DNA from: Sulfurospirillum sp.
GTDB lineage: Bacteria; Campylobacterota; Campylobacteria; Campylobacterales; Arcobacteraceae
Assembly: GCA_030491005.1 (NCBI GenBank)
Contig: JAKZMJ010000026.1
Coordinates: 1-64,000, forward strand
Reading direction: 5' to 3'
DNA length: 64,000 nt
Below, in pieces: positions 1 through 64,000 of the stretch (the stretch's first letter is position 1; the number at the start of each line of letters is the position of its first letter). A program made the position numbers and the translations under genes. Under the pieces are notes generated by a model. That model did no database searches, was not told where the DNA came from, and worked only from the letters and a program-made list of their open reading frames with translations.

Positions 1-576
1 AGATTATATCTTTTATGACTCAATTCTATTATTATTATTATTATTTAGCTTTTACTTATTTAAACTTTTTTAAGTTTTTACAAGTAAAAGCTTTTTTTTT
101 GTCTGGGATTTAGTTTTAGTTAACTGCTATGGTATTTATTAGTAATTAGATTAGCTTAATTAATGAAAATATTTGTGAAAAATATTTGTGATAGAATATC
201 AAAATCTACAATAGTAGGTCTTTGGTGTAAATATACCTAGTTAGATGTATAACTTATTTTATTATGCAAAAACTTGTAGTGAAATACGAGTACTTAAATT
301 TATCCATTCAATTTTACTAATTTTATTTTAATAAAACCTACATTCAACTCATAAGTGCAATAAATGTATATAAAATTATGTTCTATTTTTCTTAGGATTT
401 TATTGCGAAATCTTATTTTAGTGTACTTAGTAGACAATTATGCTAAAATTAATAAAAAAACAATATTATGAATAAGAAAAAAGATAAAGCACTATATAAT
501 AGTATTATAATTTTTATACGAAATGAATATGTCAATATAAAATAATTTTATTAAATTTTTAAAAATAAGGAAGATT
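1..576. other. Intergenic region with no gene seen
   Basis: No credible coding region was found on either strand. The left end holds an ATT trinucleotide run (about 28-45) and a terminator-like hairpin (separate entry). The rest is AT-rich and ends in the folE leader. A TATAAT-like box sits in the stretch about 491-505, a plausible folE promoter, and an AAGGAAG Shine-Dalgarno lies just before the folE start. Any gene belonging to the left terminator lies outside the window. Confidence 0.5.
47..100 (+). terminator. Rho-independent terminator-like hairpin
   Basis: An 11-bp stem, AGCTTTTACTT (47-57) pairing with AAGTAAAAGCT (82-92), is followed by a run of T to about 100. This is the classical intrinsic terminator layout and would end transcription entering from the left edge. 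The loop of about 24 nt contains further AAACTT/AAGTTT pairing that would extend the stem. Confidence 0.7.
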
Positions 577-1149
577 ATGAGTGAAATTTTAAAAATGGAA
601 ACTTCAATTCAAAATATCTTAGAATATGTTGGAGAAGATATAAATAGAGAAGGTTTAAAAGACACCCCAAATAGAGTTAGAAAAGCTTATGAATTTATGT
701 GTAGTGGTTATAAACAAAATGCAAAAGATATAATAGAACAAGCTTTATTTACTTCAACAAATCAAGAAATGGTTGTTATGAAAGATATAGAATTCTATTC
801 TATGTGTGAACATCATATCTTACCTATTTTTGGTAAAGTTCATGTAGCTTATATTCCAGATGGAAAAGTTATAGGACTTTCTAAAATACCAAGAATTATT
901 GATGTGTTTGCAAGAAGACTACAAATACAAGAACAATTAACAGAACAAATTTGTGATGCTTTAAATGAACATTTAAAACCAAAAGGAGTGGCTGTTATGA
1001 TAAATGCAAGACATATGTGTATGGAGATGAGAGGGGTAGAAAAAATATGTTCAACGACTGTAACATCTGCACTAAGAGGAATATTTAAAAAAGAGAAAAA
1101 AACAAAAGATGAATTTTTATCAATAGTTGCATCTTCATTTAATAAATAA
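577..1149 (+). CDS. folE: GTP cyclohydrolase I
   Basis: This 190-residue protein matches the usual length of bacterial FolE, the homodecameric cytosolic enzyme that converts GTP to 7,8-dihydroneopterin triphosphate, the first step of folate (and queuosine-type pterin) synthesis. Visible family signatures are the zinc ligands in MCEHH (Cys77, His80) and in HMCME (Cys148), and the [15 protein letters not shown] segment around residues 100-114. An AAGGAAG ribosome-binding site lies a few bases before the ATG. It is followed after 47 bp by a pabA/trpG amidotransferase gene, also of chorismate/folate chemistry, but that gap contains its own promoter-like sequence, so co-transcription is not certain. 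Confidence 0.96.
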
Positions 1150-1158
1150 ATATTAAAA

Positions 1159-1167
1159 TGTTATAAT
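1159..1167 (+). promoter_or_regulatory. Extended -10 promoter before trpG/pabA
   Basis: The sequence TGTTATAAT lies about 30 nt upstream of the ATG at 1197. The same extended -10 form recurs before several genes in this window (before 49745 and before each gene of the tandem array), consistent with the weak -35 dependence known for Campylobacterota sigma-70 promoters. Confidence 0.5.
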
Positions 1168-1196
1168 ACTGCACTTAATATAAGGAAAAAAGAAAA

Positions 1197-1766
1197 ATGA
1201 TTTTAATGATTGATAACTATGATAGTTTTACATATAATATTGTGCAGTATTGTATGCAATTAGGTGCAAACTTAAAAGTTATAAGAAACGATGAATTAAG
1301 TATAAAAGAAATTGAAAAATTAAATCCTTCAAAGATTATCATATCCCCAGGACCTTCCACTCCTGATAATGCAGGTATTTGTTTAGAACTTATAAAACAT
1401 TTTGCAGATAAACTACCAATACTTGGTATATGTTTGGGGCATCAAAGTATTGCACAAGTTTTTGGAGCAAAAATAATTCGTGCTAAAAATATGATGCACG
1501 GTAAAACATCTAAAATAAAAGTCATAAAAGATACTGTTTTATTTAAAGATATTCCAAAAGAATTTATACAAACAAGATATCATTCTTTAAGCGTACAAAA
1601 GGATAATCTACCTAACAATATTATAATTACATCACTTAGTTTAGATGATAATGAAATTATGTCTTTGGAGATTAAAGATAAGCAAATATATGCAGTTCAA
1701 TTTCATCCTGAGTCTATTATGAGCCAATACGGACATGAGATATTAAATAATTTTTTGAAAATATGA
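1197..1766 (+). CDS. Glutamine amidotransferase of anthranilate/aminodeoxychorismate synthase
   Basis: A 189-residue class I glutamine amidotransferase. It starts with the family signature MILMIDNYDSFTYN, has the oxyanion PGPSTP segment (about 51-56), the nucleophile elbow GICLGHQ (Cys79) and the catalytic His/Glu in FHPES (His170, Glu172). Such subunits pass ammonia to TrpE (anthranilate) or PabB (4-amino-4-deoxychorismate). The folE neighbour favours the folate role (pabA) but sequence alone does not separate pabA from trpG, and no trpE/pabB is in the window. Its stop overlaps the next start as ATGA. Confidence 0.9.
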   Translation: MILMIDNYDSFTYNIVQYCMQLGANLKVIRNDELSIKEIEKLNPSKIIISPGPSTPDNAGICLELIKHFADKLPILGICLGHQSIAQVFGAKIIRAKNMMHGKTSKIKVIKDTVLFKDIPKEFIQTRYHSLSVQKDNLPNNIIITSLSLDDNEIMSLEIKDKQIYAVQFHPESIMSQYGHEILNNFLKI

Positions 1767-2956
1767 TAAAAGAGCATTATTATAAGTATTTATTTTATAT
1801 AATATTTATTTTAGTTATAAGTATCTTACTTTTTGTATCAAATACTTTAAGTATTTCATATAAAGAAGCATTAAATGTTTTTATAAATCAATCAATGCTA
1901 TCTTATATTACAAAAAGTTCTATATATTTTTTCGGACAAAACGATTTTGCATTACGATTTCCTTTTATTGCTTTTTATATTTTAAGTGTTATTTTAATGT
2001 TTTTAATAACTAAAAATTATTTTAAATATGAATTCGATAGACTTATTTCCATTGTTTTATTTATGTCTTTACCAGGCTTATTAAGTGCTGCTTTATTAGT
2101 AAATAGTGCTGTTGTTGTGACTTTTTGTACCCTTTTATATATTTTTTATTATCAAAAAACAAATAAACATTGTTATATATTGTTAGTTCTTTTTTTATTT
2201 GTTGATAATTCATTTGCGATATTATTTTTTGCTTTATTTTTTTATGCAAGATATTCAAAAGATAAAACTCTTTTAATAGTTTCTTTTCTTCTTTTTATTT
2301 TATCTATGTATATTTATGGTTTTGATACAGGGGGTAAACCAAGAGGATTTTTCCTTAATATTTTTGCGATTTATGCGTCAATTTTTTCTCCTTTATTATT
2401 CATTTATTTTTTTTATTCAATGTATAAAATTGGCTTAAAAGGAGAAAAAAACTTAACTTGGCATATTTGTATGTCTGCACTTTTTTTATCTTTTTTATTT
2501 TCTTTTAGACAGTATATACCTATAGAAGACTATGCTCCTTATATTATTATTGCTATTCCTTTAATGGTTAAACTTTTTTTCCATACTCTTAGGATTAGAC
2601 TTCCACAATTTAGGCTTAGACATTATGTAATAACATTTTTTGTATTGCTAGTTTTAATGGTGAATATTTTTTTAACTTTGTTTAATAAACCAATTTATCT
2701 TATCTTAGATAATCCTAAAAAACATTTTGCTTTTCAATATCATTTTATCAAAGAACTAGCTTCTTTATTAAAAAAGAATAATATAAACAATATTGAATTT
2801 AAAGATAAAAACTTGGCATTAAGGTTAAAATTTTATGGAATAAATGAAGGTACAAAATATCTTTTATCAAAAAAAGAACTAGCTAGTTTTGATAAAAAAC
2901 TTGTAATTTCTTATCATAAAAAAGATTTATTTACTGTATATTTAATCAAACAGTAG
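1763..2956 (+). CDS. Membrane glycosyltransferase-like protein (ArnT/PMT_2 type)
   Basis: A 397-residue polytopic membrane protein with roughly ten hydrophobic segments. The N-terminal loop (an acidic EALNVF segment, then IYFFGQNDFALRFPF) resembles the first periplasmic loop of GT39-like undecaprenyl/dolichyl-phosphate sugar transferases of the ArnT/PMT_2 group. A short soluble tail (about 320-397) follows the last membrane segment. The start overlaps the amidotransferase stop (ATGA) and the stop shares one base with the next GTG start, so the three genes are probably one operon. The substrate cannot be read from the sequence; the family assignment is moderate. Confidence 0.6.
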   Translation: MIKEHYYKYLFYIIFILVISILLFVSNTLSISYKEALNVFINQSMLSYITKSSIYFFGQNDFALRFPFIAFYILSVILMFLITKNYFKYEFDRLISIVLFMSLPGLLSAALLVNSAVVVTFCTLLYIFYYQKTNKHCYILLVLFLFVDNSFAILFFALFFYARYSKDKTLLIVSFLLFILSMYIYGFDTGGKPRGFFLNIFAIYASIFSPLLFIYFFYSMYKIGLKGEKNLTWHICMSALFLSFLFSFRQYIPIEDYAPYIIIAIPLMVKLFFHTLRIRLPQFRLRHYVITFFVLLVLMVNIFLTLFNKPIYLILDNPKKHFAFQYHFIKELASLLKKNNINNIEFKDKNLALRLKFYGINEGTKYLLSKKELASFDKKLVISYHKKDLFTVYLIKQ

Positions 2957-3570
2957 TGAAACAATCTTTTTTATTAATTGAGTTAATTTTTGTCATTGTA
3001 TTATTAAGCATACTTAGTTCATTTTTTATTCCTAAAAAAATCAACAATGATTTAGTATATGCTAGTAAAACAATATTGCTTTACTTAAAACAAGTAAGAT
3101 ATAAAGCATTAATTGATGATAAATATGATTTAAATAATAAGCTATGGCATAAGCAAAGATGGACTCTAAAGTTTTTTAGATGTAAAAAAAGTATAGGAGG
3201 TTTGTATTATGTTATTTATAGTGATACAAATAATACGGGACATCCAAATCAAAATGAAAGCTTAAAAGATGCCTTGAGTAGTAAATATATTTATTCTTCA
3301 AATTATTGCAAGGCTAATAATAAAAATAGTAAATATGTACTTTTAACACAAGAATTTGGTATTAGCAATGTGAAATTATCATGCAATAAAACTTCAAGCT
3401 TGGGACAAATATCTTTTGGAAATGATGGCAAAATATATTCAAGGCTTAGTAATAAAGAAAATGAATATGATAAATATGAAATCATAAAAAGCTGTACTTT
3501 AAAGCTTTATCATACAAATGGCACTTACAAAAATATTTATTTAGAGCCAAAAACTTCTTTTGTATTTTAA
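2956..3570 (+). CDS. Prepilin-like protein with N-terminal methylation motif
   Basis: A 204-residue protein starting at GTG and overlapping the preceding stop by one base. Residues 1-25 form a type IV prepilin-like leader: a short positive start, then SFLLIELIFVIVLLSIL with Glu at mature position +5. Pre-peptidase cleavage would fall before Phe5; the usual Gly at -1 is replaced by Ser. The globular part contains several cysteines and pseudopilin-like beta-rich sequence. It is probably a minor pseudopilin of a type II secretion/type IV pilus-like machine, but no other pilus genes are nearby. It ends convergently with the heptosyltransferase gene. Confidence 0.65.
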   Translation: MKQSFLLIELIFVIVLLSILSSFFIPKKINNDLVYASKTILLYLKQVRYKALIDDKYDLNNKLWHKQRWTLKFFRCKKSIGGLYYVIYSDTNNTGHPNQNESLKDALSSKYIYSSNYCKANNKNSKYVLLTQEFGISNVKLSCNKTSSLGQISFGNDGKIYSRLSNKENEYDKYEIIKSCTLKLYHTNGTYKNIYLEPKTSFVF

Positions 3571-3603
3571 GATATTTGGAATAATCCAAGTGTCATATAA
3601 GTT

Positions 3604-4578
3604 TTATTCAAGCAAAGTTTTTAATTTATTTTCTATTTTTTTATAAAATGCTTCATCATAATTATCAGGAATATTAAAATTATTTTGATTTTCTTTTAGA
3701 TTAATTGTAGCCCATCTTTTAGAACTTGCAAATAAACTATTTCCAAAGAATGAAATAGTTTTAATATTAACAGCACCTGCAAGGTGCATAGGACCAGTTG
3801 ATGTACTAATGAATAAGTCAAAATTACAAAGTAATTTACAAAAATCAATCAAAGATAATTTTGAATCATATAAGATGACATCAAAATCAATTTTACTTTT
3901 AATATATTCTTTATTTTTAAAATCATCAGGACCAAAAGTAAATATAATTTTTATGCCATCTTGTAAAGAAATATTTTTTGCAAGTTTTATATAATCATCA
4001 AGTAATAAATTCCCATCACTACTGCCACCACAACCAGAGTGAAAAACTATATATTTGTCTTTGTCTTTGTCTTTAATTTGATACTTGTTTTTAAAAAGTT
4101 CAAATTGTTTACTTGTTTCATCTTTAGTAAAATTTAAAATAGGTTTTGTAAAATTTAAAGATATATTATCATCATAAGCTTTTAATAAAAGTATATTATA
4201 TTCATATTCAGTTTTTTCTACTTTGCTTCTTCTTTGTTTAATCGAATAATTAGAAAATATTTGTGCGATTTTACTAGCAGGTGCATATCTTTTTTTTATT
4301 CCTGCTAATAGTAAAGTAAGGGCTAGTTTTGTATGCGTAAATGCACAAAAACTTATATCAATATTTTTACTTTTTATAAGTTTTACTAAATCAAATAAGT
4401 TATCTTTATATAAAATCACATCATCAATAAAATCTATACTTTGAGCAAATTCATAATTAGTTTTTGATACTAAAACTATGATTTTATCATCTTTAAAAAA
4501 ATCCTTGGCAATTTTTATCATAGGCAAAGCTAAAACAAAATCTCCTATTTTATCATCTCTTGTGATTAATATATTCAC
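3604..4578 (-). CDS. Glycosyltransferase family 9 (heptosyltransferase-like)
   Basis: A 324-residue cytosolic glycosyltransferase. The N-terminus (MNILITRDDKIGDFVLALP) and the C-terminal donor-site segment (FISTSTGPMHLAGAV, then TISFFGNS) are the standard GT9 signatures of WaaC/WaaF/WaaQ heptosyltransferases, which add heptose to the LPS/LOS core at the inner membrane. Length is normal for the family. Its start overlaps the stop of the upstream kinase gene by four bases (ATGA), so both act together in core assembly. Which heptose is added cannot be decided. The run of Lys/Asp residues near 180-190 comes from a short tandem repeat in the DNA (about 4055-4075). Confidence 0.88.
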   Translation of the reverse strand: MNILITRDDKIGDFVLALPMIKIAKDFFKDDKIIVLVSKTNYEFAQSIDFIDDVILYKDNLFDLVKLIKSKNIDISFCAFTHTKLALTLLLAGIKKRYAPASKIAQIFSNYSIKQRRSKVEKTEYEYNILLLKAYDDNISLNFTKPILNFTKDETSKQFELFKNKYQIKDKDKDKYIVFHSGCGGSSDGNLLLDDYIKLAKNISLQDGIKIIFTFGPDDFKNKEYIKSKIDFDVILYDSKLSLIDFCKLLCNFDLFISTSTGPMHLAGAVNIKTISFFGNSLFASSKRWATINLKENQNNFNIPDNYDEAFYKKIENKLKTLLE

Positions 4579-5327
4579 TTTATCTTAGCTTTTATTTTTC
4601 TCTTAAGTAAAACAAAATCTTGTAGTTTTTTATTTGCTTTTTTTAAAATACCTAAGGCAATATCTTCTTTAATATCGGCAAGTTTTGCATAATATTTAGC
4701 TATAAGTTTTGAAGCTTCATCATCTAACCATAAATTAGCAAAGTTTCCTAAGGCTAAAGCTAAATTTACTTTTTTAAATTCCATTCTATTTATATCTACA
4801 AGACAAAATTCAAAATCATCATCATCTTTTTTTAAAACTAAGATATTACCAGCTGAATAATCTTTATGATAAACTCCTTTTTGATGGAGATTATAAGTAA
4901 AAGATACAAATTGTTCTAAGATTATTTCTCTATTTTTTAAATTTTTATTTCTTAAAGGTTCTCGTATAGTATAATCATAGTCATATTTTTTTGATACAAA
5001 AAAACTTTTCTTAAATAAAAAACCATCATAAAATTCAATATATCCTATAGGCAAAGGAGTATTTATCTTTAAAGTTTGTAATTTTTTTGCATTTAAAAAT
5101 GACTTTTTAGCTTTTGAACTTCTAAAAAAAGTATAAACAATCTGATTGAGGCTATTTGGTATTTTAAAAGCTTTTACTATTGTTTGTATATTTGCATACT
5201 CTATGATTTTTAATTCATTTCTAGCTTTATGAATAGTATGTGAATTATTTTTAAAGTGATTTTTAATATCCAATAAAAAATCTTCAAAACCCTCATTATG
5301 CTTACTTATCTCATATTTTGTATTCAA
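4575..5327 (-). CDS. LPS core kinase-like protein (WaaP/InaA/Kdo kinase family)
   Basis: A 250-residue protein kinase-like fold protein. The catalytic loop GVYHKDYSAGNILV (about residues 150-163) and the metal-binding LVDINRMEF (about 176-184) match the HxDxxxxN and D(F/I)xR motifs of lipopolysaccharide kinases that phosphorylate core heptose or Kdo with ATP. It lies directly upstream of, and overlaps by four bases, the heptosyltransferase gene, which supports a role in LOS core decoration. The 264 bp upstream of its start hold only a possible small coding remnant on the minus strand (about 5445-5545), without a usable start codon. Confidence 0.8.
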   Translation of the reverse strand: MNTKYEISKHNEGFEDFLLDIKNHFKNNSHTIHKARNELKIIEYANIQTIVKAFKIPNSLNQIVYTFFRSSKAKKSFLNAKKLQTLKINTPLPIGYIEFYDGFLFKKSFFVSKKYDYDYTIREPLRNKNLKNREIILEQFVSFTYNLHQKGVYHKDYSAGNILVLKKDDDDFEFCLVDINRMEFKKVNLALALGNFANLWLDDEASKLIAKYYAKLADIKEDIALGILKKANKKLQDFVLLKRKIKAKIK

Positions 5328-5591
5328 TACTTTCCTTTTAAAAAAGATGTAATTTAAAGACTTTCATATAGCTCGTAAGAATGCTATAAGCACTATGATT
5401 ATAAGTATTTTATACTATTTCAGTTATCTTTTACTACTTCTTATAAATAACACTTAGTATATCTAATTTTGATATAATGATATTATAAACTTCATCTAGC
5501 TCCATTCCAAGATATTCCTCAAGTATATATTCTTTAACACTATATTACTAATTTGAAGATGAGATAAATATGATTATTGTAAATTTTATAA

Positions 5592-8500
5592 CTATAAGCT
5601 TTTCTCAAAATCATCGCAAATCTTATCAACTATATCATTTGTATTTTTCTTAAAAAATACCCATTCTAAGCCTTTCTTTCTTCGTAAAATACTTCTATAA
5701 ATAATATTAAATACTCGATAAACTTCACTTTCATCAAATCCTACTGCATTTATCTTTGCTTTTAAATCATTAAAGTCTTTATGTACTTTTATCATCTCAA
5801 AAAACTCATCTATTTGCAGTTGAAAATCTTCTATAAGTTTACCAATATCTGCCTCTTCTTCATTTCTCTTTTCAATGATTGCTAATATATCATATTTATA
5901 TGGTTTTGCATTGCATTCCCTATTTTCTCCACTTGATGGTGGTTTATGTGGTTTTATCTTTTTACCATTTGGGACTTCTATGATGCCTATTTTGTTATCA
6001 AAATATATCAGCACTTCGTCTGTACTTTCATCTGTTTTATTTAATGTATTGTAAATACTACTATATCTTCTAAAAAATTCTAAAAAACAATCCTCTGTAT
6101 ATTTTTTATCAAAGTCTATTATATACTCAACAAGTCCTAATATATGGAAATATTTATTTATTTTTTTCTTTAATTCTTTAGCTTTATCAGGATTAGAGTG
6201 TATAAATTTTTCAAAGCTATTTTCTAAATCCATAAATTTATTTGGATCTGCTTTTTTATCATTGCATAATTTTATGAAAAATGAAAAATACTCTTTATAG
6301 ATATTTATCTTTTTCAATTCATTATAAATTGTATGAAGTTTGTTCAACTCTCCTAATGGGTCAAAATCACTTACAACAACATCTGAAAAATGCTCAAAGG
6401 CTTCTTTAATATTAGAACTATTTACATTTTTATATGAAAAATCAACTATTTTACAATCTGTTTTATGCTTAGTGGTTCTATTTACTCTTGATATAGTTTG
6501 AATAGCACTAATCCCTTTGACCTCTTTATCTAAAAAAAGTGTATGAAGTTTTGGTTCATCAAATCCTGTTTGTAATTTATCTACAACTATAATAATTCCA
6601 TTTTTTGATTCTTGAAAATTTTGTAATACTTTAGCCTCATTAAGTCCCTCATTTAGATTTTTTGCATTTAATTCATATTGTGAAGAGCTATATACTACAA
6701 ATATTGGTGCATCTTTAAATCTAGCATATTTTTTATCTTCCACTATTGTTTTAAAATGCTCTTCTATTTTTTCTTTATACATTTGTGCTGATTTTATAGA
6801 AGTAGTTGCCAACATAGCTTTAGCTGTTCCTCTTATTTGTTTATATACCACTTGTACAAGATTTTGTACTATATGTTTAGCAATTGCATCTATTCGTTCA
6901 AGATTTTCATATATGGCTTTTTTTGATATTTTAAATTGCACATCTTCATCATTTGTTCTAAACCCCTCTAATTCATCATCAGGTAATTCAAAATACATTT
7001 TAGCTGATACACTTACAATCCCGTTTAATGGGTTTAAGATATAACCATCTTCTATAGCTTCTCTCATAGTATAACTATCAAAAGGTTTCCATAATCTCTC
7101 CCCCTGTGCATATCTGTTAAACTCTCCAAATCTTGCCAATGTCGTATCGCTAGGCGTTGCTGTAAAACCTATGATTAGATTTTTTTTATGTTGTACATCT
7201 GTTTTTTCTTCTTTTTTATCAAAGCTAGTCTGTATCTCATCAAAAGTACTTGTTAAGTTTTCATTTTGGTTACCACTATTTGACCTATGTATCTCATCTA
7301 TTAGAAATACTACTCGTAAGCTTTTTAGTTTTTCAATCGTATCAGATTCTAAGATACTAGACATATCCCCAAATTTTTGAAGATTTACTATTACTAATCT
7401 TGTATCATCATTTAAAGCTTTTTGAAATGTAGGTTTATTGTGTGCTTCTAAATACATCTTACTATTTATATTCATATTAAACATTTTTGTACTTAGTTGA
7501 TCTCTTAATTGTACTCTATCAACTATTATCATAACTTTATCATAGATATATTTACCATCTTTTTTAAGGTCTTTTAGTTGTAGTGCACTCCAACCTATGA
7601 TATTACTTTTGCCAAATCCTGCGGCGTACTGCAAAAGTAGTGAATATATATTTTTATTGTTTTGGTAGCTCAATCTTTTGTTAATAAGTTCATCTCTTTT
7701 AGACTCTGGAATATCTTTTAATTGTTCTTCAAGTTTACTTATAAAATAATCAGGCTCATTTTCGTGTTCTAAAAACTCATCAATTTTAGACATAATCTTA
7801 TCTACACCAAATTTCTGTTTTGGTCGTGGGCTAATTAGATGACCTTTTTCATTTTTTAGTATCTTTTCATTTTTATCTCTGATAACTTCTCGCTCAATAA
7901 AATTATAATAAAGTATCTCTTTTTCAATCATCTTTTTTGTAAAATGTGCTTTAAATACTTCTATTAGTTTATCTTGCTTTCTCTCATAACTTTTAACATC
8001 TTTAATCAGGGGATATGGCTTAAAGCTTTTTTTAGCATTTAGTTTATATTGTTCATAGTCATATGTACCATCTTTAAAAGACTTTTGTATCTCATCAAAA
8101 TATTTACTAATATCTCTTATGATAAAAGTATCTTTTATATCTGTAGTACTTATGCTTATAGATTTTTCAAACACCTTTAAAAAATCTTTTCTAAGCTCCA
8201 AAGCTTCTTTTTCATTTAGCTTATAATTTTTTACAATTTCAAGATAAGATATAACAGCTTCTTGATAATCCTTTATAACTTTTCCTATACCATTTTTTTT
8301 TGCATTTTGGTTTGTATAGTTTGATTTAAGCTCGTTATATCCTAAATAAATACCATTTACAAAAAGAGATAAATCTGGGCGAAGTGACAATACTTTTTTC
8401 TCTTTATAATTAAACTTATAAGGCAATTCTTGAACTACTGAAAAAATATTTTGCTCAAAGTCTTCATCATCTTTTATCATACTTCCACTACGATTAAATA

Positions 8501-8825
8501 AATAAAACTTCAAACCCTCAAAAGTAAATGAGCTATTGTTATGATTTAAAAATAGTGCCATATTTCTAAAATCTTTTATTTTGCTTTGCAAAAATTTTAT
8601 AAGTTTTAAACACATTTTAGGTTTGTCGTTTTTAAACTTTTTGAGTAGTTTTTTGTAGTTATCTTTGTTGATATTACTTGTACTTAAAAACTCACATAAA
8701 TCAGATTCTATGATAAGTGAATTTTCATCTATAGTATTTGCTTTTACTTCTTTGTATCCTAAACCATCCACCTTATTGGTAAAAAATGGGATTAAAAATT
8801 TATCTTGTAAATGTTGTTCATTCAT
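5592..8825 (-). CDS. hsdR: Type I restriction enzyme, R (motor/nuclease) subunit
   Basis: A 1077-residue protein of normal HsdR size. The N-terminal nuclease domain carries a PD...E-x-K motif (RPDLSLFVNG then YNELKSN, about residues 150-170). The SF2 translocase follows, with Walker A in AAGFGKSN (about 400), the DEIH box (about 508) and motif III GFTATPS (about 555). Helicase domain 2 includes LQTGFDEP and QTISRVNRT. With HsdM and HsdS it cleaves unmodified DNA after translocation. It is the last gene of the hsdM-hsdS-hsdR operon and begins one base after the hsdS stop. No frameshift is visible, so the system looks intact. Confidence 0.95.
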   Translation of the reverse strand: MNEQHLQDKFLIPFFTNKVDGLGYKEVKANTIDENSLIIESDLCEFLSTSNINKDNYKKLLKKFKNDKPKMCLKLIKFLQSKIKDFRNMALFLNHNNSSFTFEGLKFYLFNRSGSMIKDDEDFEQNIFSVVQELPYKFNYKEKKVLSLRPDLSLFVNGIYLGYNELKSNYTNQNAKKNGIGKVIKDYQEAVISYLEIVKNYKLNEKEALELRKDFLKVFEKSISISTTDIKDTFIIRDISKYFDEIQKSFKDGTYDYEQYKLNAKKSFKPYPLIKDVKSYERKQDKLIEVFKAHFTKKMIEKEILYYNFIEREVIRDKNEKILKNEKGHLISPRPKQKFGVDKIMSKIDEFLEHENEPDYFISKLEEQLKDIPESKRDELINKRLSYQNNKNIYSLLLQYAAGFGKSNIIGWSALQLKDLKKDGKYIYDKVMIIVDRVQLRDQLSTKMFNMNINSKMYLEAHNKPTFQKALNDDTRLVIVNLQKFGDMSSILESDTIEKLKSLRVVFLIDEIHRSNSGNQNENLTSTFDEIQTSFDKKEEKTDVQHKKNLIIGFTATPSDTTLARFGEFNRYAQGERLWKPFDSYTMREAIEDGYILNPLNGIVSVSAKMYFELPDDELEGFRTNDEDVQFKISKKAIYENLERIDAIAKHIVQNLVQVVYKQIRGTAKAMLATTSIKSAQMYKEKIEEHFKTIVEDKKYARFKDAPIFVVYSSSQYELNAKNLNEGLNEAKVLQNFQESKNGIIIVVDKLQTGFDEPKLHTLFLDKEVKGISAIQTISRVNRTTKHKTDCKIVDFSYKNVNSSNIKEAFEHFSDVVVSDFDPLGELNKLHTIYNELKKINIYKEYFSFFIKLCNDKKADPNKFMDLENSFEKFIHSNPDKAKELKKKINKYFHILGLVEYIIDFDKKYTEDCFLEFFRRYSSIYNTLNKTDESTDEVLIYFDNKIGIIEVPNGKKIKPHKPPSSGENRECNAKPYKYDILAIIEKRNEEEADIGKLIEDFQLQIDEFFEMIKVHKDFNDLKAKINAVGFDESEVYRVFNIIYRSILRRKKGLEWVFFKKNTNDIVDKICDDFEKSL

Positions 8826-8826
8826 A

Positions 8827-10044
8827 TTATGCTACCTTTATTTTACCTGTTACGGTATCGTTTATAAGTGTTTTTCTAAACTCTTTTAGGAGTGCTATTT
8901 TAGTTTTGATTGTTTTTGTAATATTATCTATTATTAAAACTTTTTCATCAAGATATGAAACTATTTTTATTTGTTCTTCTAAGGGTGGAATATTTAAAAA
9001 AGAGTTAAACCACATCTCTTTATTTAAACTTGCAATAAAATCTCCATTTGAAATTTGATTTATTTGAAATTTTATATCTTCTAAACAATACCAAATAAAC
9101 TTTATATCTATTTTTTTACTTAATCTCACAAGTTGTACTACATTTGTAAACATAGAGTTAAGTTTTGGGATATGTACAAATCCATCGCCATTTCTAGCTA
9201 TTAAAATATCATTATTTTTAGTTCTTTTTCTATCAGGAAAATTATCAAAGTTTGATAATACTGGATTTTTACCTGCTGTATATGTTAGTTCATTTCCACT
9301 ATCCCAATAACTAACATCAATAACCTCTCCACCTATAGTATAAGTTATAAAATCTTTTAATCTTTTAGTTTCAAATATTACACCATTTTCAACACCCCTT
9401 AAAACAGTTTCATTTATAAGAGTTTGTTTTAACTCTTTGTATTTTAAAGATTTTTGTTCAAGTAGTTTTATCTCTTTATCTATCTTTTGTGTTTGAGTGT
9501 CTAAGTAAGAGGCTATTTTTGTTTGGGTTTTTAGGGGTGGCAATGATGTAAAAAAATTGTTTAATTTATCTAAATGTAAATTTGTAACTGAATTTGTTTT
9601 TGCATGTATTTTATATTGTTCAAACATTGTACTTGATAAAAACATATAATATAAAAATGTATTCTTTACTTGTTTATTAAGTTTCATTAAACATAAACTA
9701 ACATAAATACTTATTTCAGTATCAAAATTTATTATGAATGGAATCCCTATAGTTCCATTTTTAGAAAGTAATAAATCTCCTTTTTTAGGATAACATCTTT
9801 GTTTTAGCTGATTGTGTGCATCTACTGAAATATATTTAGATTTTAATATATCAAAATTATTTCTAGTAATATCATTTACTGCTAAGAAATTAATACCATT
9901 ATCTGTATATGTTGGTGTAAAATGTATTCCATCAATTAAAAGTTTTGTTATTTCTTTCAATCTCTTAACACCCCACTCACTAGGAATATCCCCTAACCAA
10001 TCTAATCCACTATCTTTATAGCTATCATATTTATCAAATATCAT
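8827..10044 (-). CDS. hsdS: Type I restriction-modification specificity subunit
   Basis: A 405-residue HsdS with the usual two target-recognition domains. TRD1 begins with WLGDIPSEWGVKRLKE near the N-terminus and is closed by a conserved helix (PPLKTQTKIASYLDTQTQKI, about 175-195). TRD2 ends with the parallel PPLEEQIKIVSYLDEK helix (about 355-370). The two long helices set spacing between the half-sites of the bipartite target. The ATG overlaps the hsdM stop by four bases. The recognition sequence cannot be predicted from the protein alone. Confidence 0.94.
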   Translation of the reverse strand: MIFDKYDSYKDSGLDWLGDIPSEWGVKRLKEITKLLIDGIHFTPTYTDNGINFLAVNDITRNNFDILKSKYISVDAHNQLKQRCYPKKGDLLLSKNGTIGIPFIINFDTEISIYVSLCLMKLNKQVKNTFLYYMFLSSTMFEQYKIHAKTNSVTNLHLDKLNNFFTSLPPLKTQTKIASYLDTQTQKIDKEIKLLEQKSLKYKELKQTLINETVLRGVENGVIFETKRLKDFITYTIGGEVIDVSYWDSGNELTYTAGKNPVLSNFDNFPDRKRTKNNDILIARNGDGFVHIPKLNSMFTNVVQLVRLSKKIDIKFIWYCLEDIKFQINQISNGDFIASLNKEMWFNSFLNIPPLEEQIKIVSYLDEKVLIIDNITKTIKTKIALLKEFRKTLINDTVTGKIKVA

Positions 10045-12080
10045 AAGCCTAAACCATCTTCAAGCATTTTTAACTCATCATCTATATCTTTTATATCACT
10101 TAATATATTTGCTAGTGGTCGTAACTTTTCAGGCTTATAAAATATCTTATTAAAATTTATCTCTACACCTACAGTATTATCAAGTAAAACAAAAGGCTTA
10201 GTAATATATTTCTTCATAAAATCATCTATGTTTTTTTGGTTTTGTATTTCATCTTTATTAAATGATACTATCTCATAATCTTTTTGATAATCGGCAGTTA
10301 GTTCTACTGTTATTAATATATATGCTTTTTTTGCCTCTTTTGTTTTTGTTTTTTTAGTAGCTTTCTTATATGTTGCTTTTATTATTATTTTTCCACAACC
10401 TAACTCTTCTTGAATATCTCCATTTTGTTTAATAATAGTTTCTTTATCTGCATCATAAAAGTAATACTGGGTTTCACTAATATAAACTTTTAAAGCCTTC
10501 TCTTTATAATCAAAGTTTTTTATCGTTTCTTTTATACTTTCTAGTGTACTTGTAAAATCTTCAAATTTAATGATTTGTATATCATTTTGAATTATTTTTG
10601 TAGGTATTAATTTAATAGATTTTTTATTTTCTTCTATCACATTATCTATAGTTCTATCTTTATAATCAAGATTTGTAAGCATTAAAGCTTGTTTATTAAA
10701 ATAAAAAAACTCTTTAGGAAAGACTTTTGCATAATCATTGTCTTGAAAATCTGTTAAAGTTTTTACGATCTCTTTTCGGCTAAGGGAATCTACCTCTTTT
10801 CTTTTTTTACCTTTGTTCTTTTTCATAGGAGTAAATTTAGCACTTGCATTTATCATCATTACTTTGTTTTTATGACTATCTTTTTTATCTTTATTTAGTA
10901 CCCAAAGATATGTAAATATACCTGTATTAAAAAACTCATCAGTTGGAAGTTGAATTATAGCTTCAACTATATCTGTATCAAACATCCATTTTCTTATATT
11001 GCTCTCGCCACTCCCTGCATCTCCACTAAATAGAGTTGAACCATTATGTACAACTACACCCATGCCCTCTAAACCCATTTTAGATATAAGATGTTGCATA
11101 AAAAGAAGTTGCCCATCGCTTACAGCTGGTAAGTCGTGAAATCTACCTGTTTTATCATTTGTCATATCAGATTTGAAACCTTTCCAATCTACCTCATAAG
11201 GTGGATTTGCTACAACTACATCAAACTCTTTATCCCAAAAGCTATCATCTGTTAAAGTATTTCCATAAGATATATAAGCATTCTTTCTAAATCTACTCTC
11301 AATCTTTGCCAAAGCATATAAAGCATCATTCCAATCTTGTCCATAAGTTGCAGTTGGTCTGTTTGGATAAATACTATTTATTCTATCTTCTACACCATAA
11401 AGCATATTTCCACCACCACAAGTAGGGTCATAAATACTCAGAAAATTTTCACTATCTTTGGTTTTGGAAAGTATAATATCTGATATAAGAGATATAACAT
11501 CATCGGGGGTATATTGTTCCCCTGCTGTTTCTGCTGAAATATCTGCCCATTTTCTTTTTATATGTTCTTCTAGTGTCGTTATCTCACTATTATTAAATGG
11601 TTTTAAATCTATCTCACTCCACGACTTTACAAAAGAAAAAAGTATTTTTTTATTGTTAAGAAGTCCTGCGATACCTGAAATATCAAGATATTTATCTTCA
11701 CCTGTGCTTTTATCAATACCCAGTAAATCTTGTGTTTCACCATCAAAACCTTTTAGATAATTATCAAAATCTATATCAAAAGTTTTATCATTTTTACAAA
11801 TATCGCTTAAAGTTTTATTGCGTTCAAAAAGATAAGTGTTATAACCTTTCGCTTGGTCTTTTATCTCCTCAATAAAATCTTCTAAGCTAAGTTTATTTCC
11901 ACTTGTTTTTAGTTCTGCTGTAAGCTCATCTCCCATTCTTGAGAATCTACTCTCCACCATAATTAGAGCAAAAAAAGGCATCATATACTTTGGAAAATCA
12001 CTCTGCTTTATCCCTGCACCTATTAGTAAATCTGCTGTTTGCCATACTATTGATTCATACTTTAATATATCTTGATTCAT
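10041..12080 (-). CDS. hsdM: Type I restriction-modification methyltransferase subunit
   Basis: A 679-residue N6-adenine methyltransferase. The SAM-binding motif I is DPTCGGGNML (about residue 218) and the catalytic motif IV is NPPY in VANPPYEVDW (about 288). It is longer than the common HsdM of about 500 residues, with a Lys-rich C-terminal extension (about 540-679). It opens the operon and overlaps hsdS. The role is to methylate the host sites as an M2S complex and to recruit HsdR for restriction. Confidence 0.93.
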   Translation of the reverse strand: MNQDILKYESIVWQTADLLIGAGIKQSDFPKYMMPFFALIMVESRFSRMGDELTAELKTSGNKLSLEDFIEEIKDQAKGYNTYLFERNKTLSDICKNDKTFDIDFDNYLKGFDGETQDLLGIDKSTGEDKYLDISGIAGLLNNKKILFSFVKSWSEIDLKPFNNSEITTLEEHIKRKWADISAETAGEQYTPDDVISLISDIILSKTKDSENFLSIYDPTCGGGNMLYGVEDRINSIYPNRPTATYGQDWNDALYALAKIESRFRKNAYISYGNTLTDDSFWDKEFDVVVANPPYEVDWKGFKSDMTNDKTGRFHDLPAVSDGQLLFMQHLISKMGLEGMGVVVHNGSTLFSGDAGSGESNIRKWMFDTDIVEAIIQLPTDEFFNTGIFTYLWVLNKDKKDSHKNKVMMINASAKFTPMKKNKGKKRKEVDSLSRKEIVKTLTDFQDNDYAKVFPKEFFYFNKQALMLTNLDYKDRTIDNVIEENKKSIKLIPTKIIQNDIQIIKFEDFTSTLESIKETIKNFDYKEKALKVYISETQYYFYDADKETIIKQNGDIQEELGCGKIIIKATYKKATKKTKTKEAKKAYILITVELTADYQKDYEIVSFNKDEIQNQKNIDDFMKKYITKPFVLLDNTVGVEINFNKIFYKPEKLRPLANILSDIKDIDDELKMLEDGLGL

Positions 12081-12177
12081 TTTATTTCCTATTAGTTAAG
12101 TATTATATTGATTTAATTCTTCGTAGAGGCTTTTAATATGGGTTATGTTGATGTTTATTGACTAGAGTCTAGTATTC

Positions 12178-13371
12178 TTATTGAAGTTTTGAATACAATA
12201 TCAATAACTCTATTTGTTCTTCTAATTCATATATATCTAAATCAATAGATTTTAATCTTTGTGAATTCAATAATATATCTATTTCATTACTTGTTTTAGT
12301 TCCCGCATTTTGCTCTTCTTTCATCACTTTTAACAATGATTCATAAAGTTTATAATCATCTTGTGCTATTTGTTTTTTACTTTTAATCATATCTAGCTTT
12401 GCTAGTTTTGTCTTAAAAAGGTTTTCTTCTTCTATTAGCTTGTTTTGAAAATTAAGTTTATTTTTCAAATAAGATATTTTTTGAGCTTCTATTACATTAA
12501 ATGATCTAAAATCCAATGGTATATTTAGTACAAGTCCGTAGTTTGTAGTACTACTATGCTTTATCTTGTGTTTATTATGTATATCAAAATATTTTAAATA
12601 ATCATATTTTACATTTAAAGTAGGAAGATATTGTGTCCGTGCCATTTCCCAAATATATTTCTTGTTTTCAATATTTGCTTTTAATTTGAGAAGATTTAGA
12701 TTGTTTTTTAAAAATTCTTTTTTATTATTTAAAGTTAATTTTGGTAAAGAAAATGTTTTATAATCAACATTTGACAAGTTTTTAAATGTATTATTTAATT
12801 CAATTTTTTTATACTTAAGTTCTACTAAATTATTCTTAGTTTTGTTTGATTCTAAAATTGCATTATCTAAATAACTAGTATCTAATAATCCACTAAAAAT
12901 CTGTTCTTTTTTAATATCAATATTAATATTATTATTTTTTAATAATAACTCATTTTTTTTAATATTTAAATCTGTTATATGAATATTAAAAAGTAAAACA
13001 TAAGCATCTTTTATCAAGTTCTTTTTTGTATTTTCTATATCTAGTTTATTATACCTATATAAAGATTTTGCATATTTTATTGCTTTATAAATGCCCCCAT
13101 TTTTAAAAATGCTTTGATTGATACCTATTCTTACTTGGTTCGTATCATAATCTTCTCCAAAGTTTTTAGCAAGAGATAAAGAAATAGGATTTATCCAGTC
13201 TTTTTCTAGTTTTTCACTATTTTCTTTGTTTTCATCTTCTAAATAGTTTAAATAATCTAACTTATTATTTGATAAAATATCTTGATTTGTTTTAGAATGT
13301 AAGATTGATACAAGTAAAAATAAAGATAAAAATAGCTTATTTAATTTGATAGCTTTAAAATTATTCATCAT
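12178..13371 (-). CDS. TolC-like outer-membrane efflux protein
   Basis: A 397-residue protein with an N-terminal signal peptide (hydrophobic segment around residues 12-26 ending HSKT). Long helical stretches follow and the second half repeats the pattern of the first, as in TolC-family trimeric outer-membrane channels. It is a little short for a complete TolC and no inner-membrane pump or adaptor gene is adjacent. The start codon ATGATG overlaps the stop of the upstream CDP-alcohol phosphatidyltransferase gene, so they are co-translated. Family assignment is from overall pattern, with no diagnostic motif. Confidence 0.6.
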   Translation of the reverse strand: MMNNFKAIKLNKLFLSLFLLVSILHSKTNQDILSNNKLDYLNYLEDENKENSEKLEKDWINPISLSLAKNFGEDYDTNQVRIGINQSIFKNGGIYKAIKYAKSLYRYNKLDIENTKKNLIKDAYVLLFNIHITDLNIKKNELLLKNNNINIDIKKEQIFSGLLDTSYLDNAILESNKTKNNLVELKYKKIELNNTFKNLSNVDYKTFSLPKLTLNNKKEFLKNNLNLLKLKANIENKKYIWEMARTQYLPTLNVKYDYLKYFDIHNKHKIKHSSTTNYGLVLNIPLDFRSFNVIEAQKISYLKNKLNFQNKLIEEENLFKTKLAKLDMIKSKKQIAQDDYKLYESLLKVMKEEQNAGTKTSNEIDILLNSQRLKSIDLDIYELEEQIELLILYSKLQ

Positions 13372-14024
13372 ATTAGTTTGAAACTATAAATAGCTGTTAT
13401 AATAAGAGTGTAAGCTCCTAATAGATATACATTTCTTGTATTTCCTGAAAGTTTTGGTGTTTTGATTTCTGATACATTTAAGATAGCAAGACCAACTCCA
13501 CTAATATATAAGACTATAGAAAAAGCACTATTGCTAAAAAAACCCTCAAATAAGAATATAAAAACCAAAATCAAACTATTGTTATCAAGTGCCAAGCCTG
13601 TATACTTAGTTCCACCTGCTAATCCATAAGTGCTAAAATAGCTAAGGCGAATAGCAGCAGCTGCTAAGATGATAAAAGCACCTATTAAATATATAGGCTC
13701 AAACTTCCCATAACTTAAAAGTAAAATAGCAGGGGTAACCCCATAACTTATGATATCAATAACAACATCAAGTTGACCACCAAATTTTGCGTCTATTGGT
13801 GTTCTGCCTTTTAATCTTCTAGCAACTAAGCCATCAGCCCAATCAAAAGCAACAGCCCAAACCATTCCAATCATAGCTGCTGTATAAAGTTCTATTATAC
13901 AAAAATATATAGCCAAAACTGTACATAGTAAACCACTAAGTGATAAAAGATTTGGAAGGTCTTTTACATAAGATAATATTGTAGGTTGTTGCACACCTAA
14001 AGAGTTCATTTTTTCGTTTGGCAC
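13368..14024 (-). CDS. CDP-alcohol phosphatidyltransferase family protein
   Basis: A 218-residue integral membrane enzyme with about six hydrophobic segments. It carries the class-defining motif, here DWADGLVARR, followed by G-GQL-D-VVI-D. These Asp residues bind the metal and the CDP group of the lipid or alcohol donor. The spacing between the AR pair and the final G-x3-D-x3-D is 12 residues rather than the common 8-9. PS synthase (PssA) and PGP synthase are possible alternatives; the divergent TagD-like nucleotidyltransferase gene hints at a CDP-linked head group made by that neighbour. It probably acts at the inner membrane. Confidence 0.8.
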   Translation of the reverse strand: MPNEKMNSLGVQQPTILSYVKDLPNLLSLSGLLCTVLAIYFCIIELYTAAMIGMVWAVAFDWADGLVARRLKGRTPIDAKFGGQLDVVIDIISYGVTPAILLLSYGKFEPIYLIGAFIILAAAAIRLSYFSTYGLAGGTKYTGLALDNNSLILVFIFLFEGFFSNSAFSIVLYISGVGLAILNVSEIKTPKLSGNTRNVYLLGAYTLIITAIYSFKLI

Positions 14025-14131
14025 AAGATAAGTCCTTATATAATAATCAATGTTTTAAATGATGCTAAATATTTGGTATAAAAATGCTATTGTAGCATAA
14101 ATAACACTATTTACTTAAAGGAAACTAAATT

Positions 14132-14575
14132 ATGCTTGTATATACTGTGGGTACTTTTGATTTGTTACATGTTGGTCATTTGGACTTGTTAGAATATTGT
14201 AAAACATTAGGTGATAAGTTCGTTGTAGGAGTTGCATCTGATGAAGTAGTAGCCTCTTATAAAAGAAATGTTCCAGTTGTTCCTTTGAACCAAAGAATGA
14301 CAATGCTTAAAGCTTTGCGATGTGTAGATGATGTCTTATCTTATGATAAACTAGATTATGTACCAGCTTGTAAAGACTTAGATGTTGATATTTTTGTTAT
14401 TGGAGAAGACTGGGGAGATAATGCACATAATATAGCAGTTGAAAAATACCTTAAATCAAAAGGAAAAAAGATAATTCAAGTTAGATACAATCCTCAAACT
14501 TCATCTACAAAAATAAAACAAAATGTAGTAGACCAATCGCATAAAGGCAAATATATTGCTAATGCTATTGTCTAA
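14132..14575 (+). CDS. Cytidylyltransferase-like protein (TagD/GCT family)
   Basis: A 147-residue nucleotidyltransferase. The N-terminal HxGH motif is in GTFDLLHVGHLDLL (residues 7-20) and the second signature is SSTKIKQNV near the C-terminus, corresponding to the family (I/Y)SSTxIK motif. Size and sequence resemble glycerol-3-phosphate cytidylyltransferases that form CDP-glycerol from CTP. It is transcribed divergently from the CDP-alcohol phosphatidyltransferase gene across about 107 bp, so the two may share a regulatory region and make and use the same CDP-alcohol. The exact substrate is not determined by sequence. Confidence 0.8.
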   Translation: MLVYTVGTFDLLHVGHLDLLEYCKTLGDKFVVGVASDEVVASYKRNVPVVPLNQRMTMLKALRCVDDVLSYDKLDYVPACKDLDVDIFVIGEDWGDNAHNIAVEKYLKSKGKKIIQVRYNPQTSSTKIKQNVVDQSHKGKYIANAIV

Positions 14576-14600
14576 ATAAATCTAAGATTTAAATACAAAT

Positions 14601-15338
14601 ATGATTAGTAAAAAAGATATATATACGATTTTTGAAAACCCATCTAAGCACAAATATGGTATTTTTATCAATATACTGATTTTTGTAAATATACTGATTA
14701 GTATAATTATTATGTTTTTAATGACAGAAAAGACATTGTCTGTCTATCACGATATATTTAATAATATCAACGATATCAATATTATTATTTTTGCAGTAGA
14801 ATATATCTTGCGTATTTATTCCATAAATTATAAACAACATATAAGTAGATTTAGACATAGTCTAAGTCCTTTTATGATTATTGATTTCCTTGCCATACTT
14901 CCTAGTTTATTGATATTCTTAGATATCAATAGCAGTTTTTTACGAACATTGCGAATCATAAGAATATTTAAACTGTTTAGAATTACTAAGTATTCTAAAG
15001 TTGATGATATAGTTGTAGAAATATTAAGTGAAAAAAAAGAAGAATTTATTTTTGTATTTTTGGCGATTTTAATTTTATTATTTACTATGACTCCATTGAT
15101 TTATACATTTGAAAGTGTAGCTCAACCTGAAGTATTTAATTCTATGTCAACTACTCTATGGTGGTCTATTACAACATTTACGACTATAGGCTATGGTGAT
15201 ATGTATCCTATAACTACCTTGGGAAGATTTTTCACTTCCATAATTAGTATTTTAGGTATTGCGTTTTATGCAATACCTGGAGCTATATTTACAGCTTCCT
15301 TGCTGGACAAAATATCAAGAAAAAAGAAAAAGAAATAA
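14601..15338 (+). CDS. Voltage-gated potassium channel-like protein
   Basis: A 245-residue six-transmembrane ion channel subunit. The S4 voltage-sensor helix is visible as regularly spaced arginines in LRTLRIIRIFKLFR (about 113-126). The pore loop has the K+ selectivity filter TTIGYGD (about residues 193-199), followed by the last membrane helix. It is full-length for a bacterial Kv-type channel without a cytosolic RCK domain. It begins 25 bp after the cytidylyltransferase stop and may be co-transcribed. Confidence 0.88.
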   Translation: MISKKDIYTIFENPSKHKYGIFINILIFVNILISIIIMFLMTEKTLSVYHDIFNNINDINIIIFAVEYILRIYSINYKQHISRFRHSLSPFMIIDFLAILPSLLIFLDINSSFLRTLRIIRIFKLFRITKYSKVDDIVVEILSEKKEEFIFVFLAILILLFTMTPLIYTFESVAQPEVFNSMSTTLWWSITTFTTIGYGDMYPITTLGRFFTSIISILGIAFYAIPGAIFTASLLDKISRKKKKK

Positions 15339-15523
15339 TATAAGTTGTTTTGTATTATTAAAAAGATATTCTAAATATGTTTTTAAAGATATTTTAAACA
15401 TATTTTAAACATATTCCAAATCTTTAATCTTTTTTAAGTATTACTTAATAACAAAACAACTAAAATCATATCTATTTTATTAAAATCAAGCACTAAAACA
15501 AAATTTAAAGTATAGGAAATCTT

Positions 15524-18500
15524 ATGTCAAAACTCTCATTTACCCCCCCCCACAACGATACTGTAGAAACACACAGTAAAAAGTCAAGGTTGGATTTTAA
15601 ATCTAATTCAAAACCTAATTTTATGTATAACTTGAAGTCTAAGCTTAAAGCAAAGCTTCGCTTATCTCTCTTAAGCTTATTTAGTTTAGTTTTCATAGCT
15701 TGTGGAGGAGGTGGTGGTGGCAGTAGTGGTTCTGTTGCTAGTAGTACTAAAAGTGACACATCTATTCATGATAGTGCTGTACAAGGTTTAGATTATATTT
15801 TAAAATCCAAAAATATTATTACGCAAGAAGGTGTAACTAAAGCAGGTGGTATCTTTGCATATGCTTCTAGTGATGAAAGTGTTACTTTTAAATTAGCTAC
15901 TTTAGACTTAGGTACTTTTGACTTCCATAAGATGAAAGCTGATAAAAAGATATTAGTAGGAGAAGTCTTAGGTCTTGAAAGAACTAATACTACGAATAAA
16001 GAATTAATCAAAATCTTAAGAGTTTTACAAACTTTAGATGATAATAGCGATGAAGATATCATACATATAAATAATGATATAAAAGATAGTATAAAAGAAT
16101 ATATGCCAAATACTACAAGTATAAAAGACTTAGATATAGAAAAACTAAGAGAATTAGTTAAAAAAGTATCTACAAAAGATTTAATAAGTGAGCTACTTGC
16201 AGTAAATCATTATCAAAAAACGATAAATGATTTAGATACTAGCAGTACGATAAAACTAGTATCAGCTAAACTAGTTGGTGCTTCATCTATGTCTACTTCT
16301 AAAGCAACAGCTGAATGGATAGACGCTATTGGAGATAAGCTTACTTATGATGTTCATATTTCTACTACTGATAACTTTATTCCAAGTAGGGCTAATTTTA
16401 AATTAAATACTTCTAAAAACTTTAGCCACATAGATGGTTTAACAAAAGACACAAGATATTATATAGCTATTGTTTCAAAAAGTGCTTCTTCTAAAGTAAC
16501 TTCTAATTATCTTTCTTTTAGCACAGCTAGTTATGACCCTGTATTAAAAGCTAATATTAATATTCATGAGTCAACATCTGTACTTACAAATGATTCTGCA
16601 ACAATTGAATCTAACATTAAAGAAGATGACTTTATTTTTTCAACAAAAAATAACGCTCAGTATCTAAAAAAAGTATCAACAGTTACAGCAGGAGCTAATG
16701 GCTCTTCAAGTGCTACAGTAAAAAAAGCCACACTAAGAGATGTATATGATGATATATCATTTAGTACTACTATAAAAATGCAAGAAGTAACTAGCAAACA
16801 AGCAATAAGTAGTAAAACATCATCAAAAATATCTGCATTAAGTGTAAAATCAAGAAATAATATACAAAACCATCAGTATAAATGGGGTTCTGGTCTTTCT
16901 ATGTCTTCTTCTAATTTTGCTAATACTTCAAAGCCTGCAAAACATACAAATAACACTCAATCAAGCCAAGCTGTAAAAGTCAATCAATCAGAAGATGAAG
17001 AAGAAAGTGACACAGCTAGTTATTTTAAATCAAGCATAGGTTCAGGTTATGCTACAAGTGTTGGTGAGAGTATAAACCTAGCTATTAAGATAGAAAATCT
17101 AGGCGAAAGAAAAAATTATGAGTTTGATGGAACCAGTGAAGATAGCGATGCTAAGATAGCTATTAATAAAAAATTGTGTGAAGCAAATAATGGTACTTTT
17201 TGGGATGATGGCAATTTTGCCTTCAATGATGATAGCGAATGTAGAAATATGCCTGTAACACTTTGTAAAATAGAAGCCAGTCTTAAGATTAAAAGTTTTC
17301 CCAAAGGTGCTTCTAAATCTAACCTTCCATATATAAAAGTTGATAATAATATTCCATATATTAAATGGTCTCCAATTAGTAGCAATGTTGATAGCAAGCA
17401 AGGAGACCCTTATATAGGAAATATTCTCATAGATACGACAGCTGGTATTTTTTGTGGAAGAAGTAATCAAAGCCAAAGAAATGGTAAGGAAAAACTATTT
17501 AGAGGAATAGAGCCAAAGATAAATCTTAACGGTATTGAATTTTTAGCAACTAATCCACTACCAAATGGTGCAATAGCTTTAAATGATTCTGAGAAGAATG
17601 TTATTTTTGATAAAAATGGTTTTAAAATTAGCAATACCTTTGTAGCAGATTTTACTCCAGAAATTGAGTTTAACTTTATCGTTAAGCGTGGTTCTTTACA
17701 AAAAGGTGAGGCTAATATAAAATCGACATTAAAATTAAGAGATGTTTTAGAAGTATCTATTGAAAAAGAGGGTAAATATACCTTTAATCCTAAACCCATT
17801 TATACCAAACAATTTACTAAAGTCTTTCCAGCAGGACCTGTACCTGTAGTGGTCATTGGAAGATTGCGTTTAATGGCTGTAGCAGAAGTAGAAGCCTCAG
17901 GAAAATTAGAAGCTAGCTTAGATTTATCTTCAACATTAGATATGAATGTAGATATCCACTATAATACCTCAACTAAAAAATGGGAAGTTAATACAGGTAA
18001 AGACTTAACTTACGATATTAAAGCAGGTGGTAAAGGCGACGCCCTAGCAACTGTTACTATTCGTATTATTCCTTCTTTTGAACTATCAGTATATGACTTA
18101 GTAGCAGCACATACTGTATTAGAACCTTATATATACTCTACTTTAGGTATACAAGGAGAAATAAATGCACAATTAAAAGGAAATTTAAATGATAGCCAAG
18201 TAATAACAGATGCATCTATTCAATTTACCAAGCTAGAAGCTGGTGCTGGCATGGACTTTAAAGTTTATGTAGGTGCTGCTTTTGATGTTAGTGATTCATT
18301 TGTAACACTAGCTTGGCCAGAAGATGCAGTTTTTGCATCTAGTAAGCTACCTTCTATTAACACCTCATTTATGAATAGTGCAATTGTAAAAGAATATTAT
18401 GAAGCAACTAAGACATATAATACATATCATATTATTCCTAAAACTAGAATTGTAGGTATACCTGATATAAGTGTTAATTTTGATGCTAGTGCTACTCCAC

Positions 18501-20965
18501 CTGAGAGTATTAATTCTCGTGCAATAAAATTAATACCAAAATGTGATGAAGTTATCAATCCTTTATTTAAAATTGGCTTAGGTAAAAAGTCATACATAAC
18601 TTGTGCGAAATGGAGCAGTGAAAACATAACTTCTAATTTTGATTTAATAAAAGAAGATAAATATTATTGGATGGTACCAAAAGCTAATGACAATGGAAAT
18701 TACCAAAAAATAAAATTTCGTTTAGTAAATAACTCCAGTTTAGGGTGGGCTAGACAATACAAAACTATAGAATATGAAGATATAAATATAAGCCAAGGAC
18801 TACCTACATATTGGATAAATAGATATGACTTAAGCTTAAGTAATGGAGACTTTGACGATGACGGTATTAGTGATAATGATGAATTTAAAAACGGTACAAA
18901 CCCAAGAGTTAAAAATATATCAAAACCAAACATAGCTTCTGTTTTACCAGCAAAAAACTTAACTGTAGGAGCATTAATAGCACCTATATCGTTTACAAAT
19001 ACAGGAGGAGCTATAATATCTTGTCTAAGTAGTCAAGCATTACCAACAGGGCTAAGTATATCTGATACTTGTGTTATATCAGGCACACCAACGACAGAGC
19101 AAAGTGCAAAAACCTATAGCATTACTGCAAGTAATGAAAAAGGAAGCTCTACAGCTAGTATTAGCTTAGAAATTACTGCACAAGCTATCACAGCTGTACC
19201 CACAAACCTAAGTGCAGTTTCAGGTAATGGGCAAGTAAGCTTATCTTGGAATGCTGTAAGTGGTGCTACTTATAACTTGTATTATGGAACTAACACTATT
19301 ACAGATATAAGCTTAGCAAGTCTTTCAAAAGTACCAAATATAAGCACAAATACTAAGACAATTACAAACTTAACAAACGATACAAAGTATTATTTTGTAA
19401 TAACAGCAGTAAAAGATAGTATAGAAAGTGTAAAAAGCAATGAAGTAAATGCAAGTCCAAGCCTAAAAGTAGTAAAAGACATATGTAAAGTAGACAAATC
19501 AGAACACGGCTTAGCTAGTATGTTATTTGACCTAGATGAAACAACAGCCTCTTATGATAACCCTGGATATGTAAAAGGCTCATATCTATTTGCACCTTAT
19601 GCACACCTAATAACAGGTATGCAAGCTCATGCAGGTATAGACTTTAGAACAAAAGATGGTGCAAATGCGGGACGCCATAAAGTATATTCTTTAAGTAGTG
19701 GAGAAGTAGTAAAAGCTGAAAACGGTACAAACTATGGAGCTGTAGGAATAAAAACTACGAATAAAGAAAATGAAAATATAGTTATATTCTATTCACACCT
19801 AGACTCAACAACTTTAAGTGTAGGTGATGAGGTAGAAATAGGGACTCTTATAGGCTTAAGTGGTAAGAAAGGCACAAAAGCACCTCACTTGCACTTAGAA
19901 TATAGAGTAAATTATACTAGCAATTTTATGCTAGGAGCTAAAAGTTGTACTAATGATGATTGTTCAATAGCAGAGATTAAAACACTCACAAACGACCCCA
20001 TAGAACTATTGTCTTTAACTTGTACACAAGCTATCACAGCTGTACCCACAAACCTAAGTGCAGTTTCAAGCGATGGGCAAGTAAGCCTATCTTGGAATGC
20101 TGTAAGTGGAGCTACATATAACTTATATTATGGAACTAACACTATTACAGATATAAGCTCATCAAGTCTTACAAAAATATCAACTATAAGTACAAATACT
20201 AAGACAATTACAAACTTAACAAACGATACAAAGTATTATTTTGTAATAACAGCAGTAAAAGATAATATAGAAAGCCTAAAAAGCACACAAGTAAACTCTA
20301 TACCAAAAGCTGTAGTAGTTAGCCCTAGTAATTCTAAGCTAAATGATACAGGAATTACTTGGGGAGGAGTGTATCCAAAAGGAAATAATAGAACTTGTAC
20401 AAGTAACATATCTGCTCCACAAGACTGCCATACAGGAAGAGATAAATCAGGAAGTACTGGCTTTGATTTTACAAGATTAGACTCTAATGGTTCTACTCAT
20501 AGTGGCAGTGCTTATTCTACAAGTCCTTGGTCTTGTGTAAGAGATAATGTCACAGGATTAGTATGGGAAGTTAAAACAAACGACGGAACTATTCACGATA
20601 AAGACAAGACTTATAAATGGGGAGGAATAAGTGCCATAGGTAAAAACCATGCAAGTAAAGAAGGTACATATTATAACGACTGGAATTCTTTAGTAAATGG
20701 AGCAAAGAATGCTAGCCTTTGTGGCTTTAATGACTGGAGAGTCCCAAAGAAAGAAGAGCTAAGAAGCATAGTGCATTATGGTAGACATAATCCGTCTATT
20801 GATACAGCATATTTTCCAAATACTGTTTCCTCATCTTTTTGGTCTAGCTCGCCTAATTCTTACAATTCTAACGTTTCGTGGTATGTCTTCTTCGGCTATG
20901 GCTACGATAGCTACAACTATCGGAACGATGGTAGAGCGGTTCGTTTAGTGCGGGGAGGAGAGTGA
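15524..20965 (+). CDS. DGR target protein 1: giant surface lipoprotein with M23, FN3 and variable DUF1566 domains
   Basis: A 1813-residue predicted surface lipoprotein. A signal sequence around residues 34-60 ends in the lipobox FIAC and is followed by a Gly/Ser linker. Much of residues 60-1100 is unrecognised. Then follow an Asp-rich calcium-type repeat (about 1104-1127), a putative-Ig (He_PIG-like) domain (about 1136-1221), FN3-like repeat 1 (about 1222-1312), a LytM/M23 domain with His1369, Asp1373 and HxH 1455-1457, FN3-like repeat 2 (about 1502-1594), and a C-terminal DUF1566/C-type-lectin-like domain (about 1673-1813). The last 44 residues are DGR variable region VR1. The start at 15524 has an AGGAA site, but a C9 tract at codons 7-10 and a second Met at residue 34 (15623), just before the signal peptide, make the N-terminus uncertain. 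Ligand unknown. Confidence 0.9.
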   Translation: MSKLSFTPPHNDTVETHSKKSRLDFKSNSKPNFMYNLKSKLKAKLRLSLLSLFSLVFIACGGGGGGSSGSVASSTKSDTSIHDSAVQGLDYILKSKNIITQEGVTKAGGIFAYASSDESVTFKLATLDLGTFDFHKMKADKKILVGEVLGLERTNTTNKELIKILRVLQTLDDNSDEDIIHINNDIKDSIKEYMPNTTSIKDLDIEKLRELVKKVSTKDLISELLAVNHYQKTINDLDTSSTIKLVSAKLVGASSMSTSKATAEWIDAIGDKLTYDVHISTTDNFIPSRANFKLNTSKNFSHIDGLTKDTRYYIAIVSKSASSKVTSNYLSFSTASYDPVLKANINIHESTSVLTNDSATIESNIKEDDFIFSTKNNAQYLKKVSTVTAGANGSSSATVKKATLRDVYDDISFSTTIKMQEVTSKQAISSKTSSKISALSVKSRNNIQNHQYKWGSGLSMSSSNFANTSKPAKHTNNTQSSQAVKVNQSEDEEESDTASYFKSSIGSGYATSVGESINLAIKIENLGERKNYEFDGTSEDSDAKIAINKKLCEANNGTFWDDGNFAFNDDSECRNMPVTLCKIEASLKIKSFPKGASKSNLPYIKVDNNIPYIKWSPISSNVDSKQGDPYIGNILIDTTAGIFCGRSNQSQRNGKEKLFRGIEPKINLNGIEFLATNPLPNGAIALNDSEKNVIFDKNGFKISNTFVADFTPEIEFNFIVKRGSLQKGEANIKSTLKLRDVLEVSIEKEGKYTFNPKPIYTKQFTKVFPAGPVPVVVIGRLRLMAVAEVEASGKLEASLDLSSTLDMNVDIHYNTSTKKWEVNTGKDLTYDIKAGGKGDALATVTIRIIPSFELSVYDLVAAHTVLEPYIYSTLGIQGEINAQLKGNLNDSQVITDASIQFTKLEAGAGMDFKVYVGAAFDVSDSFVTLAWPEDAVFASSKLPSINTSFMNSAIVKEYYEATKTYNTYHIIPKTRIVGIPDISVNFDASATPPESINSRAIKLIPKCDEVINPLFKIGLGKKSYITCAKWSSENITSNFDLIKEDKYYWMVPKANDNGNYQKIKFRLVNNSSLGWARQYKTIEYEDINISQGLPTYWINRYDLSLSNGDFDDDGISDNDEFKNGTNPRVKNISKPNIASVLPAKNLTVGALIAPISFTNTGGAIISCLSSQALPTGLSISDTCVISGTPTTEQSAKTYSITASNEKGSSTASISLEITAQAITAVPTNLSAVSGNGQVSLSWNAVSGATYNLYYGTNTITDISLASLSKVPNISTNTKTITNLTNDTKYYFVITAVKDSIESVKSNEVNASPSLKVVKDICKVDKSEHGLASMLFDLDETTASYDNPGYVKGSYLFAPYAHLITGMQAHAGIDFRTKDGANAGRHKVYSLSSGEVVKAENGTNYGAVGIKTTNKENENIVIFYSHLDSTTLSVGDEVEIGTLIGLSGKKGTKAPHLHLEYRVNYTSNFMLGAKSCTNDDCSIAEIKTLTNDPIELLSLTCTQAITAVPTNLSAVSSDGQVSLSWNAVSGATYNLYYGTNTITDISSSSLTKISTISTNTKTITNLTNDTKYYFVITAVKDNIESLKSTQVNSIPKAVVVSPSNSKLNDTGITWGGVYPKGNNRTCTSNISAPQDCHTGRDKSGSTGFDFTRLDSNGSTHSGSAYSTSPWSCVRDNVTGLVWEVKTNDGTIHDKDKTYKWGGISAIGKNHASKEGTYYNDWNSLVNGAKNASLCGFNDWRVPKKEELRSIVHYGRHNPSIDTAYFPNTVSSSFWSSSPNSYNSNVSWYVFFGYGYDSYNYRNDGRAVRLVRGGE
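15543..15551 (+). repeat. C9 homopolymer tract inside the target 1 reading frame
   Basis: Nine consecutive C residues lie 19 bases after the first base of the start codon, encoding Thr-Pro-Pro-His. It is the only G/C homopolymer of this length noticed in this very AT-rich window. Gain or loss of one or two C would frameshift the 1813-residue protein unless translation restarts at 15623. Poly-C/G tracts of this size are the usual phase-variation switch in Campylobacterota. Confidence 0.85.
20833..20963 (+). repeat. DGR variable region 1 (VR1)
   Basis: 131 nt co-linear with TR 21657-21787 without gaps. Between the shared 5' part (ATCTTTTTGGTCTAGC) and the invariant 28-nt 3' end (20936-20963), 16 of 37 TR adenines are replaced in VR1 (to T or G) and no other base is changed. 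The only non-adenine difference in the aligned segment is two bases further 5' (TR GGG, VR TCG). The changes turn AAC/AAT codons of the template into Tyr, Phe, Gly, Ser, Val and Asp codons. This is the hallmark of adenine-specific mutagenic retrohoming. Confidence 0.97.
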
Positions 20966-20967
20966 TT

Positions 20968-21000
20968 TAAGGCTTTAGCCTTAAGTTCTTTTTTATTTTG
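20968..21000 (+). terminator. Hairpin downstream of VR1 (terminator and possible DGR cruciform)
   Basis: TTAAGGC-TTTA-GCCTTAA, a 7-bp stem with a 4-nt loop, starts directly after the target 1 stop codon and is followed by GTTC and a T-run. The same hairpin and T-run follow VR2 but not the TR. In the Bordetella phage DGR a short hairpin just downstream of the VR promotes homing, so this could have that role as well as, or instead of, termination. Confidence 0.7.
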
Positions 21001-21009
21001 CTCTTTTGT

Positions 21010-21050
21010 TTTTAAGCCTTTAAGCATAGGCTTAAAAGTCGATTTTTTTT
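21010..21050 (+). terminator. Strong intrinsic terminator between target 1 and avd
   Basis: TTTTAAGCCT (21010-21019) pairs with AGGCTTAAAA (21028-21037) around an 8-nt loop, followed by GTCGA and eight T residues. It should separate target 1 transcription from avd. A degenerate version of this block appears downstream of VR2 near 24090-24125, suggesting the two VR 3' flanks share ancestry. Confidence 0.7.
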
Positions 21051-21131
21051 AAAACGAAGAGTAGGAATATAAAAAAAAGAATTAAGTAAAATATAAAGAA
21101 AGATAAACAATAAATAAAAAGGATAAAAGAG

Positions 21132-21506
21132 ATGTCATATCATAAAAAGTTCCCTATTTATAACGACACTATGTCTTTAGTGTTACTAATAGAAAAAATA
21201 GTTAGCACCTTTCCAAGGTATCATAAATATGCCTTGGGTACAAAGATACGAACTGATGCCTATGATATCTTAGATGCCATAACTTTTAGCCTTAATAATA
21301 AAGAAAGTAGAATACAAAGTATACAAAAAGCTCACAGAATAAGTGAGACTTTGAAAAACAAAATAAGCCTTGCAAAAAGCATCACAAATCTTAGCTTTAA
21401 AGCTTTTGATGAAATAGCAAGGCTTTTAATAAAAATATCCAGCCAATGTAAGGCTTGGATGAAACACCTAGAAAAACAACGCTTGAATGAAAATAATTAT
21501 GCCTAA
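21132..21506 (+). CDS. avd: DGR accessory variability determinant (Avd-like)
   Basis: A 124-residue, mostly helical, basic protein placed between the target gene and the TR, as avd is in the Bordetella phage element. The pattern (long amphipathic helices with LLIEKIVSTFPRYHKYALG at the start) matches the S23/Avd four-helix-bundle family. In known DGRs, Avd forms a pentamer that binds the reverse transcriptase and the TR RNA and is required for cDNA synthesis. An AAGGAT site precedes the ATG. The call rests on position and family pattern together. Confidence 0.85.
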   Translation: MSYHKKFPIYNDTMSLVLLIEKIVSTFPRYHKYALGTKIRTDAYDILDAITFSLNNKESRIQSIQKAHRISETLKNKISLAKSITNLSFKAFDEIARLLIKISSQCKAWMKHLEKQRLNENNYA

Positions 21507-21653
21507 TTATTCTCAGTATGCGATTATCACTCTGAGACTTGATTACCACTTTAATATATTATTTAATACATTATTTGGTTTAAAACAGCGATTAAACTAC
21601 CAAAGAAATATTCTATGGATGTTTGAAAGTATAAAAAATATCAAGAAAATTAT

Positions 21654-21787
21654 CAGATCTTTTTGGTCTAGCGGGCCTAATTCTAACAATTCTAACAATT
21701 CGTGGAATGTCAACTTCAACAATGGCAACGATAACAACAACAATCGGAACAATGATAAAGCGGTTCGTTTAGTGCGGGGAGGAGAGT
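21654..21787 (+). repeat. DGR template repeat (TR)
   Basis: This 134-nt segment lies between avd and the reverse transcriptase gene and is near-identical to the 3' ends of both target genes except at adenines. It is strongly enriched in AAC/AAT triplets in the reading frame used by the VRs, which is the template design that gives maximal amino-acid diversity when A is randomised. Its 3' 28 nt (21760-21787) match both VRs exactly, then TR has A where both VRs have G. Its last bases (GGAGGAG, 21778-21784) also form the Shine-Dalgarno of the reverse transcriptase gene. Confidence 0.97.
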
Positions 21788-21790
21788 AAT

Positions 21791-23278
21791 ATGAAAGTAG
21801 CAAGTAAAGATATCTATAAAGCATATCAAAAGTGCCACAAGGGCAAAAAAGGGACACTAAAAGCACAAGTATATTCTGCAAAACTATTAGATAACATTCT
21901 TGCTACAACTATACAATTAAATACAAATACCTATAAAGCAAAAGCCTATAGTACATTTATAGCAAAAAACGGCTCAAAACCAAGAGAGATATTCGCAGCA
22001 AACTTTAAAGATAGAGTAGTCCATCACTTTATAGTACCCCACTTAGAAAAACTAATATCTCATAAGTTCATACATAGTAGCTGTGCTAATCAAAAAGGAA
22101 AAGGAACGCACTTCGGAGTAGATATCTTACAAAAGATGATGAGAGTATCTGTGAATAAAGATAAACAAACTTATTATTTACAATTAGATATATTTAACTT
22201 TTTCTATAGTATTAATAAAAATATATTATTGGCTGTATTAAAAGCACACTTCAAAATAGCTGTTAAAAACAAACAAATCAATGAGCAAAGAGTGCATGAG
22301 TATTATGAACTATGTCAAGCTATTTTAATAAAACCAAAAGCAGACAACAAGCTAAATAAAGAACAGCTAAATAACATAGCAGAACATAAGCAACTAAGAA
22401 AGCTAAAAGAGCATATAGGCTTACCAATAGGGAACCTAAGCTCACAGTTTTTTGCAAATGTTTACCTTCATGAGCTAGACTGCTTCATCAAGCATACGCT
22501 AAAGATAAAGCCTTATGTGCGCTTTGTTGATGACTTTGTGATACTTCATCATGATAAAGAACAGTTAAAATCTTGGCAAAAACAAATCGAAGTTTTTCTA
22601 AAAGATAAGCTAGACCTAAGGCTTAAAGATGAAAAAATCTTAAAGCCTATTTCAAGTGGGGTTGATTTCTTGGGTTATATTACCTACCCTTATCATAAAT
22701 TAGTACGAAAAAGAGTCGTGCATAACTTTTATGTAAAACTAAAGCTATGGTATGAGGAAAATACTTCTATACAAAATGCTAGAGTTTTGTTCGATTTAGA
22801 CTCTGTCAATTTAAACAAACTCAATGCTTTGTTTTTTTCATACCTTGGGCATATACAACACGCAAAGTCTTATAAAATCATCTCAAATAAATTTAGACAA
22901 TTTCCTTATTTGAAATTGTTCTTTTATTTAAAAGATGACAAATATCAAAGCACAGCTTATAATAAACATGCCTCTAAGTTCTCCCATCAGAGATACTTCT
23001 TTAATACTATATTTAAAAACTTTAGTATTTTAATACAAAAAGGAACTTGCTTTTTAGTAAGCACTTATAGCATACATGACAATAAAAGGTACCATATAAA
23101 AGAAGAATTTACGCTAAACAAACTAGATGAGACTTTTCAAAACTTACAAAATGACAATCAAAGTTATATATATGTAAGTGAACAAGGTTTTGTTCACAAT
23201 GCTTTAAAACAAAGAAAATTAAGATATATCTTTATATCAAATCACATACATCATAATACAAAGGAATATATATGTTAA
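21791..23278 (+). CDS. DGR reverse transcriptase
   Basis: A 495-residue reverse transcriptase. The palm motif A is LQLDIFNFF (Asp133). The DGR-specific motif 4 is LPIGNLSSQF (residues 211-220), where other RTs have QGxxxSP. The catalytic pair is in RFVDDFV (Asp247-Asp248), then a thumb with GVDFLGY. These signatures identify DGR RTs, which copy TR RNA into adenine-mutagenised cDNA. Typical DGR RTs have about 300-400 residues; here residues about 330-495 form an extra, unassigned basic C-terminal region. The ATG follows the TR by three bases and the stop overlaps the target 2 start by seven bases, so RT and target 2 are translationally coupled. Confidence 0.96.
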   Translation: MKVASKDIYKAYQKCHKGKKGTLKAQVYSAKLLDNILATTIQLNTNTYKAKAYSTFIAKNGSKPREIFAANFKDRVVHHFIVPHLEKLISHKFIHSSCANQKGKGTHFGVDILQKMMRVSVNKDKQTYYLQLDIFNFFYSINKNILLAVLKAHFKIAVKNKQINEQRVHEYYELCQAILIKPKADNKLNKEQLNNIAEHKQLRKLKEHIGLPIGNLSSQFFANVYLHELDCFIKHTLKIKPYVRFVDDFVILHHDKEQLKSWQKQIEVFLKDKLDLRLKDEKILKPISSGVDFLGYITYPYHKLVRKRVVHNFYVKLKLWYEENTSIQNARVLFDLDSVNLNKLNALFFSYLGHIQHAKSYKIISNKFRQFPYLKLFFYLKDDKYQSTAYNKHASKFSHQRYFFNTIFKNFSILIQKGTCFLVSTYSIHDNKRYHIKEEFTLNKLDETFQNLQNDNQSYIYVSEQGFVHNALKQRKLRYIFISNHIHHNTKEYIC

Positions 23279-23811
23279 ACATCAAAAAACTATCTTTAGT
23301 CTTACTTGCTACTTTTAGCCTTGGCTTTAACTGCATGCTTTATGCCCAAACTTGTAAATCTTATATAACAGATGAATGGCAAGACAGTAGGTATACAGAC
23401 CACAGTAATGGTATAATAAGTGATAACAATACTAAACTTATATGGAAAAAATGTAGCCAAGGGCAGACCTTTAGTGGTGGAACTTGTACAGGAAGTGCCA
23501 TAACTATGAACTGGAAAGAAGCACTAGTAAGTGCAAAAACTATAAATGATGCTAGTGGCTTTGCAACTTACAATGACTGGAGAGTACCAAATATAAAAGA
23601 ACTTAGCTCCTTGGTATCTCTTAGGTGCCATAGTCCAAGTATCAATGCAAGTGTGTTTCCAAATACTCCTTCCAGATCTTTTTGGTCTAGCTCGCCTTAT
23701 TCTTATTATAATCCTGGCATTTCGTGGAATGTCTACTTCGACGATGGCGACGTTTACGGCAACAATCGGAACAATGATGAAGCGGTTCGTTTAGTGCGGG
23801 GAGGAGAGTGA
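23272..23811 (+). CDS. DGR target protein 2: exported DUF1566 variable protein
   Basis: A 179-residue protein with an N-terminal hydrophobic signal sequence (about residues 5-25, ending MLYAQ, a likely signal peptidase I site). It is followed by a single DUF1566/Lcl C-type-lectin-like domain containing NDWRVPNIKELSSL and ending in FWSSSP...AVRLVRGGE. The last ~46 residues are VR2, so the protein displays a diversified surface on a compact secreted or periplasmic domain without the large scaffold of target 1. The start lies inside the last seven bases of the RT gene. Its binding partner is unknown. Confidence 0.93.
   Translation: MLNIKKLSLVLLATFSLGFNCMLYAQTCKSYITDEWQDSRYTDHSNGIISDNNTKLIWKKCSQGQTFSGGTCTGSAITMNWKEALVSAKTINDASGFATYNDWRVPNIKELSSLVSLRCHSPSINASVFPNTPSRSFWSSSPYSYYNPGISWNVYFDDGDVYGNNRNNDEAVRLVRGGE
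23673..23809 (+). repeat. DGR variable region 2 (VR2)
   Basis: 137 nt aligned to TR 21654-21787, with one extra codon and a few non-adenine differences in the 5' third (TR block 21678-21698). In the last 22 codons before the invariant 3' end, 10 positions differ, all at TR adenines. The 5' start (CAGATCTTTTTGGTCTAGC) and the 28-nt 3' end are identical to the TR. It shares TCG with VR1 where the TR has GGG, marking the 5' limit of information transfer. Confidence 0.95.
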
Positions 23812-23842
23812 TTTAAGGCTTTAGCCTTAAGTTCTTTTTTAT
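23812..23842 (+). terminator. Hairpin downstream of VR2 (terminator and possible DGR cruciform)
   Basis: TTAAGGC-TTTA-GCCTTAA plus GTTCTTTTTTATTTT follows the target 2 stop and is identical to the element after VR1. It is a likely intrinsic terminator for the avd-RT-target 2 transcript and a candidate homing hairpin. Confidence 0.7.
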
Positions 23843-24215
23843 TTTTGCTCTTTTTTCTTTGGGTTTTTTGGGTTTTGGTTTAAGCTTTTGGTTTAAGCTT
23901 TTGGTTTAAGCTTTTTAGGTCTATATTACTGCTCTTAGTTTAAGATTTGTTTGGTTTTTTTTTATGGTTTATTTGAAGGTTTTTTTTAAGATTTTTTTAA
24001 GATTTTTTTTTAAGGTTTTTTTGAAGTCTTTTTGAAGTCTTTTTGAAGTCTTTTTGAAGTCTTTTTGTGAGTCTTTTTGTTCTTTAGCTTTTAAATTTAG
24101 ACTTAAAAGATGGATTTTTTTTAGATGAAAGAGTGTAAAATAATTTTATATATCATTTAGTTTTAAGTGACTTTGTCTTATGTATTTAAATCTTTACTTC
24201 TAATTATATTCTTGT
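23843..24215. repeat. T-rich intergenic region with short tandem repeats
   Basis: No gene is seen. It holds three perfect copies of the 13-mer TTTTGGTTTAAGC (23873-23911), T-rich runs with AAGA interruptions (about 23950-24015), and four perfect copies of the 11-mer GAAGTCTTTTT (24023-24066) followed by a degenerate fifth. A degenerate terminator-like block (about 24085-24125) resembles the one after VR1. The repeats have no spacers and look like replication-slippage products. Confidence 0.75.
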
Positions 24216-24221
24216 TATAAT
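24214..24221 (+). promoter_or_regulatory. Extended -10 promoter of array copy 1
   Basis: TG-T-TATAAT (TATAAT at 24216-24221) lies about 25 nt before the first ATG of the tandem array. The same motif is repeated in each 54-bp gap of the array. Confidence 0.5.
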
Positions 24222-24245
24222 ATAATCAAACTATAAAAAGAGTAA

Positions 24246-24854
24246 ATGATGATAACAAAAGAAGATTTAACACAAGCGATATTAGATATGGGAAATAGAT
24301 TAGAAAAATCTAACAATGAATTAAATATATCTCATAATAAACTAGCAGAATCTCAAGCAAAAACAGATGAACAGATGAAAAAAACAGATGAACAGATGAA
24401 ACAAACAGATGAACAGATGAAAAAAACAGATGCCAGATTAGATAGAGTAGCTAAACTAGTAGGCAATATATCTAATAATCAAGGAGATATAGCAGAAGAG
24501 TTTTTTTGGAATACAATATCTTCAAGTCCTATATTAAATGGTATAAAATATGATTCTTCACATAAAAATGCACATAAAAGAATAGGTGATACAGAAGATG
24601 AATATGATATCTTAATGGTAAATGGAAAAGATATAGCTATTATAGAAGTGAAATATAAAGCACATACGAAAGATATAAAAAGACTCATCAATGAAAAGTA
24701 TACAAACTTTAAAAAACTATATTTAGAATATAAGAATTATCATCATCACTTAGCCTTGGCTAGTTTTAATATCAATGATGATGTAAAAAAAATGGCTAAA
24801 GAAAATAATGTTTTATTATTACAAAGAAAAGGCGACTTAATAGAAACTATCTAA
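24246..24854 (+). CDS. Tandem array copy 1: coiled-coil PD-(D/E)XK-like protein
   Basis: A 202-residue protein. The N-terminal part (about 20-75) is a coiled coil with a seven-residue repeat TDEQMKK (three copies, one as TDEQMKQ). The C-terminal part has a PD-(D/E)XK-like core: Glu in GDIAEEFF, Asp in DEYDILMVNGKD, then the IEVKY strand supplying E-x-K, as in Holliday-resolvase-like and restriction-type nucleases. This copy has the type A central block (FWNTISSSPILNG...KNAHKRIG). It resembles DUF3782-like proteins, but no activity has been shown from sequence. It is the first of seven head-to-tail copies with 54-bp gaps. Confidence 0.8.
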   Translation: MMITKEDLTQAILDMGNRLEKSNNELNISHNKLAESQAKTDEQMKKTDEQMKQTDEQMKKTDARLDRVAKLVGNISNNQGDIAEEFFWNTISSSPILNGIKYDSSHKNAHKRIGDTEDEYDILMVNGKDIAIIEVKYKAHTKDIKRLINEKYTNFKKLYLEYKNYHHHLALASFNINDDVKKMAKENNVLLLQRKGDLIETI

Positions 24855-24872
24855 ATCTTTATTTTTAAGATA

Positions 24873-24881
24873 TGTTATAAT
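24873..24881 (+). promoter_or_regulatory. Repeated extended -10 promoter in the array gaps
   Basis: Each 54-bp gap carries the same TATGTTATAATGTACTAT segment with TGT-TATAAT (here TATAAT at 24876-24881, next at 25518-25523, and so on) and an AAAGG ribosome-binding site five bases before ATGATG. Every copy therefore appears to carry its own promoter and start signals. Confidence 0.55.
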
Positions 24882-24908
24882 GTACTATTAGAGTATACAA
24901 AGGTATAA

Positions 24909-25496
24909 ATGATGATAACAAAAGAAGATTTAACACAAGCTATCTTAGATATGGGAAATAGATTAGAAAAATCTAACAATAAATTAAATATATCTCATAA
25001 TAAACTAGCAGAATCTCAAGCAAAAACAGATGAACAGATGAAAAAAACAGATGAACAGATGAAAAAAACAGATGCCAGATTAGATAGAGTAGCTAAACTA
25101 GTAGGCAATATATCTAATAATCAAGGAGATATAGCAGAAGAGTTTTTTTGGAATACAATATCTTCAAGTCCTATATTAAATGGTATAAAATATGATTCTT
25201 CACATAAAAATGCACATAAAAGAATAGGTGATATAGAAGATGAATATGATATCTTAATGGTAAATGGAAAAGATATAGCTATTATAGAAGTGAAATATAA
25301 AGCACATACTAAAGATATAAAAAGACTCATCAATGAAAAGTATACAAACTTTAAAAAACTATATTTAGAATATAAGAATTATCATCATCACTTAGCCTTG
25401 GCTAGTTTTAATATCAATGATGATGTAAAAAAAATGGCTAAAGAAAATAATGTTTTATTATTACAAAGAAAAGGCGACTTAATTGAAACTATCTAA
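24909..25496 (+). CDS. Tandem array copy 2: coiled-coil PD-(D/E)XK-like protein
   Basis: A 195-residue copy almost identical to copy 1, differing mainly by two instead of three TDEQMKK-type heptads and by NKLNIS for NELNIS. It has the type A central block with GDIEDEYD. The catalytic-type residues (GDIAEEF, EYD, IEVK) are kept. The 54-bp gaps on both sides are the same as in the rest of the array. Confidence 0.8.
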   Translation: MMITKEDLTQAILDMGNRLEKSNNKLNISHNKLAESQAKTDEQMKKTDEQMKKTDARLDRVAKLVGNISNNQGDIAEEFFWNTISSSPILNGIKYDSSHKNAHKRIGDIEDEYDILMVNGKDIAIIEVKYKAHTKDIKRLINEKYTNFKKLYLEYKNYHHHLALASFNINDDVKKMAKENNVLLLQRKGDLIETI

Positions 25497-25550
25497 ATCT
25501 TTATTTTTAAGATATGTTATAATGTACTATTAGAGTATACAAAGGTATAA

Positions 25551-26075
25551 ATGATGATAACAAAAGAAGATTTAACACAAGCTATCTTAGATATGGGAAA
25601 TAGATTAGAAAAATCCCAAAAACAAACAGATGAACAGATGAAAAAAACAGATGCCAGATTAGATAGAGTAGCTAAACTAGTAGGCAATATATCTAATAAT
25701 CAAGGAGATATAGCAGAAGAGTTTTTTTGGAATACAATATCTTCAAGTCCTATATTAAATGGTATAAAATATGATTCTTCACATAAAAATGCACATAAAA
25801 GAATAGGTGATACAGAAGATGAATATGATATCTTAATGGTAAATGGAAAAGATATAGCTATTATAGAAGTGAAATATAAAGCACATACGAAAGATATAAA
25901 AAGACTCATCAATGAAAAGTATACAAACTTTAAAAAACTATATTTAGAATATAAGAATTATCATCATCACTTAGCCTTGGCTAGTTTTAATATCAATGAT
26001 GATGTAAAAAAAATGGCTAAAGAAAATAATGTTTTATTATTACAAAGAAAAGGCGACTTAATAGAAACTATCTAA
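25551..26075 (+). CDS. Tandem array copy 3: coiled-coil PD-(D/E)XK-like protein
   Basis: A 174-residue copy with a shortened coil: LEKSQKQ joins directly to a single TDEQMKK heptad. It has the type A central block with GDTEDEYD and a C-terminal half matching copy 1. All nuclease-like residues are present, so the length change only affects the coiled-coil arm. Confidence 0.8.
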   Translation: MMITKEDLTQAILDMGNRLEKSQKQTDEQMKKTDARLDRVAKLVGNISNNQGDIAEEFFWNTISSSPILNGIKYDSSHKNAHKRIGDTEDEYDILMVNGKDIAIIEVKYKAHTKDIKRLINEKYTNFKKLYLEYKNYHHHLALASFNINDDVKKMAKENNVLLLQRKGDLIETI

Positions 26076-26129
26076 ATCTTTATTTTTAAGATATGTTATA
26101 ATGTACTATTAGAGTATACAAAGGTATAA

Positions 26130-26696
26130 ATGATGATAACAAAAGAAGATTTAACACAAGCGATTTTGGATATGGGAAATAGATTAGAAAAATCTAACAA
26201 TGAATTAAATATATCTCATAATAAACTAGCAGAATCTCAAGCAAAAACAGATGAACAGATGAAAAAAACAGATGCCAGATTAGATAGAGTAGCTAAACTA
26301 GTAGGCAATATATCTAATAATCAAGGAGATATAGCAGAAGAGTTTTTTTATAATTCTATTAAAGCAAAACCTAGTTTAAATGGAATAACTTATGATTTTG
26401 TTGATAAAAATGTCACAAGAAATAAAAATAGTATAGAAGATGAATATGATATCTTAATGGTAAATGGTAAAGATATAGCTATTATAGAAGTAAAATATAA
26501 AGCACATACGAAAGATATAAAAAGACTCATCAATGAAAAGTATTCAAACTTTAAAAAACTATATTTAGAATATAAGAATTATAATCATCACTTAGCCTTG
26601 GCAAGTTTTAATATCAATGATGATGTAAAAAAAATGGCTAAAGAAAATAATGTTTTATTATTACAAAGAAAAGGAGATTTAATAGAAACTATCTAA
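26130..26696 (+). CDS. Tandem array copy 4: coiled-coil PD-(D/E)XK-like protein, central type B
   Basis: A 188-residue copy with one TDEQMKK heptad. The central block is the diverged type B (FYNSIKAKPSLNGITYDFVDKN, here cited only as FYNSIKAKPSLNG with RNKNSIEDEYD), set between segments nearly identical to the other copies. It also has YSNFKK and YNHHL in place of YTNFKK and YHHHL. This is a mosaic, as expected from recombination between copies. Confidence 0.8.
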   Translation: MMITKEDLTQAILDMGNRLEKSNNELNISHNKLAESQAKTDEQMKKTDARLDRVAKLVGNISNNQGDIAEEFFYNSIKAKPSLNGITYDFVDKNVTRNKNSIEDEYDILMVNGKDIAIIEVKYKAHTKDIKRLINEKYSNFKKLYLEYKNYNHHLALASFNINDDVKKMAKENNVLLLQRKGDLIETI

Positions 26697-26750
26697 ATCT
26701 TTATTTTTAAGATATGTTATAATGTACTATTAGAGTATACAAAGGTATAA

Positions 26751-27284
26751 ATGATGATAACAAAAGAAGATTTAACACAAGCGATTTTGGATTTGAAAAC
26801 ATCTCAATCAAAAACAGATGAACAGATGAAAAAAACAGATGAACAGATGAAAAAAACAGATGCCAGATTAGATAGAGTAGCTAAACTAGTAGGCAATATA
26901 TCTAATAATCAAGGAGATATAGCAGAAGAGTTTTTTTGGAATACAATATCTTCAAGTCCTATATTAAATGGTATAAAATATGATTCTTCACATAAAAATG
27001 CACATAAAAGAATAGGTGATATAGAAGATGAATATGATATCTTAATGGTAAATGGAAAAGATATAGCTATTATAGAAGTGAAATATAAAGCACATACTAA
27101 AGATATAAAAAGACTCATCAATGAAAAGTATACAAACTTTAAAAAACTATATTTAGAATATAAGAATTATCATCATCACTTAGCCTTGGCTAGTTTTAAT
27201 ATCAATGATGATGTAAAAAAAATGGCTAAAGAAAATAATGTTTTATTATTACAAAGAAAAGGCGACTTAATAGAAACTATCTAA
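26751..27284 (+). CDS. Tandem array copy 5: coiled-coil PD-(D/E)XK-like protein
   Basis: A 177-residue copy with a different N-terminal arm (ILDLKTSQSK in place of ILDMGNRLEKS), two TDEQMKK heptads and the type A central block with GDIEDEYD, as in copy 2. The DNA of its C-terminal half matches copy 2 more closely than its neighbour copy 4. Confidence 0.8.
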   Translation: MMITKEDLTQAILDLKTSQSKTDEQMKKTDEQMKKTDARLDRVAKLVGNISNNQGDIAEEFFWNTISSSPILNGIKYDSSHKNAHKRIGDIEDEYDILMVNGKDIAIIEVKYKAHTKDIKRLINEKYTNFKKLYLEYKNYHHHLALASFNINDDVKKMAKENNVLLLQRKGDLIETI

Positions 27285-27338
27285 ATCTTTATTTTTAAGA
27301 TATGTTATAATGTACTATTAGAGTATACAAAGGTATAA

Positions 27339-27884
27339 ATGATGATAACAAAAGAAGATTTAACACAAGCTATATTGGATATGGGAAATAGATTAGAAAA
27401 ATCTCACAATGAATTAGAAACATCTCAATCAAAAACAGATGAACAGATGAAAAAAACAGATACCAGATTAGATAGAGTAGCTAAACTAGTAGGCAATATA
27501 TCTAATAATCAAGGAGATATAGCAGAAGAGTTTTTTTGGAATACAATATCTTCAAATCCTATATTAAATGGTATAAAATATGATTCTTCACATAAAAATG
27601 CACATAAAAGAATAGGTGATACAGAAGATGAATATGATATATTAATGGTAAATGGAAAAGATATAGCTATTATAGAAGTGAAATATAAAGCACATACGAA
27701 AGATATAAAAAGACTCATCAATGAAAAGTATTCAAACTTTAAAAAACTATATTTAGAATATAAGAATTATAATCATCACTTAGCCTTGGCAAGTTTTAAT
27801 ATCAATGATGATGTAAAAAAAATGGCTAAAGAAAATAATGTTTTATTATTACAAAGAAAAGGAGATTTAATAGAAACTATCTAA
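27339..27884 (+). CDS. Tandem array copy 6: coiled-coil PD-(D/E)XK-like protein
   Basis: A 181-residue hybrid. The N-terminal arm joins the MGNRLEKS and TSQSK forms, with one heptad and TDTRL for TDARL. The central block is type A (SSNPILN variant) while the C-terminal part has the YSNFKK/YNHHL form otherwise seen with type B copies. This is direct evidence for reassortment of segments. Confidence 0.8.
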   Translation: MMITKEDLTQAILDMGNRLEKSHNELETSQSKTDEQMKKTDTRLDRVAKLVGNISNNQGDIAEEFFWNTISSNPILNGIKYDSSHKNAHKRIGDTEDEYDILMVNGKDIAIIEVKYKAHTKDIKRLINEKYSNFKKLYLEYKNYNHHLALASFNINDDVKKMAKENNVLLLQRKGDLIETI

Positions 27885-27938
27885 ATCTTTATTTTTAAGA
27901 TATGTTATAATGTACTATTAGAGTATACAAAGGTATAA

Positions 27939-28451
27939 ATGATGATAACAAAAGAAGATTTAACACAAGCGATTTTGGATTTGAAAACATCTCAATCAAA
28001 AACAGATGAACAGATGAAAAAAACAGATGCCAGATTAGATAGAGTAGCTAAACTAGTAGGAAATATATCGAATAATCAAGGAGATATAGCAGAAGAGTTT
28101 TTTTATAATTCTATTAAAGCAAAACCTAGTTTAAATGGAATAACTTATGATTTTGTTGATAAAAATGTCACAAGAAATAAAAATAGTATAGAAGATGAAT
28201 ATGATATCTTAATGGTAAATGGAAAAGATATAGCTATTATAGAAGTGAAATATAAAGCACATACGAAAGATATAAAAAGACTCATCAATGAAAAGTATTC
28301 AAACTTTAAAAAACTATATTTAGAATATAATACATATAATCATCACTTAGCCTTGGCTAGTTTTAATATCAATGATGATGTAAAAAAAATGGCTAAAGAA
28401 AATAATGTTTTATTATTACAAAGAAAAGGCGACTTAATAGAAACTATCTAA
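27939..28451 (+). CDS. Tandem array copy 7: coiled-coil PD-(D/E)XK-like protein, central type B
   Basis: A 170-residue copy, the last intact one. It combines the LKTSQSK arm of copy 5, one heptad, and the type B central block of copy 4, and has YNTYNHHL near the end. Its downstream sequence is not the usual 54-bp gap: after AATCTTTAT it changes at once to a fragment of the DGR reverse transcriptase gene. Confidence 0.8.
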   Translation: MMITKEDLTQAILDLKTSQSKTDEQMKKTDARLDRVAKLVGNISNNQGDIAEEFFYNSIKAKPSLNGITYDFVDKNVTRNKNSIEDEYDILMVNGKDIAIIEVKYKAHTKDIKRLINEKYSNFKKLYLEYNTYNHHLALASFNINDDVKKMAKENNVLLLQRKGDLIETI

Positions 28452-28465
28452 ATCTTTATAAAAAT

Positions 28466-28520
28466 TATAAAATCATCTCAAATAAATTGAGACAATTTCC
28501 TTATTTAAAATTGTTCTTTT
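28466..28520 (+). pseudogene. Fragment of a DGR reverse transcriptase gene
   Basis: About 55 bp are nearly identical (two mismatches seen) to RT gene positions about 22871-22925, in the region after the thumb. It has no start and no flanking RT sequence. It is either a piece copied from the intact RT gene or the last remnant of a second DGR. Confidence 0.8.
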
Positions 28521-28523
28521 ACT

Positions 28524-28560
28524 AGCTTTAGGACTTTTTAGGTCTTAAAGCTTTAGTTTT
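28524..28560 (+). terminator. Terminator-like hairpin after the array
   Basis: AGCTTTAGGAC (28524-28534) pairs with GTCTTAAAGCT (28542-28552), 11 bp with one G-U pair and a 7-nt loop, followed by TTAGTTTTT. It could terminate the tandem array transcript. Confidence 0.55.
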
Positions 28561-28711
28561 TAATTTAAGATTAAATAAAATAATTTTATAAACTATCTAT
28601 TATATCACTAATATTTATATTGATTTGGGTAAATGCAAAAGTTTTATTTCCTAAGTCTATACTGTCCCTCTTTGTCAATACCAATCCTAAATATATTTAT
28701 ATTCCAAACCT

Positions 28712-29961
28712 CTAAGCTACCTTTAGTAACACTTCTTTAGCATTATAACATTTATCATTAGAACAATTATAATATGCTTCATCTGGTGTTAAATAATCTA
28801 TTGCAGAATGCAATCTTTCTTTATTGTAAATATTAATATATTCATCTATTCCTTTTCTTGCCTCCTTGATATCTTTATATGAAGATGGATATACATCTTC
28901 ATATTTTAATGTTCTCCAAAATCTTTCAATAACAATATTATCAATTGACCTCCCTTTTGCATCCATAGATATGGATATTCCATTATCTATTGATATTTGA
29001 ATATGTTCATTTGCCGTGTATTGACTCCCTTGATCAGTATTTAATATTTGAGGTTTTGGATAGAGAGATAATGCTTTATTTAACACACTAGTTGTCAATG
29101 ATACATCCATTGAATTAGATAACTTCCATGATAATATTTTCTTAGTATTCCAATGTATAATAGCAGCCAAATAAACAAAGCCTTTCTCTAGTCGAATATA
29201 AGTTATATCTGTACTCCATACTTTATTTGGAGTATCTATGATTACTTGATTTTTATCATTTTTAAACTCTTTTAAAAGGTATGGATATTTCTTATGTTCT
29301 TTATTAGCTAAAGTAGTTCTAAGCTTAGGATATAATGCTCTTATACCCATAAATTTCATAGCTGTTTTTATCAGTTTTCTACCAACATTTAAACCCAATC
29401 TAGCCAAGAGTTTAACTATCCTTCTAGTACCATAGTATGGGTGCTTTGTGTGTATTACATCTATCGTATTTAAAAGCTTCATATCTTCATCAGAACTAAA
29501 TGAAATTACAGGTTCATAGTAGTGTGCTGTTTTAGATATATCTAATAATTTCAATTGCTTATTTAATGATAGTTTATGCTTGATATCAATCATCTCTTTT
29601 CTCTTATTTAATGATACCAAGCTTACGAGCTTTCCCTCAAGAAAATCTTTCTCTAAAGTTAATTCACCAACTTTCTTTGCCATATTATCTTTATCTTTTT
29701 GTAGTGTTTCAATTTCTATTTTATACTCTTTTACTAAAGCACTTTTATCAAATGCTAAACTTGCATTATCTAAAAACTGTTTCTTCCAATTTAATAAATT
29801 CTTTGGTAATACATTCGACAGTTTGCCTTGTGATATTAATCACAAGTTGTCCTTTACTCTTATTGTGTTGCTATCTCATTTAATGTCTTTGTTCCCTCTA
29901 AAACTTCTAAAACTAATTTTGCTTTAAAACTTGCTGTGTATGTTGTTCTTTTTCTACTCAT
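28712..29961 (-). pseudogene. IS3-family transposase, N-terminus disrupted
   Basis: The DDE integrase core is intact: Asp in STDITYIRL, Asp in LNTDQGSQY and Glu in VIERFWRTL, preceded by an HTH_21-like segment (HPYYGTRRI). The apparent start at 29683 is internal. Upstream the frame continues through LPKNLLNWKKQFLDN. The true N-terminus (MSRKRTTYTASFKAKLVLEV, start 29961) is in another frame and stops after about 34 codons, because roughly 45-48 bp containing a perfect palindrome are inserted near 29812-29860. Without that insertion the two parts would read as one IS3-type transposase. It is probably inactive unless the internal start suffices. Confidence 0.8.
29827..29846. repeat. Perfect palindrome inside the transposase-disrupting insertion
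   Basis: CTTGTGAT-ATTA-ATCACAAG, an 8-bp stem with a 4-nt loop, with further partial pairing outside (GACA/TGTC). It sits in the extra segment that breaks the transposase frame. Confidence 0.85.
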
Positions 29962-30051
29962 AATGTAATATCCTCTTTTCTTATCTTTATATTGTATCTA
30001 TTGGAATAAAAATATTTTATTAATCGGTTGTTTTATCTGGGGACATTATAT

Positions 30052-30277
30052 AGATATAGCTATTATAGAAGTGAAATATAAAGCACATACTAAAGATATA
30101 AAAAGACTCATCAATGAAAAGTATACAAACTTTAAAAAACTATATTCTGAATATAAGACATATCATCATCACTTAGCCTTGGCTAGTTTTAATATAAATG
30201 ATGATGTAAAAAAAATGGCTAAAGAAAATAATGTTTTATTATTACAAAGAAAAGGTGATTTAATAGAAACTATCTAG
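30052..30277 (+). pseudogene. Truncated eighth copy of the PD-(D/E)XK-like array gene
   Basis: Starting at AGATATAGCTATTATAGAAG the sequence matches the last ~74 codons of the array genes (IEVKYKAHTKD to GDLIETI). It keeps the IEVK strand but lacks the coil, the central block and the first catalytic Asp. The left edge abuts the IS right end, so the 5' part was probably removed by an IS-associated deletion. It has TYHHHL like type A copies and SEYKTY as a private change. Confidence 0.85.
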
Positions 30278-30307
30278 CTGCTACTTAAATCTTAAAATCC
30301 ACTCTCC

Positions 30308-31861
30308 CTACTTTTCTACCCTCTCCCAAACTATTTTAGATATATTCCTACTTTTTGTATCAAACTCTATACCTAAGAGATAAATAGGTAAATCTTTATC
30401 TAAATACTTTTCATGATAATTTTTCTCTTTTATTTGTGCTAAAGCACTTGTACCATCTACTTTAAACTCTATTATATATATAGAATTAGTTAATTTAATA
30501 GTAAGGTCAATTCTTCCTTTGTTTGTACAATCCTCACCTATTAAATCAAATCCTAAGGCTTTCATATAAGAGTAAAATACACTTACATAATATCCCTCTT
30601 TAGTGTGCATATCATTTTTAGTAAATAAGTTATAAGGAATCGAAGCATATAAGGCTTTTAGATGTAACACCAGTGTATCAAAGTCTTGAGTGAATAATGC
30701 TTTTTTAATATGGTTAGAATTTACTAGAGTATTGTGATTTTTAGTCATAAAATCAGCGACACTTCCAAGCAGTGATTGTCTTACTTCTTGGTTTGGAATA
30801 CCTAGATGATACTGTATGCTATCAAACACAGTCTGTGTATGAGTTATGGTTAAATACCCTGTTTGCCACATAAGAGTTTCTAGTTCTATATAATCTACAT
30901 CAAAACTATTTAACATTCTTTCATCTTTTACTATGTTCTCTAAGTTTGGTAAGAAATAATTACTTTTTTCTATTAGTTTAAGTAAGAATGTAGGAGTGGC
31001 AGTTGCAAACCAGTAGTTATGGTACACAAAACCTTTTTGAATAAAAAGTAATATATCAAAAGGATTATAAACTCCTTCTCCTAAGAACTTATATCCGTTA
31101 TACCATTTTCTTATCTTATTAAAGTCTTGACCTTTTAAATGCTCCTTAAAAGATGTCTCAACATCGTTTTGAGTATATCCACAAATAGTAGAATAACTTT
31201 TATCTAAAGTTATATCATTTATATTATTAAGTCCTGAAAATAAAGATACTTTTGAGAACTTAGAAACTCCTGTTATAAATACGAAGCGTAAGTACTCATC
31301 TGCTCCTTTAATAACACTATAAAAGTTCTTTAACTCATCTCGCAGTATCCTTGCTACATCAGGATTTTCTATATTATCTAAGATAGGTTTATCGTATTCA
31401 TCTACAAGAATAATTACTTGTTGTTTATATTTTTTATTAGCATTTATTATTAGTTCTCTAAAACAAAAAGAAGCATTTTCTTTGTCTTGGCATTCTAAAT
31501 CTAAATTGTTTTGATTTTCTTTTAAAATATTTAAAATGGTTTTACGAAAAGATTCCTTAGAAGAAAAATCTCCATCATTAAAACTAATTCTTATGATGGG
31601 ATACTTTACAAAGTCATATTTATCATAAATATAAAGACCCTTAAAAACTTCCTTATCACCCTCAAAAATAGTTCTTAAAGTATCTAAAAACAAAGACTTA
31701 CCAAATCTTCGTGGACGTGAGAGAAAAAAGTATCTCCCGTCACCATTTATAAGGTCAAGTGCTATTTTCGTCTTATCTACATACAAATAATTATCTTGTA
31801 TGATAGTTCTTAATGTAGATATTCCTATTGGTAGTTTTTTTAGTTTTATATCTTTTATCAT
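30308..31861 (-). CDS. AAA-ATPase-like/DUF1703 PD-(D/E)XK family protein
   Basis: A 517-residue protein. The N-terminal AAA_ATPase_like domain opens with LPIGISTLRTII and VDKT, has Walker A in RPRRFGKS (about 49-56), Walker B in VIILVDEYDKPIL (about 150-162) and a sensor in FVFITGVSKFS. The C-terminal domain has the DUF1703/PDDEXK_9 nuclease signature (GRIDLTIKLTNSIYIIEFKVDG, cited as IDLTI then IEFKVDG, about 455-475). The family is common and highly copied in gut and host-associated bacteria; its function is not established. It sits convergent to the truncated array copy. Confidence 0.85.
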   Translation of the reverse strand: MIKDIKLKKLPIGISTLRTIIQDNYLYVDKTKIALDLINGDGRYFFLSRPRRFGKSLFLDTLRTIFEGDKEVFKGLYIYDKYDFVKYPIIRISFNDGDFSSKESFRKTILNILKENQNNLDLECQDKENASFCFRELIINANKKYKQQVIILVDEYDKPILDNIENPDVARILRDELKNFYSVIKGADEYLRFVFITGVSKFSKVSLFSGLNNINDITLDKSYSTICGYTQNDVETSFKEHLKGQDFNKIRKWYNGYKFLGEGVYNPFDILLFIQKGFVYHNYWFATATPTFLLKLIEKSNYFLPNLENIVKDERMLNSFDVDYIELETLMWQTGYLTITHTQTVFDSIQYHLGIPNQEVRQSLLGSVADFMTKNHNTLVNSNHIKKALFTQDFDTLVLHLKALYASIPYNLFTKNDMHTKEGYYVSVFYSYMKALGFDLIGEDCTNKGRIDLTIKLTNSIYIIEFKVDGTSALAQIKEKNYHEKYLDKDLPIYLLGIEFDTKSRNISKIVWERVEK

Positions 31862-32093
31862 ATTCTTATCCTAAGTTAGATACTAAATAATTAGATTTAA
31901 TTATAGCTAAATTTATATTCTTAATATGTTTTAGATAGCTTTTTAGAAGTTTTTTGATAAAGTTTTTGTTCTATTTCCTTATATTTAGTATATTTTTTAA
32001 GGAGATTATGGCAATATATGAGAAATGGTAAAAAAGAAACTGGTGGTTTTTCATAGTTTGTTTTGTACTTTTTATTAATACAAAGGATTGATT

Positions 32094-33182
32094 ATGCTTT
32101 ATACAAAACAAAACAATATATCGTCATCACCTAGATATCTTACTATATTATTCTTACCTTTATTATTTTTCATAAGTGCATTTCTTGCTTATTTAGAATA
32201 TTTTTCTTTAAAAATAGAGATACATACTCTTATCATTCTAGCTTTCATTTTATTAGTATTTATATTTTTTATTAAGCATAATGCTTGGTATTCATTTTGT
32301 AAATTTAAAAATTCTTTTGAAGAAATATTATCTTCTATTGAAGAGCATTTAGATAAAAATAAATTAAGTATTAATAATCAAACAAAATCGTTTGGAGATA
32401 TTGAAGTTTTCTTTGATGATTATGTAAAACAAATAAGAAATGATAATTTTGCAAGTGTAGCAGCATCTGTTTTCCCAACTTTAGGTATATTAGGAACTTT
32501 TATAGCAATAGCACTTTCAATGCCTGATTTTTCAGTTCAATCACAAGCTGATTTAGATAAAGAAATAACAATACTTTTAAGTGGTGTAGGAACTGCATTT
32601 TATGCTTCTATTTATGGTATTTTTTTATCATTATTATGGATATTTTTTGAAAAAAGAGGTTTAAGTAAAATACAAAGCAATATTTTTAATGAAATGCAAA
32701 CATACAAAAATAGAATGTGGACTACAGAAGAAATTAGCCTTCTTAATATAATTGAAAATCAAAATAATACTAAACAATTATCAGATAAATTACAAATAGT
32801 TATGTCAAGTTCTTATGTAGAACAATTAGATAAAATTAGTAATGAAAAACTAAATACAATAGAATCTTTAAATAAAGAACACGAGAAATTAGAAAAATTG
32901 CTTTTTACTAGATATACGAATATTATTGATTTATTTGAACAAAGTTCAAAAAAACAAGATTTAATGATAAATAGTTTTGAAAAACTACATACTCAAATTA
33001 TGAAAAAATCTAATCAATCTTCAAAATCTTTTGAAGATTATGTTAAACATTCAACAGCTTTAAAAGCTGAAATTTACACAGTATTGTCATCTTTTCAATT
33101 AATTTCTAGTGATTTAAGAACTTTTGGACAAGATTTAATTCAAGATAATCTAAATAAAAGTATAAAAGATGAACAACAATAA
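32094..33182 (+). CDS. MotA/TolQ/ExbB-like proton channel subunit (ZorA-like)
   Basis: A 362-residue protein. ATG 32094 is preferred over TTG 32088 because AAAGGA at 32082-32087 is then correctly spaced. Four membrane segments are visible (about 15-38, 44-64, 135-155, 163-190). The third and fourth pack as VFPTLGILGTFIAIALSM and LLSGVGTAFYASIYGIFLSL, the MotA/TolQ/ExbB channel signature. A long coiled-coil tail (about 215-362) follows. It overlaps the OmpA-like partner gene by 14 bases. Together they form a stator-type ion channel; in the Zorya defence system this pair is ZorA/ZorB. No ZorC/D/E effector is recognised next to it. Confidence 0.75.
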   Translation: MLYTKQNNISSSPRYLTILFLPLLFFISAFLAYLEYFSLKIEIHTLIILAFILLVFIFFIKHNAWYSFCKFKNSFEEILSSIEEHLDKNKLSINNQTKSFGDIEVFFDDYVKQIRNDNFASVAASVFPTLGILGTFIAIALSMPDFSVQSQADLDKEITILLSGVGTAFYASIYGIFLSLLWIFFEKRGLSKIQSNIFNEMQTYKNRMWTTEEISLLNIIENQNNTKQLSDKLQIVMSSSYVEQLDKISNEKLNTIESLNKEHEKLEKLLFTRYTNIIDLFEQSSKKQDLMINSFEKLHTQIMKKSNQSSKSFEDYVKHSTALKAEIYTVLSSFQLISSDLRTFGQDLIQDNLNKSIKDEQQ

Positions 33183-34305
33183 TAACAATAACAATACAAA
33201 TTTTTGGATATCTTATGCCGATTTAATGGCTGGATTATTATTTGTTTTTATTTTACTAATTGGTGCTATTATTGTAAAATATACTTTGTTAGAAAGTAAA
33301 TCTAAACTTTTAAAGAAAGAATTTATAGAAGAAAAACTTACTTTGAAAAAAAACAAAAATAAATTAGATGAAAAAATAAAAGAATTAGATGAAAAAACAA
33401 AAAAGTTTTCAGATACTATTGATTTATTAAATAAAACAAAAAATAAATTAAATATATCAAGATTAGATAAAGAAGCTTTAGAAGAAAAACTTTTAACGCA
33501 AAATCAGTCTATATCTTTTAAAAATAAAGAGATAGAAAAACATATACTTTTAGAAACTGATTATAAATTAAAATTGGAACATCAAAATTTTAATACTATA
33601 ATTTTGAAGCAAAACATAAATAAAATAAAAAATACTTTAAAAACTGAAATTAAAAAAATAGATGAATTAGAAAAAAATATTTTAAATAAAGAAAATATCA
33701 TCTTATTATTCAAAGATAAGGAAGAACAAAGTACTCAAACAATAAAAAGCTTAAAAAATAAAATAATAGTTACAAAATTGAAAATTGAAAATTTAACTGG
33801 AATAAAAATCAAAGTAATAAAACTTCTTAAAAAATCACTTGGAAAAGATATGAAAATTGATCCAATAGATGGTTCAATTAAATTATCTGCTAATATTCTA
33901 TTTGATGAGGGTAAAAGTGATTTAAAAGAAAATTCAAAACAAGCTTTGAAAAAAGCTGTATATAGCTATTTTAATACTATTTTAGAAAATGAAAATATTA
34001 ATAAACATATTGATAAAATCATAATAGAAGGACACACAAATTCTAAAGGTTCTTTTTTGTATAATCTTGATCTTTCACAAAAACGAGCATATTCAGTTAT
34101 GGAATTTTTATTTTCAATGAATTTTGAGAAGAAATCAAAATTAAAAAAATTGTTACTTGCTAGTGGAAGGTCTTTTTTAGACCCTGTATTAGATAAAAAT
34201 GGACAAGAAAATATCAACAAGTCAAGAAGAATAGAAATCAAGTTTAATTTAAAAAACCAAGAATCTATTAAAGAAATAGCAACAATTTTAAATAATAGTA
34301 TTTGA
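33169..34305 (+). CDS. MotB/OmpA-like stator partner (ZorB-like)
   Basis: A 378-residue protein. One membrane helix near the N-terminus, in FWISYADLMAGLLFVFILLI, contains the single buried Asp that carries protons in MotB-type stators. A long coiled coil (about 40-215) is followed by an OmpA-like peptidoglycan-binding domain with IIEGHTNSKG and LSQKRAYSVMEFL (about 285-315) and RRIEIKF near the end. It starts inside the 3' end of the channel gene, so expression is coupled. The Asn-rich first residues come from an AAC/AAT run. Role in defence or another envelope process is open. Confidence 0.75.
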   Translation: MNNNNNNNNTNFWISYADLMAGLLFVFILLIGAIIVKYTLLESKSKLLKKEFIEEKLTLKKNKNKLDEKIKELDEKTKKFSDTIDLLNKTKNKLNISRLDKEALEEKLLTQNQSISFKNKEIEKHILLETDYKLKLEHQNFNTIILKQNINKIKNTLKTEIKKIDELEKNILNKENIILLFKDKEEQSTQTIKSLKNKIIVTKLKIENLTGIKIKVIKLLKKSLGKDMKIDPIDGSIKLSANILFDEGKSDLKENSKQALKKAVYSYFNTILENENINKHIDKIIIEGHTNSKGSFLYNLDLSQKRAYSVMEFLFSMNFEKKSKLKKLLLASGRSFLDPVLDKNGQENINKSRRIEIKFNLKNQESIKEIATILNNSI

Positions 34306-34394
34306 TAATTATCTATATACTTATACATTTTAATCATCTTGTTATTAAAATATATATATAATACTTTTATTATTTACAATAGCAAGGAATATAA

Positions 34395-35792
34395 ATGAAA
34401 ATCTTTTTATACATTGTTTTAATTATTGTTGTTCTTTTATCTGGTGGTGGTTATTATGCATATTATATATATGATACTACTATGCAAGAATTTGGCATTG
34501 ATGGTACTAATATTGAGGAATTAGAAGCTTTTGAAAAAAGACTCTTAGAAATCAAAAAAGAAATAGAAGGCTTAAGTGACGAAGAAGCAAACATTGTCAT
34601 GCAAAGAAGGATAAAAGAATGGAAAATATCCAGAAAAACAAAAAAATCTAAAACAACACAAAGTAAATTAGATGAAAAAACTATTGTTAAACCTCTTATC
34701 AAAAAACAAAGTATTTCTAAAAAAAGTATAGAAGAAAGTAATAAATTAGATTTATTTGAAGAATTACTCTTTGCTAAAAAATATGACAAAGCTTTAAATT
34801 TATTTGATAAAATTAAAAATAAATCATCAGACAAAGAACTCAACAATATAGTTTCTTATTTTTTAAATAAAAATAAAAAGAACATAGTAGGACGTTTTTT
34901 ATATAGCCAAATTTTATATTTAGAAGAATCATATCTTGATTCAATTAAAGTTTTATATGATTTAAATAAAAAAATGCTAAATAAAAAAATGCAAGTATTA
35001 GTACATGAAAAAATTGACTTAACTAATGGTGTTTTTATGGAGACTTTATTAGAACAAAAGAAAATGGTTCATTTGTTAAGTTTTGTAAAATATGCAATAT
35101 CGCAAAGATATGAAAAAGAGTATTATACATATGTCCTTGGAAAATTATATTTTGATTTAGATCAACTTAAAGATGCCACAAATATATTAAAAAAAATAAA
35201 ATTTGACCAGTTGTATGGAAAACAAGCAAGAATGATATTGTATGCCATAAGTCCACCTGAAAAAGTTATAAAAAAGAAAATAGATAAAAGACCAAAAGTT
35301 GTAATTCCTAAAGCTGTTATTAGATACAGTTCAGGAGCCTTGGGTAAAAGAAATGGAAAGATGAAAGTTAAGAAGAAGACTGTTGAATTTGAGGGATCAA
35401 AAAGATTTGAAAAATCTGTTAAATTAACAAGACATGGCACAAATTTTATGATAAAAGTTATGATAAATAAAGGTAAAGTATTAAATATGTTATTAGATAC
35501 AGGTGCTTCAAGTACTGTTATTTATGAAAAATCAATGAAAAACATTAAACATTCTATTATAAGAAATAATGTTAAAGTGCAAACAGCTAGTTCTACAATA
35601 AAGGCTAAAGTAATTAAACTAAAATCAATAGCTGTTGAAGATAATATTGTATATAATATAAAAGCATTGATTGTGAAAACAAGTGCTAAAAATACTTCAG
35701 ATGGCTTATTAGGTATGAATTTTTTAGAAAATTATGATTTTTATATAGATCAGAAAAAAGCTATATTATATTTAACTAGTATCATAAAATAA
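34395..35792 (+). CDS. Membrane-anchored retropepsin-like protein
   Basis: A 465-residue protein. Residues about 1-25 form an N-terminal membrane anchor. A charged coiled region follows (about 35-115), then a helical-repeat region (about 115-290, TPR-like in pattern). The C-terminus holds a single-chain aspartic protease domain of retropepsin type with the active site LLDTGASSTVIY (Asp about 369) and the later hydrophobic GLLGMNFL. Such clan AA proteins are membrane-anchored proteases in proteobacteria. It lies 90 bp after the stator pair on the same strand and may belong with it. Confidence 0.75.
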   Translation: MKIFLYIVLIIVVLLSGGGYYAYYIYDTTMQEFGIDGTNIEELEAFEKRLLEIKKEIEGLSDEEANIVMQRRIKEWKISRKTKKSKTTQSKLDEKTIVKPLIKKQSISKKSIEESNKLDLFEELLFAKKYDKALNLFDKIKNKSSDKELNNIVSYFLNKNKKNIVGRFLYSQILYLEESYLDSIKVLYDLNKKMLNKKMQVLVHEKIDLTNGVFMETLLEQKKMVHLLSFVKYAISQRYEKEYYTYVLGKLYFDLDQLKDATNILKKIKFDQLYGKQARMILYAISPPEKVIKKKIDKRPKVVIPKAVIRYSSGALGKRNGKMKVKKKTVEFEGSKRFEKSVKLTRHGTNFMIKVMINKGKVLNMLLDTGASSTVIYEKSMKNIKHSIIRNNVKVQTASSTIKAKVIKLKSIAVEDNIVYNIKALIVKTSAKNTSDGLLGMNFLENYDFYIDQKKAILYLTSIIK

Positions 35793-35839
35793 AGAACAAT
35801 ATTAACAAATAATATTTAATAAAAAATAGAAAGGAAATG

Positions 35840-37336
35840 ATGAATACTATTGAACAAGTGGAAAACTGGTTAAAAGAGCATGACATATCAGGATATAGTA
35901 TTTCTGATGATTTATATGTTAGTGTAAAAGGAAATGTTAATTTAAAAGGAAAACTACCAAGAAAAATTTTATCTATTAAATTTAAAGAAGTTGATGGATA
36001 TTTTGATATTTCTGATAATGAATTAATTAACTTAGAAGGTTGTCCAATAAAAGTAGGTAATTTTTTTAATTGTTCAAATAATAATTTGATATCATTATTC
36101 GATGCACCCAAGAAAGTTGGTGATTTTGACTGCTCAAATAATAAATTAGTTCGCTTGTCTTATTGTCCAAAAGAAGTAAATGGATATTTTGATTGTTCGC
36201 ATAATAAATTATCATCAATAAAAGGAAGTCCGCGAACAATTAAAGATAAATTTGATTGTTCTTCTAATCTTATTAATTCATTAATAGGAGGTCCTAAATA
36301 TATTAAACAATCTTTTGATTGTTCTTCTAATCACCTAAAAGACTTACAAGGAGGACCTATAATTGTAGGTAAAGATTATTCTTGCCATACTAATTTTTTA
36401 AAAAACTTAGATTTAATTGCAGATACAATAGACAATGATGTATATACAGATATAAAATTAGACAATATCCTCTCCTCACTTGATGAACAAGGAAAAATAT
36501 GGAAATATAATGGTTCATCTATGGTTGAGTATATACATAAACCAATAGTATCTTTATCAAATGAATCAGAAATTAAGAAATGGTTAGAAAAACACGGTAT
36601 TAGTAATTTTAAAATCCTTGGTAATAATTCTGTAAATGTAGATAGTGATGTCAGATTATCTAATAAATTAGCAAATTTATCAAAATTACCTTTATCTTTT
36701 AATGAGGTTAAAGGTAATTTTGATATTAGTGATAATGAGCTTGTAAGCCTTATAGGTTCACCAAATAAAGTAGGTGGAGATTTTTTAGCTTTTAAGAATG
36801 AACTAACTTCTCTTAAAGGTAGTCCTAAAGAAGTTAATGGTTCTTTTATTATTTTAAAAAATCATATTACAAGTATTGAATTTGCACCATCTATTGTTAA
36901 AGATGATTTTATTTGCTCACATAATCCAATTAATAATTTAGATGGAATTAATACTGTTTTAGGTTCTATTTTTACAGGTGTATTAATGGATAAAATAAAA
37001 GCAAAAAAATATGTATATAATGGAGTTACTACATATAAATACTCAGGTGATTTAATTATGCAATACTTAGATGAAGCATATGTAAGTTTAACAGATGAAG
37101 AGAGAGTTTTTAATAAAACAAGATTAAAATTAGAGAATGCTATTTCTAATATGTTAAAATCAAGTGAATTAAAAAAAGAAATGGTAACTGATGTTTTATT
37201 GAATAATTTATCAAAATATCATTTATTTGATTTAAAAAAACAAGTATTACTAATAAAAAATCCTCCGAAAATAAATTCTTCTAAAGAATTAAGTGAAAAA
37301 GATATATTGAAAATGGCTTTTGATGAAGAATTGTAA
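35840..37336 (+). CDS. LRR-like repeat protein with internal duplication
   Basis: A 498-residue protein; ATG 35840 is preferred to ATG 35837 because AAGGA would be only about one base from the earlier codon. Two homologous halves each begin with a WLKEHDIS/WLEKHGIS helix followed by FDISDNEL and then repeats of about 20-24 residues of the form FDCSNNxLxxLxGxP. The first half has five or six such repeats, the second about four. This cysteine-containing leucine-rich pattern is typical of phage and bacterial mobile-region proteins. No signal peptide is seen. The last ~80 residues are helical and acidic at the end. No function can be assigned. Confidence 0.75.
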   Translation: MNTIEQVENWLKEHDISGYSISDDLYVSVKGNVNLKGKLPRKILSIKFKEVDGYFDISDNELINLEGCPIKVGNFFNCSNNNLISLFDAPKKVGDFDCSNNKLVRLSYCPKEVNGYFDCSHNKLSSIKGSPRTIKDKFDCSSNLINSLIGGPKYIKQSFDCSSNHLKDLQGGPIIVGKDYSCHTNFLKNLDLIADTIDNDVYTDIKLDNILSSLDEQGKIWKYNGSSMVEYIHKPIVSLSNESEIKKWLEKHGISNFKILGNNSVNVDSDVRLSNKLANLSKLPLSFNEVKGNFDISDNELVSLIGSPNKVGGDFLAFKNELTSLKGSPKEVNGSFIILKNHITSIEFAPSIVKDDFICSHNPINNLDGINTVLGSIFTGVLMDKIKAKKYVYNGVTTYKYSGDLIMQYLDEAYVSLTDEERVFNKTRLKLENAISNMLKSSELKKEMVTDVLLNNLSKYHLFDLKKQVLLIKNPPKINSSKELSEKDILKMAFDEEL

Positions 37337-37399
37337 AGGGAATACAATACCACAAGAAAATAAAAATAAAACTTTAAAGCTTTTCAATGATTAGAGTAA

Positions 37400-38362
37400 A
37401 TGCAATTAATATTTAGAAAAATAATATATCTTATTCTTATGCTAATTATTATTAGTATAATCTCTTTTATTGCTATTTCCTTAGCTCCTAATTCTTTTTT
37501 TGCAAGTGGTGAGTTAAATCCAAATATCACACAAGAAGCAGTACAAAGGCTAAAGGCAGTATACGGTTTAGATAAACCTTTACATATACAATACTTATCA
37601 TGGATTTTTGCCATTGTTAAACTTGATTTTGGTATATCTTTTACAAGTGGTGAGTTAGTTAAAAATGAAATCTTGCAAAGATTACCCATAACACTAAGTA
37701 TAAATATAATTTCTATGGTTTTGATTTTTATTATTTCTTTATATTTTGGTATTAAATCAGCTTTCAGTAAAAATAGTTTTTTTGATAAATTTACTGCTCA
37801 GTTATCCTTGGTTAGTTTTTCCATCCCCTCATTTTACTTAGCATTATTAGGAGTATCTTTTTTTGCCATGAAGCTTGAGATACTACCAATTGCAGGACTT
37901 CATTCTATGAGCGATGATGGTAGTTTAGAATATTATTTAGATTTTGCTTGGCACTTAATTCTTCCTATTTGTATTATAACTTTTGGGGGAATTGGTGGCT
38001 TGATTTTATATATTAGGTCTTTAACTATTGATATTCTAAAATCAGATTATATTTTCTTTGCAAAAGCTAGAGGATTAAATAAAAAGCAAATACTAAGATA
38101 TTATATTTTGCCAAACCTTTACCCTCCTGTTATTACCTTATTAGGTCTATCTCTACCTGGTATTATTGGAGGTTCAGTTATACTTGAAACTATTTTTTCT
38201 ATTGATGGTATGGGTATGTTGTTTTTTCAAAGTGCCTTAGCTCATGATTATCCTGTTATTATGGGAATACTAATTATTGGAGCCTTACTAACATTATTGG
38301 GAAATATTATTGCAGATATGGTTTTATTAAAATTAAATCCTAATGTTGATGATAAATATTAA
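37400..38362 (+). CDS. ABC transporter permease, DppB/OppB family
   Basis: A 320-residue inner-membrane permease with about six transmembrane segments. The N-terminus (IIYLILMLIIISIISFI) and a periplasmic loop containing LKAVYGLDKPLHIQYLSWI match the peptide/nickel permeases of the DppB group. The cytoplasmic EAA-like loop is in FFAKARGLNKKQILRYYILPNL (cited in parts, about 219-240), which contacts the ATPase. No ATPase, second permease or binding protein is adjacent, so it is an orphan here. It is followed closely by panC. Confidence 0.88.
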   Translation: MQLIFRKIIYLILMLIIISIISFIAISLAPNSFFASGELNPNITQEAVQRLKAVYGLDKPLHIQYLSWIFAIVKLDFGISFTSGELVKNEILQRLPITLSINIISMVLIFIISLYFGIKSAFSKNSFFDKFTAQLSLVSFSIPSFYLALLGVSFFAMKLEILPIAGLHSMSDDGSLEYYLDFAWHLILPICIITFGGIGGLILYIRSLTIDILKSDYIFFAKARGLNKKQILRYYILPNLYPPVITLLGLSLPGIIGGSVILETIFSIDGMGMLFFQSALAHDYPVIMGILIIGALLTLLGNIIADMVLLKLNPNVDDKY

Positions 38363-38381
38363 AAAACTTACAAGGAAATAA

Positions 38382-39200
38382 ATGAAGATAATAAAAAGTA
38401 CGAAAGAGCTTCAAAGTATTAGAAGAAGTATAAGTACTAAAGTGGGTTTTGTTCCTACTATGGGAGCCTTACATGAAGGACATATTTCTTTAATAAAAGA
38501 AGCAAAAAAACAAAATGATATTGTATTTGTTTCTATTTTTATTAATCCAAAACAATTTTCTATAAATGAAGACTTTAGCTCTTATCCTATAAAAAAAGAA
38601 GCCGATATAAAAATATGTGCATTAGCTAAAGTTGATTATCTTTTTATGCCAGAAATATCAAGTATTTATTCACAAAATGAAGTTTTGATTAAATCACCAA
38701 ACCAAAGTTATATACTTGAAGGTTTTTCAAGACCAGATCATTTTAATGGTGTATTACAAGTGGTATTAAAGTTATTTGGTTTGATTCAAGCTCGTAACTC
38801 ATATTTTGGCAAAAAAGATGCCCAACAATTATTTTTAATACAAAAAATGGTAAAAAACTTTTTTATCAATACACAAATTATAGCCTGTGAAACACTTAGA
38901 CAAAATGATGGTCTAGCTATTAGTTCAAGGAATACCTATCTTTTGCCACAAGAAAAAAAAGAAGCTTCTTTGATTTCTAAATCACTTTATTGTGCCTCAA
39001 GAATCATTTCTAAGAATGAATTTGATGTAAATATTATTAAAAATGAAATGTTAAATATTTTAAAAAATTTAAATGTAGAATATATTGAGTTTGTAAATAA
39101 AAACTTTCAAAAAATCACAAAAGTTGAATTAAAAAATACCATAATATTAATTGTTGTAAAATTTAAAACTGTACGACTATTAGATAATATTTGGGTATAG
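38382..39200 (+). CDS. panC: Pantoate--beta-alanine ligase
   Basis: A 272-residue pantothenate synthetase that joins pantoate and beta-alanine using ATP in coenzyme A synthesis. The HIGH-type ATP motif is in PTMGALHEGHISL (about 25-37), the second site has FGKKDAQQL (about 146-154), and ISSRNTYL matches the KMSKS-equivalent region (about 181-188). Length is normal. It starts 19 bp after the ABC permease stop with AAGGAA before the ATG and ends convergently with the ligase pseudogene. Confidence 0.95.
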   Translation: MKIIKSTKELQSIRRSISTKVGFVPTMGALHEGHISLIKEAKKQNDIVFVSIFINPKQFSINEDFSSYPIKKEADIKICALAKVDYLFMPEISSIYSQNEVLIKSPNQSYILEGFSRPDHFNGVLQVVLKLFGLIQARNSYFGKKDAQQLFLIQKMVKNFFINTQIIACETLRQNDGLAISSRNTYLLPQEKKEASLISKSLYCASRIISKNEFDVNIIKNEMLNILKNLNVEYIEFVNKNFQKITKVELKNTIILIVVKFKTVRLLDNIWV

Positions 39201-39247
39201 TCCTGAAAACAGACGCTTTAAAATTCGTTTTCACTTTTGCCTATTTA

Positions 39248-40094
39248 TCATTCTTTTTTTCTAATTCTCAAAAAAGATGCAAATTTTGGTTTTTTGTATT
39301 TTGTTAATCCATAATATTTATAAGTAATAATATCACCAATTTTAGGATGATTAATCCTTTGAATATTTGAAAATCCTCCTCCTAAATTGAATATTATATT
39401 ATTTGGAAGTTTTATTTTTAAACTTTTCATTTTTTTATTTATCTTATTTTTATTTATCTTATTGTTATTTTCATTCTTTTTCTTATAATTAATTCCAATA
39501 ACTAAACCCTCAGCATCATAAAACTTTTTAACTTTTAAAATATTTGAACTTCTACCTTCTTGATATGCTAAATCACCTTTTTTAATAATAACACCTTCAC
39601 CTTTTAAGAGTATGATATTTTCTAAAAATACATCTAAATCTTGGCTGTTCTTACATTTTATTTGCTCTATAAATTTAACATATACATTTTTAGATTTTTT
39701 AAAGTGCTTTTTTGCATAAGCTAATCTTTGCATAAAATCTCCTTTTATACTTGGAACTTCAAAAATATTATAAGTTAGTTGTTTCCATTTTATTGATGGT
39801 TTTTTATCTAAAACTATACTTTGAATATTTTCAAAATCATTTCTTTTTGTCCATAATTCCATCTAAAGAAAATGATGGAAAATTTTTAGTGAAATATTTA
39901 GGTGCATTTATGATATTCCCATTTTTACTAAGTAAATTATGTCCATTCCAATATGCTCTTATGCCATCTAACTTTTCACTCATATACCAACCCCTTACAT
40001 TATGTTCTTGTTTATAGATTTTAGCTTTTTCCAAATCAAAAGCAAGCATATTTTGTAATAAAAACACAAATGATATATAAATAATAAATTTCAT
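39248..40094 (-). pseudogene. ATP-dependent DNA ligase with signal peptide, frameshifted
   Basis: The first part (start 40094) has a hydrophobic N-terminal signal (residues 1-19) and the nucleotidyltransferase motif SEKLDGIRAYW with the active-site Lys, then ends after FSLDGIMDKKK. The second part, in another frame from about 39858, continues with ELWTKRNDF and carries the remaining motifs (GEGVIIKK, then SNILKVKKF) and an OB-type C-terminus. Restoring the frame needs a net change of two missing bases (or one extra) at about 39855-39862. Joined, it would be about 280 residues, normal for exported Campylobacterota and Haemophilus-type ligases. It is either a true inactivation or a sequencing error. 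Confidence 0.85.
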
Positions 40095-40210
40095 AAAAAT
40101 CCTTTTGTAAATAACTTCTAAGATAATATATAATTATTATTTATAGTCTTATTAAGTCATAATCACTTTTTAGATAAGATAGTCTTAATTTAACTAAAAA
40201 TAGGATTTTT

Positions 40211-41221
40211 ATGAAATACAATGACATTGATTTTAATACAAAAACCATATTAATAACTGGAGCAGCAGGATTTATTGGTTCTAATTTATGTTTTTATTTT
40301 CAAGAAAATTATCCTAATACAATTATAATAGGACTTGATAGTTTTAGATCCCAAGATACATTTTCAAATAAAAACTTAAAAAGTTTCGGACATTTTAAAA
40401 ATCTTATAGGTTTTAAAGGCACAATTATAAGTGGGGACATAAATGATAACAAACTTATAAAAACTCTCGAAAGTGATTATAAGTTTGATTATATTTTTCA
40501 TCAAGCTGCTATTTCTGACACAACTGTAAAAGAACAAGATATAATGATAAGTACGAATGTTAATGCTTATGAGAATTTATTAAAAATAGCAATAAAACAT
40601 AAAGCAAATATGATATATGCAAGTTCAGCAGCAACTTATGGAGATGCAAAAGCGCCACAAAGTGTAGGAAATGAAAGTCCAAATAATATATATGGTTTTA
40701 GTAAACTTATGATGGATAATATTACGTACAAATACTTAAAAACAAAACTTGATATATCAATTGTAGGTTTAAGATATTTTAATGTATATGGACGACGAGA
40801 ATTTTATAAAAATAAAACTGCTTCAACTGTTATTCAATTTGGACATCAATTATTAGCTAATAATGCTCCTAAATTGTTTGTGAATAGTGATAAAATTTTA
40901 AGAGACTTCATCTATATAGAAGATATTATTCAAGCTAATATTAAAGCATGTAAACCTTTAAAAAGTGGTATTTATAATATTGGAACTGGAAAAGCACGAT
41001 CTTTCCAAGATATAAGCGATATTTTACAAAAAGAATTAGGTACAAGTTTTGAAACAAACTATATTCCAAATCCTTACATAGGACAATATCAGTTTTTTAC
41101 ACAAGCAAATATAGAAGATAGTACGAAATATTTAAAATTTTCTCCAAGATTTGAATTAGAAGATGGAATTAAAGCATATATTCCTGAAATAAAAAAATTA
41201 TATAAAGAAGAGATATTATGA
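40211..41221 (+). CDS. hldD: ADP-L-glycero-D-manno-heptose-6-epimerase
   Basis: A 336-residue extended SDR enzyme that epimerises ADP-D,D-heptose to ADP-L,D-heptose for the LPS core. The NAD(P) motif is ITGAAGFIGSNL (about 15-26), with the HldD-typical HQAAISDTT (about 97-105), and a catalytic Tyr-x3-Lys in YGFSKLM. It opens a compact operon: its stop overlaps the hldE start by four bases, followed by gmhA, apt, trpB and a DedA gene. Confidence 0.93.
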   Translation: MKYNDIDFNTKTILITGAAGFIGSNLCFYFQENYPNTIIIGLDSFRSQDTFSNKNLKSFGHFKNLIGFKGTIISGDINDNKLIKTLESDYKFDYIFHQAAISDTTVKEQDIMISTNVNAYENLLKIAIKHKANMIYASSAATYGDAKAPQSVGNESPNNIYGFSKLMMDNITYKYLKTKLDISIVGLRYFNVYGRREFYKNKTASTVIQFGHQLLANNAPKLFVNSDKILRDFIYIEDIIQANIKACKPLKSGIYNIGTGKARSFQDISDILQKELGTSFETNYIPNPYIGQYQFFTQANIEDSTKYLKFSPRFELEDGIKAYIPEIKKLYKEEIL

Positions 41222-42645
41222 TAAAAAATGATATAAAACCTAATATATTAGTTATTGGTGATTTAATGATAGATCATTATTTATGGGGAATATGTGAAAG
41301 AATATCTCCTGAAGCTCCTGTACAAGTTGTGGATATAAAAAATGAAACAATAGTTTTAGGTGGTGCTGGTAATGTAATTACTAATTTAGTATCTTTGGGT
41401 GCAAATGTTAGTGTTATGTCTGTAATTGGGAGTGATGAAACTGCGATTGATTTAAAATATAAACTGGATCAAGAAGGTGTAAAATCATTTTTAATAGAAC
41501 AAAAAGGCAGAAAAACATCTAAAAAATCAAGAATAATGGCTTCTAATTCTCAAGTTGTAAGGTTTGATCACGAAAGTAAAAATGACATTTCTTTTTCTAG
41601 CGTTAATAAACTTTATTCAAAACTACAAGAGCGAATTAATGCTTATGACATAATTTTATTATCAGATTATGGAAAAGGTGTATTAACCAATGATTTAACA
41701 CAAAAAGTAATTACTTATGCAAATGAGCATAATATAAAAGTTATAGTTGATCCAAAAGGAAGTGATTATTCAAAGTATAAAGGTGCTTATTTATTAACTC
41801 CAAATAAAAATGAAGCTAAAATAGCTTCAAGAATTGATATTGAAAATGATGAACAATTAAAAGAAGCTTTGCAAAAATTAAAAACAATTTCTAATTTGGA
41901 TATCTCCATTATAACTTTAAGTGAACAAGGTATAGCTATATTAGATAACAATGATGAAGTAATAATAAAACCAACAGTAGCAAGAGAAGTATACGATGTA
42001 ACAGGTGCAGGAGATACAGTATTAGCCTCACTTGGTTATGCTTTATCAACTGGTAATAATATTTATAAGTCTGTCGAATTTGCTAATTTAGCAGCTGGTG
42101 TGGTTGTTGGAAAATTAGGAAGTTCTACTGTTACTTTTGATGAAATTGAAGACTATAAAGCCACCTTACATAAAAGTTCAATAGAACTTCATATTAAATC
42201 AATGAATGAGATACAAAAAGTAATAAAAAGATTAAAAGAACAAAATAAAAAAATAGTTTTTACAAATGGTTGTTTTGATATTTTACATAAAGGTCATGTT
42301 CAATATTTAAATAAAGCCAAATCTTATGGTGATATTTTAATATTAGGTTTAAATAGCGATACTTCTCTTAAAAGATTAAAAGGTGAGGGAAGACCTATAA
42401 ATAAGCAAGATGATAGAGCCTATATATTATCTGGTTTAGAATGTATAGATTATGTAGTTATCTTTGATGAAGATACTCCATATGAATTAATTAAGATTAT
42501 CAAACCAGATATATTAGTTAAAGGATCTGATTATGAAGGTAAAGATATAGTTGGTTCTGATATTGCAAAAGAAACTAAACTTGTAACATTTGTGCAAGGA
42601 AAAAGTACAAGTAAAACTATTGATAAAATAAAAAAAGGTTTATAA
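41218..42645 (+). CDS. hldE: Bifunctional heptose-7-phosphate kinase/heptose-1-phosphate adenylyltransferase
   Basis: A 475-residue two-domain protein. The N-terminal ribokinase-like domain (about 1-315) has GDLMIDHYLWG, GGAGNV and the ATP/active-site AREVYDVTGAGDTV with catalytic Asp. The C-terminal cytidylyltransferase-like domain (about 340-475) has TNGCFDILHKGHVQYL. The two activities phosphorylate and then adenylylate heptose for the LPS core. It sits between hldD and gmhA so that the whole ADP-heptose pathway, apart from the GmhB phosphatase, is clustered here. Confidence 0.95.
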   Translation: MIKNDIKPNILVIGDLMIDHYLWGICERISPEAPVQVVDIKNETIVLGGAGNVITNLVSLGANVSVMSVIGSDETAIDLKYKLDQEGVKSFLIEQKGRKTSKKSRIMASNSQVVRFDHESKNDISFSSVNKLYSKLQERINAYDIILLSDYGKGVLTNDLTQKVITYANEHNIKVIVDPKGSDYSKYKGAYLLTPNKNEAKIASRIDIENDEQLKEALQKLKTISNLDISIITLSEQGIAILDNNDEVIIKPTVAREVYDVTGAGDTVLASLGYALSTGNNIYKSVEFANLAAGVVVGKLGSSTVTFDEIEDYKATLHKSSIELHIKSMNEIQKVIKRLKEQNKKIVFTNGCFDILHKGHVQYLNKAKSYGDILILGLNSDTSLKRLKGEGRPINKQDDRAYILSGLECIDYVVIFDEDTPYELIKIIKPDILVKGSDYEGKDIVGSDIAKETKLVTFVQGKSTSKTIDKIKKGL

Positions 42646-43218
42646 TTGAAAACAATAATACAAAATGAACTTTTAGCACATTTAGAAACTATAAAAAAAG
42701 TTATACAAACTATGGAAAAACCACTTGAAGAAGCTGCCCTTGTAGTTGTAGAAGCTTTAAAAAATGGTAATAAAATTCTATTATTTGGAAATGGTGGAAG
42801 TGCAGCAGATGCACAGCATATTGCTGCTGAGTTAACGGGGCGATATAAAAGCAAAAGACGTGCCTTAGCTGGTATTGCACTTACAACTGATACTTCAGCA
42901 CTAACGGCTATTGCCAATGATTATTCTTATGAAGAAATATTTAGCAGACAAGTTGAAGCTTTAGCTAAAGAAGGTGATGTATTAATTGGTATTTCAACAA
43001 GTGGAAATTCACAAAATATAATAAATGCCTTTATAAGTGGAGATGAACTTAAGTGTAAAACCATTGCTTTTTCAGGTAAAAATGGGGGAAAGCTTAAAGA
43101 TTATTCAGATTTAAATTTAATAGTTCCATCAATGGATACTGCAAGAATTCAAGAAATGCACATATTATTTGGTCATATACTTTGTCAAATAGTTGATAAT
43201 GAATTTAGTAAGGAATAA
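42646..43218 (+). CDS. gmhA: Sedoheptulose-7-phosphate isomerase
   Basis: A 190-residue SIS-domain enzyme that converts sedoheptulose 7-phosphate to D-glycero-D-manno-heptose 7-phosphate, the first step of ADP-heptose synthesis. Signatures include [22 protein letters not shown] (seen in parts, about 46-67), [10 protein letters not shown] (about 124-133) and [12 protein letters not shown] near the C-terminus. It starts with TTG at the base directly after the hldE stop, so translation is probably coupled. Confidence 0.94.
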
Positions 43219-43219
43219 T

Positions 43220-43759
43220 ATGACTTTAAACAAGCAAGATAAAACAATAATAAAAAATTCTATAAGAGATATTAAAGATTTCCCTAAAAAAGGAATAGTT
43301 TATCAAGATATTACTACTTTATTAAATAATAAACAAGCATATCAAATACTAATGAATCATTTAGAACAAAGATATAAAACGTATAATTTAGATTATATCG
43401 TTGGTATTGAAGCTCGTGGTTTTATCTTTGGTGCTGCTTTAGCTGATAGATTAAAAATAGCTTTTGTTCCAATGCGAAAAAAAGGCAAACTTCCAAGTAC
43501 AACTGTTTGTGAAAAATATGAGCTAGAATATGGTTTTGATGAAGTTGAAATACATCTTGATGCTTTTGTTAAAAATTCAAGAGTTTTATTAATTGATGAT
43601 TTATTAGCAACAGGTGGCACAGCAAGTGCAGCTTCTAGGCTTATAAAAAAACTAGATGTTAATTTAGTTGAAATATGTTTTATCATAAATTTATTGTTTT
43701 TTAATTCGCGTGAAAAATTAGAAAAACATACAAATATTTATTCAGTTTTAGATATATAA
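43220..43759 (+). CDS. apt: Adenine phosphoribosyltransferase
   Basis: A 179-residue purine-salvage enzyme making AMP from adenine and PRPP. The start at 43220 is chosen because TAAGGA lies just upstream and the alternative upstream start at 43193 would overlap gmhA by 26 bases. Motifs: GIVYQDIT near the N-terminus, [10 protein letters not shown], and the PRPP loop [17 protein letters not shown] (about 120-136). It is an unrelated passenger in the heptose operon, as is trpB after it. Confidence 0.94.
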
Positions 43760-43767
43760 GGACAGAT

Positions 43768-44970
43768 ATGTACATACCTAAAAAAAGTATTTTTGATCCA
43801 GATGAGAATGGACATTTTAAAGAATTTGGTGGGCGTTATGTTCCTGAAACTTTAATGCCTATTTTACTTGAACTTGAAGAAGAATATAAAAAATATAGAT
43901 TTGACAAAGTATTTTGGAGAGAAGTAAATGATTTATTAAAAGATTATGTAGGAAGACAAACTCCTTTATATTATGCAAAAAATTTAAGTGATGAAATTGG
44001 TGCAAAGATTTATTTGAAAAGAGAAGATTTAAATCATACAGGAGCTCATAAAATTAATAATGTAATTGCTCAGGGTTTACTAGCAAAAAAGATGGGCAAA
44101 ACAAAGATAATTGCTGAAACAGGTGCAGGTCAACACGGAGTAGCAAGTGCTACCATTGCAGCACTGCTTGGTTTGGAGTGTACTGTTTTTATGGGTGCTA
44201 AAGATGTACAGCGTCAAGAATTAAATGTATTTAGAATGAAACTATTAGGGGCAAAAGTTGTAAGTGTTGAAACAGGTAGTAAAACATTAAAAGATGCTAT
44301 GAATGAAGCTATTAGATTTTGGGTAACAAATGCAAGAGATACTTATTATATAATAGGTACAGTTGCAGGTCCTCATCCTTATCCTATGATGGTAAGAGAT
44401 TTTCAAGCTATTATTGGCTGTGAAGCTAGAGAACAAATCTTACAAAAAGAAAATAGACTTCCTGATTATATTATAGCTTGTATTGGTGGTGGATCAAATG
44501 CTATTGGTATTTTTTCACACTTTTTAGAAGATAAGCAAACTACTTGTATAGGCATTGAAGCAGGGGGCTTAGGAATTGACACTTCTAAACATGGATGCTC
44601 CCTTGCAAAAGGAAAAGCAGGAATATTGCATGGTCAGTGTTCATATCTTTTACAAGATGAAAACGGTCAAGTTTTAGAAGCACATAGCTTTTCTGCTGGT
44701 TTAGATTATCCAGGCATTGGGCCAGAACATAGTTTTCATAAAGAAAATAAAAGTATAAGATATGATTCAATTACAGATAAAGAAGCTTTAGATGCTTTTG
44801 TTTGGTTAAGTCAAAAAGAAGGAATAATTCCTGCTTTTGAAAGCTCACATGCAATAGCTTATTTAAAAAAAGAAAAAGATATGTTTAAAGATAAACTAGT
44901 CATTATTAATTTATCTGGTCGTGGTGATAAAGATATGACTCAAGCAAAAACTCTATTAAATTTTGATTAG
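43768..44970 (+). CDS. trpB: Tryptophan synthase beta chain
   Basis: A 400-residue PLP enzyme that joins indole and serine. The pyridoxal lysine is in HTGAHKINN (about 90-98) and the phosphate-binding loop is [10 protein letters not shown] (about 232-241). It begins [10 protein letters not shown] as in TrpB1-type enzymes. No trpA is in the window, so the alpha partner must be elsewhere. It starts eight bases after apt within the heptose operon, with an AGGA site. Confidence 0.95.
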
Positions 44971-44978
44971 GAAAAATA

Positions 44979-45656
44979 TTGAAAAATAAATTAAAACAAA
45001 ATTCTGGAAAAATTTTATTTATAGTTGTTGTTACATTTTTCTCTTTTTTAATATATAACTTATATAATGCTCCTGTTAGTGGCATTGAAAATAAATTTAT
45101 TTATTTATTAAAAACTTATGGTTATGTAATTTTATTTGCATGGAGTATTTTAGAAGGTGAGATAGGTTTGATTATGGCAGGTTTACTTGCACATACAGGA
45201 GATATGAATTTATACATTGCTATTTTCATTGCTGGTCTTGGTGGCTTTGCAGGAGATCAAATATATTTTTATATAGGAAGATTTAATAAAACATATGTTT
45301 TTAAAAAATTCAAAGGTCAAAGAAGAAAGTTTGCACTTGCACATGTATTATTAAAAAAATATGGTTGGCCTATAATATTTGCACAAAGATATATGTACGG
45401 TATGAGAACTATCATTCCTATTTCTATAGGATTAACTAGATATTCAAGTAAAACATTTGCGATTATTAATCTAATAAGTGCTTGGTGTTGGGCTGCTATT
45501 ACTATAATACCTGCTTGGTATTTTGGAGAAGAGATTTTAGTACTTTTACATTTATTAAAACAATACTGGTATTTAGCAGTTCCTTTTGCCTTATTTGCTG
45601 GTGGTGGTATGATTTATTATTTTAATAAACTAAGTAGAAAAGAAGATAAAACATAA
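44979..45656 (+). CDS. DedA family membrane protein
   Basis: A 225-residue integral membrane protein starting at TTG eight bases after trpB. The DedA/VTT core is visible as LEGEIGLIMAGLLAH, then GGFAGDQIYFYIGR (about 88-101), and the conserved FAQRYMYGMRTIIPISIGL segment (about 135-153). DedA proteins are thought to move lipids such as undecaprenyl phosphate or phosphatidylethanolamine across the inner membrane. It closes the hldD operon. Confidence 0.88.
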   Translation: MKNKLKQNSGKILFIVVVTFFSFLIYNLYNAPVSGIENKFIYLLKTYGYVILFAWSILEGEIGLIMAGLLAHTGDMNLYIAIFIAGLGGFAGDQIYFYIGRFNKTYVFKKFKGQRRKFALAHVLLKKYGWPIIFAQRYMYGMRTIIPISIGLTRYSSKTFAIINLISAWCWAAITIIPAWYFGEEILVLLHLLKQYWYLAVPFALFAGGGMIYYFNKLSRKEDKT

Positions 45657-45759
45657 AATGTCAAAAAGAACAAGTAATATTATAAGAATTTATAATAATA
45701 AAATTTGTAGATTATCTAACTTTTTGATATACTTCTAGTAAAAAAAATTAGGAATAAAA

Positions 45760-46167
45760 ATGAAAAAAAAATTATTAGTATTGTTTTCCTTATTAGGTTT
45801 AGGTTCACTGCAAGCTGATTTTAAATCTTTAAATACTCTTGAAGTAGTAGAAGCTATGAAAAAAGGCATTGAAGTTATTGATGTACGAAGGCAAGAAGAG
45901 TGGAGTCATTATGGGATAATAAAAGGAAGTCATAAACTTACTTTTTTTGATAATGCTGGAAGATATAATCTAAATAAATGGTTAATAGACTTTAAAAAAA
46001 TTGTTAAAAATAAAAACCAAGCTTTTATCTTAGTGTGTGCTCATGCTAATAGAACTAAATTTATTGGGAAAATATTAAATAAAGAATTTGATTATAAGAA
46101 TGTTTATGAACTTGATGGTGGTATTAATTATGGTTGGATAGACAAAGGGAAAGATGTTATAAAGTAA
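45760..46167 (+). CDS. Exported rhodanese-like protein
   Basis: A 135-residue protein with a signal peptide (about residues 1-19, ending SLQAD). A single rhodanese domain follows, with VIDVRRQEEWSHYGIIKGSHKL (in parts, about 38-60) and the active-site loop LVCAHANRTKF with the persulfide-forming Cys. It probably acts in the periplasm in sulfur transfer or redox work. It stands alone with its own leader after the DedA gene. Confidence 0.88.
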   Translation: MKKKLLVLFSLLGLGSLQADFKSLNTLEVVEAMKKGIEVIDVRRQEEWSHYGIIKGSHKLTFFDNAGRYNLNKWLIDFKKIVKNKNQAFILVCAHANRTKFIGKILNKEFDYKNVYELDGGINYGWIDKGKDVIK

Positions 46168-46183
46168 AAACTTTATAATACTT

Positions 46184-47131
46184 ATGAAAGTTCAGAATAA
46201 CACTCTTAATATTTCTTTAGCTAACAATAAAGTATTAAAAAATATTTTAACTAAAATAGATAATAAAAATCTAAATGCAATACTTAAAAGTAATATTTCT
46301 ATACAAGATATAATTAAAAATTTATTTGTTGATTTAAAAAATGGTACAAAACATAATGTAACAATAGAAAATATTCTAAAAAATTCTGTGGTTTTTAAAA
46401 ACTTTGATTCGTTTTCCAAGTCAATATTAAACTTGATTAATGAAATCAAATCAAATTCACAGTTTAATAAGTTTAAACCTTTGTTAGAAAGTTTGTCAAA
46501 AAATATTCAAGATATTGATGAAAAAAGTTTAAAAGAACTTATAAATAAATCAGGTATTTTTTTAGAATCTAAAATATTAAAACAAAATACAAATAATAAT
46601 AAAACTTTATTAAACAATATAAATACTGATATGAAAACACTTTTATTAAAAATGAAAAGTGAAATCTCAAATAATACAAATACACAAACCAAAGAAATCT
46701 CTAAACAAATTGATAAATTACTCTTTCAAATTGATTATTATCAATTATTATCTTTAACATCAAATAGTCATTATTTATATATTCCTTTTTTGTGGGATGT
46801 ATTAGAAGATGGAAATATTTATATAAAACAAGTTAAAAAAGATAAATTCTATTGTCAGATTAATCTTTGTTTAAAAGATTATGGACAAACTGATCTTTTA
46901 TTAGTTTTATATGATAAGAATAAACTTGACTTAAAAATTAATACAAGCCAAGATGATTTTAAAACATTAGTACAAGAAAATATTCAAACTTTAAAAAAAG
47001 CATTCAATAATACAAACTTAGTTCTTACAAATGTACAAGTTTCAAGCTTAAATATAAATGAAAAAGAAAAGCAATCAGATATATATAAACAAAATGATAA
47101 TTTTGAATTTGGATTTAATATAAAAGCCTAA
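46184..47131 (+). CDS. FliK-like flagellar hook-length control protein
   Basis: A 315-residue, Asn/Lys-rich, low-complexity protein. The N-terminal two thirds are helical without a recognisable domain. The C-terminal region (about 190-300, from YLYIPFLWDVLEDGNIYIK) resembles the compact C-terminal domain of FliK/hook-length control proteins. The next gene, one base downstream, encodes an FlhB C-terminal-domain protein, the natural partner of FliK, which supports the call. No other flagellar genes are adjacent. Confidence is moderate. Confidence 0.5.
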   Translation: MKVQNNTLNISLANNKVLKNILTKIDNKNLNAILKSNISIQDIIKNLFVDLKNGTKHNVTIENILKNSVVFKNFDSFSKSILNLINEIKSNSQFNKFKPLLESLSKNIQDIDEKSLKELINKSGIFLESKILKQNTNNNKTLLNNINTDMKTLLLKMKSEISNNTNTQTKEISKQIDKLLFQIDYYQLLSLTSNSHYLYIPFLWDVLEDGNIYIKQVKKDKFYCQINLCLKDYGQTDLLLVLYDKNKLDLKINTSQDDFKTLVQENIQTLKKAFNNTNLVLTNVQVSSLNINEKEKQSDIYKQNDNFEFGFNIKA

Positions 47132-47132
47132 G

Positions 47133-47414
47133 ATGAAAAAAGATAATATTACAAAAGCAGTAGCATTACAATATGATATAAAAATCAATCAAGCTCCAAA
47201 AGTTATAGCAAAAGGTAAAGGAGATATTGCCAAAAATATCATAAAAATTGCAAAACAAAATAAAATTCCAATACAAAAAGATGAAGACTTAATAGAATTA
47301 TTAAGCCAAATTGATATTGATAAAGAAATTCCTGATACTATGTATCAGGCTGTGTCTGAAATTTTTTCTTTCATTTATGACTTAACAAAGATAAATAATA
47401 AGAATAAAAAATAA
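47133..47414 (+). CDS. FlhB C-terminal domain-like protein (FhlB type)
   Basis: A 93-residue protein equal to the cytosolic C-terminal domain of FlhB/YscU-type export-gate proteins: AVALQYDIKINQAPKVIAKG, then IAKQNKIPIQKDEDLIELL. The autocleavage NPTH motif of true FlhB is replaced by NQAP, so it is probably not self-cleaving. Stand-alone FhlB homologues can partly replace the FlhB C-domain in flagellar export switching. It is co-transcribed with the FliK-like gene. Confidence 0.85.
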   Translation: MKKDNITKAVALQYDIKINQAPKVIAKGKGDIAKNIIKIAKQNKIPIQKDEDLIELLSQIDIDKEIPDTMYQAVSEIFSFIYDLTKINNKNKK

Positions 47415-47467
47415 ACTTGATATAAGATATTTTGTATTATAATTGCTTTCCAAAATAAAGTATATAT

Positions 47468-47914
47468 ATGAATATTAAAATGAATAATTTAGATAAGCCA
47501 CTTTTTATTTTTTTGTTGTTTATTTCTACAATTCTTATAAATACAATTGCATCTATATATTTTAATTCAATAATGCTTTGTGGAGTTTTATTTATAGCTT
47601 TTCTAGTGTGTATTAAAAAGAAGTATTATTATACTTTATCTTTTATTATCTTATCATTTTTATTTATTGAATTAAATAATGGATTTAAAATATTTTCTCT
47701 AACTTTATTGGCATTATTTTTATATACTTTTATAATATCTCACATAAAGCGTTTTATGTCTTTTAGCTTATTTAACCCCTATATTTATATATTTTTATTT
47801 TATTTTTCTATATTTTTAATATGGTCTGTAATTTATGAGATAAATGCAAATTTAGTTATAATATTTTTAATAAATATTCTTATTGATTTTTTAGTTTTTG
47901 GACTTTTAATTTGA
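47468..47914 (+). CDS. MreD-like membrane protein
   Basis: A 148-residue protein with about five hydrophobic segments and little else. Its place directly before the PBP2 gene, overlapping it, and its size fit the rod-shape protein MreD of the elongasome, but no diagnostic motif is seen. A TATAAT box at 47438-47443 provides a likely promoter. A second in-frame ATG at 47480 could also be the start. Confidence 0.5.
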   Translation: MNIKMNNLDKPLFIFLLFISTILINTIASIYFNSIMLCGVLFIAFLVCIKKKYYYTLSFIILSFLFIELNNGFKIFSLTLLALFLYTFIISHIKRFMSFSLFNPYIYIFLFYFSIFLIWSVIYEINANLVIIFLINILIDFLVFGLLI

Positions 47915-49683
47915 AGAGATTAAATATATTATTAGTATTTATAATTATTATTATAATAACATTATTAATTAGAGTGTATTTTTTAAGCATTAAATCAAAT
48001 ACATATTATGAAGAATTATCAAAACAAAATTATATAAAAAGAATATATAAAATACCAAATAGAGGTATAATAAAAGATAGAAATGGTATCGCTTTAGCTA
48101 TGAATAATCTTGGCTTTTCTATAACAGTAGAACCTCATTTAAGAACAAGTAAAAATAAACATAAGTTAGAGAAAATCATTACTTTAATTAACAAGCACTT
48201 TCCTAAATACGAAAAGAAAAAACTACAAAAAGTATATAAAAAACTTGATTCTGCTTATAGGCATGATTTCGTTAAACTTGTTGATTATATTTCATATGAT
48301 GATTTTTTTTCAAAATATACTTTATTTAATTCTATTGAAAATATCAAAATAAAATCAGCTGTAAAAAGAATATATCCTTTTAAAAATATAGCTTCTCATG
48401 TTATAGGTTATGTAGGAAAATCTTCAAGAGAAGATAACAATAAAAATAAATTTTCTAAATATAGTGGTATTATAGGTAAAAATGGTTTAGAAAAATTTTA
48501 TAATAACAAACTACAAGGAAAGCTAGGTTTTAAAGATGTCAAAGTTAATGCTTTAAATAAAGAAATTGAAATTTTAAAACAAGTTAAACCTTTGATTAAT
48601 AATAATCTACATACAACTCTTGATATAAGATTACAAAAATATGTGCAAAGTCTCTTTAAAGATAAAAGTGGTGCAGTTATTATAATGGATGCTAATAATG
48701 GAGAGATATTAAGTGCAGCTTCTTTTCCTGAGTTTGATAATAATATATTTGTAGATGGAATTTCTGTTAAAAATTGGAATATTATGAAAGATGATTTTAA
48801 TCATCCATTTACTAATAAATTAATTAATGGTCTTTATCCACCTGGTTCTGTTATTAAGATGGGTGTTGCTCTTTCTTATTTAGAAAATAATGTAAAAACT
48901 AACTTTACTATTTATGATACTGGTTCTTTACTTCTTGGAAAAAGATATTTTAGATGTTGGAAGCATAAAGGACATGGTAAAGTAGGATTTAGAAAAGCTA
49001 TTAGAGAAAGTTGTGATGATTTTTTTTATAAAGGTAGTTTAAAAGTTGGAATAAATAAGATATCAAAAACTTTAGATAAATATGGTATTGGTCATATAAC
49101 AGGAGTTGATTTACCAAATGAATTTGTAGGTTCAAACCCAAATAAAAACTGGAAGCATTCAAAATATAAACAACCATGGTATATAGGTGAGACAGTTATT
49201 ACATCTATTGGACAAGGTTATATGCTTGTAACTCCTATGCAAATAGCAAGATATACAGCATTATTAGCCACAAGTAAGTTGCCAAAACCTCACTTTTCAA
49301 AAGACAATTATGAAGAGCCCAAAAATGTCAAAATCAATAAACTTCATCTTAATATAATACGAAAAGGTATGTATGATGTTATAAATCACCCCAAAGGTAC
49401 AGCTAATTATTATGTAAATTCATCTATAACATTAGCAGGTAAAACAGGTACTGCTCAAGTGGTATCTATTCCACAATCTGAGAAAAAAAGAATGAAAGAG
49501 CATGAATTGGCTTATTATAAAAGATCTCATGCTTGGATTACAACTTATGGACCTTATACTAATCCACAATATGTAGTTACAATTGTAGTTGAACATGGGG
49601 GTCATGGTGGACAAGCAGCTGGTTCTATGATTACCAAAATTTATGACAAACTTCAAGAATTTGGCTATATTCAAAATAAGTAA
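47911..49683 (+). CDS. mrdA: Penicillin-binding protein 2 (elongasome transpeptidase)
   Basis: A 590-residue class B PBP starting at TTG and overlapping the previous stop. One N-terminal membrane anchor (about 5-25) is followed by the PBP dimer domain (RGIIKDRNGIALA, about 53-65). The transpeptidase has the Ser-x2-Lys motif in YPPGSVIKMGV (Ser about 312), the second motif region ESCDDFFY (SxD in place of SxN) and KTG in LAGKTGTAQV (about 511). It crosslinks lateral-wall peptidoglycan with RodA and MreCD. Confidence 0.93.
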   Translation: MKRLNILLVFIIIIIITLLIRVYFLSIKSNTYYEELSKQNYIKRIYKIPNRGIIKDRNGIALAMNNLGFSITVEPHLRTSKNKHKLEKIITLINKHFPKYEKKKLQKVYKKLDSAYRHDFVKLVDYISYDDFFSKYTLFNSIENIKIKSAVKRIYPFKNIASHVIGYVGKSSREDNNKNKFSKYSGIIGKNGLEKFYNNKLQGKLGFKDVKVNALNKEIEILKQVKPLINNNLHTTLDIRLQKYVQSLFKDKSGAVIIMDANNGEILSAASFPEFDNNIFVDGISVKNWNIMKDDFNHPFTNKLINGLYPPGSVIKMGVALSYLENNVKTNFTIYDTGSLLLGKRYFRCWKHKGHGKVGFRKAIRESCDDFFYKGSLKVGINKISKTLDKYGIGHITGVDLPNEFVGSNPNKNWKHSKYKQPWYIGETVITSIGQGYMLVTPMQIARYTALLATSKLPKPHFSKDNYEEPKNVKINKLHLNIIRKGMYDVINHPKGTANYYVNSSITLAGKTGTAQVVSIPQSEKKRMKEHELAYYKRSHAWITTYGPYTNPQYVVTIVVEHGGHGGQAAGSMITKIYDKLQEFGYIQNK

Positions 49684-49709
49684 GTAAATATTGTTTGATA
49701 AATAAATTA

Positions 49710-49718
49710 TGTTATAAT
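49710..49718 (+). promoter_or_regulatory. Extended -10 promoter before the epimerase gene
   Basis: TGTTATAAT lies 27 nt before the ATG at 49745, matching other promoters in the window. It is followed by CCTTAAAAAAAGG, a small hairpin in the 5' leader. Confidence 0.5.
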
Positions 49719-49744
49719 CCTTAAAAAAAGGATAATCTTAATAA

Positions 49745-50740
49745 ATGAAGATTTTAATAACTGGAACAGCAGGTTTTATTGGCTATCATTTGGCAAAAAA
49801 GCTATTAGATCAAGGTCATGAAGTAATTGGGCTTGATAATATAAATGATTATTATGATGTCAATTTAAAATATGCTAGACTAGAAAATCTTGGAATAAAC
49901 AAAGAAAATATCAAAGACGATATCTTAGCTAAGTCTATAAAATATAAAAATCATAAATTTATAAAAACAAATCTTGAAAATGATAAGGTACTAAATGCAC
50001 TTTTTGAAACACAAAATTTTGATTGTGTATGTAATTTAGCAGCACAAGCAGGTGTTAGGTACAGTATAGAAAATCCACATGCTTATATAAAAAGTAATAT
50101 CGTTGGGTTTATGAATATACTAGAAGCTTGTAGAAATTTTGATGTTAAAAACTTATCTTATGCCTCTTCATCTTCTGTATATGGATTAAATAAATCTCAA
50201 CCATTTAAAACTACGCATATAACAGATACACCTATTTCATTATATGCAGCTACAAAAAAATCAAATGAACTTATGGCTCATACTTATTCACATCTTTATG
50301 GTTTAAGCACTACAGGATTGCGATTCTTTACTGTTTATGGACCTTATGGTCGCCCTGATATGGCTCCTATGTTGTTTGCAGATGCTATATTAAATAATAG
50401 AGAAATAAAGGTTTTTAATCAAGGAGATATGAGTAGAGATTTTACTTATATAGATGATATAATAGATGGAATTATTAAAGTAATACATAAGCCAAGTAAG
50501 TATAATATTTACAATATCGGAAACAATGCCCCTGTAAAGTTAATGGATTTTATAGAGATTCTAGAAAATGCACTAGGTAAAAAAGCAAAGAAAAACTTTA
50601 TGCCTATGCAAGATGGCGATGTAAAATCAACTTTTGCAGATGTTAGTGGATTAATAAAAGATTTTGATTATAAACCAAATACTAAATTAACTGATGGAAT
50701 AGGGCAGTTTGTGAAGTGGTATAAAGAGTTTTATAATTAA
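49745..50740 (+). CDS. NAD-dependent sugar epimerase (UDP-glucuronate 4-epimerase type)
   Basis: A 331-residue extended SDR. The NAD motif is ITGTAGFIGYHLAK (about 4-17), the family-typical LDNINDYYDVNLKYARL follows (about 31-47), and the catalytic residues are in SSSSVYG and YAATKKSNE (Tyr-x3-Lys). This pattern is that of UDP-glucuronate 4-epimerases of capsule and O-antigen clusters, giving UDP-galacturonate. It is the first gene of the glycan locus. Its last 77 bp (50656-50732) are repeated downstream at 51624-51700. Confidence 0.85.
   Translation: MKILITGTAGFIGYHLAKKLLDQGHEVIGLDNINDYYDVNLKYARLENLGINKENIKDDILAKSIKYKNHKFIKTNLENDKVLNALFETQNFDCVCNLAAQAGVRYSIENPHAYIKSNIVGFMNILEACRNFDVKNLSYASSSSVYGLNKSQPFKTTHITDTPISLYAATKKSNELMAHTYSHLYGLSTTGLRFFTVYGPYGRPDMAPMLFADAILNNREIKVFNQGDMSRDFTYIDDIIDGIIKVIHKPSKYNIYNIGNNAPVKLMDFIEILENALGKKAKKNFMPMQDGDVKSTFADVSGLIKDFDYKPNTKLTDGIGQFVKWYKEFYN
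50656..50732 (+). repeat. Direct repeat, left copy (3' end of epimerase gene)
   Basis: 77 bp matching 51624-51700 with about five mismatches. It is the coding 3' end of the epimerase gene, and with its right copy it brackets the MNT-HEPN module. Confidence 0.9.
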
Positions 50741-50898
50741 AACAAATATCTCATTATGTTATACTTATGTATATATTAAATTTAGAGTTAAATTATGATA
50801 GTTTTAGAATAAAAAGAATATTGATTTTAATGAGATTGAAAGATTTTTTTTATCTTTTTAAAGATATACTATAGAAGAGATGAGTAATTGGAGCTAGT

Positions 50899-51237
50899 AT
50901 GATAAATATCGAAGAATTAAAACCACAAATCATAAAAGCACTTATGCCTTTAAAGCCTAACAAAATCATACTTTTTGGTTCGTATGCTTATGGTACACCA
51001 AATGAAGATAGTGATATAGATTTGTTTTTATTAAAAGATGATTTAACTATTGAGAATACAAGAAAATATGAAAGAGAAGCTGGAAAAAGACTTTTAAATT
51101 TACAGTTAAAATATAAAACAAATGGCATAGATATATTATCTGCTCCTACAGCATATATCAAAAAAAAAGAAGATTATTTCTATAAAGTTGATATTTTACA
51201 AAATGGTAAGGTGTGGTATGAACAAGCAATTAGCTAA
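50899..51237 (+). CDS. MNT-type minimal nucleotidyltransferase (antitoxin-like)
   Basis: A 112-residue protein of the Pol beta-like minimal nucleotidyltransferase family. The active-site motif GS-x10-DxD is complete: Gly27-Ser28 in LFGSYAYGT and Asp39/Asp41 in DSDIDLFLL. In HEPN/MNT toxin-antitoxin pairs, this subunit neutralises HEPN by nucleotidylation. The next gene overlaps it by 20 bases and encodes the HEPN partner. A GGAG site precedes the ATG. A broken paralogue lies at 59992. Confidence 0.88.
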   Translation: MINIEELKPQIIKALMPLKPNKIILFGSYAYGTPNEDSDIDLFLLKDDLTIENTRKYEREAGKRLLNLQLKYKTNGIDILSAPTAYIKKKEDYFYKVDILQNGKVWYEQAIS

Positions 51238-51619
51238 AGAATGGCTTAGAAAAGCTTGGCATAATCTATCAACAGCACAACTATTGTATAAAGCAGAACA
51301 CTATACAGATATTATTGCTGTAGAATTACACTATGCCGTTGAAAAAATACTAAAATCATTTTTAGCTTATGAAAATAAAAAAATACCAAAAACACATGCT
51401 CTAGTAGAAATATCAAAAGAAATAACTTCATATATTAAATTATCTGATGAGTTAGAATTACTACAGCAAATCTCAAAATATCATATTGAAGAATCATATC
51501 CTATCTTTGATAGGGCTTTACCCAAACGAGAAGAGATAAAAGAAGTATTAGGCTTTACGGAAGCTTTATTTGAAAAAGTTTGCAAAATATTGGATATAAA
51601 TAAAGAAGAGTTAGTATGA
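51218..51619 (+). CDS. HEPN-domain protein (toxin-like partner of MNT)
   Basis: A 133-residue helical protein; the start at 51218 is chosen because homology to the remnant at 63518 begins at MNKQLAKEWLRKA. The HEPN core is visible as YTDIIAVELHYAVEKILKSFLAYE (in parts, about 35-58) and the following HALVEI. HEPN proteins of this type are often RNases inhibited by MNT partners. A clear Rx4-6H motif was not identified, so RNase activity is unsure. The gene overlaps the MNT gene. Confidence 0.82.
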   Translation: MNKQLAKEWLRKAWHNLSTAQLLYKAEHYTDIIAVELHYAVEKILKSFLAYENKKIPKTHALVEISKEITSYIKLSDELELLQQISKYHIEESYPIFDRALPKREEIKEVLGFTEALFEKVCKILDINKEELV

Positions 51620-51732
51620 GCAAAAAAGATTTTGACTATAAACCAAATACTAAGTTAGTTGATGGAATAGGGCAGTTTGTGAAGTGGTATAAAGAGTTTT
51701 GTAAAATCAATAAGGAAGAAAATAAATGCTAA
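51616..51732 (+). pseudogene. Duplicated 3' fragment of the epimerase gene
   Basis: A 38-codon reading frame beginning with ATG inside the end of the HEPN gene and reading FDYKPNTKLVDGIGQFVKWY, the same as the epimerase C-terminus. Positions 51624-51700 are the right copy of the 77-bp direct repeat. It is a leftover of module insertion or duplication and unlikely to be functional. Confidence 0.88.
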
Positions 51733-51775
51733 ATAATTTTTTTGTAAATTTAATCTATAAGTATAGGTTTTTTAT

Positions 51776-52981
51776 ATGAGTGATATTTTAAATTTGATAG
51801 GTAGAAATAAAGAATTATTTAAAAATGATATTAGTAAGTATGATTTAGAATTAAAACAAATTATACAAAATTCATCTTTTTTAGTGCTTGGTGGAGCTGG
51901 GTCAATTGGTCAAGCTGTTACAAAAGAAATATTTAAAAGAAATCCTAAAAAACTTCATGTGGTGGATATAAGTGAAAATAATATGGTTGAGCTTGTGCGT
52001 GATATTAGGTCTTCCTTTGGATATATTGATGGTGATTTTAAAACATTTGCCCTAGATATTGGAAGTCTAGAATATGATTCTTTTATAAAAAATGATGGTA
52101 AATATGACTATGTTTTAAATTTATCAGCCTTAAAGCATGTTAGAAGTGAAAAAGATCCGTTTACTTTAATGAGAATGATTGAGACCAATATATTTAATAC
52201 TGATAAAACTTTAGAGCAATCAATTAATAATGGTGTTAAGAAATATTTTTGTGTTTCAACCGATAAAGCCGCTAACCCTGTTAATATGATGGGTGCAAGT
52301 AAAAAAATTATGGAAATGTTTGTAATGAGACGTTCTTTAAAAATAAAAGTATCTATGGCTAGATTTGCTAATGTTGCTTTTTCTGATGGCTCATTATTAT
52401 ATGGATTCAATCAAAGAATTCAGAAAAAACAAGCCATTGTTGCACCAAATGATATAAAAAGATATTTTGTTACACCTCAAGAATCTGGAGAATTATGCTT
52501 AATGTCTTGTATATTTGGAGAAAATAGAGATATCTATTTCCCTAAATTAAGTGAGGATTTGCATCTTATTTCTTTTGCAGATATTTCTCTTATATATCTT
52601 AAAAATTTAGGATATGAGCCATATTTATGTAAAGATGAAAATGAAGCAAGAGAGTTTTTTAGTAAAAAGACAATATCAAAAAGCAACAAATTAAAACTAT
52701 GGCCTTGTTTGTTTTCTTCAAGTGATACAACAGGTGAAAAAGATTTTGAAGAGTTTTTTACTACAAATGAAATACTAGATATGAGTAGATTTGAAAATTT
52801 AGGTGTCATTAAAAATAAAGCAATTTTTAACGAAGATAAATTAAATCATTTTAAAAATCAAATTAAAGCCTTTAAAAAAAAATTATCTTGGTCAAAAGAA
52901 GAAATATTAAAAGAGTTTTTTGAAATGATTCCAGATTTTGGACATAAAGAAACTGGTAAATATCTTGATGGAAAAATGTAA
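51776..52981 (+). CDS. legB: UDP-GlcNAc 4,6-dehydratase-like enzyme (LegB type)
   Basis: A 401-residue SDR of the polysaccharide biosynthesis (CapD/FlaA1) group. The NAD motif is LVLGGAGSIGQAVTKEI (about 36-52), LSALKHVRSEKDP follows (about 119-131), and CVSTDKAANPVNMMGASKK carries the catalytic residues. In the legionaminic acid pathway, LegB acts on the activated GlcNAc donor before LegC. The legC-neuD-neuB-neuC genes downstream support that role; PseB/capsule dehydratase is the alternative. Confidence 0.85.
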   Translation: MSDILNLIGRNKELFKNDISKYDLELKQIIQNSSFLVLGGAGSIGQAVTKEIFKRNPKKLHVVDISENNMVELVRDIRSSFGYIDGDFKTFALDIGSLEYDSFIKNDGKYDYVLNLSALKHVRSEKDPFTLMRMIETNIFNTDKTLEQSINNGVKKYFCVSTDKAANPVNMMGASKKIMEMFVMRRSLKIKVSMARFANVAFSDGSLLYGFNQRIQKKQAIVAPNDIKRYFVTPQESGELCLMSCIFGENRDIYFPKLSEDLHLISFADISLIYLKNLGYEPYLCKDENEAREFFSKKTISKSNKLKLWPCLFSSSDTTGEKDFEEFFTTNEILDMSRFENLGVIKNKAIFNEDKLNHFKNQIKAFKKKLSWSKEEILKEFFEMIPDFGHKETGKYLDGKM

Positions 52982-52984
52982 AGT

Positions 52985-54454
52985 ATGCTTTTTAACTCAT
53001 ATGAGTTCATATTTTCATTTTTACCAATTACATTTTTTGTATATTTCTACCTAAACAATAAAAGATTTACAGTAGCGGCAAAAGCTTTTTTGGTGTTTAG
53101 TTCATTGTTTTTTTATTCTTGGTGGAACATAGCTTATCTTCCTTTAATATTAATATCTATACTGTTTAATTATGTAATAGGTAAGAATCTATTGGACTCT
53201 AAAAAGCTAATAATAGGAATAAAATTTTCTAAAAAATCTGTTTTAATATTTGGTATTGTTTGTAATATTTTATTACTTGGATATTTTAAATATGTAGATT
53301 TTTTTATAGAAAATTTTAATTTCATAAGTGATTCAAATATAGATTTATTACAATTACTACTACCTCTTGCAATATCGTTTTTTACTTTTCAACAAATAGC
53401 ATATTTAGTAGATAGCTATAAACAAGAAACTAAAGAGTATGATTTTTTAAATTATGCTTTATTTGTAACATTTTTCCCTCAACTAATAGCTGGACCAATC
53501 GTACATCATAAAGAGATGATGCCACAATTTGCAACACTAAAAAATAAGGTAAAAAATTATAAAAATATATCTTTAGGTATTTTTGTATTTTCTATAGGCT
53601 TATTCAAAAAAGTTGTTATTGCCGATACTTTTGCTATTTGGGCAAATAAAGGCTTTGATGTTGCTCAAACTCTTAATTTATTTGAAGCATGGGCAACTTC
53701 ACTTTCTTACACTTTTCAGCTATATTTTGATTTTTCTGGCTATACAGATATGGCAATAGGTATAGCTCTTTTATTTAATATAAAACTTCCTATTAACTTT
53801 AACAGCCCATACAAGGCATTAAATATTCAAGACTTTTGGAGAAGATGGCATATTACTTTATCAAGATTTTTAAGAGATTATATATACATACCGCTTGGAG
53901 GCAATAAAAAAGGTAATTTTAGAACTTACTCAAATTTAATGGTAACGTTTATCATAGGTGGATTTTGGCATGGAGCTGGATGGACATTCTTACTCTGGGG
54001 ATTTCTTCATGGTTTAGCTTTATCGATTCATAGGCTCTGGCAAGGCTTAGGTTTAAAAATGTGGACTTGGCTTGCTTGGTTTATAACTTTTAATTTTTTA
54101 AATATAACTTGGGTATTTTTTAGAGCCAAAGAATGGGATGATGCGATTAAGGTTTTAGGAGGAATGTTTGGATCTAATGGTATTGTAATAGCTAAAAAAT
54201 TTGAATCAATGATGTTATTTTTGACAGAATATGGTGCGGTATTTAGTGAGGTTACATTACATATAGGTGGAGGAAGTGAAAGTTTTATATGGCTAGTTTT
54301 TGCCTTTATTATAGCTTTATATTTAAAAAATTCTATAGAGTTGTTAAGTAAATTTAAAAATAATTATTATTATTTAATTTTTACAGTACTAGTGTTATTA
54401 ATTTCTATTTTAAATTTACATAAAAAAAGTGAATTTTTGTATTTTAATTTTTGA
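52985..54454 (+). CDS. MBOAT family O-acyltransferase (AlgI-like)
   Basis: A 489-residue polytopic membrane protein with about ten hydrophobic segments. It has the MBOAT hallmarks FWRRWHITLSRFLRDYIYIP (about 281-300) and the catalytic His in GGFWHGAGWTFLLWG (about 325-340). AlgI-type enzymes pass acetyl groups across the inner membrane for O-acetylation of extracytoplasmic glycans. It starts four bases after the legB stop and overlaps the next gene, a membrane-anchored SGNH-like partner. Confidence 0.9.
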   Translation: MLFNSYEFIFSFLPITFFVYFYLNNKRFTVAAKAFLVFSSLFFYSWWNIAYLPLILISILFNYVIGKNLLDSKKLIIGIKFSKKSVLIFGIVCNILLLGYFKYVDFFIENFNFISDSNIDLLQLLLPLAISFFTFQQIAYLVDSYKQETKEYDFLNYALFVTFFPQLIAGPIVHHKEMMPQFATLKNKVKNYKNISLGIFVFSIGLFKKVVIADTFAIWANKGFDVAQTLNLFEAWATSLSYTFQLYFDFSGYTDMAIGIALLFNIKLPINFNSPYKALNIQDFWRRWHITLSRFLRDYIYIPLGGNKKGNFRTYSNLMVTFIIGGFWHGAGWTFLLWGFLHGLALSIHRLWQGLGLKMWTWLAWFITFNFLNITWVFFRAKEWDDAIKVLGGMFGSNGIVIAKKFESMMLFLTEYGAVFSEVTLHIGGGSESFIWLVFAFIIALYLKNSIELLSKFKNNYYYLIFTVLVLLISILNLHKKSEFLYFNF

Positions 54455-55560
54455 GCAATAGTATGTATAAAATATATATAAAAAAATTATTTATAATAAT
54501 ATTCTTGTTACTATTTACTATTGCTGGTATCAATTTTACTGTAGACCCTGGAAATATATATTTAAAAAAATATATCTCAGAATACAAGATTAAAAAGTAT
54601 ATCTTAGAGCTTTATAAATCTAAATATGGCTTAGTTCAAAGTGGATGGAATGAAAGAGTAGTTAAAATAGAATTATCAAAAAATTTATATAATGCTGATT
54701 GTGTCATTCTAGGCTCATCTCATATTATGCAAATTTCTAGTGTTCGTAACACTGGAAACATCAAATCACAGTGTAATAATCTTATTAATTTAGGAGTAAG
54801 CGGAGGATCTTTTGAGGACTTATTTATTTTTTCTTATAAAATATTAAACAACAAACAATTACCGAAACAGATTTTTATAGGAATAGACCCTTGGACTTTT
54901 AAATTTAATATGGATAGTCGTTATGCTTCTAATATAGATATGTATAAAGATATGATTTATTTATTAAATCTTGATAAACAAAAAAACAGTTCTTTTTATT
55001 TTTTCAAAATTGTTAAAAATTTACTAAATAAGGAATATTTATTAAGAAGTATAAAGCTATTAAGAGATAAAAAAAAGGAGGCTATTAGTAAAAACAAGAT
55101 AGTATATCCTAATAAAAAGTTTTTGTATGATACTGGCTATGAATATCCAGTTACACTATTAGATGGGAGTCATATATATGCAAGCAGTTGGATTAAAAAA
55201 CAAAAAACTGCTATTAAGCTTATTCCTTTTGGGGAGGGTAATTATAAAATATATGGTAAAATATTTGATGAAAAAACAATTACTTATTTTGAAAAATTAG
55301 TTTCTTTTTATCAGAATAGTGGTGTTATAGTTAATTTTTTACTTACACCATATCATCCAAATATTTTTAAAAATGGTAATACAAAAACAGTAAAACATAT
55401 TGGTGAAATGGAGAAAAAAGTAAAACAATTGAGTGAAGAATATAATATTGTAGTATATGGTAGCTTCTCACCGAATAAATTGCTTTGTAATGAAAATGAG
55501 TTTTTTGACTTTATGCATGCTAAGCAAGAATGTTTGAATAAAATAAATCTAGGAAAATAA
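54451..55560 (+). CDS. Membrane-anchored SGNH-like protein, partner of the MBOAT acyltransferase
   Basis: A 369-residue protein with an N-terminal membrane anchor (about 10-28). The extracytoplasmic part begins with CVILGSSHIMQIS (about 87-99), a GxSH block like that of AlgJ/AlgX-type and DUF1574-like acetyltransferase partners, and later has FFDFMHAKQEC near the C-terminus with Asp and His spaced as in an SGNH catalytic dyad. The TTG start overlaps the MBOAT stop; ATG 54463 is an alternative. It probably completes O-acetyl transfer to the surface glycan. Confidence 0.6.
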   Translation: MSNSMYKIYIKKLFIIIFLLLFTIAGINFTVDPGNIYLKKYISEYKIKKYILELYKSKYGLVQSGWNERVVKIELSKNLYNADCVILGSSHIMQISSVRNTGNIKSQCNNLINLGVSGGSFEDLFIFSYKILNNKQLPKQIFIGIDPWTFKFNMDSRYASNIDMYKDMIYLLNLDKQKNSSFYFFKIVKNLLNKEYLLRSIKLLRDKKKEAISKNKIVYPNKKFLYDTGYEYPVTLLDGSHIYASSWIKKQKTAIKLIPFGEGNYKIYGKIFDEKTITYFEKLVSFYQNSGVIVNFLLTPYHPNIFKNGNTKTVKHIGEMEKKVKQLSEEYNIVVYGSFSPNKLLCNENEFFDFMHAKQECLNKINLGK

Positions 55561-55561
55561 A

Positions 55562-56713
55562 ATGAAAAAAATAGTTGAATTTATTCAAAAAATATACAAT
55601 ACAAAAAATTTTATTCCCCTACATGAGCCGAAATTTATAGGAAATGAAAAAAAGTATTTAAATGACTGTATAGATTCAACTTTTGTATCAAGTGTAGGAA
55701 AATATGTTGATTTAATTGAAGAGCAATTTGCTAAAAAAGTAGGAAGTAAATATGCAATTGCGACAGTGAATGGAACTTCAGCTTTGCATATATCTTTAAT
55801 TCTTTCTGATGTTAAAAATAATGATGAAGTAATTACACAAGCTTTAACTTTTATAGCTACTTGTAATGCTATTTCATATCTTGGAGCTAAGCCTGTATTT
55901 GTTGATGTTGACTTAGATACTATGGGTTTATCGCCTAAAAGTTTAAAGAATTTTTTGCAAGTTAATTGTGAAATTATAAATAATGTATGTATTAATAAAA
56001 AAACAAATAATACAATTAAAGCCTGTGTTCCTATGCATACTTTTGGTCATTCTTGCAAAATAGATGAAATAAAAGAAATATGTGACAATTGGAATATTGC
56101 CTTAATTGAAGATGCTGCTGAGAGTTTAGGAACATATTATAGATCTAATAATATTACTAAACATACAGGTACTTTTGGAAAACTTGGAGTTTTTTCTTTT
56201 AATGGAAATAAAATAATTACAAGTGGTGGTGGTGGAGTTATTGTAACTGATGATGAAAACTTAGCTAAAAGAGCTAAGCATCTTACAACTACTGCTAAAG
56301 TTCCTCATAAATATGAATATGTTCATGATGAAATAGCTTTTAATTATAGAATGCCAAATCTTAATGCTGCTTTACTTGTTGCACAATTAGAGCAATTAGA
56401 TAAATTTATAAATAATAAAAGAAATTTAGCTTTAAAATATGAAGAATTATTTAAAAATTATGATTATATAGATTTTATAAAAGAACCAAAAGACTCTAAG
56501 TCAAATTACTGGTTACAAGCAGTACTTCTTAAAAATATAGATGCAAGAGATGAATTTTTAGAATTCACAAATAAAAATGGTATTATGACACGACCTATTT
56601 GGAGACTTATGAATGAATTAGAAATGTTTAAAGATAGTCAATATGACGATTTACACAATTCTAAGTATTTAGAGCAAAGAGTGATAAATATATCAAGTAG
56701 CGTGGTGATATAA
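55562..56713 (+). CDS. legC: LegC-family PLP-dependent aminotransferase
   Basis: A 383-residue DegT/DnrJ/EryC1-type sugar aminotransferase. Signatures include PLHEPKFIGNEKKYLNDCID at the start, VNGTSALHISL (about 69-79), IEDAAESLG (about 181-189) and the PLP Lys in FNGNKIITSGGGG (about 218-230). In legionaminic acid synthesis, LegC transfers an amino group to the 4-keto sugar made by LegB. It begins one base after the preceding gene and is followed directly by a neuD-like acetyltransferase. Confidence 0.9.
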   Translation: MKKIVEFIQKIYNTKNFIPLHEPKFIGNEKKYLNDCIDSTFVSSVGKYVDLIEEQFAKKVGSKYAIATVNGTSALHISLILSDVKNNDEVITQALTFIATCNAISYLGAKPVFVDVDLDTMGLSPKSLKNFLQVNCEIINNVCINKKTNNTIKACVPMHTFGHSCKIDEIKEICDNWNIALIEDAAESLGTYYRSNNITKHTGTFGKLGVFSFNGNKIITSGGGGVIVTDDENLAKRAKHLTTTAKVPHKYEYVHDEIAFNYRMPNLNAALLVAQLEQLDKFINNKRNLALKYEELFKNYDYIDFIKEPKDSKSNYWLQAVLLKNIDARDEFLEFTNKNGIMTRPIWRLMNELEMFKDSQYDDLHNSKYLEQRVINISSSVVI

Positions 56714-57286
56714 GTGGAAGAAATACTTTTAATAGGTGGTGGAGGACATTGTCATAGTGTTATTGATGTGATTGAGCTTGAAAATAAGTATAAAATTGCA
56801 GGAATTATTGATAGAGAAGAACTCTTTGGACGAAAAGTACTAGGCTATGATGTTATTGCTTCTGATGATGATTTGGAGAAGTTATTTAAAACTTATAAAA
56901 ATGTAGTCATTACAATAGGGCAAATTAAATCCAACGAATTAAGAGTAAGGCTTTTTGATAAAGTAAAAAAAATAGGCTATAAACTGCCTATTATAGTATC
57001 ACCTTTGGCTTATATTTCTAAGCATTCATATATAGAAGAAGGCACAGTTGTTATGCATCATGCTTTAATTAATACAAATGCAAAAATAGGTAAAAACTGT
57101 ATTATTAATACAAAAGCTTTAATTGAACATGATTCTATTATTGAAGATAATTGTCATATAAGCACAGGAGCTATTATAAACGGAGGTGCTAAAGTATACA
57201 AGAATACTTTTGTTGGGAGTAATGCAACTTCAAAAGAATCAATAAAAATAAATGGTTTTATTAAAGCTGGGAGTTTAGCTATATGA
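56714..57286 (+). CDS. NeuD-like sugar O/N-acetyltransferase (LegH type)
   Basis: A 190-residue left-handed beta-helix acyltransferase of the NeuD/PglD group. The N-terminal nucleotide-binding half has LLIGGGGHCHSVIDVIE (about 4-20). The hexapeptide repeats in the C-terminal half include IIEDNCHISTGAIINGGAKV. It starts at GTG right after legC and overlaps neuB by four bases. By position it should N-acetylate the LegC product. Confidence 0.88.
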   Translation: MEEILLIGGGGHCHSVIDVIELENKYKIAGIIDREELFGRKVLGYDVIASDDDLEKLFKTYKNVVITIGQIKSNELRVRLFDKVKKIGYKLPIIVSPLAYISKHSYIEEGTVVMHHALINTNAKIGKNCIINTKALIEHDSIIEDNCHISTGAIINGGAKVYKNTFVGSNATSKESIKINGFIKAGSLAI

Positions 57287-58281
57287 ATGTATTTATCATA
57301 GCAGAAGCAGGTGTAAATCATAATGGTTCAGTGGAACTAGCAAAAAAACTGATAGATGTAGCTGTAGTGTCTGGTGTGGATGCTGTTAAATTTCAGACAT
57401 TTAAAGCTGAAAAACTAGTAAGTAAAAATTCACAAAAAGCAGACTATCAAAAAGAAAATATGAAAGATGGTGATAATAGCCAGTTTAATATGCTCAAAAA
57501 ATTAGAATTGGATATCGATACTCATAATGAACTCATAAGTTATTGTAATGATAAAAATATCATGTTTCTTTCCACTCCTTTTGACCATGATAGTATAGAT
57601 ATGCTCGATGATTTGAAATTGCCTATATTTAAAATACCAAGTGGGGAGATTACAAATCTTCCATATCTTAGACATATAGGAAGTTTAAAAAAAGAGGTGA
57701 TACTTTCAACGGGTATGGCTGACATGGGTGAAATAGAAGATGCTTTGGATATTTTAATAGAAGCAGGTACATTAAAAGAAAATATCACAATATTACATGC
57801 AAATACTATGTATCCAACTCCTATGGAAGATGTAAATCTAAAAGCTATGGTAACTATCGGTAATACTTTTGATGTAGTTTATGGATATAGTGACCATACT
57901 TTAGGTATAGAAGTAGATATAGCAGCTGTTGCTATGGGTGCATCGTGTATAGAGAAGCATTTTACTTTAGATAAAACCATGGAAGGACCAGATCATAAAG
58001 CAAGCTTAGAACCAGAGGAGCTAAAAGCTATGGTAAAAGCTATACGAAATATTGAGTTAGCATTAGGAAGTAGTATAAAAAAACCATCAAAAAGTGAAAC
58101 TCCAAATATAAAAGTAGCAAGAAAATCAATAGTAGCAAATTGTGATATTAGAAAAGGTGAAACTTTAACAGTAGATAACTTATCCATAAAAAGACCTGAA
58201 AATGGAATAAATCCTATGCGATGGGATGAAATAGTTGGAACTATTGCAAATAAAGATTATGAAGAAGATGAGCTAATATAG
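57283..58281 (+). CDS. neuB: N-acetylneuraminate/legionaminate synthase (NeuB family)
   Basis: A 332-residue enzyme that condenses PEP with an amino-hexose to form a nonulosonic acid. It begins with FIIAEAGVNHNGSVELAKKL, has FKIPSGEITNLPYL (about 119-132) and YGYSDHTLG (about 201-209), then a SAF antifreeze-like C-terminal domain (about 270-332, RKSIVANCDIRKGE). The Leg context points to legionaminate (LegI) rather than sialate. Its stop shares one base with the GTG start of the inserted MazF-like gene. Confidence 0.93.
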   Translation: MNVFIIAEAGVNHNGSVELAKKLIDVAVVSGVDAVKFQTFKAEKLVSKNSQKADYQKENMKDGDNSQFNMLKKLELDIDTHNELISYCNDKNIMFLSTPFDHDSIDMLDDLKLPIFKIPSGEITNLPYLRHIGSLKKEVILSTGMADMGEIEDALDILIEAGTLKENITILHANTMYPTPMEDVNLKAMVTIGNTFDVVYGYSDHTLGIEVDIAAVAMGASCIEKHFTLDKTMEGPDHKASLEPEELKAMVKAIRNIELALGSSIKKPSKSETPNIKVARKSIVANCDIRKGETLTVDNLSIKRPENGINPMRWDEIVGTIANKDYEEDELI

Positions 58282-58781
58282 TGAAACAAAAGTTTGATAA
58301 TTGGAATAATCTTAAACAAAAGATAGAAGATAAAAATCTTATTCCTTTTAAGCAAGGTGAGATTTATTTTATATCTGTTGGACAAAATATTGGATATGAA
58401 GTATATGGTAAAAAAGAGTTATATTTACGACCTGTATTGGTTTATAGAAAGTTATCACAACAAACTTTTATAGGTATACCTCTAAGTTCTAAAGAAAAAG
58501 TTGGAACATATTTTTTTACTTTTAGGTATACAGACAAAACATTAAGTACCGCACTATTAAATCAAATAAGAGTTTTTGACATCAAAAGAGCAGAATATTA
58601 TGATGGTAAAATTAAAATAAGCGATTTAGGAAGATTAAAAGATAAATTGTTAAGATTATTGGATATTACCCCTAACCCAAAAGGGAAAGGGAGCGGGCAT
58701 TCTTCAATGAAGTTGCCAAAAGATAAAAACAGTATATCTAATAATCTAAATAATGTCAAGAAAGGAGATACTAGTGAATAA
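58281..58781 (+). CDS. MazF/PemK-like toxin family protein inside the neu operon
   Basis: A 166-residue protein starting with GTG on the last base of the neuB stop. The core (FKQGEIYFISVGQNIG, LRPVLVYRKLSQQTFIGIPLSS in parts, about 23-75) follows the PemK/MazF endoribonuclease pattern: the early GEIY strand, RPVLV, and a later LNQIRVFD strand. The last 40 residues are polar and low-complexity, and their DNA holds the AAAGGAG ribosome-binding site of neuC. No antitoxin gene is present. It may be a passenger fixed by translational coupling. Confidence 0.78.
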   Translation: MKQKFDNWNNLKQKIEDKNLIPFKQGEIYFISVGQNIGYEVYGKKELYLRPVLVYRKLSQQTFIGIPLSSKEKVGTYFFTFRYTDKTLSTALLNQIRVFDIKRAEYYDGKIKISDLGRLKDKLLRLLDITPNPKGKGSGHSSMKLPKDKNSISNNLNNVKKGDTSE

Positions 58782-59940
58782 AAGAAAAATATGTGTAGTT
58801 ACAGGTACAAGAGCAGAATATGGTCTTTTATATTGGCTAATGAAAGAGATAGAATCTGATAAAGATTTAGAATTACAGCTTATAGTTACAGGTATGCACT
58901 TATCTTCTGAGTTTGGACTGACATATGAGGCAATAGAAAAAGATTTTAAAATAGATAAAAAAATTGAGATGCTATTGTCTTCAGATACTTCTATAGGTAT
59001 TTCAAAATCAATGGGTTTGGCTCAAATTTCTTTCGCAGAAGCTTACGATGATTTAAAGCCTGATATTTTAGTAGTTCTAGGAGATAGATATGAAATATTC
59101 TCAGCTGTTAGTTCTGCTATGATAGCTCGTACTCCTATTGCTCATTTGCATGGTGGGGAAACAACTGAGGGTTCTTTTGATGAATCTATACGACATAGTA
59201 TAACTAAAATGAGCCATCTTCATTTTACAGCAACACAGGAATATAAAAATCGTGTTATTCAGTTAGGAGAACAACCAAATAGAGTTTTTAAGGTTGGTGG
59301 AATGGGTATTGAAAATATCAAAAGATTACAACTTTTATCTAAAAAAGAGTTTGAAAAATCTATAGATTTCAAACTTAATAAAAAGAATATACTGGTAACC
59401 TTTCATCCTGTAACATTAGAAAAAAGAACAGCAAAAAAACAATTTCAAAATTTACTTGATGCGATAGATACATTGAAAGATACCAATATAATCTTTACAA
59501 AAGCAAATAGTGATACAGATGGTAGGGTTATAAATAGTATGATAGATACTTATATAAAAAACAATAGTGATAAATCATTAGGCTTCACATCTTTAGGACA
59601 ATTGCGATACCTAAGTGCGTTACAATATGTAGATGCAATGGTAGGAAATAGTTCTAGTGGACTAGCTGAAGCCCCAAGCTTTAAAATAGCTACTATAAAT
59701 ATAGGAGATAGGCAAAAAGGTCGTATAATGGCTACAAGTGTTATTTCATGTAAAAATGATAAAAAAACTATCATAAAATCTTTTGAGAAAATATATAGTA
59801 AAAAATTCATTAATGTTCTAAAAAATACTAAAAATCCTTATGGTGATGGTTGTGCAAGTAGTAAAGTAATTTCAATATTAAAAGAAGTTGATTTAAAAGA
59901 TATTTTAATGAAAAAATTTTATGATTTAAAGAATATTTAA
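58774..59940 (+). CDS. neuC: UDP-N-acetylglucosamine 2-epimerase, hydrolysing (NeuC/LegG)
   Basis: A 388-residue enzyme. GTG 58774 is chosen over ATG 58753 because AAAGGAG at 58761-58767 is correctly spaced and the family start MNKRKICVVTGTRAEYGLLY begins there. Further signatures are LVVLGDRYEIFSA (about 90-102), HLHGGETTEGSFDESIRH (about 113-130) and GNSSSGLAEAP (about 291-301). It removes UDP and inverts C2 to give the substrate for NeuB. It overlaps the MazF-like gene by eight bases. Confidence 0.92.
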   Translation: MNKRKICVVTGTRAEYGLLYWLMKEIESDKDLELQLIVTGMHLSSEFGLTYEAIEKDFKIDKKIEMLLSSDTSIGISKSMGLAQISFAEAYDDLKPDILVVLGDRYEIFSAVSSAMIARTPIAHLHGGETTEGSFDESIRHSITKMSHLHFTATQEYKNRVIQLGEQPNRVFKVGGMGIENIKRLQLLSKKEFEKSIDFKLNKKNILVTFHPVTLEKRTAKKQFQNLLDAIDTLKDTNIIFTKANSDTDGRVINSMIDTYIKNNSDKSLGFTSLGQLRYLSALQYVDAMVGNSSSGLAEAPSFKIATINIGDRQKGRIMATSVISCKNDKKTIIKSFEKIYSKKFINVLKNTKNPYGDGCASSKVISILKEVDLKDILMKKFYDLKNI

Positions 59941-59945
59941 AAACT

Positions 59946-59990
59946 ATGTTTTGTTAAAAGAGAGAAGATAAAGTATAGGGTATAATTAAG
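59946..59990 (+). repeat. Direct repeat related to 60353-60398
   Basis: TGTTTTGTTAAAAGAGA followed by AAGATAAAGTATAG..GTATAAT is nearly the same as the 3' end of the PIG-L remnant at about 60353-60398. The two copies flank the broken MNT gene and the PIG-L fragment. Confidence 0.75.
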
Positions 59991-59991
59991 A

Positions 59992-60155
59992 ATGATAAAT
60001 ATAGAAGAGTTAAAACCATAAATCATAAAAGCACTTATGCCTTTAAAACCTAACAAAATCATATTATTTGGTAGTTATGCTTATTGTACACCAAATCTTT
60101 TAGATATCCATTTATTAAAAAAATATATATGATTGAAACATTAAGTGAAAAGAAT
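59992..60155 (+). pseudogene. Broken MNT nucleotidyltransferase gene
   Basis: The first ~35 codons match the MNT gene at 50899 (MINIEELKP, then IIKALMPLKPNKIILFGSYA), but codon 10 is TAA where the intact gene has CAA. Then YGTP is YCTP and the DSDID motif region is deleted or scrambled. No HEPN gene follows here. Confidence 0.88.
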
Positions 60156-60377
60156 TTGCACCAAGTACAAAAGAGGATAGTTTTGTTCCTAATGTTTTTG
60201 TAGATGTAAGTGATTTTATGGATAAAAAATTAGAGATTATGAAAATATTTGAAAGCGAAATGGCTGAACACCCCTTTCAGGAGTAAGAGAAATTTAAAAG
60301 CATTAGCTACATTAAGAGGTGCTACCTCTGGATGTGAATATGCTGAAAGCTTTGTTTTGTTAAAAGAGATAAGATAA
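60155..60377 (+). pseudogene. Remnant of a PIG-L-type deacetylase gene
   Basis: Two adjoining frames read FAPSTKEDSFVPNVFVDVSD...FESEMAEHPF and then KRNLKALATLRGATSGCEYA ending FVLLKEIR. Together they match the C-terminal ~70 residues of PIG-L/LmbE deacetylases. A frameshift lies at about 60268-60285. The N-terminal catalytic part is missing. PIG-L genes occur beside neuC in related nonulosonic acid loci, so an original pathway gene was probably destroyed. Confidence 0.75.
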
Positions 60378-60440
60378 ATTATAGTGTATAATGAAAGATA
60401 TTAAATAATAAGCATATGATAGAAAAATAGGATTAAATAA

Positions 60441-61571
60441 ATGAAAATAGAAGAAGCTAATATAATTGAACCAACAGAAGATGAACTTGATGATAAAGAT
60501 ATATCAAGTGATACTGAAGATATTGAAAATATATATCCAGCATCTATAAATGTATCAAAAGATGACAACTCTATTTTTGAACTTAAAAGACAATATGATA
60601 TGCACCGAATCCAGTTATCACCATCTTATCAAAGAGGAAATGTGTGGAGAAAGAAGCAACAATCAGAACTAATAGAATCAATTTTAATGGGAATCCCATT
60701 GCCTTTAATGTACTTTTTTCAAGACAATAGTGGTATAAAACAAGTTGTTGATGGTAAGCAAAGACTTACTGCACTTTTTGATTTTATGAATAATAAATTT
60801 GCATTAGCAGACTTACCAATTATGAGTGAACTAAAAGGTAAAAAATTCAAAGACTTAACAAGATTGGAGCAAGGTAAAATTGAAGACTATAAAGTTTCAA
60901 TAAATGTAATAAAACCACCCACTCCAGATAGAATAAAATTTGATATTTTTGATAGGGTGAATCGTGGTGGTACTCGACTAAACAATCAAGAGATGAGAAA
61001 TGCTATATATCAAGGAAAAGCTACTGAGCTATTAGAAGAACTTAAAAATAGTGAAAACTTTAAAAAAGCAACAGACTATTCAATTCGTTCCAAAGTGATG
61101 AAAGATAGGTATATGATACTTAGATTTATAGCATTTTATCTTTGGAAAAAAGGGTTGTTAGTTGATAAAAATAATCAGACAGTAGAATATAAAAGTGATA
61201 TTGATGCTTTTTTAGGTAAAACAATGGAATTTTTAAATTTTACTAGTCTTGAACAGATAGAAGAGATTAAGGTTACTTTTGAATTAGCTATGAAAAATAC
61301 ATATAATATATTTGGACAAAATGGATTTAGAGTATCTACTTATTTTGATGAGCCAAATAAAAGAGCTGTAGGTATGGCATTGTTTGATTCACTTTCTTAT
61401 CTTATGGCAAATGAAAATATAGAGAAAAATAGTAATAAAATTAAAATACTAGTAACAGACCTTGTTACTGATGATGAATTTTATAGCTCTATTAGTTCTC
61501 CTGTAGATAGTTCAACTAAAGTAACAAAAAGATTTGATAAAATGGATAAAATATTAGAGGAAATTGTATAA
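60441..61571 (+). CDS. DUF262 (GmrSD N-terminal-like) protein
   Basis: A 376-residue protein with a ParB/Srx-like DUF262 domain: LSPSYQRGNVWRKKQQSELI (about 54-73), SILMGIPLPLMYFF (about 75-88) and VVDGKQRLTALFDFMN (about 96-111), followed by FDRVNRGGTRLNNQEMRNAI. DUF262 occurs in the GmrSD restriction system and in other nuclease or NTP-sensing defence proteins. Here the C-terminal HNH part of GmrD is absent. It is the first of three genes with overlaps of one and four bases, which form one unit. Confidence 0.85.
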   Translation: MKIEEANIIEPTEDELDDKDISSDTEDIENIYPASINVSKDDNSIFELKRQYDMHRIQLSPSYQRGNVWRKKQQSELIESILMGIPLPLMYFFQDNSGIKQVVDGKQRLTALFDFMNNKFALADLPIMSELKGKKFKDLTRLEQGKIEDYKVSINVIKPPTPDRIKFDIFDRVNRGGTRLNNQEMRNAIYQGKATELLEELKNSENFKKATDYSIRSKVMKDRYMILRFIAFYLWKKGLLVDKNNQTVEYKSDIDAFLGKTMEFLNFTSLEQIEEIKVTFELAMKNTYNIFGQNGFRVSTYFDEPNKRAVGMALFDSLSYLMANENIEKNSNKIKILVTDLVTDDEFYSSISSPVDSSTKVTKRFDKMDKILEEIV

Positions 61572-62611
61572 TGATAAATAATATTAAAATAGAAAATTTT
61601 AAATGTTTTGAAAATGAAGATTTGAGTTTTAGACCACTTACTATATTAACAGGTACAAATTCTAGTGGTAAATCATCATTGATTCAATCTATTTTAGTGA
61701 GTGGACTACATGATAGTGGAAGTGATATAATTGAATATATCAATGGGTTAGGTGATTTTGATGACCTAAAAAATAAATATACTAATCCAAGTGAATATAG
61801 TATAAATATTTCATTTATAGATGGTGATTCAGATACATATTCGGCATTTAAAGATTCTTCTGCTGGAATACATAGTGATAAATTATCTTATCCATCAAAA
61901 CTTACATACCTAAATTCAAATAGAACAACAATAGAAGAATCAAATAGTGCAAATAATAGTAATAATGCAGATAGATACTTTGGTATATATGGTAAATATA
62001 TAGTAAGTTATTTTGAAATAAATAAAGCTGAACCTATTGAGTCATACTTAATAAAAGACAATAACTATTCATCTACACTTGAATCACAAGTTAATTATTG
62101 GTTAAATAAGATTACAAACCAATCTTATGTATTTAATACTATTAAGGCTACATCTACAAATATAGAAGCATTTTATAAATTGGATGGGTTAGCGTTTAAA
62201 CCAAATAATATTGGTGCAGGTGTTAGCTATACAGTAGCTATAATTATTGCTTTATTAAGTGCCAAACAAGGTAGTATAATTATTGTAGAAAATCCAGAGA
62301 TACATTTACATCCACAAGCACAAGCTATGATGGGTGAGTTTTTATCATTTGTAGCATCTAAAGGTATTCAGCTTATAATAGAAACACATAATGACCATTT
62401 AATAAATAAAATCAGATATGAAGTATATAAACAAACTATTAAATCGGAAGATGTAGTTATTCATTATAAAACAGCAAAAACTAATTTTGAACAAATATAT
62501 ATAAAAGATAATGGTTTTTTTAATAATCAAGATGGTGAAAATAGTTTTCCAAGTGGTTTTTATGATGCCACTTTAAAAGATATATTTGAAATAAACAAGA
62601 ATTTATTATGA
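61571..62611 (+). CDS. AAA/ABC-type ATPase (DUF3696/OLD-like)
   Basis: A 346-residue ABC-type ATPase of the RecF/SMC/OLD group. Walker A is TGTNSSGKSS (about 27-36). The C-terminal half has Walker B with signature acidic residues in IIIVENPEIHLHPQAQ (about 236-251) and the switch His in IETHNDHL (about 271-278). No TOPRIM domain is attached. Similar ATPases act with partner effectors in many defence systems. It overlaps the DUF262 gene by one base. Confidence 0.88.
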   Translation: MINNIKIENFKCFENEDLSFRPLTILTGTNSSGKSSLIQSILVSGLHDSGSDIIEYINGLGDFDDLKNKYTNPSEYSINISFIDGDSDTYSAFKDSSAGIHSDKLSYPSKLTYLNSNRTTIEESNSANNSNNADRYFGIYGKYIVSYFEINKAEPIESYLIKDNNYSSTLESQVNYWLNKITNQSYVFNTIKATSTNIEAFYKLDGLAFKPNNIGAGVSYTVAIIIALLSAKQGSIIIVENPEIHLHPQAQAMMGEFLSFVASKGIQLIIETHNDHLINKIRYEVYKQTIKSEDVVIHYKTAKTNFEQIYIKDNGFFNNQDGENSFPSGFYDATLKDIFEINKNLL

Positions 62612-63324
62612 ATGCATTATGCTTAAATGATAGTTTGGTATCTCAGTATCTTAAATATATTTTAAATTCTGAATTTGATAAGAAAAAAGTACGAAATTTA
62701 TTAAAATATATACATCCGTTTATTGTTTCAGTAAATCAACATCCAATATTTCAAGACCCAGCAATAATGCAACAAATAAATAATGACCCATTATTAAATA
62801 TTGTAGATGATATGAATAGTGAAGAGTTAGTAGGTTTAACTTCTCTAAAGTTACAGCTCGTGGATAATAGTGGTTCAAATGACTTTACATCTGTAAATGT
62901 AGCACCACTATTGGCAAATAGTGAAAAAATAGATATGTTAATTAGTGCTACTTATGAAAATAGCAAGGGCAAAGATAAAGCTATATTTCATATAAAAGCA
63001 TTATTAAGTGATGCTAAATGGATAAAAATAACTGATGGATACATCTCAGAAAATCCAAGTCAATGGAATAAAAATAAAATTTTACTAAATAATCTTTTAC
63101 CAAAAGTTACTATGGATATTACTATAGTTAGTGAAGCTTTTAGTAAAAAGAGAGAAGTGGAAAGTTTATATACCGATTGGACTGTAAAAGCAGAAGAGAT
63201 TAGTAACAATATTCATGATAGATATATAGAAACAGATAAACTAAAAATATTATTAAGTAGTGGACTTTATAATTTATCAGAAACCTCTACTAAAGATATG
63301 ACTTATATGGTAAAACTAAAATGA
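62608..63324 (+). CDS. Unrecognised third gene of the DUF262-AAA module (possible effector)
   Basis: A 238-residue soluble protein that overlaps the ATPase gene by four bases. No firm family match was made. The C-terminal third has IHDRYIETDKLKILLSSGLYNL, which resembles the last strand-turn block of phospholipase D-like and MIT-C-like domains (HDR...SSG), but a full HKD motif is absent. By position it would be the effector or adaptor of the module. The ATG of the broken ptmE gene overlaps its stop. Confidence 0.6.
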   Translation: MNALCLNDSLVSQYLKYILNSEFDKKKVRNLLKYIHPFIVSVNQHPIFQDPAIMQQINNDPLLNIVDDMNSEELVGLTSLKLQLVDNSGSNDFTSVNVAPLLANSEKIDMLISATYENSKGKDKAIFHIKALLSDAKWIKITDGYISENPSQWNKNKILLNNLLPKVTMDITIVSEAFSKKREVESLYTDWTVKAEEISNNIHDRYIETDKLKILLSSGLYNLSETSTKDMTYMVKLK

Positions 63325-63521
63325 AAAACTATAAAAATCTACTACTAAAACCAACATCAACGATAAAGGAAGCTTTACAAATCATAGATATTGGTGCGAT
63401 GCAAATAGCTTTAGTAATTGATGAAAATGAAAAATTATTGGGTACTCTAACTGATGGAGACATATGAAGAGGTCTTTTAGATAAGCTCTCTTTGTCAGAA
63501 ATAATAGAAGATTATTTATGA
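63321..63521 (+). pseudogene. Truncated ptmE-like gene (CBS-domain sugar nucleotidyltransferase)
   Basis: The first ~66 codons read MKNYKNLLLKPTSTIKEALQ, then IALVIDENEKLLGTLTDGDI, the CBS-domain start of PtmE-type glucosamine-1-phosphate guanylyltransferases of the legionaminic acid pathway. An in-frame TGA at 63465-63467 replaces the expected Arg codon of DGDIRRG. The frame ends at 63521, where it runs into a HEPN remnant. The nucleotidyltransferase domain is missing, so this locus has lost the enzyme unless another copy exists elsewhere. Confidence 0.82.
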
Positions 63522-63706
63522 ATAAAACTGCATCTTTAGAATGGATAACTATAGCTTTTCATGATTTAAAATCTGCACAAATTTTACATGAAGCAAATCA
63601 CTACACGGATAATATATGAAGTGATAAAAGAAGTATTAGACTTTACAGAAGATTTATTTCATAAAGTTTGTGCTATATTAGATATAGATAAAGAAGAATT
63701 GATATG
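63518..63706 (+). pseudogene. Broken HEPN-domain gene
   Basis: The 5' part reads MNKTASLEWITIAFHDLKSA then ILHEANHYTDNI, matching the HEPN protein at 51218. It then jumps, in another frame, to VIKEVLDFTEDLFHKVCAIL and DIDKEELI, the HEPN C-terminus. About 60 codons between are deleted. No MNT gene precedes it. Confidence 0.85.
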
Positions 63707-63771
63707 ATAAATTTTATTGTTCATAAACAAACAAAGGCTATAATAAGAAAAACTGTAAAAATATACGACTA

Positions 63772-63888
63772 ATGACTGATCGTATTACTTCTTGTATCTT
63801 AGATAAAAATGATATAATTAGCGATATAAATCTTGATGAAATTTTAAAGAAATTATTTTATGATACAAATAAAGGAAGAAATATATAA
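63772..63888 (+). other. Small reading frame, possible gene remnant
   Basis: A 38-codon frame (MTDRITSCILDKNDIISDIN...) that ends just before the HisF-like start. It lacks an upstream ribosome-binding site and the frame stays open upstream of the ATG, so it could be the C-terminal end of a deleted gene. No family was recognised. Confidence 0.35.
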
Positions 63889-64000
63889 ATGAAAATAAGA
63901 ATAATAGCAAAACTTGATGTAAAACCACCGTTTGTAGTAAAACCAGTACACTTTGAAGGTTTAAGAAAGATGGGATCTCCGTCTGAGATGGCAAAAAAAT
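63889..64000 (+). CDS. HisF-like cyclase family protein, partial at window edge
   Basis: The first 37 codons of a gene that runs off the window, with AAAGGAAG 10 bases before the ATG. The sequence RIIAKLDVKPPFVVKPVHFE, then GLRKMGSPSEMAKK follows the N-terminus of HisF-family (imidazole glycerol phosphate synthase cyclase) proteins. Variants in nonulosonic-acid and LPS loci are thought to supply amidotransferase activity for acetamidino groups. The role here is inferred from the locus. Confidence 0.7.
   Translation, partial: MKIRIIAKLDVKPPFVVKPVHFEGLRKMGSPSEMAKK

Follow-up and report, generated by a model that had tools for sequence, protein, structure and literature searches.

A candidate RNA module upstream of the template repeat in a multi-target diversity-generating retroelement of Sulfurospirillum sp.

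Introduction

Diversity-generating retroelements (DGRs) are bacterial cassettes that rewrite the 3' ends of surface-protein genes. An initial annotation of the 64,000-nt stretch of Sulfurospirillum sp. DNA analysed here (the window) proposed a complete two-target DGR, which raises the question of whether this locus is a genuine element and whether any part of it is new. Our analysis supports a genuine, chromosomal DGR. The element itself is of a known kind, and what is new is a putative RNA module 5' of its template repeat (TR), which seems to be widespread and is undescribed within the literature and RNA-family collections searched.

Results

The cassette and its proteins

Identification of the locus as a DGR draws on the reverse transcriptase (RT) sequence, the RT tree, Avd, the layout of TR and variable repeats (VRs), the adenine-only mismatches and a predicted lectin fold. 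The cassette runs from target gene 1, ending in VR1, through avd, TR and RT to target gene 2, ending in VR2 (Table 1). This VR-avd-TR-RT(-VR) arrangement is also the usual one among relatives, and the TR/VR signature was present in most of those fetched (about 100 compared). A TR and two VRs, the latter at the 3' ends of two genes for DUF1566/C-type-lectin-like proteins, were found where the initial annotation had placed them, as were the IGNLSSQ and FVDD motifs by which it had recognized a DGR RT. The gene that it had called Avd-like matches Avd models, and its description of the host as Arcobacter-like agrees with the host family, Arcobacteraceae.

Table 1. Coordinates of the DGR features within the window
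Feature	Position	Strand	Remarks
Target gene 1	15524..20965	+	1813 aa; fn3, Peptidase_M23 and C-terminal Lcl_C domains; lipobox LVFIAC
VR1	20833..20965	+	3' end of target gene 1; 17/20 mismatches at TR adenines
Hairpin after VR1	20967..20984	+	7-bp stem, 4-nt loop, directly past the stop codon, then a T-run
avd	21132..21506	+	Accessory gene; Avd profile matches
Structured RNA element 5' of TR (predicted)	21468..21645	+	Covariance model built without the window; unconstrained fold
Helix 1 of the RNA element	21480-82/21520-22	+	
Helix 2 of the RNA element	21488-21499/21504-21515	+	Holds the avd stop and an ATG
Open frame	21499..21789	+	Begins at an ATG that overlaps the avd stop, crosses spacer and TR in the frame of the VRs and leaves 1 nt to the RT start
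Closing helix of the RNA element	21538-43/21640-45	+	CUUGAU/AUCAAG; from a single-sequence unconstrained fold
TR	about 21656..21789	+	134 nt
IMH*-like 3' end of TR	21760..21787	+	Without adenine changes in VR1, VR2 and the C5 VR
DGR reverse transcriptase	21791..23278	+	495 aa; BPP-1 RT (8ub7) E 3e-32; tree
RT C-terminal domain	22940..23275	+	Diverged relative of the MutS-domain-I (MSL) domain in related DGR RTs
Target gene 2	23272..23811	+	Small protein; N-terminal signal-like segment, Lcl_C domain
VR2	23675..23811	+	3' end of target gene 2; 15/19 mismatches at TR adenines
Hairpin after VR2	23813..23830	+	Identical to the hairpin after VR1

The best solved relative of the RT in the PDB was that of BPP-1, with LtrA next (E 5e-9). 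In a quickly built tree with a weak group II outgroup, the RT fell within a DGR-like clade of 54 rows (SH-aLRT 99), made up mostly of RTs from loci with TR/VR pairs and joined with BPP-1 at a support of 94, so that the phylogeny on which the initial annotation had let its reading depend agrees with it. Within this clade the window RT stands apart from the other Campylobacterota DGR RTs, and its nearest relatives come from uncultured proteobacteria and Aeromonas, suggesting a horizontal origin; a strong RT match was detected in only 4 of 397 Campylobacterota genomes. Searched as a single protein against viral contigs, the RT found no relatives, and the RT alignment used as the query did find them. 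Avd matched phrog_3206 (E 5e-13), NF033474 (E 6e-9, below its cut-off) and Pfam bAvd (E 1e-9, 0.7 bits under its cut-off).

The C-terminal 115 residues of the RT align with a domain that passes the Pfam MutS_I cut-off in seven relatives, and MutS chains ranked first in a fold search with this domain (E 0.1). MSL (MutS-like, Pfam PF01624) is a listed DGR accessory (PMC10053308); related RTs carry it as a C-terminal MutS domain I above the Pfam cut-off, whereas the window copy gave no PF01624 match and lacks the F-x-E mismatch motif. At the other end of the RT gene, a concealed RNA element was looked for in the 5' coding sequence and rejected, as relatives displayed no excess of synonymous-site conservation there.

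A structured RNA module 5' of TR

Covariation among relatives indicates that the avd-TR spacer is a conserved RNA structure. Nine such spacers, the window's among them, aligned to a 20-pair consensus in which compensatory cells numbered 33, compared with 10.4±2.5 in shuffles and at most 7 with the partners slid. The predicted module consists of a small helix, a variable hairpin, conserved GTGC, TGTGCG and ACC motifs and, closing against the 5' edge of TR, a helix of 8 bp. As a nine-sequence alignment could have overfitted, tests were made on non-seed loci, without a model and with the window left out. A covariance model of the nine loci (R1) matched further loci at the equivalent place, and in ten non-seed loci, taken with one weak and likely false match, pairing reached 92.6%, and compensatory cells numbered 64, compared with 18.8±3.4. 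From 18 sequences a second model (R2) was built, which added about 50 loci not in the original seed; these lie in bacterial genomes and in viral contigs. Models grown from the nine loci thus place the module in about 60 DGR loci across many phyla, among them the loci of the window, of further Campylobacterota and other proteobacteria, of Nitrospirota and Patescibacteria, and of viral contigs. In an alignment of 56 sequences, which, being built with a covariance model, favours that model's structure, 95.5% of cells were paired, compensatory cells numbered 422 against 123±11 in shuffles, and the covariation score was 0.93 compared with 0.27 in shuffles and at most 0.16 when slid.

The position of the module is tied to the template. 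Its end lay -4 to +50 nt from the TR start in 44 of the 45 non-seed matches with a known TR, whereas the avd stop fell anywhere from 4 to 158 nt into it. Furthermore, in two Patescibacteria loci (L073 and L078) TR lies downstream of RT, yet the module still precedes TR, and the Avd profile found no avd near it. These three observations argue that the module goes with TR and not with avd. A comparison that used no model gave a consistent picture: TGTGCG lay no more than 200 nt ahead of TR in 34 of 108 dereplicated non-seed loci, whereas a control region had it in 13 of 126, and a helix of 7 bp or more began immediately after the motif in 25 of those 34 (6.7 expected).

For the window itself, a third model, built without it, gave its best score in the 64 kb at 21468-21583 (28.3 bits, E 5.8e-5; next-best 14.1 bits), and an unconstrained fold of the spacer produced the same three-helix architecture; the covariance model misplaces the window's closing helix. 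This copy is divergent, with 28 bits and a folding z of only -1.5, and a whole-genome scan with R3 under strict filters missed it, which shows how weak it is. Across 60 related genomes scanned, the only strong matches were two DGR loci. Many DGR loci gave no match to the module, including most Xanthomonadaceae loci with short spacers. Rfam covariance models yielded only chance-level matches far below their gathering scores, and no description of the module was found in the literature searched, which consisted mainly of non-subscription papers.

We infer that the module belongs to the template RNP and acts there in recognition and/or as a stop. Its most likely role would be that of an RT-Avd binding platform and/or a barrier that ends reverse transcription at the 5' edge of TR.

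An open frame through spacer and template

In about a third of loci, the window among them, an open frame runs from the avd stop through TR. Among 97 dereplicated loci, the VR frame was open from the avd stop into TR in 43, against 18.8 expected (z 7.4), whilst the other two frames were open in 25 and 24, against about 19 expected (z 1.8 and 1.4). Starts coupled to the avd stop, mostly by a 4-nt overlap, opened into TR in the VR frame at 33 loci, compared with 9 and 3 in the other frames; these open-frame loci are related and hence not independent. Within Campylobacterota the VR frame was open in 9 of 11 loci (0.4 expected) and stayed in frame across at least 7 different spacer lengths. The RT lineage of the window is separate from that of the other Campylobacterota loci. 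Many module-bearing loci lack the open frame (L084, L085, L070 and L055).

No clear codon-level selection on the spacer/TR peptide was seen, and an excess at third codon positions was too weak to claim a functional TR peptide. With conservation of the peptide this unclear, coupled translation is a likelier explanation than a peptide with a function of its own, and the pattern suggests that in some DGRs, the window's included, ribosomes can pass through the template and so couple avd to RT expression. The frame might instead be a by-product: the match of TR to coding VRs would keep TR free of stops, and chance or common ancestry would account for the open spacer. The relatedness of the loci and the poorly conserved peptide fit such an origin, which we consider possible if doubtful, as it does not account for an enrichment confined to the VR frame or for Campylobacterota loci that remain in frame through so many spacer lengths.

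DiGReF defines a structural group 3, in which TR overlaps the annotated RT ORF (PMC3521204). Many relatives resemble this group in having TR within an open frame that runs into RT, whereas the window frame stops 1 nt before RT; translation of TR is not discussed in the text available of that paper.

Coupling of this kind bears on the main rival to a template role for the module, namely that it is an mRNA regulatory element, an attenuator or translation-control hairpin for avd and RT that acts outside the template RNP. Helix 2 often contains the avd stop and an ATG, and start-stop coupling is common, as such an element would have it. Nevertheless, we regard this reading as unlikely, since the element keeps its place relative to TR while the avd stop moves through it, and since in L073 and L078 it precedes a TR that lies downstream of RT with no avd detected nearby by profile.

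Targets, repeats and signs of activity

Both adjacent targets contain an Lcl_C domain (PF07603, formerly DUF1566) above the cut-off, and several Lcl_C paralogs occur in the genome. The true start of target gene 1 is perhaps Met34, at 15623. The predicted fold of target gene 2 matches the C-terminal domain of Legionella Lcl (8q4e, E 2e-5) and, weakly, many C-type lectins.

Mismatches between VR1 and the 134-nt TR concentrate at TR adenines (Table 1; hypergeometric p 4e-7). The initial annotation had counted 16 VR1 changes, all at TR adenines, in the 28 codons between the conserved flanks; over the last 90 nt every mismatch is indeed at an adenine (14 of 14, p 9e-8), and three non-A mismatches sit at the 5' edge. 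Its ten adenine-only changes near the 3' end of VR2 were recovered (10 of 10 in the last 90 nt, p 2e-5); the 5' part of VR2 has a 3-nt insertion and four non-A changes. None of the 32 changes at adenines in VR1 and VR2 is A-to-C, a type that makes up 15% over all relatives.

A search of the genome with TR revealed two further VRs, on contigs C33 (97-224) and C5 (210847-210905). The earlier count of two targets therefore stands for the adjacent genes and not for the genome, in which at least four VRs appear to share one TR. The genome, in 33 contigs at 97% completeness and 3.4% contamination, may be a MAG; the two remote contigs would then owe their assignment to binning. Contig C33 starts inside its target gene, and its VR, with 17 of 28 mismatches at A and changes in the 3' anchor (IMH) as well, appears to have drifted at non-A positions. 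The C5 VR differs from TR at adenines only over its last 50-odd nt, with indels further 5'. Its target gene (797 aa as called, with a TTG start) lies directly beside an IS3-family transposase, and no signal peptide was seen in the present frame; it is probably 5'-truncated on both counts. In all four VRs the TAA of TR is TGA, a single fixed A change that is better read as a constant IMH difference, and AGCTCG stands where TR reads AGCGGG. The IMH*-like end of TR also includes GGAGGAG at Shine-Dalgarno distance from the RT ATG. Indels and non-A changes cluster in the 5' halves of several VRs, a pattern that would suit conversion starting at the 3' anchor and often ending short of the 5' end.

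The hairpin that follows VR1 (DNA fold -5 kcal/mol, z -3.1) was also found after the C5 VR and, in weak form, after the C33 VR, and was absent after TR. It may be a BPP-1-like target hairpin and/or a terminator. As a general feature of DGRs the post-VR hairpin was rejected, showing no enrichment over TR flanks in 132 loci with the coordinates assigned here.

Ongoing diversification of VR1 and VR2, as the initial annotation had predicted, is plausible. A decayed element, with VR1 and VR2 as frozen relics of past homing, is quite improbable; the state of the C5 target, beside a transposase and with no visible signal peptide, and the several non-A changes of C33 would fit decay, whereas RT, Avd and both local targets are intact and the last 90 nt of VR1 and VR2 contain no non-A change at all. 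Ordinary duplication or gene conversion among the several Lcl_C paralogs, with adenine bias by chance, is rejected outright given the bias itself (p 4e-7 for VR1 and 2e-5 for VR2 across the full repeat), the adjacent DGR RT and Avd, the position of the RT inside the DGR clade and the same pattern in most relatives.

Discussion

Among the closest known systems is the BPP-1 DGR, which the window resembles in its RT, Avd, 134-nt TR, adenine mutagenesis pattern, VR in the end of a lectin-fold gene and hairpin after the VR (PMC3240598). The two differ in where the spacer lies. In BPP-1, TR directly adjoins the avd stop, and brt follows TR after a spacer of 144 nt, which is required for RT-Avd recruitment and cDNA priming (PMC12875486). 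In the window, by contrast, a 150-nt spacer separates avd from TR, only 1 nt lies between TR and the ATG of RT, and the conserved RNA sits on the 5' side of TR. With this 1-nt gap, a structured TR-RT spacer of the BPP-1 type is absent from the window and, since TR abuts the RT gene, an intergenic spacer of that type is impossible in the window's class. Most relatives share the window's spacer layout rather than that of BPP-1, and the first 20 kb of BPP-1, including its DGR, gave no model match to the module.

Sharing of one TR by several VRs in DUF1566 genes is known from Vibrio cholerae 1311-69 and Stenotrophomonas SKA14, and 28.6% of surveyed DGRs have multiple VRs (PMC6642488). The window is alike in having a single TR with several DUF1566 (Lcl_C) targets and differs in that two of its VRs lie on other contigs, at a distance from the cassette. 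Remote DGR targets are known and are usually missed by contig-based scans (PMC8144416).

Taking together the cassette parts, the adenine pattern, the extra VRs and the conserved RNA structure with its fixed position at TR, all as observed, the explanation that very probably holds is a chromosomal DGR with two adjacent and at least two remote targets and a TR-bearing RNA with a conserved 5' module. By analogy with BPP-1, one TR-carrying RNA would be reverse transcribed by RT with Avd, and errors would arise opposite TR adenines in the cDNA. The cDNA would then replace the 3' ends of target genes that share the IMH of TR, here the neighbouring pair of Lcl_C genes and no fewer than two genes elsewhere in the genome, with homing via the IMH and perhaps also the post-VR hairpin, again as in BPP-1. 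The same RNA is predicted to fold into the module immediately 5' of TR, putting the closing helix right where reverse transcription is expected to finish, at the 5' edge of TR; the module would recruit RT-Avd and/or halt reverse transcription, and ribosomes crossing the template would couple avd to RT expression. A bolder form of this proposal, which we hold tentatively as a live possibility, is that the RNA at the avd-TR junction is a conserved module, so far undescribed, which a large class of DGRs shares and which is the functional counterpart, across TR, of the BPP-1 3' spacer, that it both recruits RT-Avd and sets the cDNA stop, and that translation through module and TR then decides between use as mRNA and use as template.

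Within the literature examined, what is known of the DGR mechanism derives from BPP-1, in which the spacer between TR and brt is indispensable. Among the relatives sampled here, most lack a spacer of that type, and many carry conserved structure on the other side of TR. If the module is a template recognition and stop element, it would provide a search handle for TRs, remote ones included, would change the design of synthetic DGRs and would make the start and stop of cDNA synthesis in non-BPP-1 DGRs directly testable.

Remote targets and paralogs in the same genome

Beyond the cassette in the window, target genes of the same TR occur on two further contigs of the genome, C5 (L105) and C33 (L106). 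The L105 gene starts directly adjoining an IS3-family transposase and is probably truncated at its 5' end, with VR, IMH and hairpin all retained. The assembly break at L106 was probably caused by VR sequence common to several targets. A paralog of target gene 1, L107, has its lipoprotein start and Lcl_C part in separate frames and a 3' end unrelated to TR, and looks like a decayed non-target copy. L009-L012 represent the same two-domain Lcl_C gene, present on both contig C23 and contig C2 with equal scores, either through segmental duplication or assembly redundancy.

Features in the window and on other contigs of its genome (G000)
Feature	Position	Remark
RNA element motif counterpart	window, about 21531-21536	TCTGAG
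TR end and RT start	window 21776-21791	GGAGGAG
RT C-terminal relative of MutS domain I	window 22940-23275	diverged, without F-x-E
Tandem array, seven near-identical genes	window 24246-28451	54-nt spacers
L105, remote DGR target gene	G000:C5:207500-211018	
L106, DGR target gene	G000:C33, 2-226	contig starts within gene
L107, target gene 1 paralog	G000:C3, 2-931 and 1085-1612	

The array downstream of the cassette comprises genes sharing 92-99% DNA identity, separated by identical 54-nt spacers and encoding products of 170-202 aa. These genes differ in the number of TDEQMKK heptads, and their middle part occurs as two alleles. The array proteins contain an IEVKYK motif, which may point to a fold resembling PD-(D/E)XK; Pfam gave no confident match for them.

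Reverse transcriptases, RNA element and template end

A C-terminal MutS domain I is fused to many DGR RTs, with PF01624 above the Pfam cut-off (L027, L044, L056, L058, L063, L064 and L092). One Arcobacteraceae genome already carrying a window-type DGR (G013) encodes a second DGR-type RT (L203, contig C112), placed near the BPP-1 RT in the tree (SH-aLRT 99).

None of the 32 adenine changes in VR1 and VR2 of the window was A-to-C, a substitution accounting for 15% across relatives and also absent from several of them.

The RNA element consensus includes TGTGCG, and its conserved GUGCG matches GUGYG, the consensus at the 5' end of group II introns, either by chance or through ancestry. The G-rich TR end is spaced from the RT start as a Shine-Dalgarno sequence would be. 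Binding of ribosomes may therefore compete there with the initiation of cDNA synthesis, as is known for LtrA and intron domain IV.
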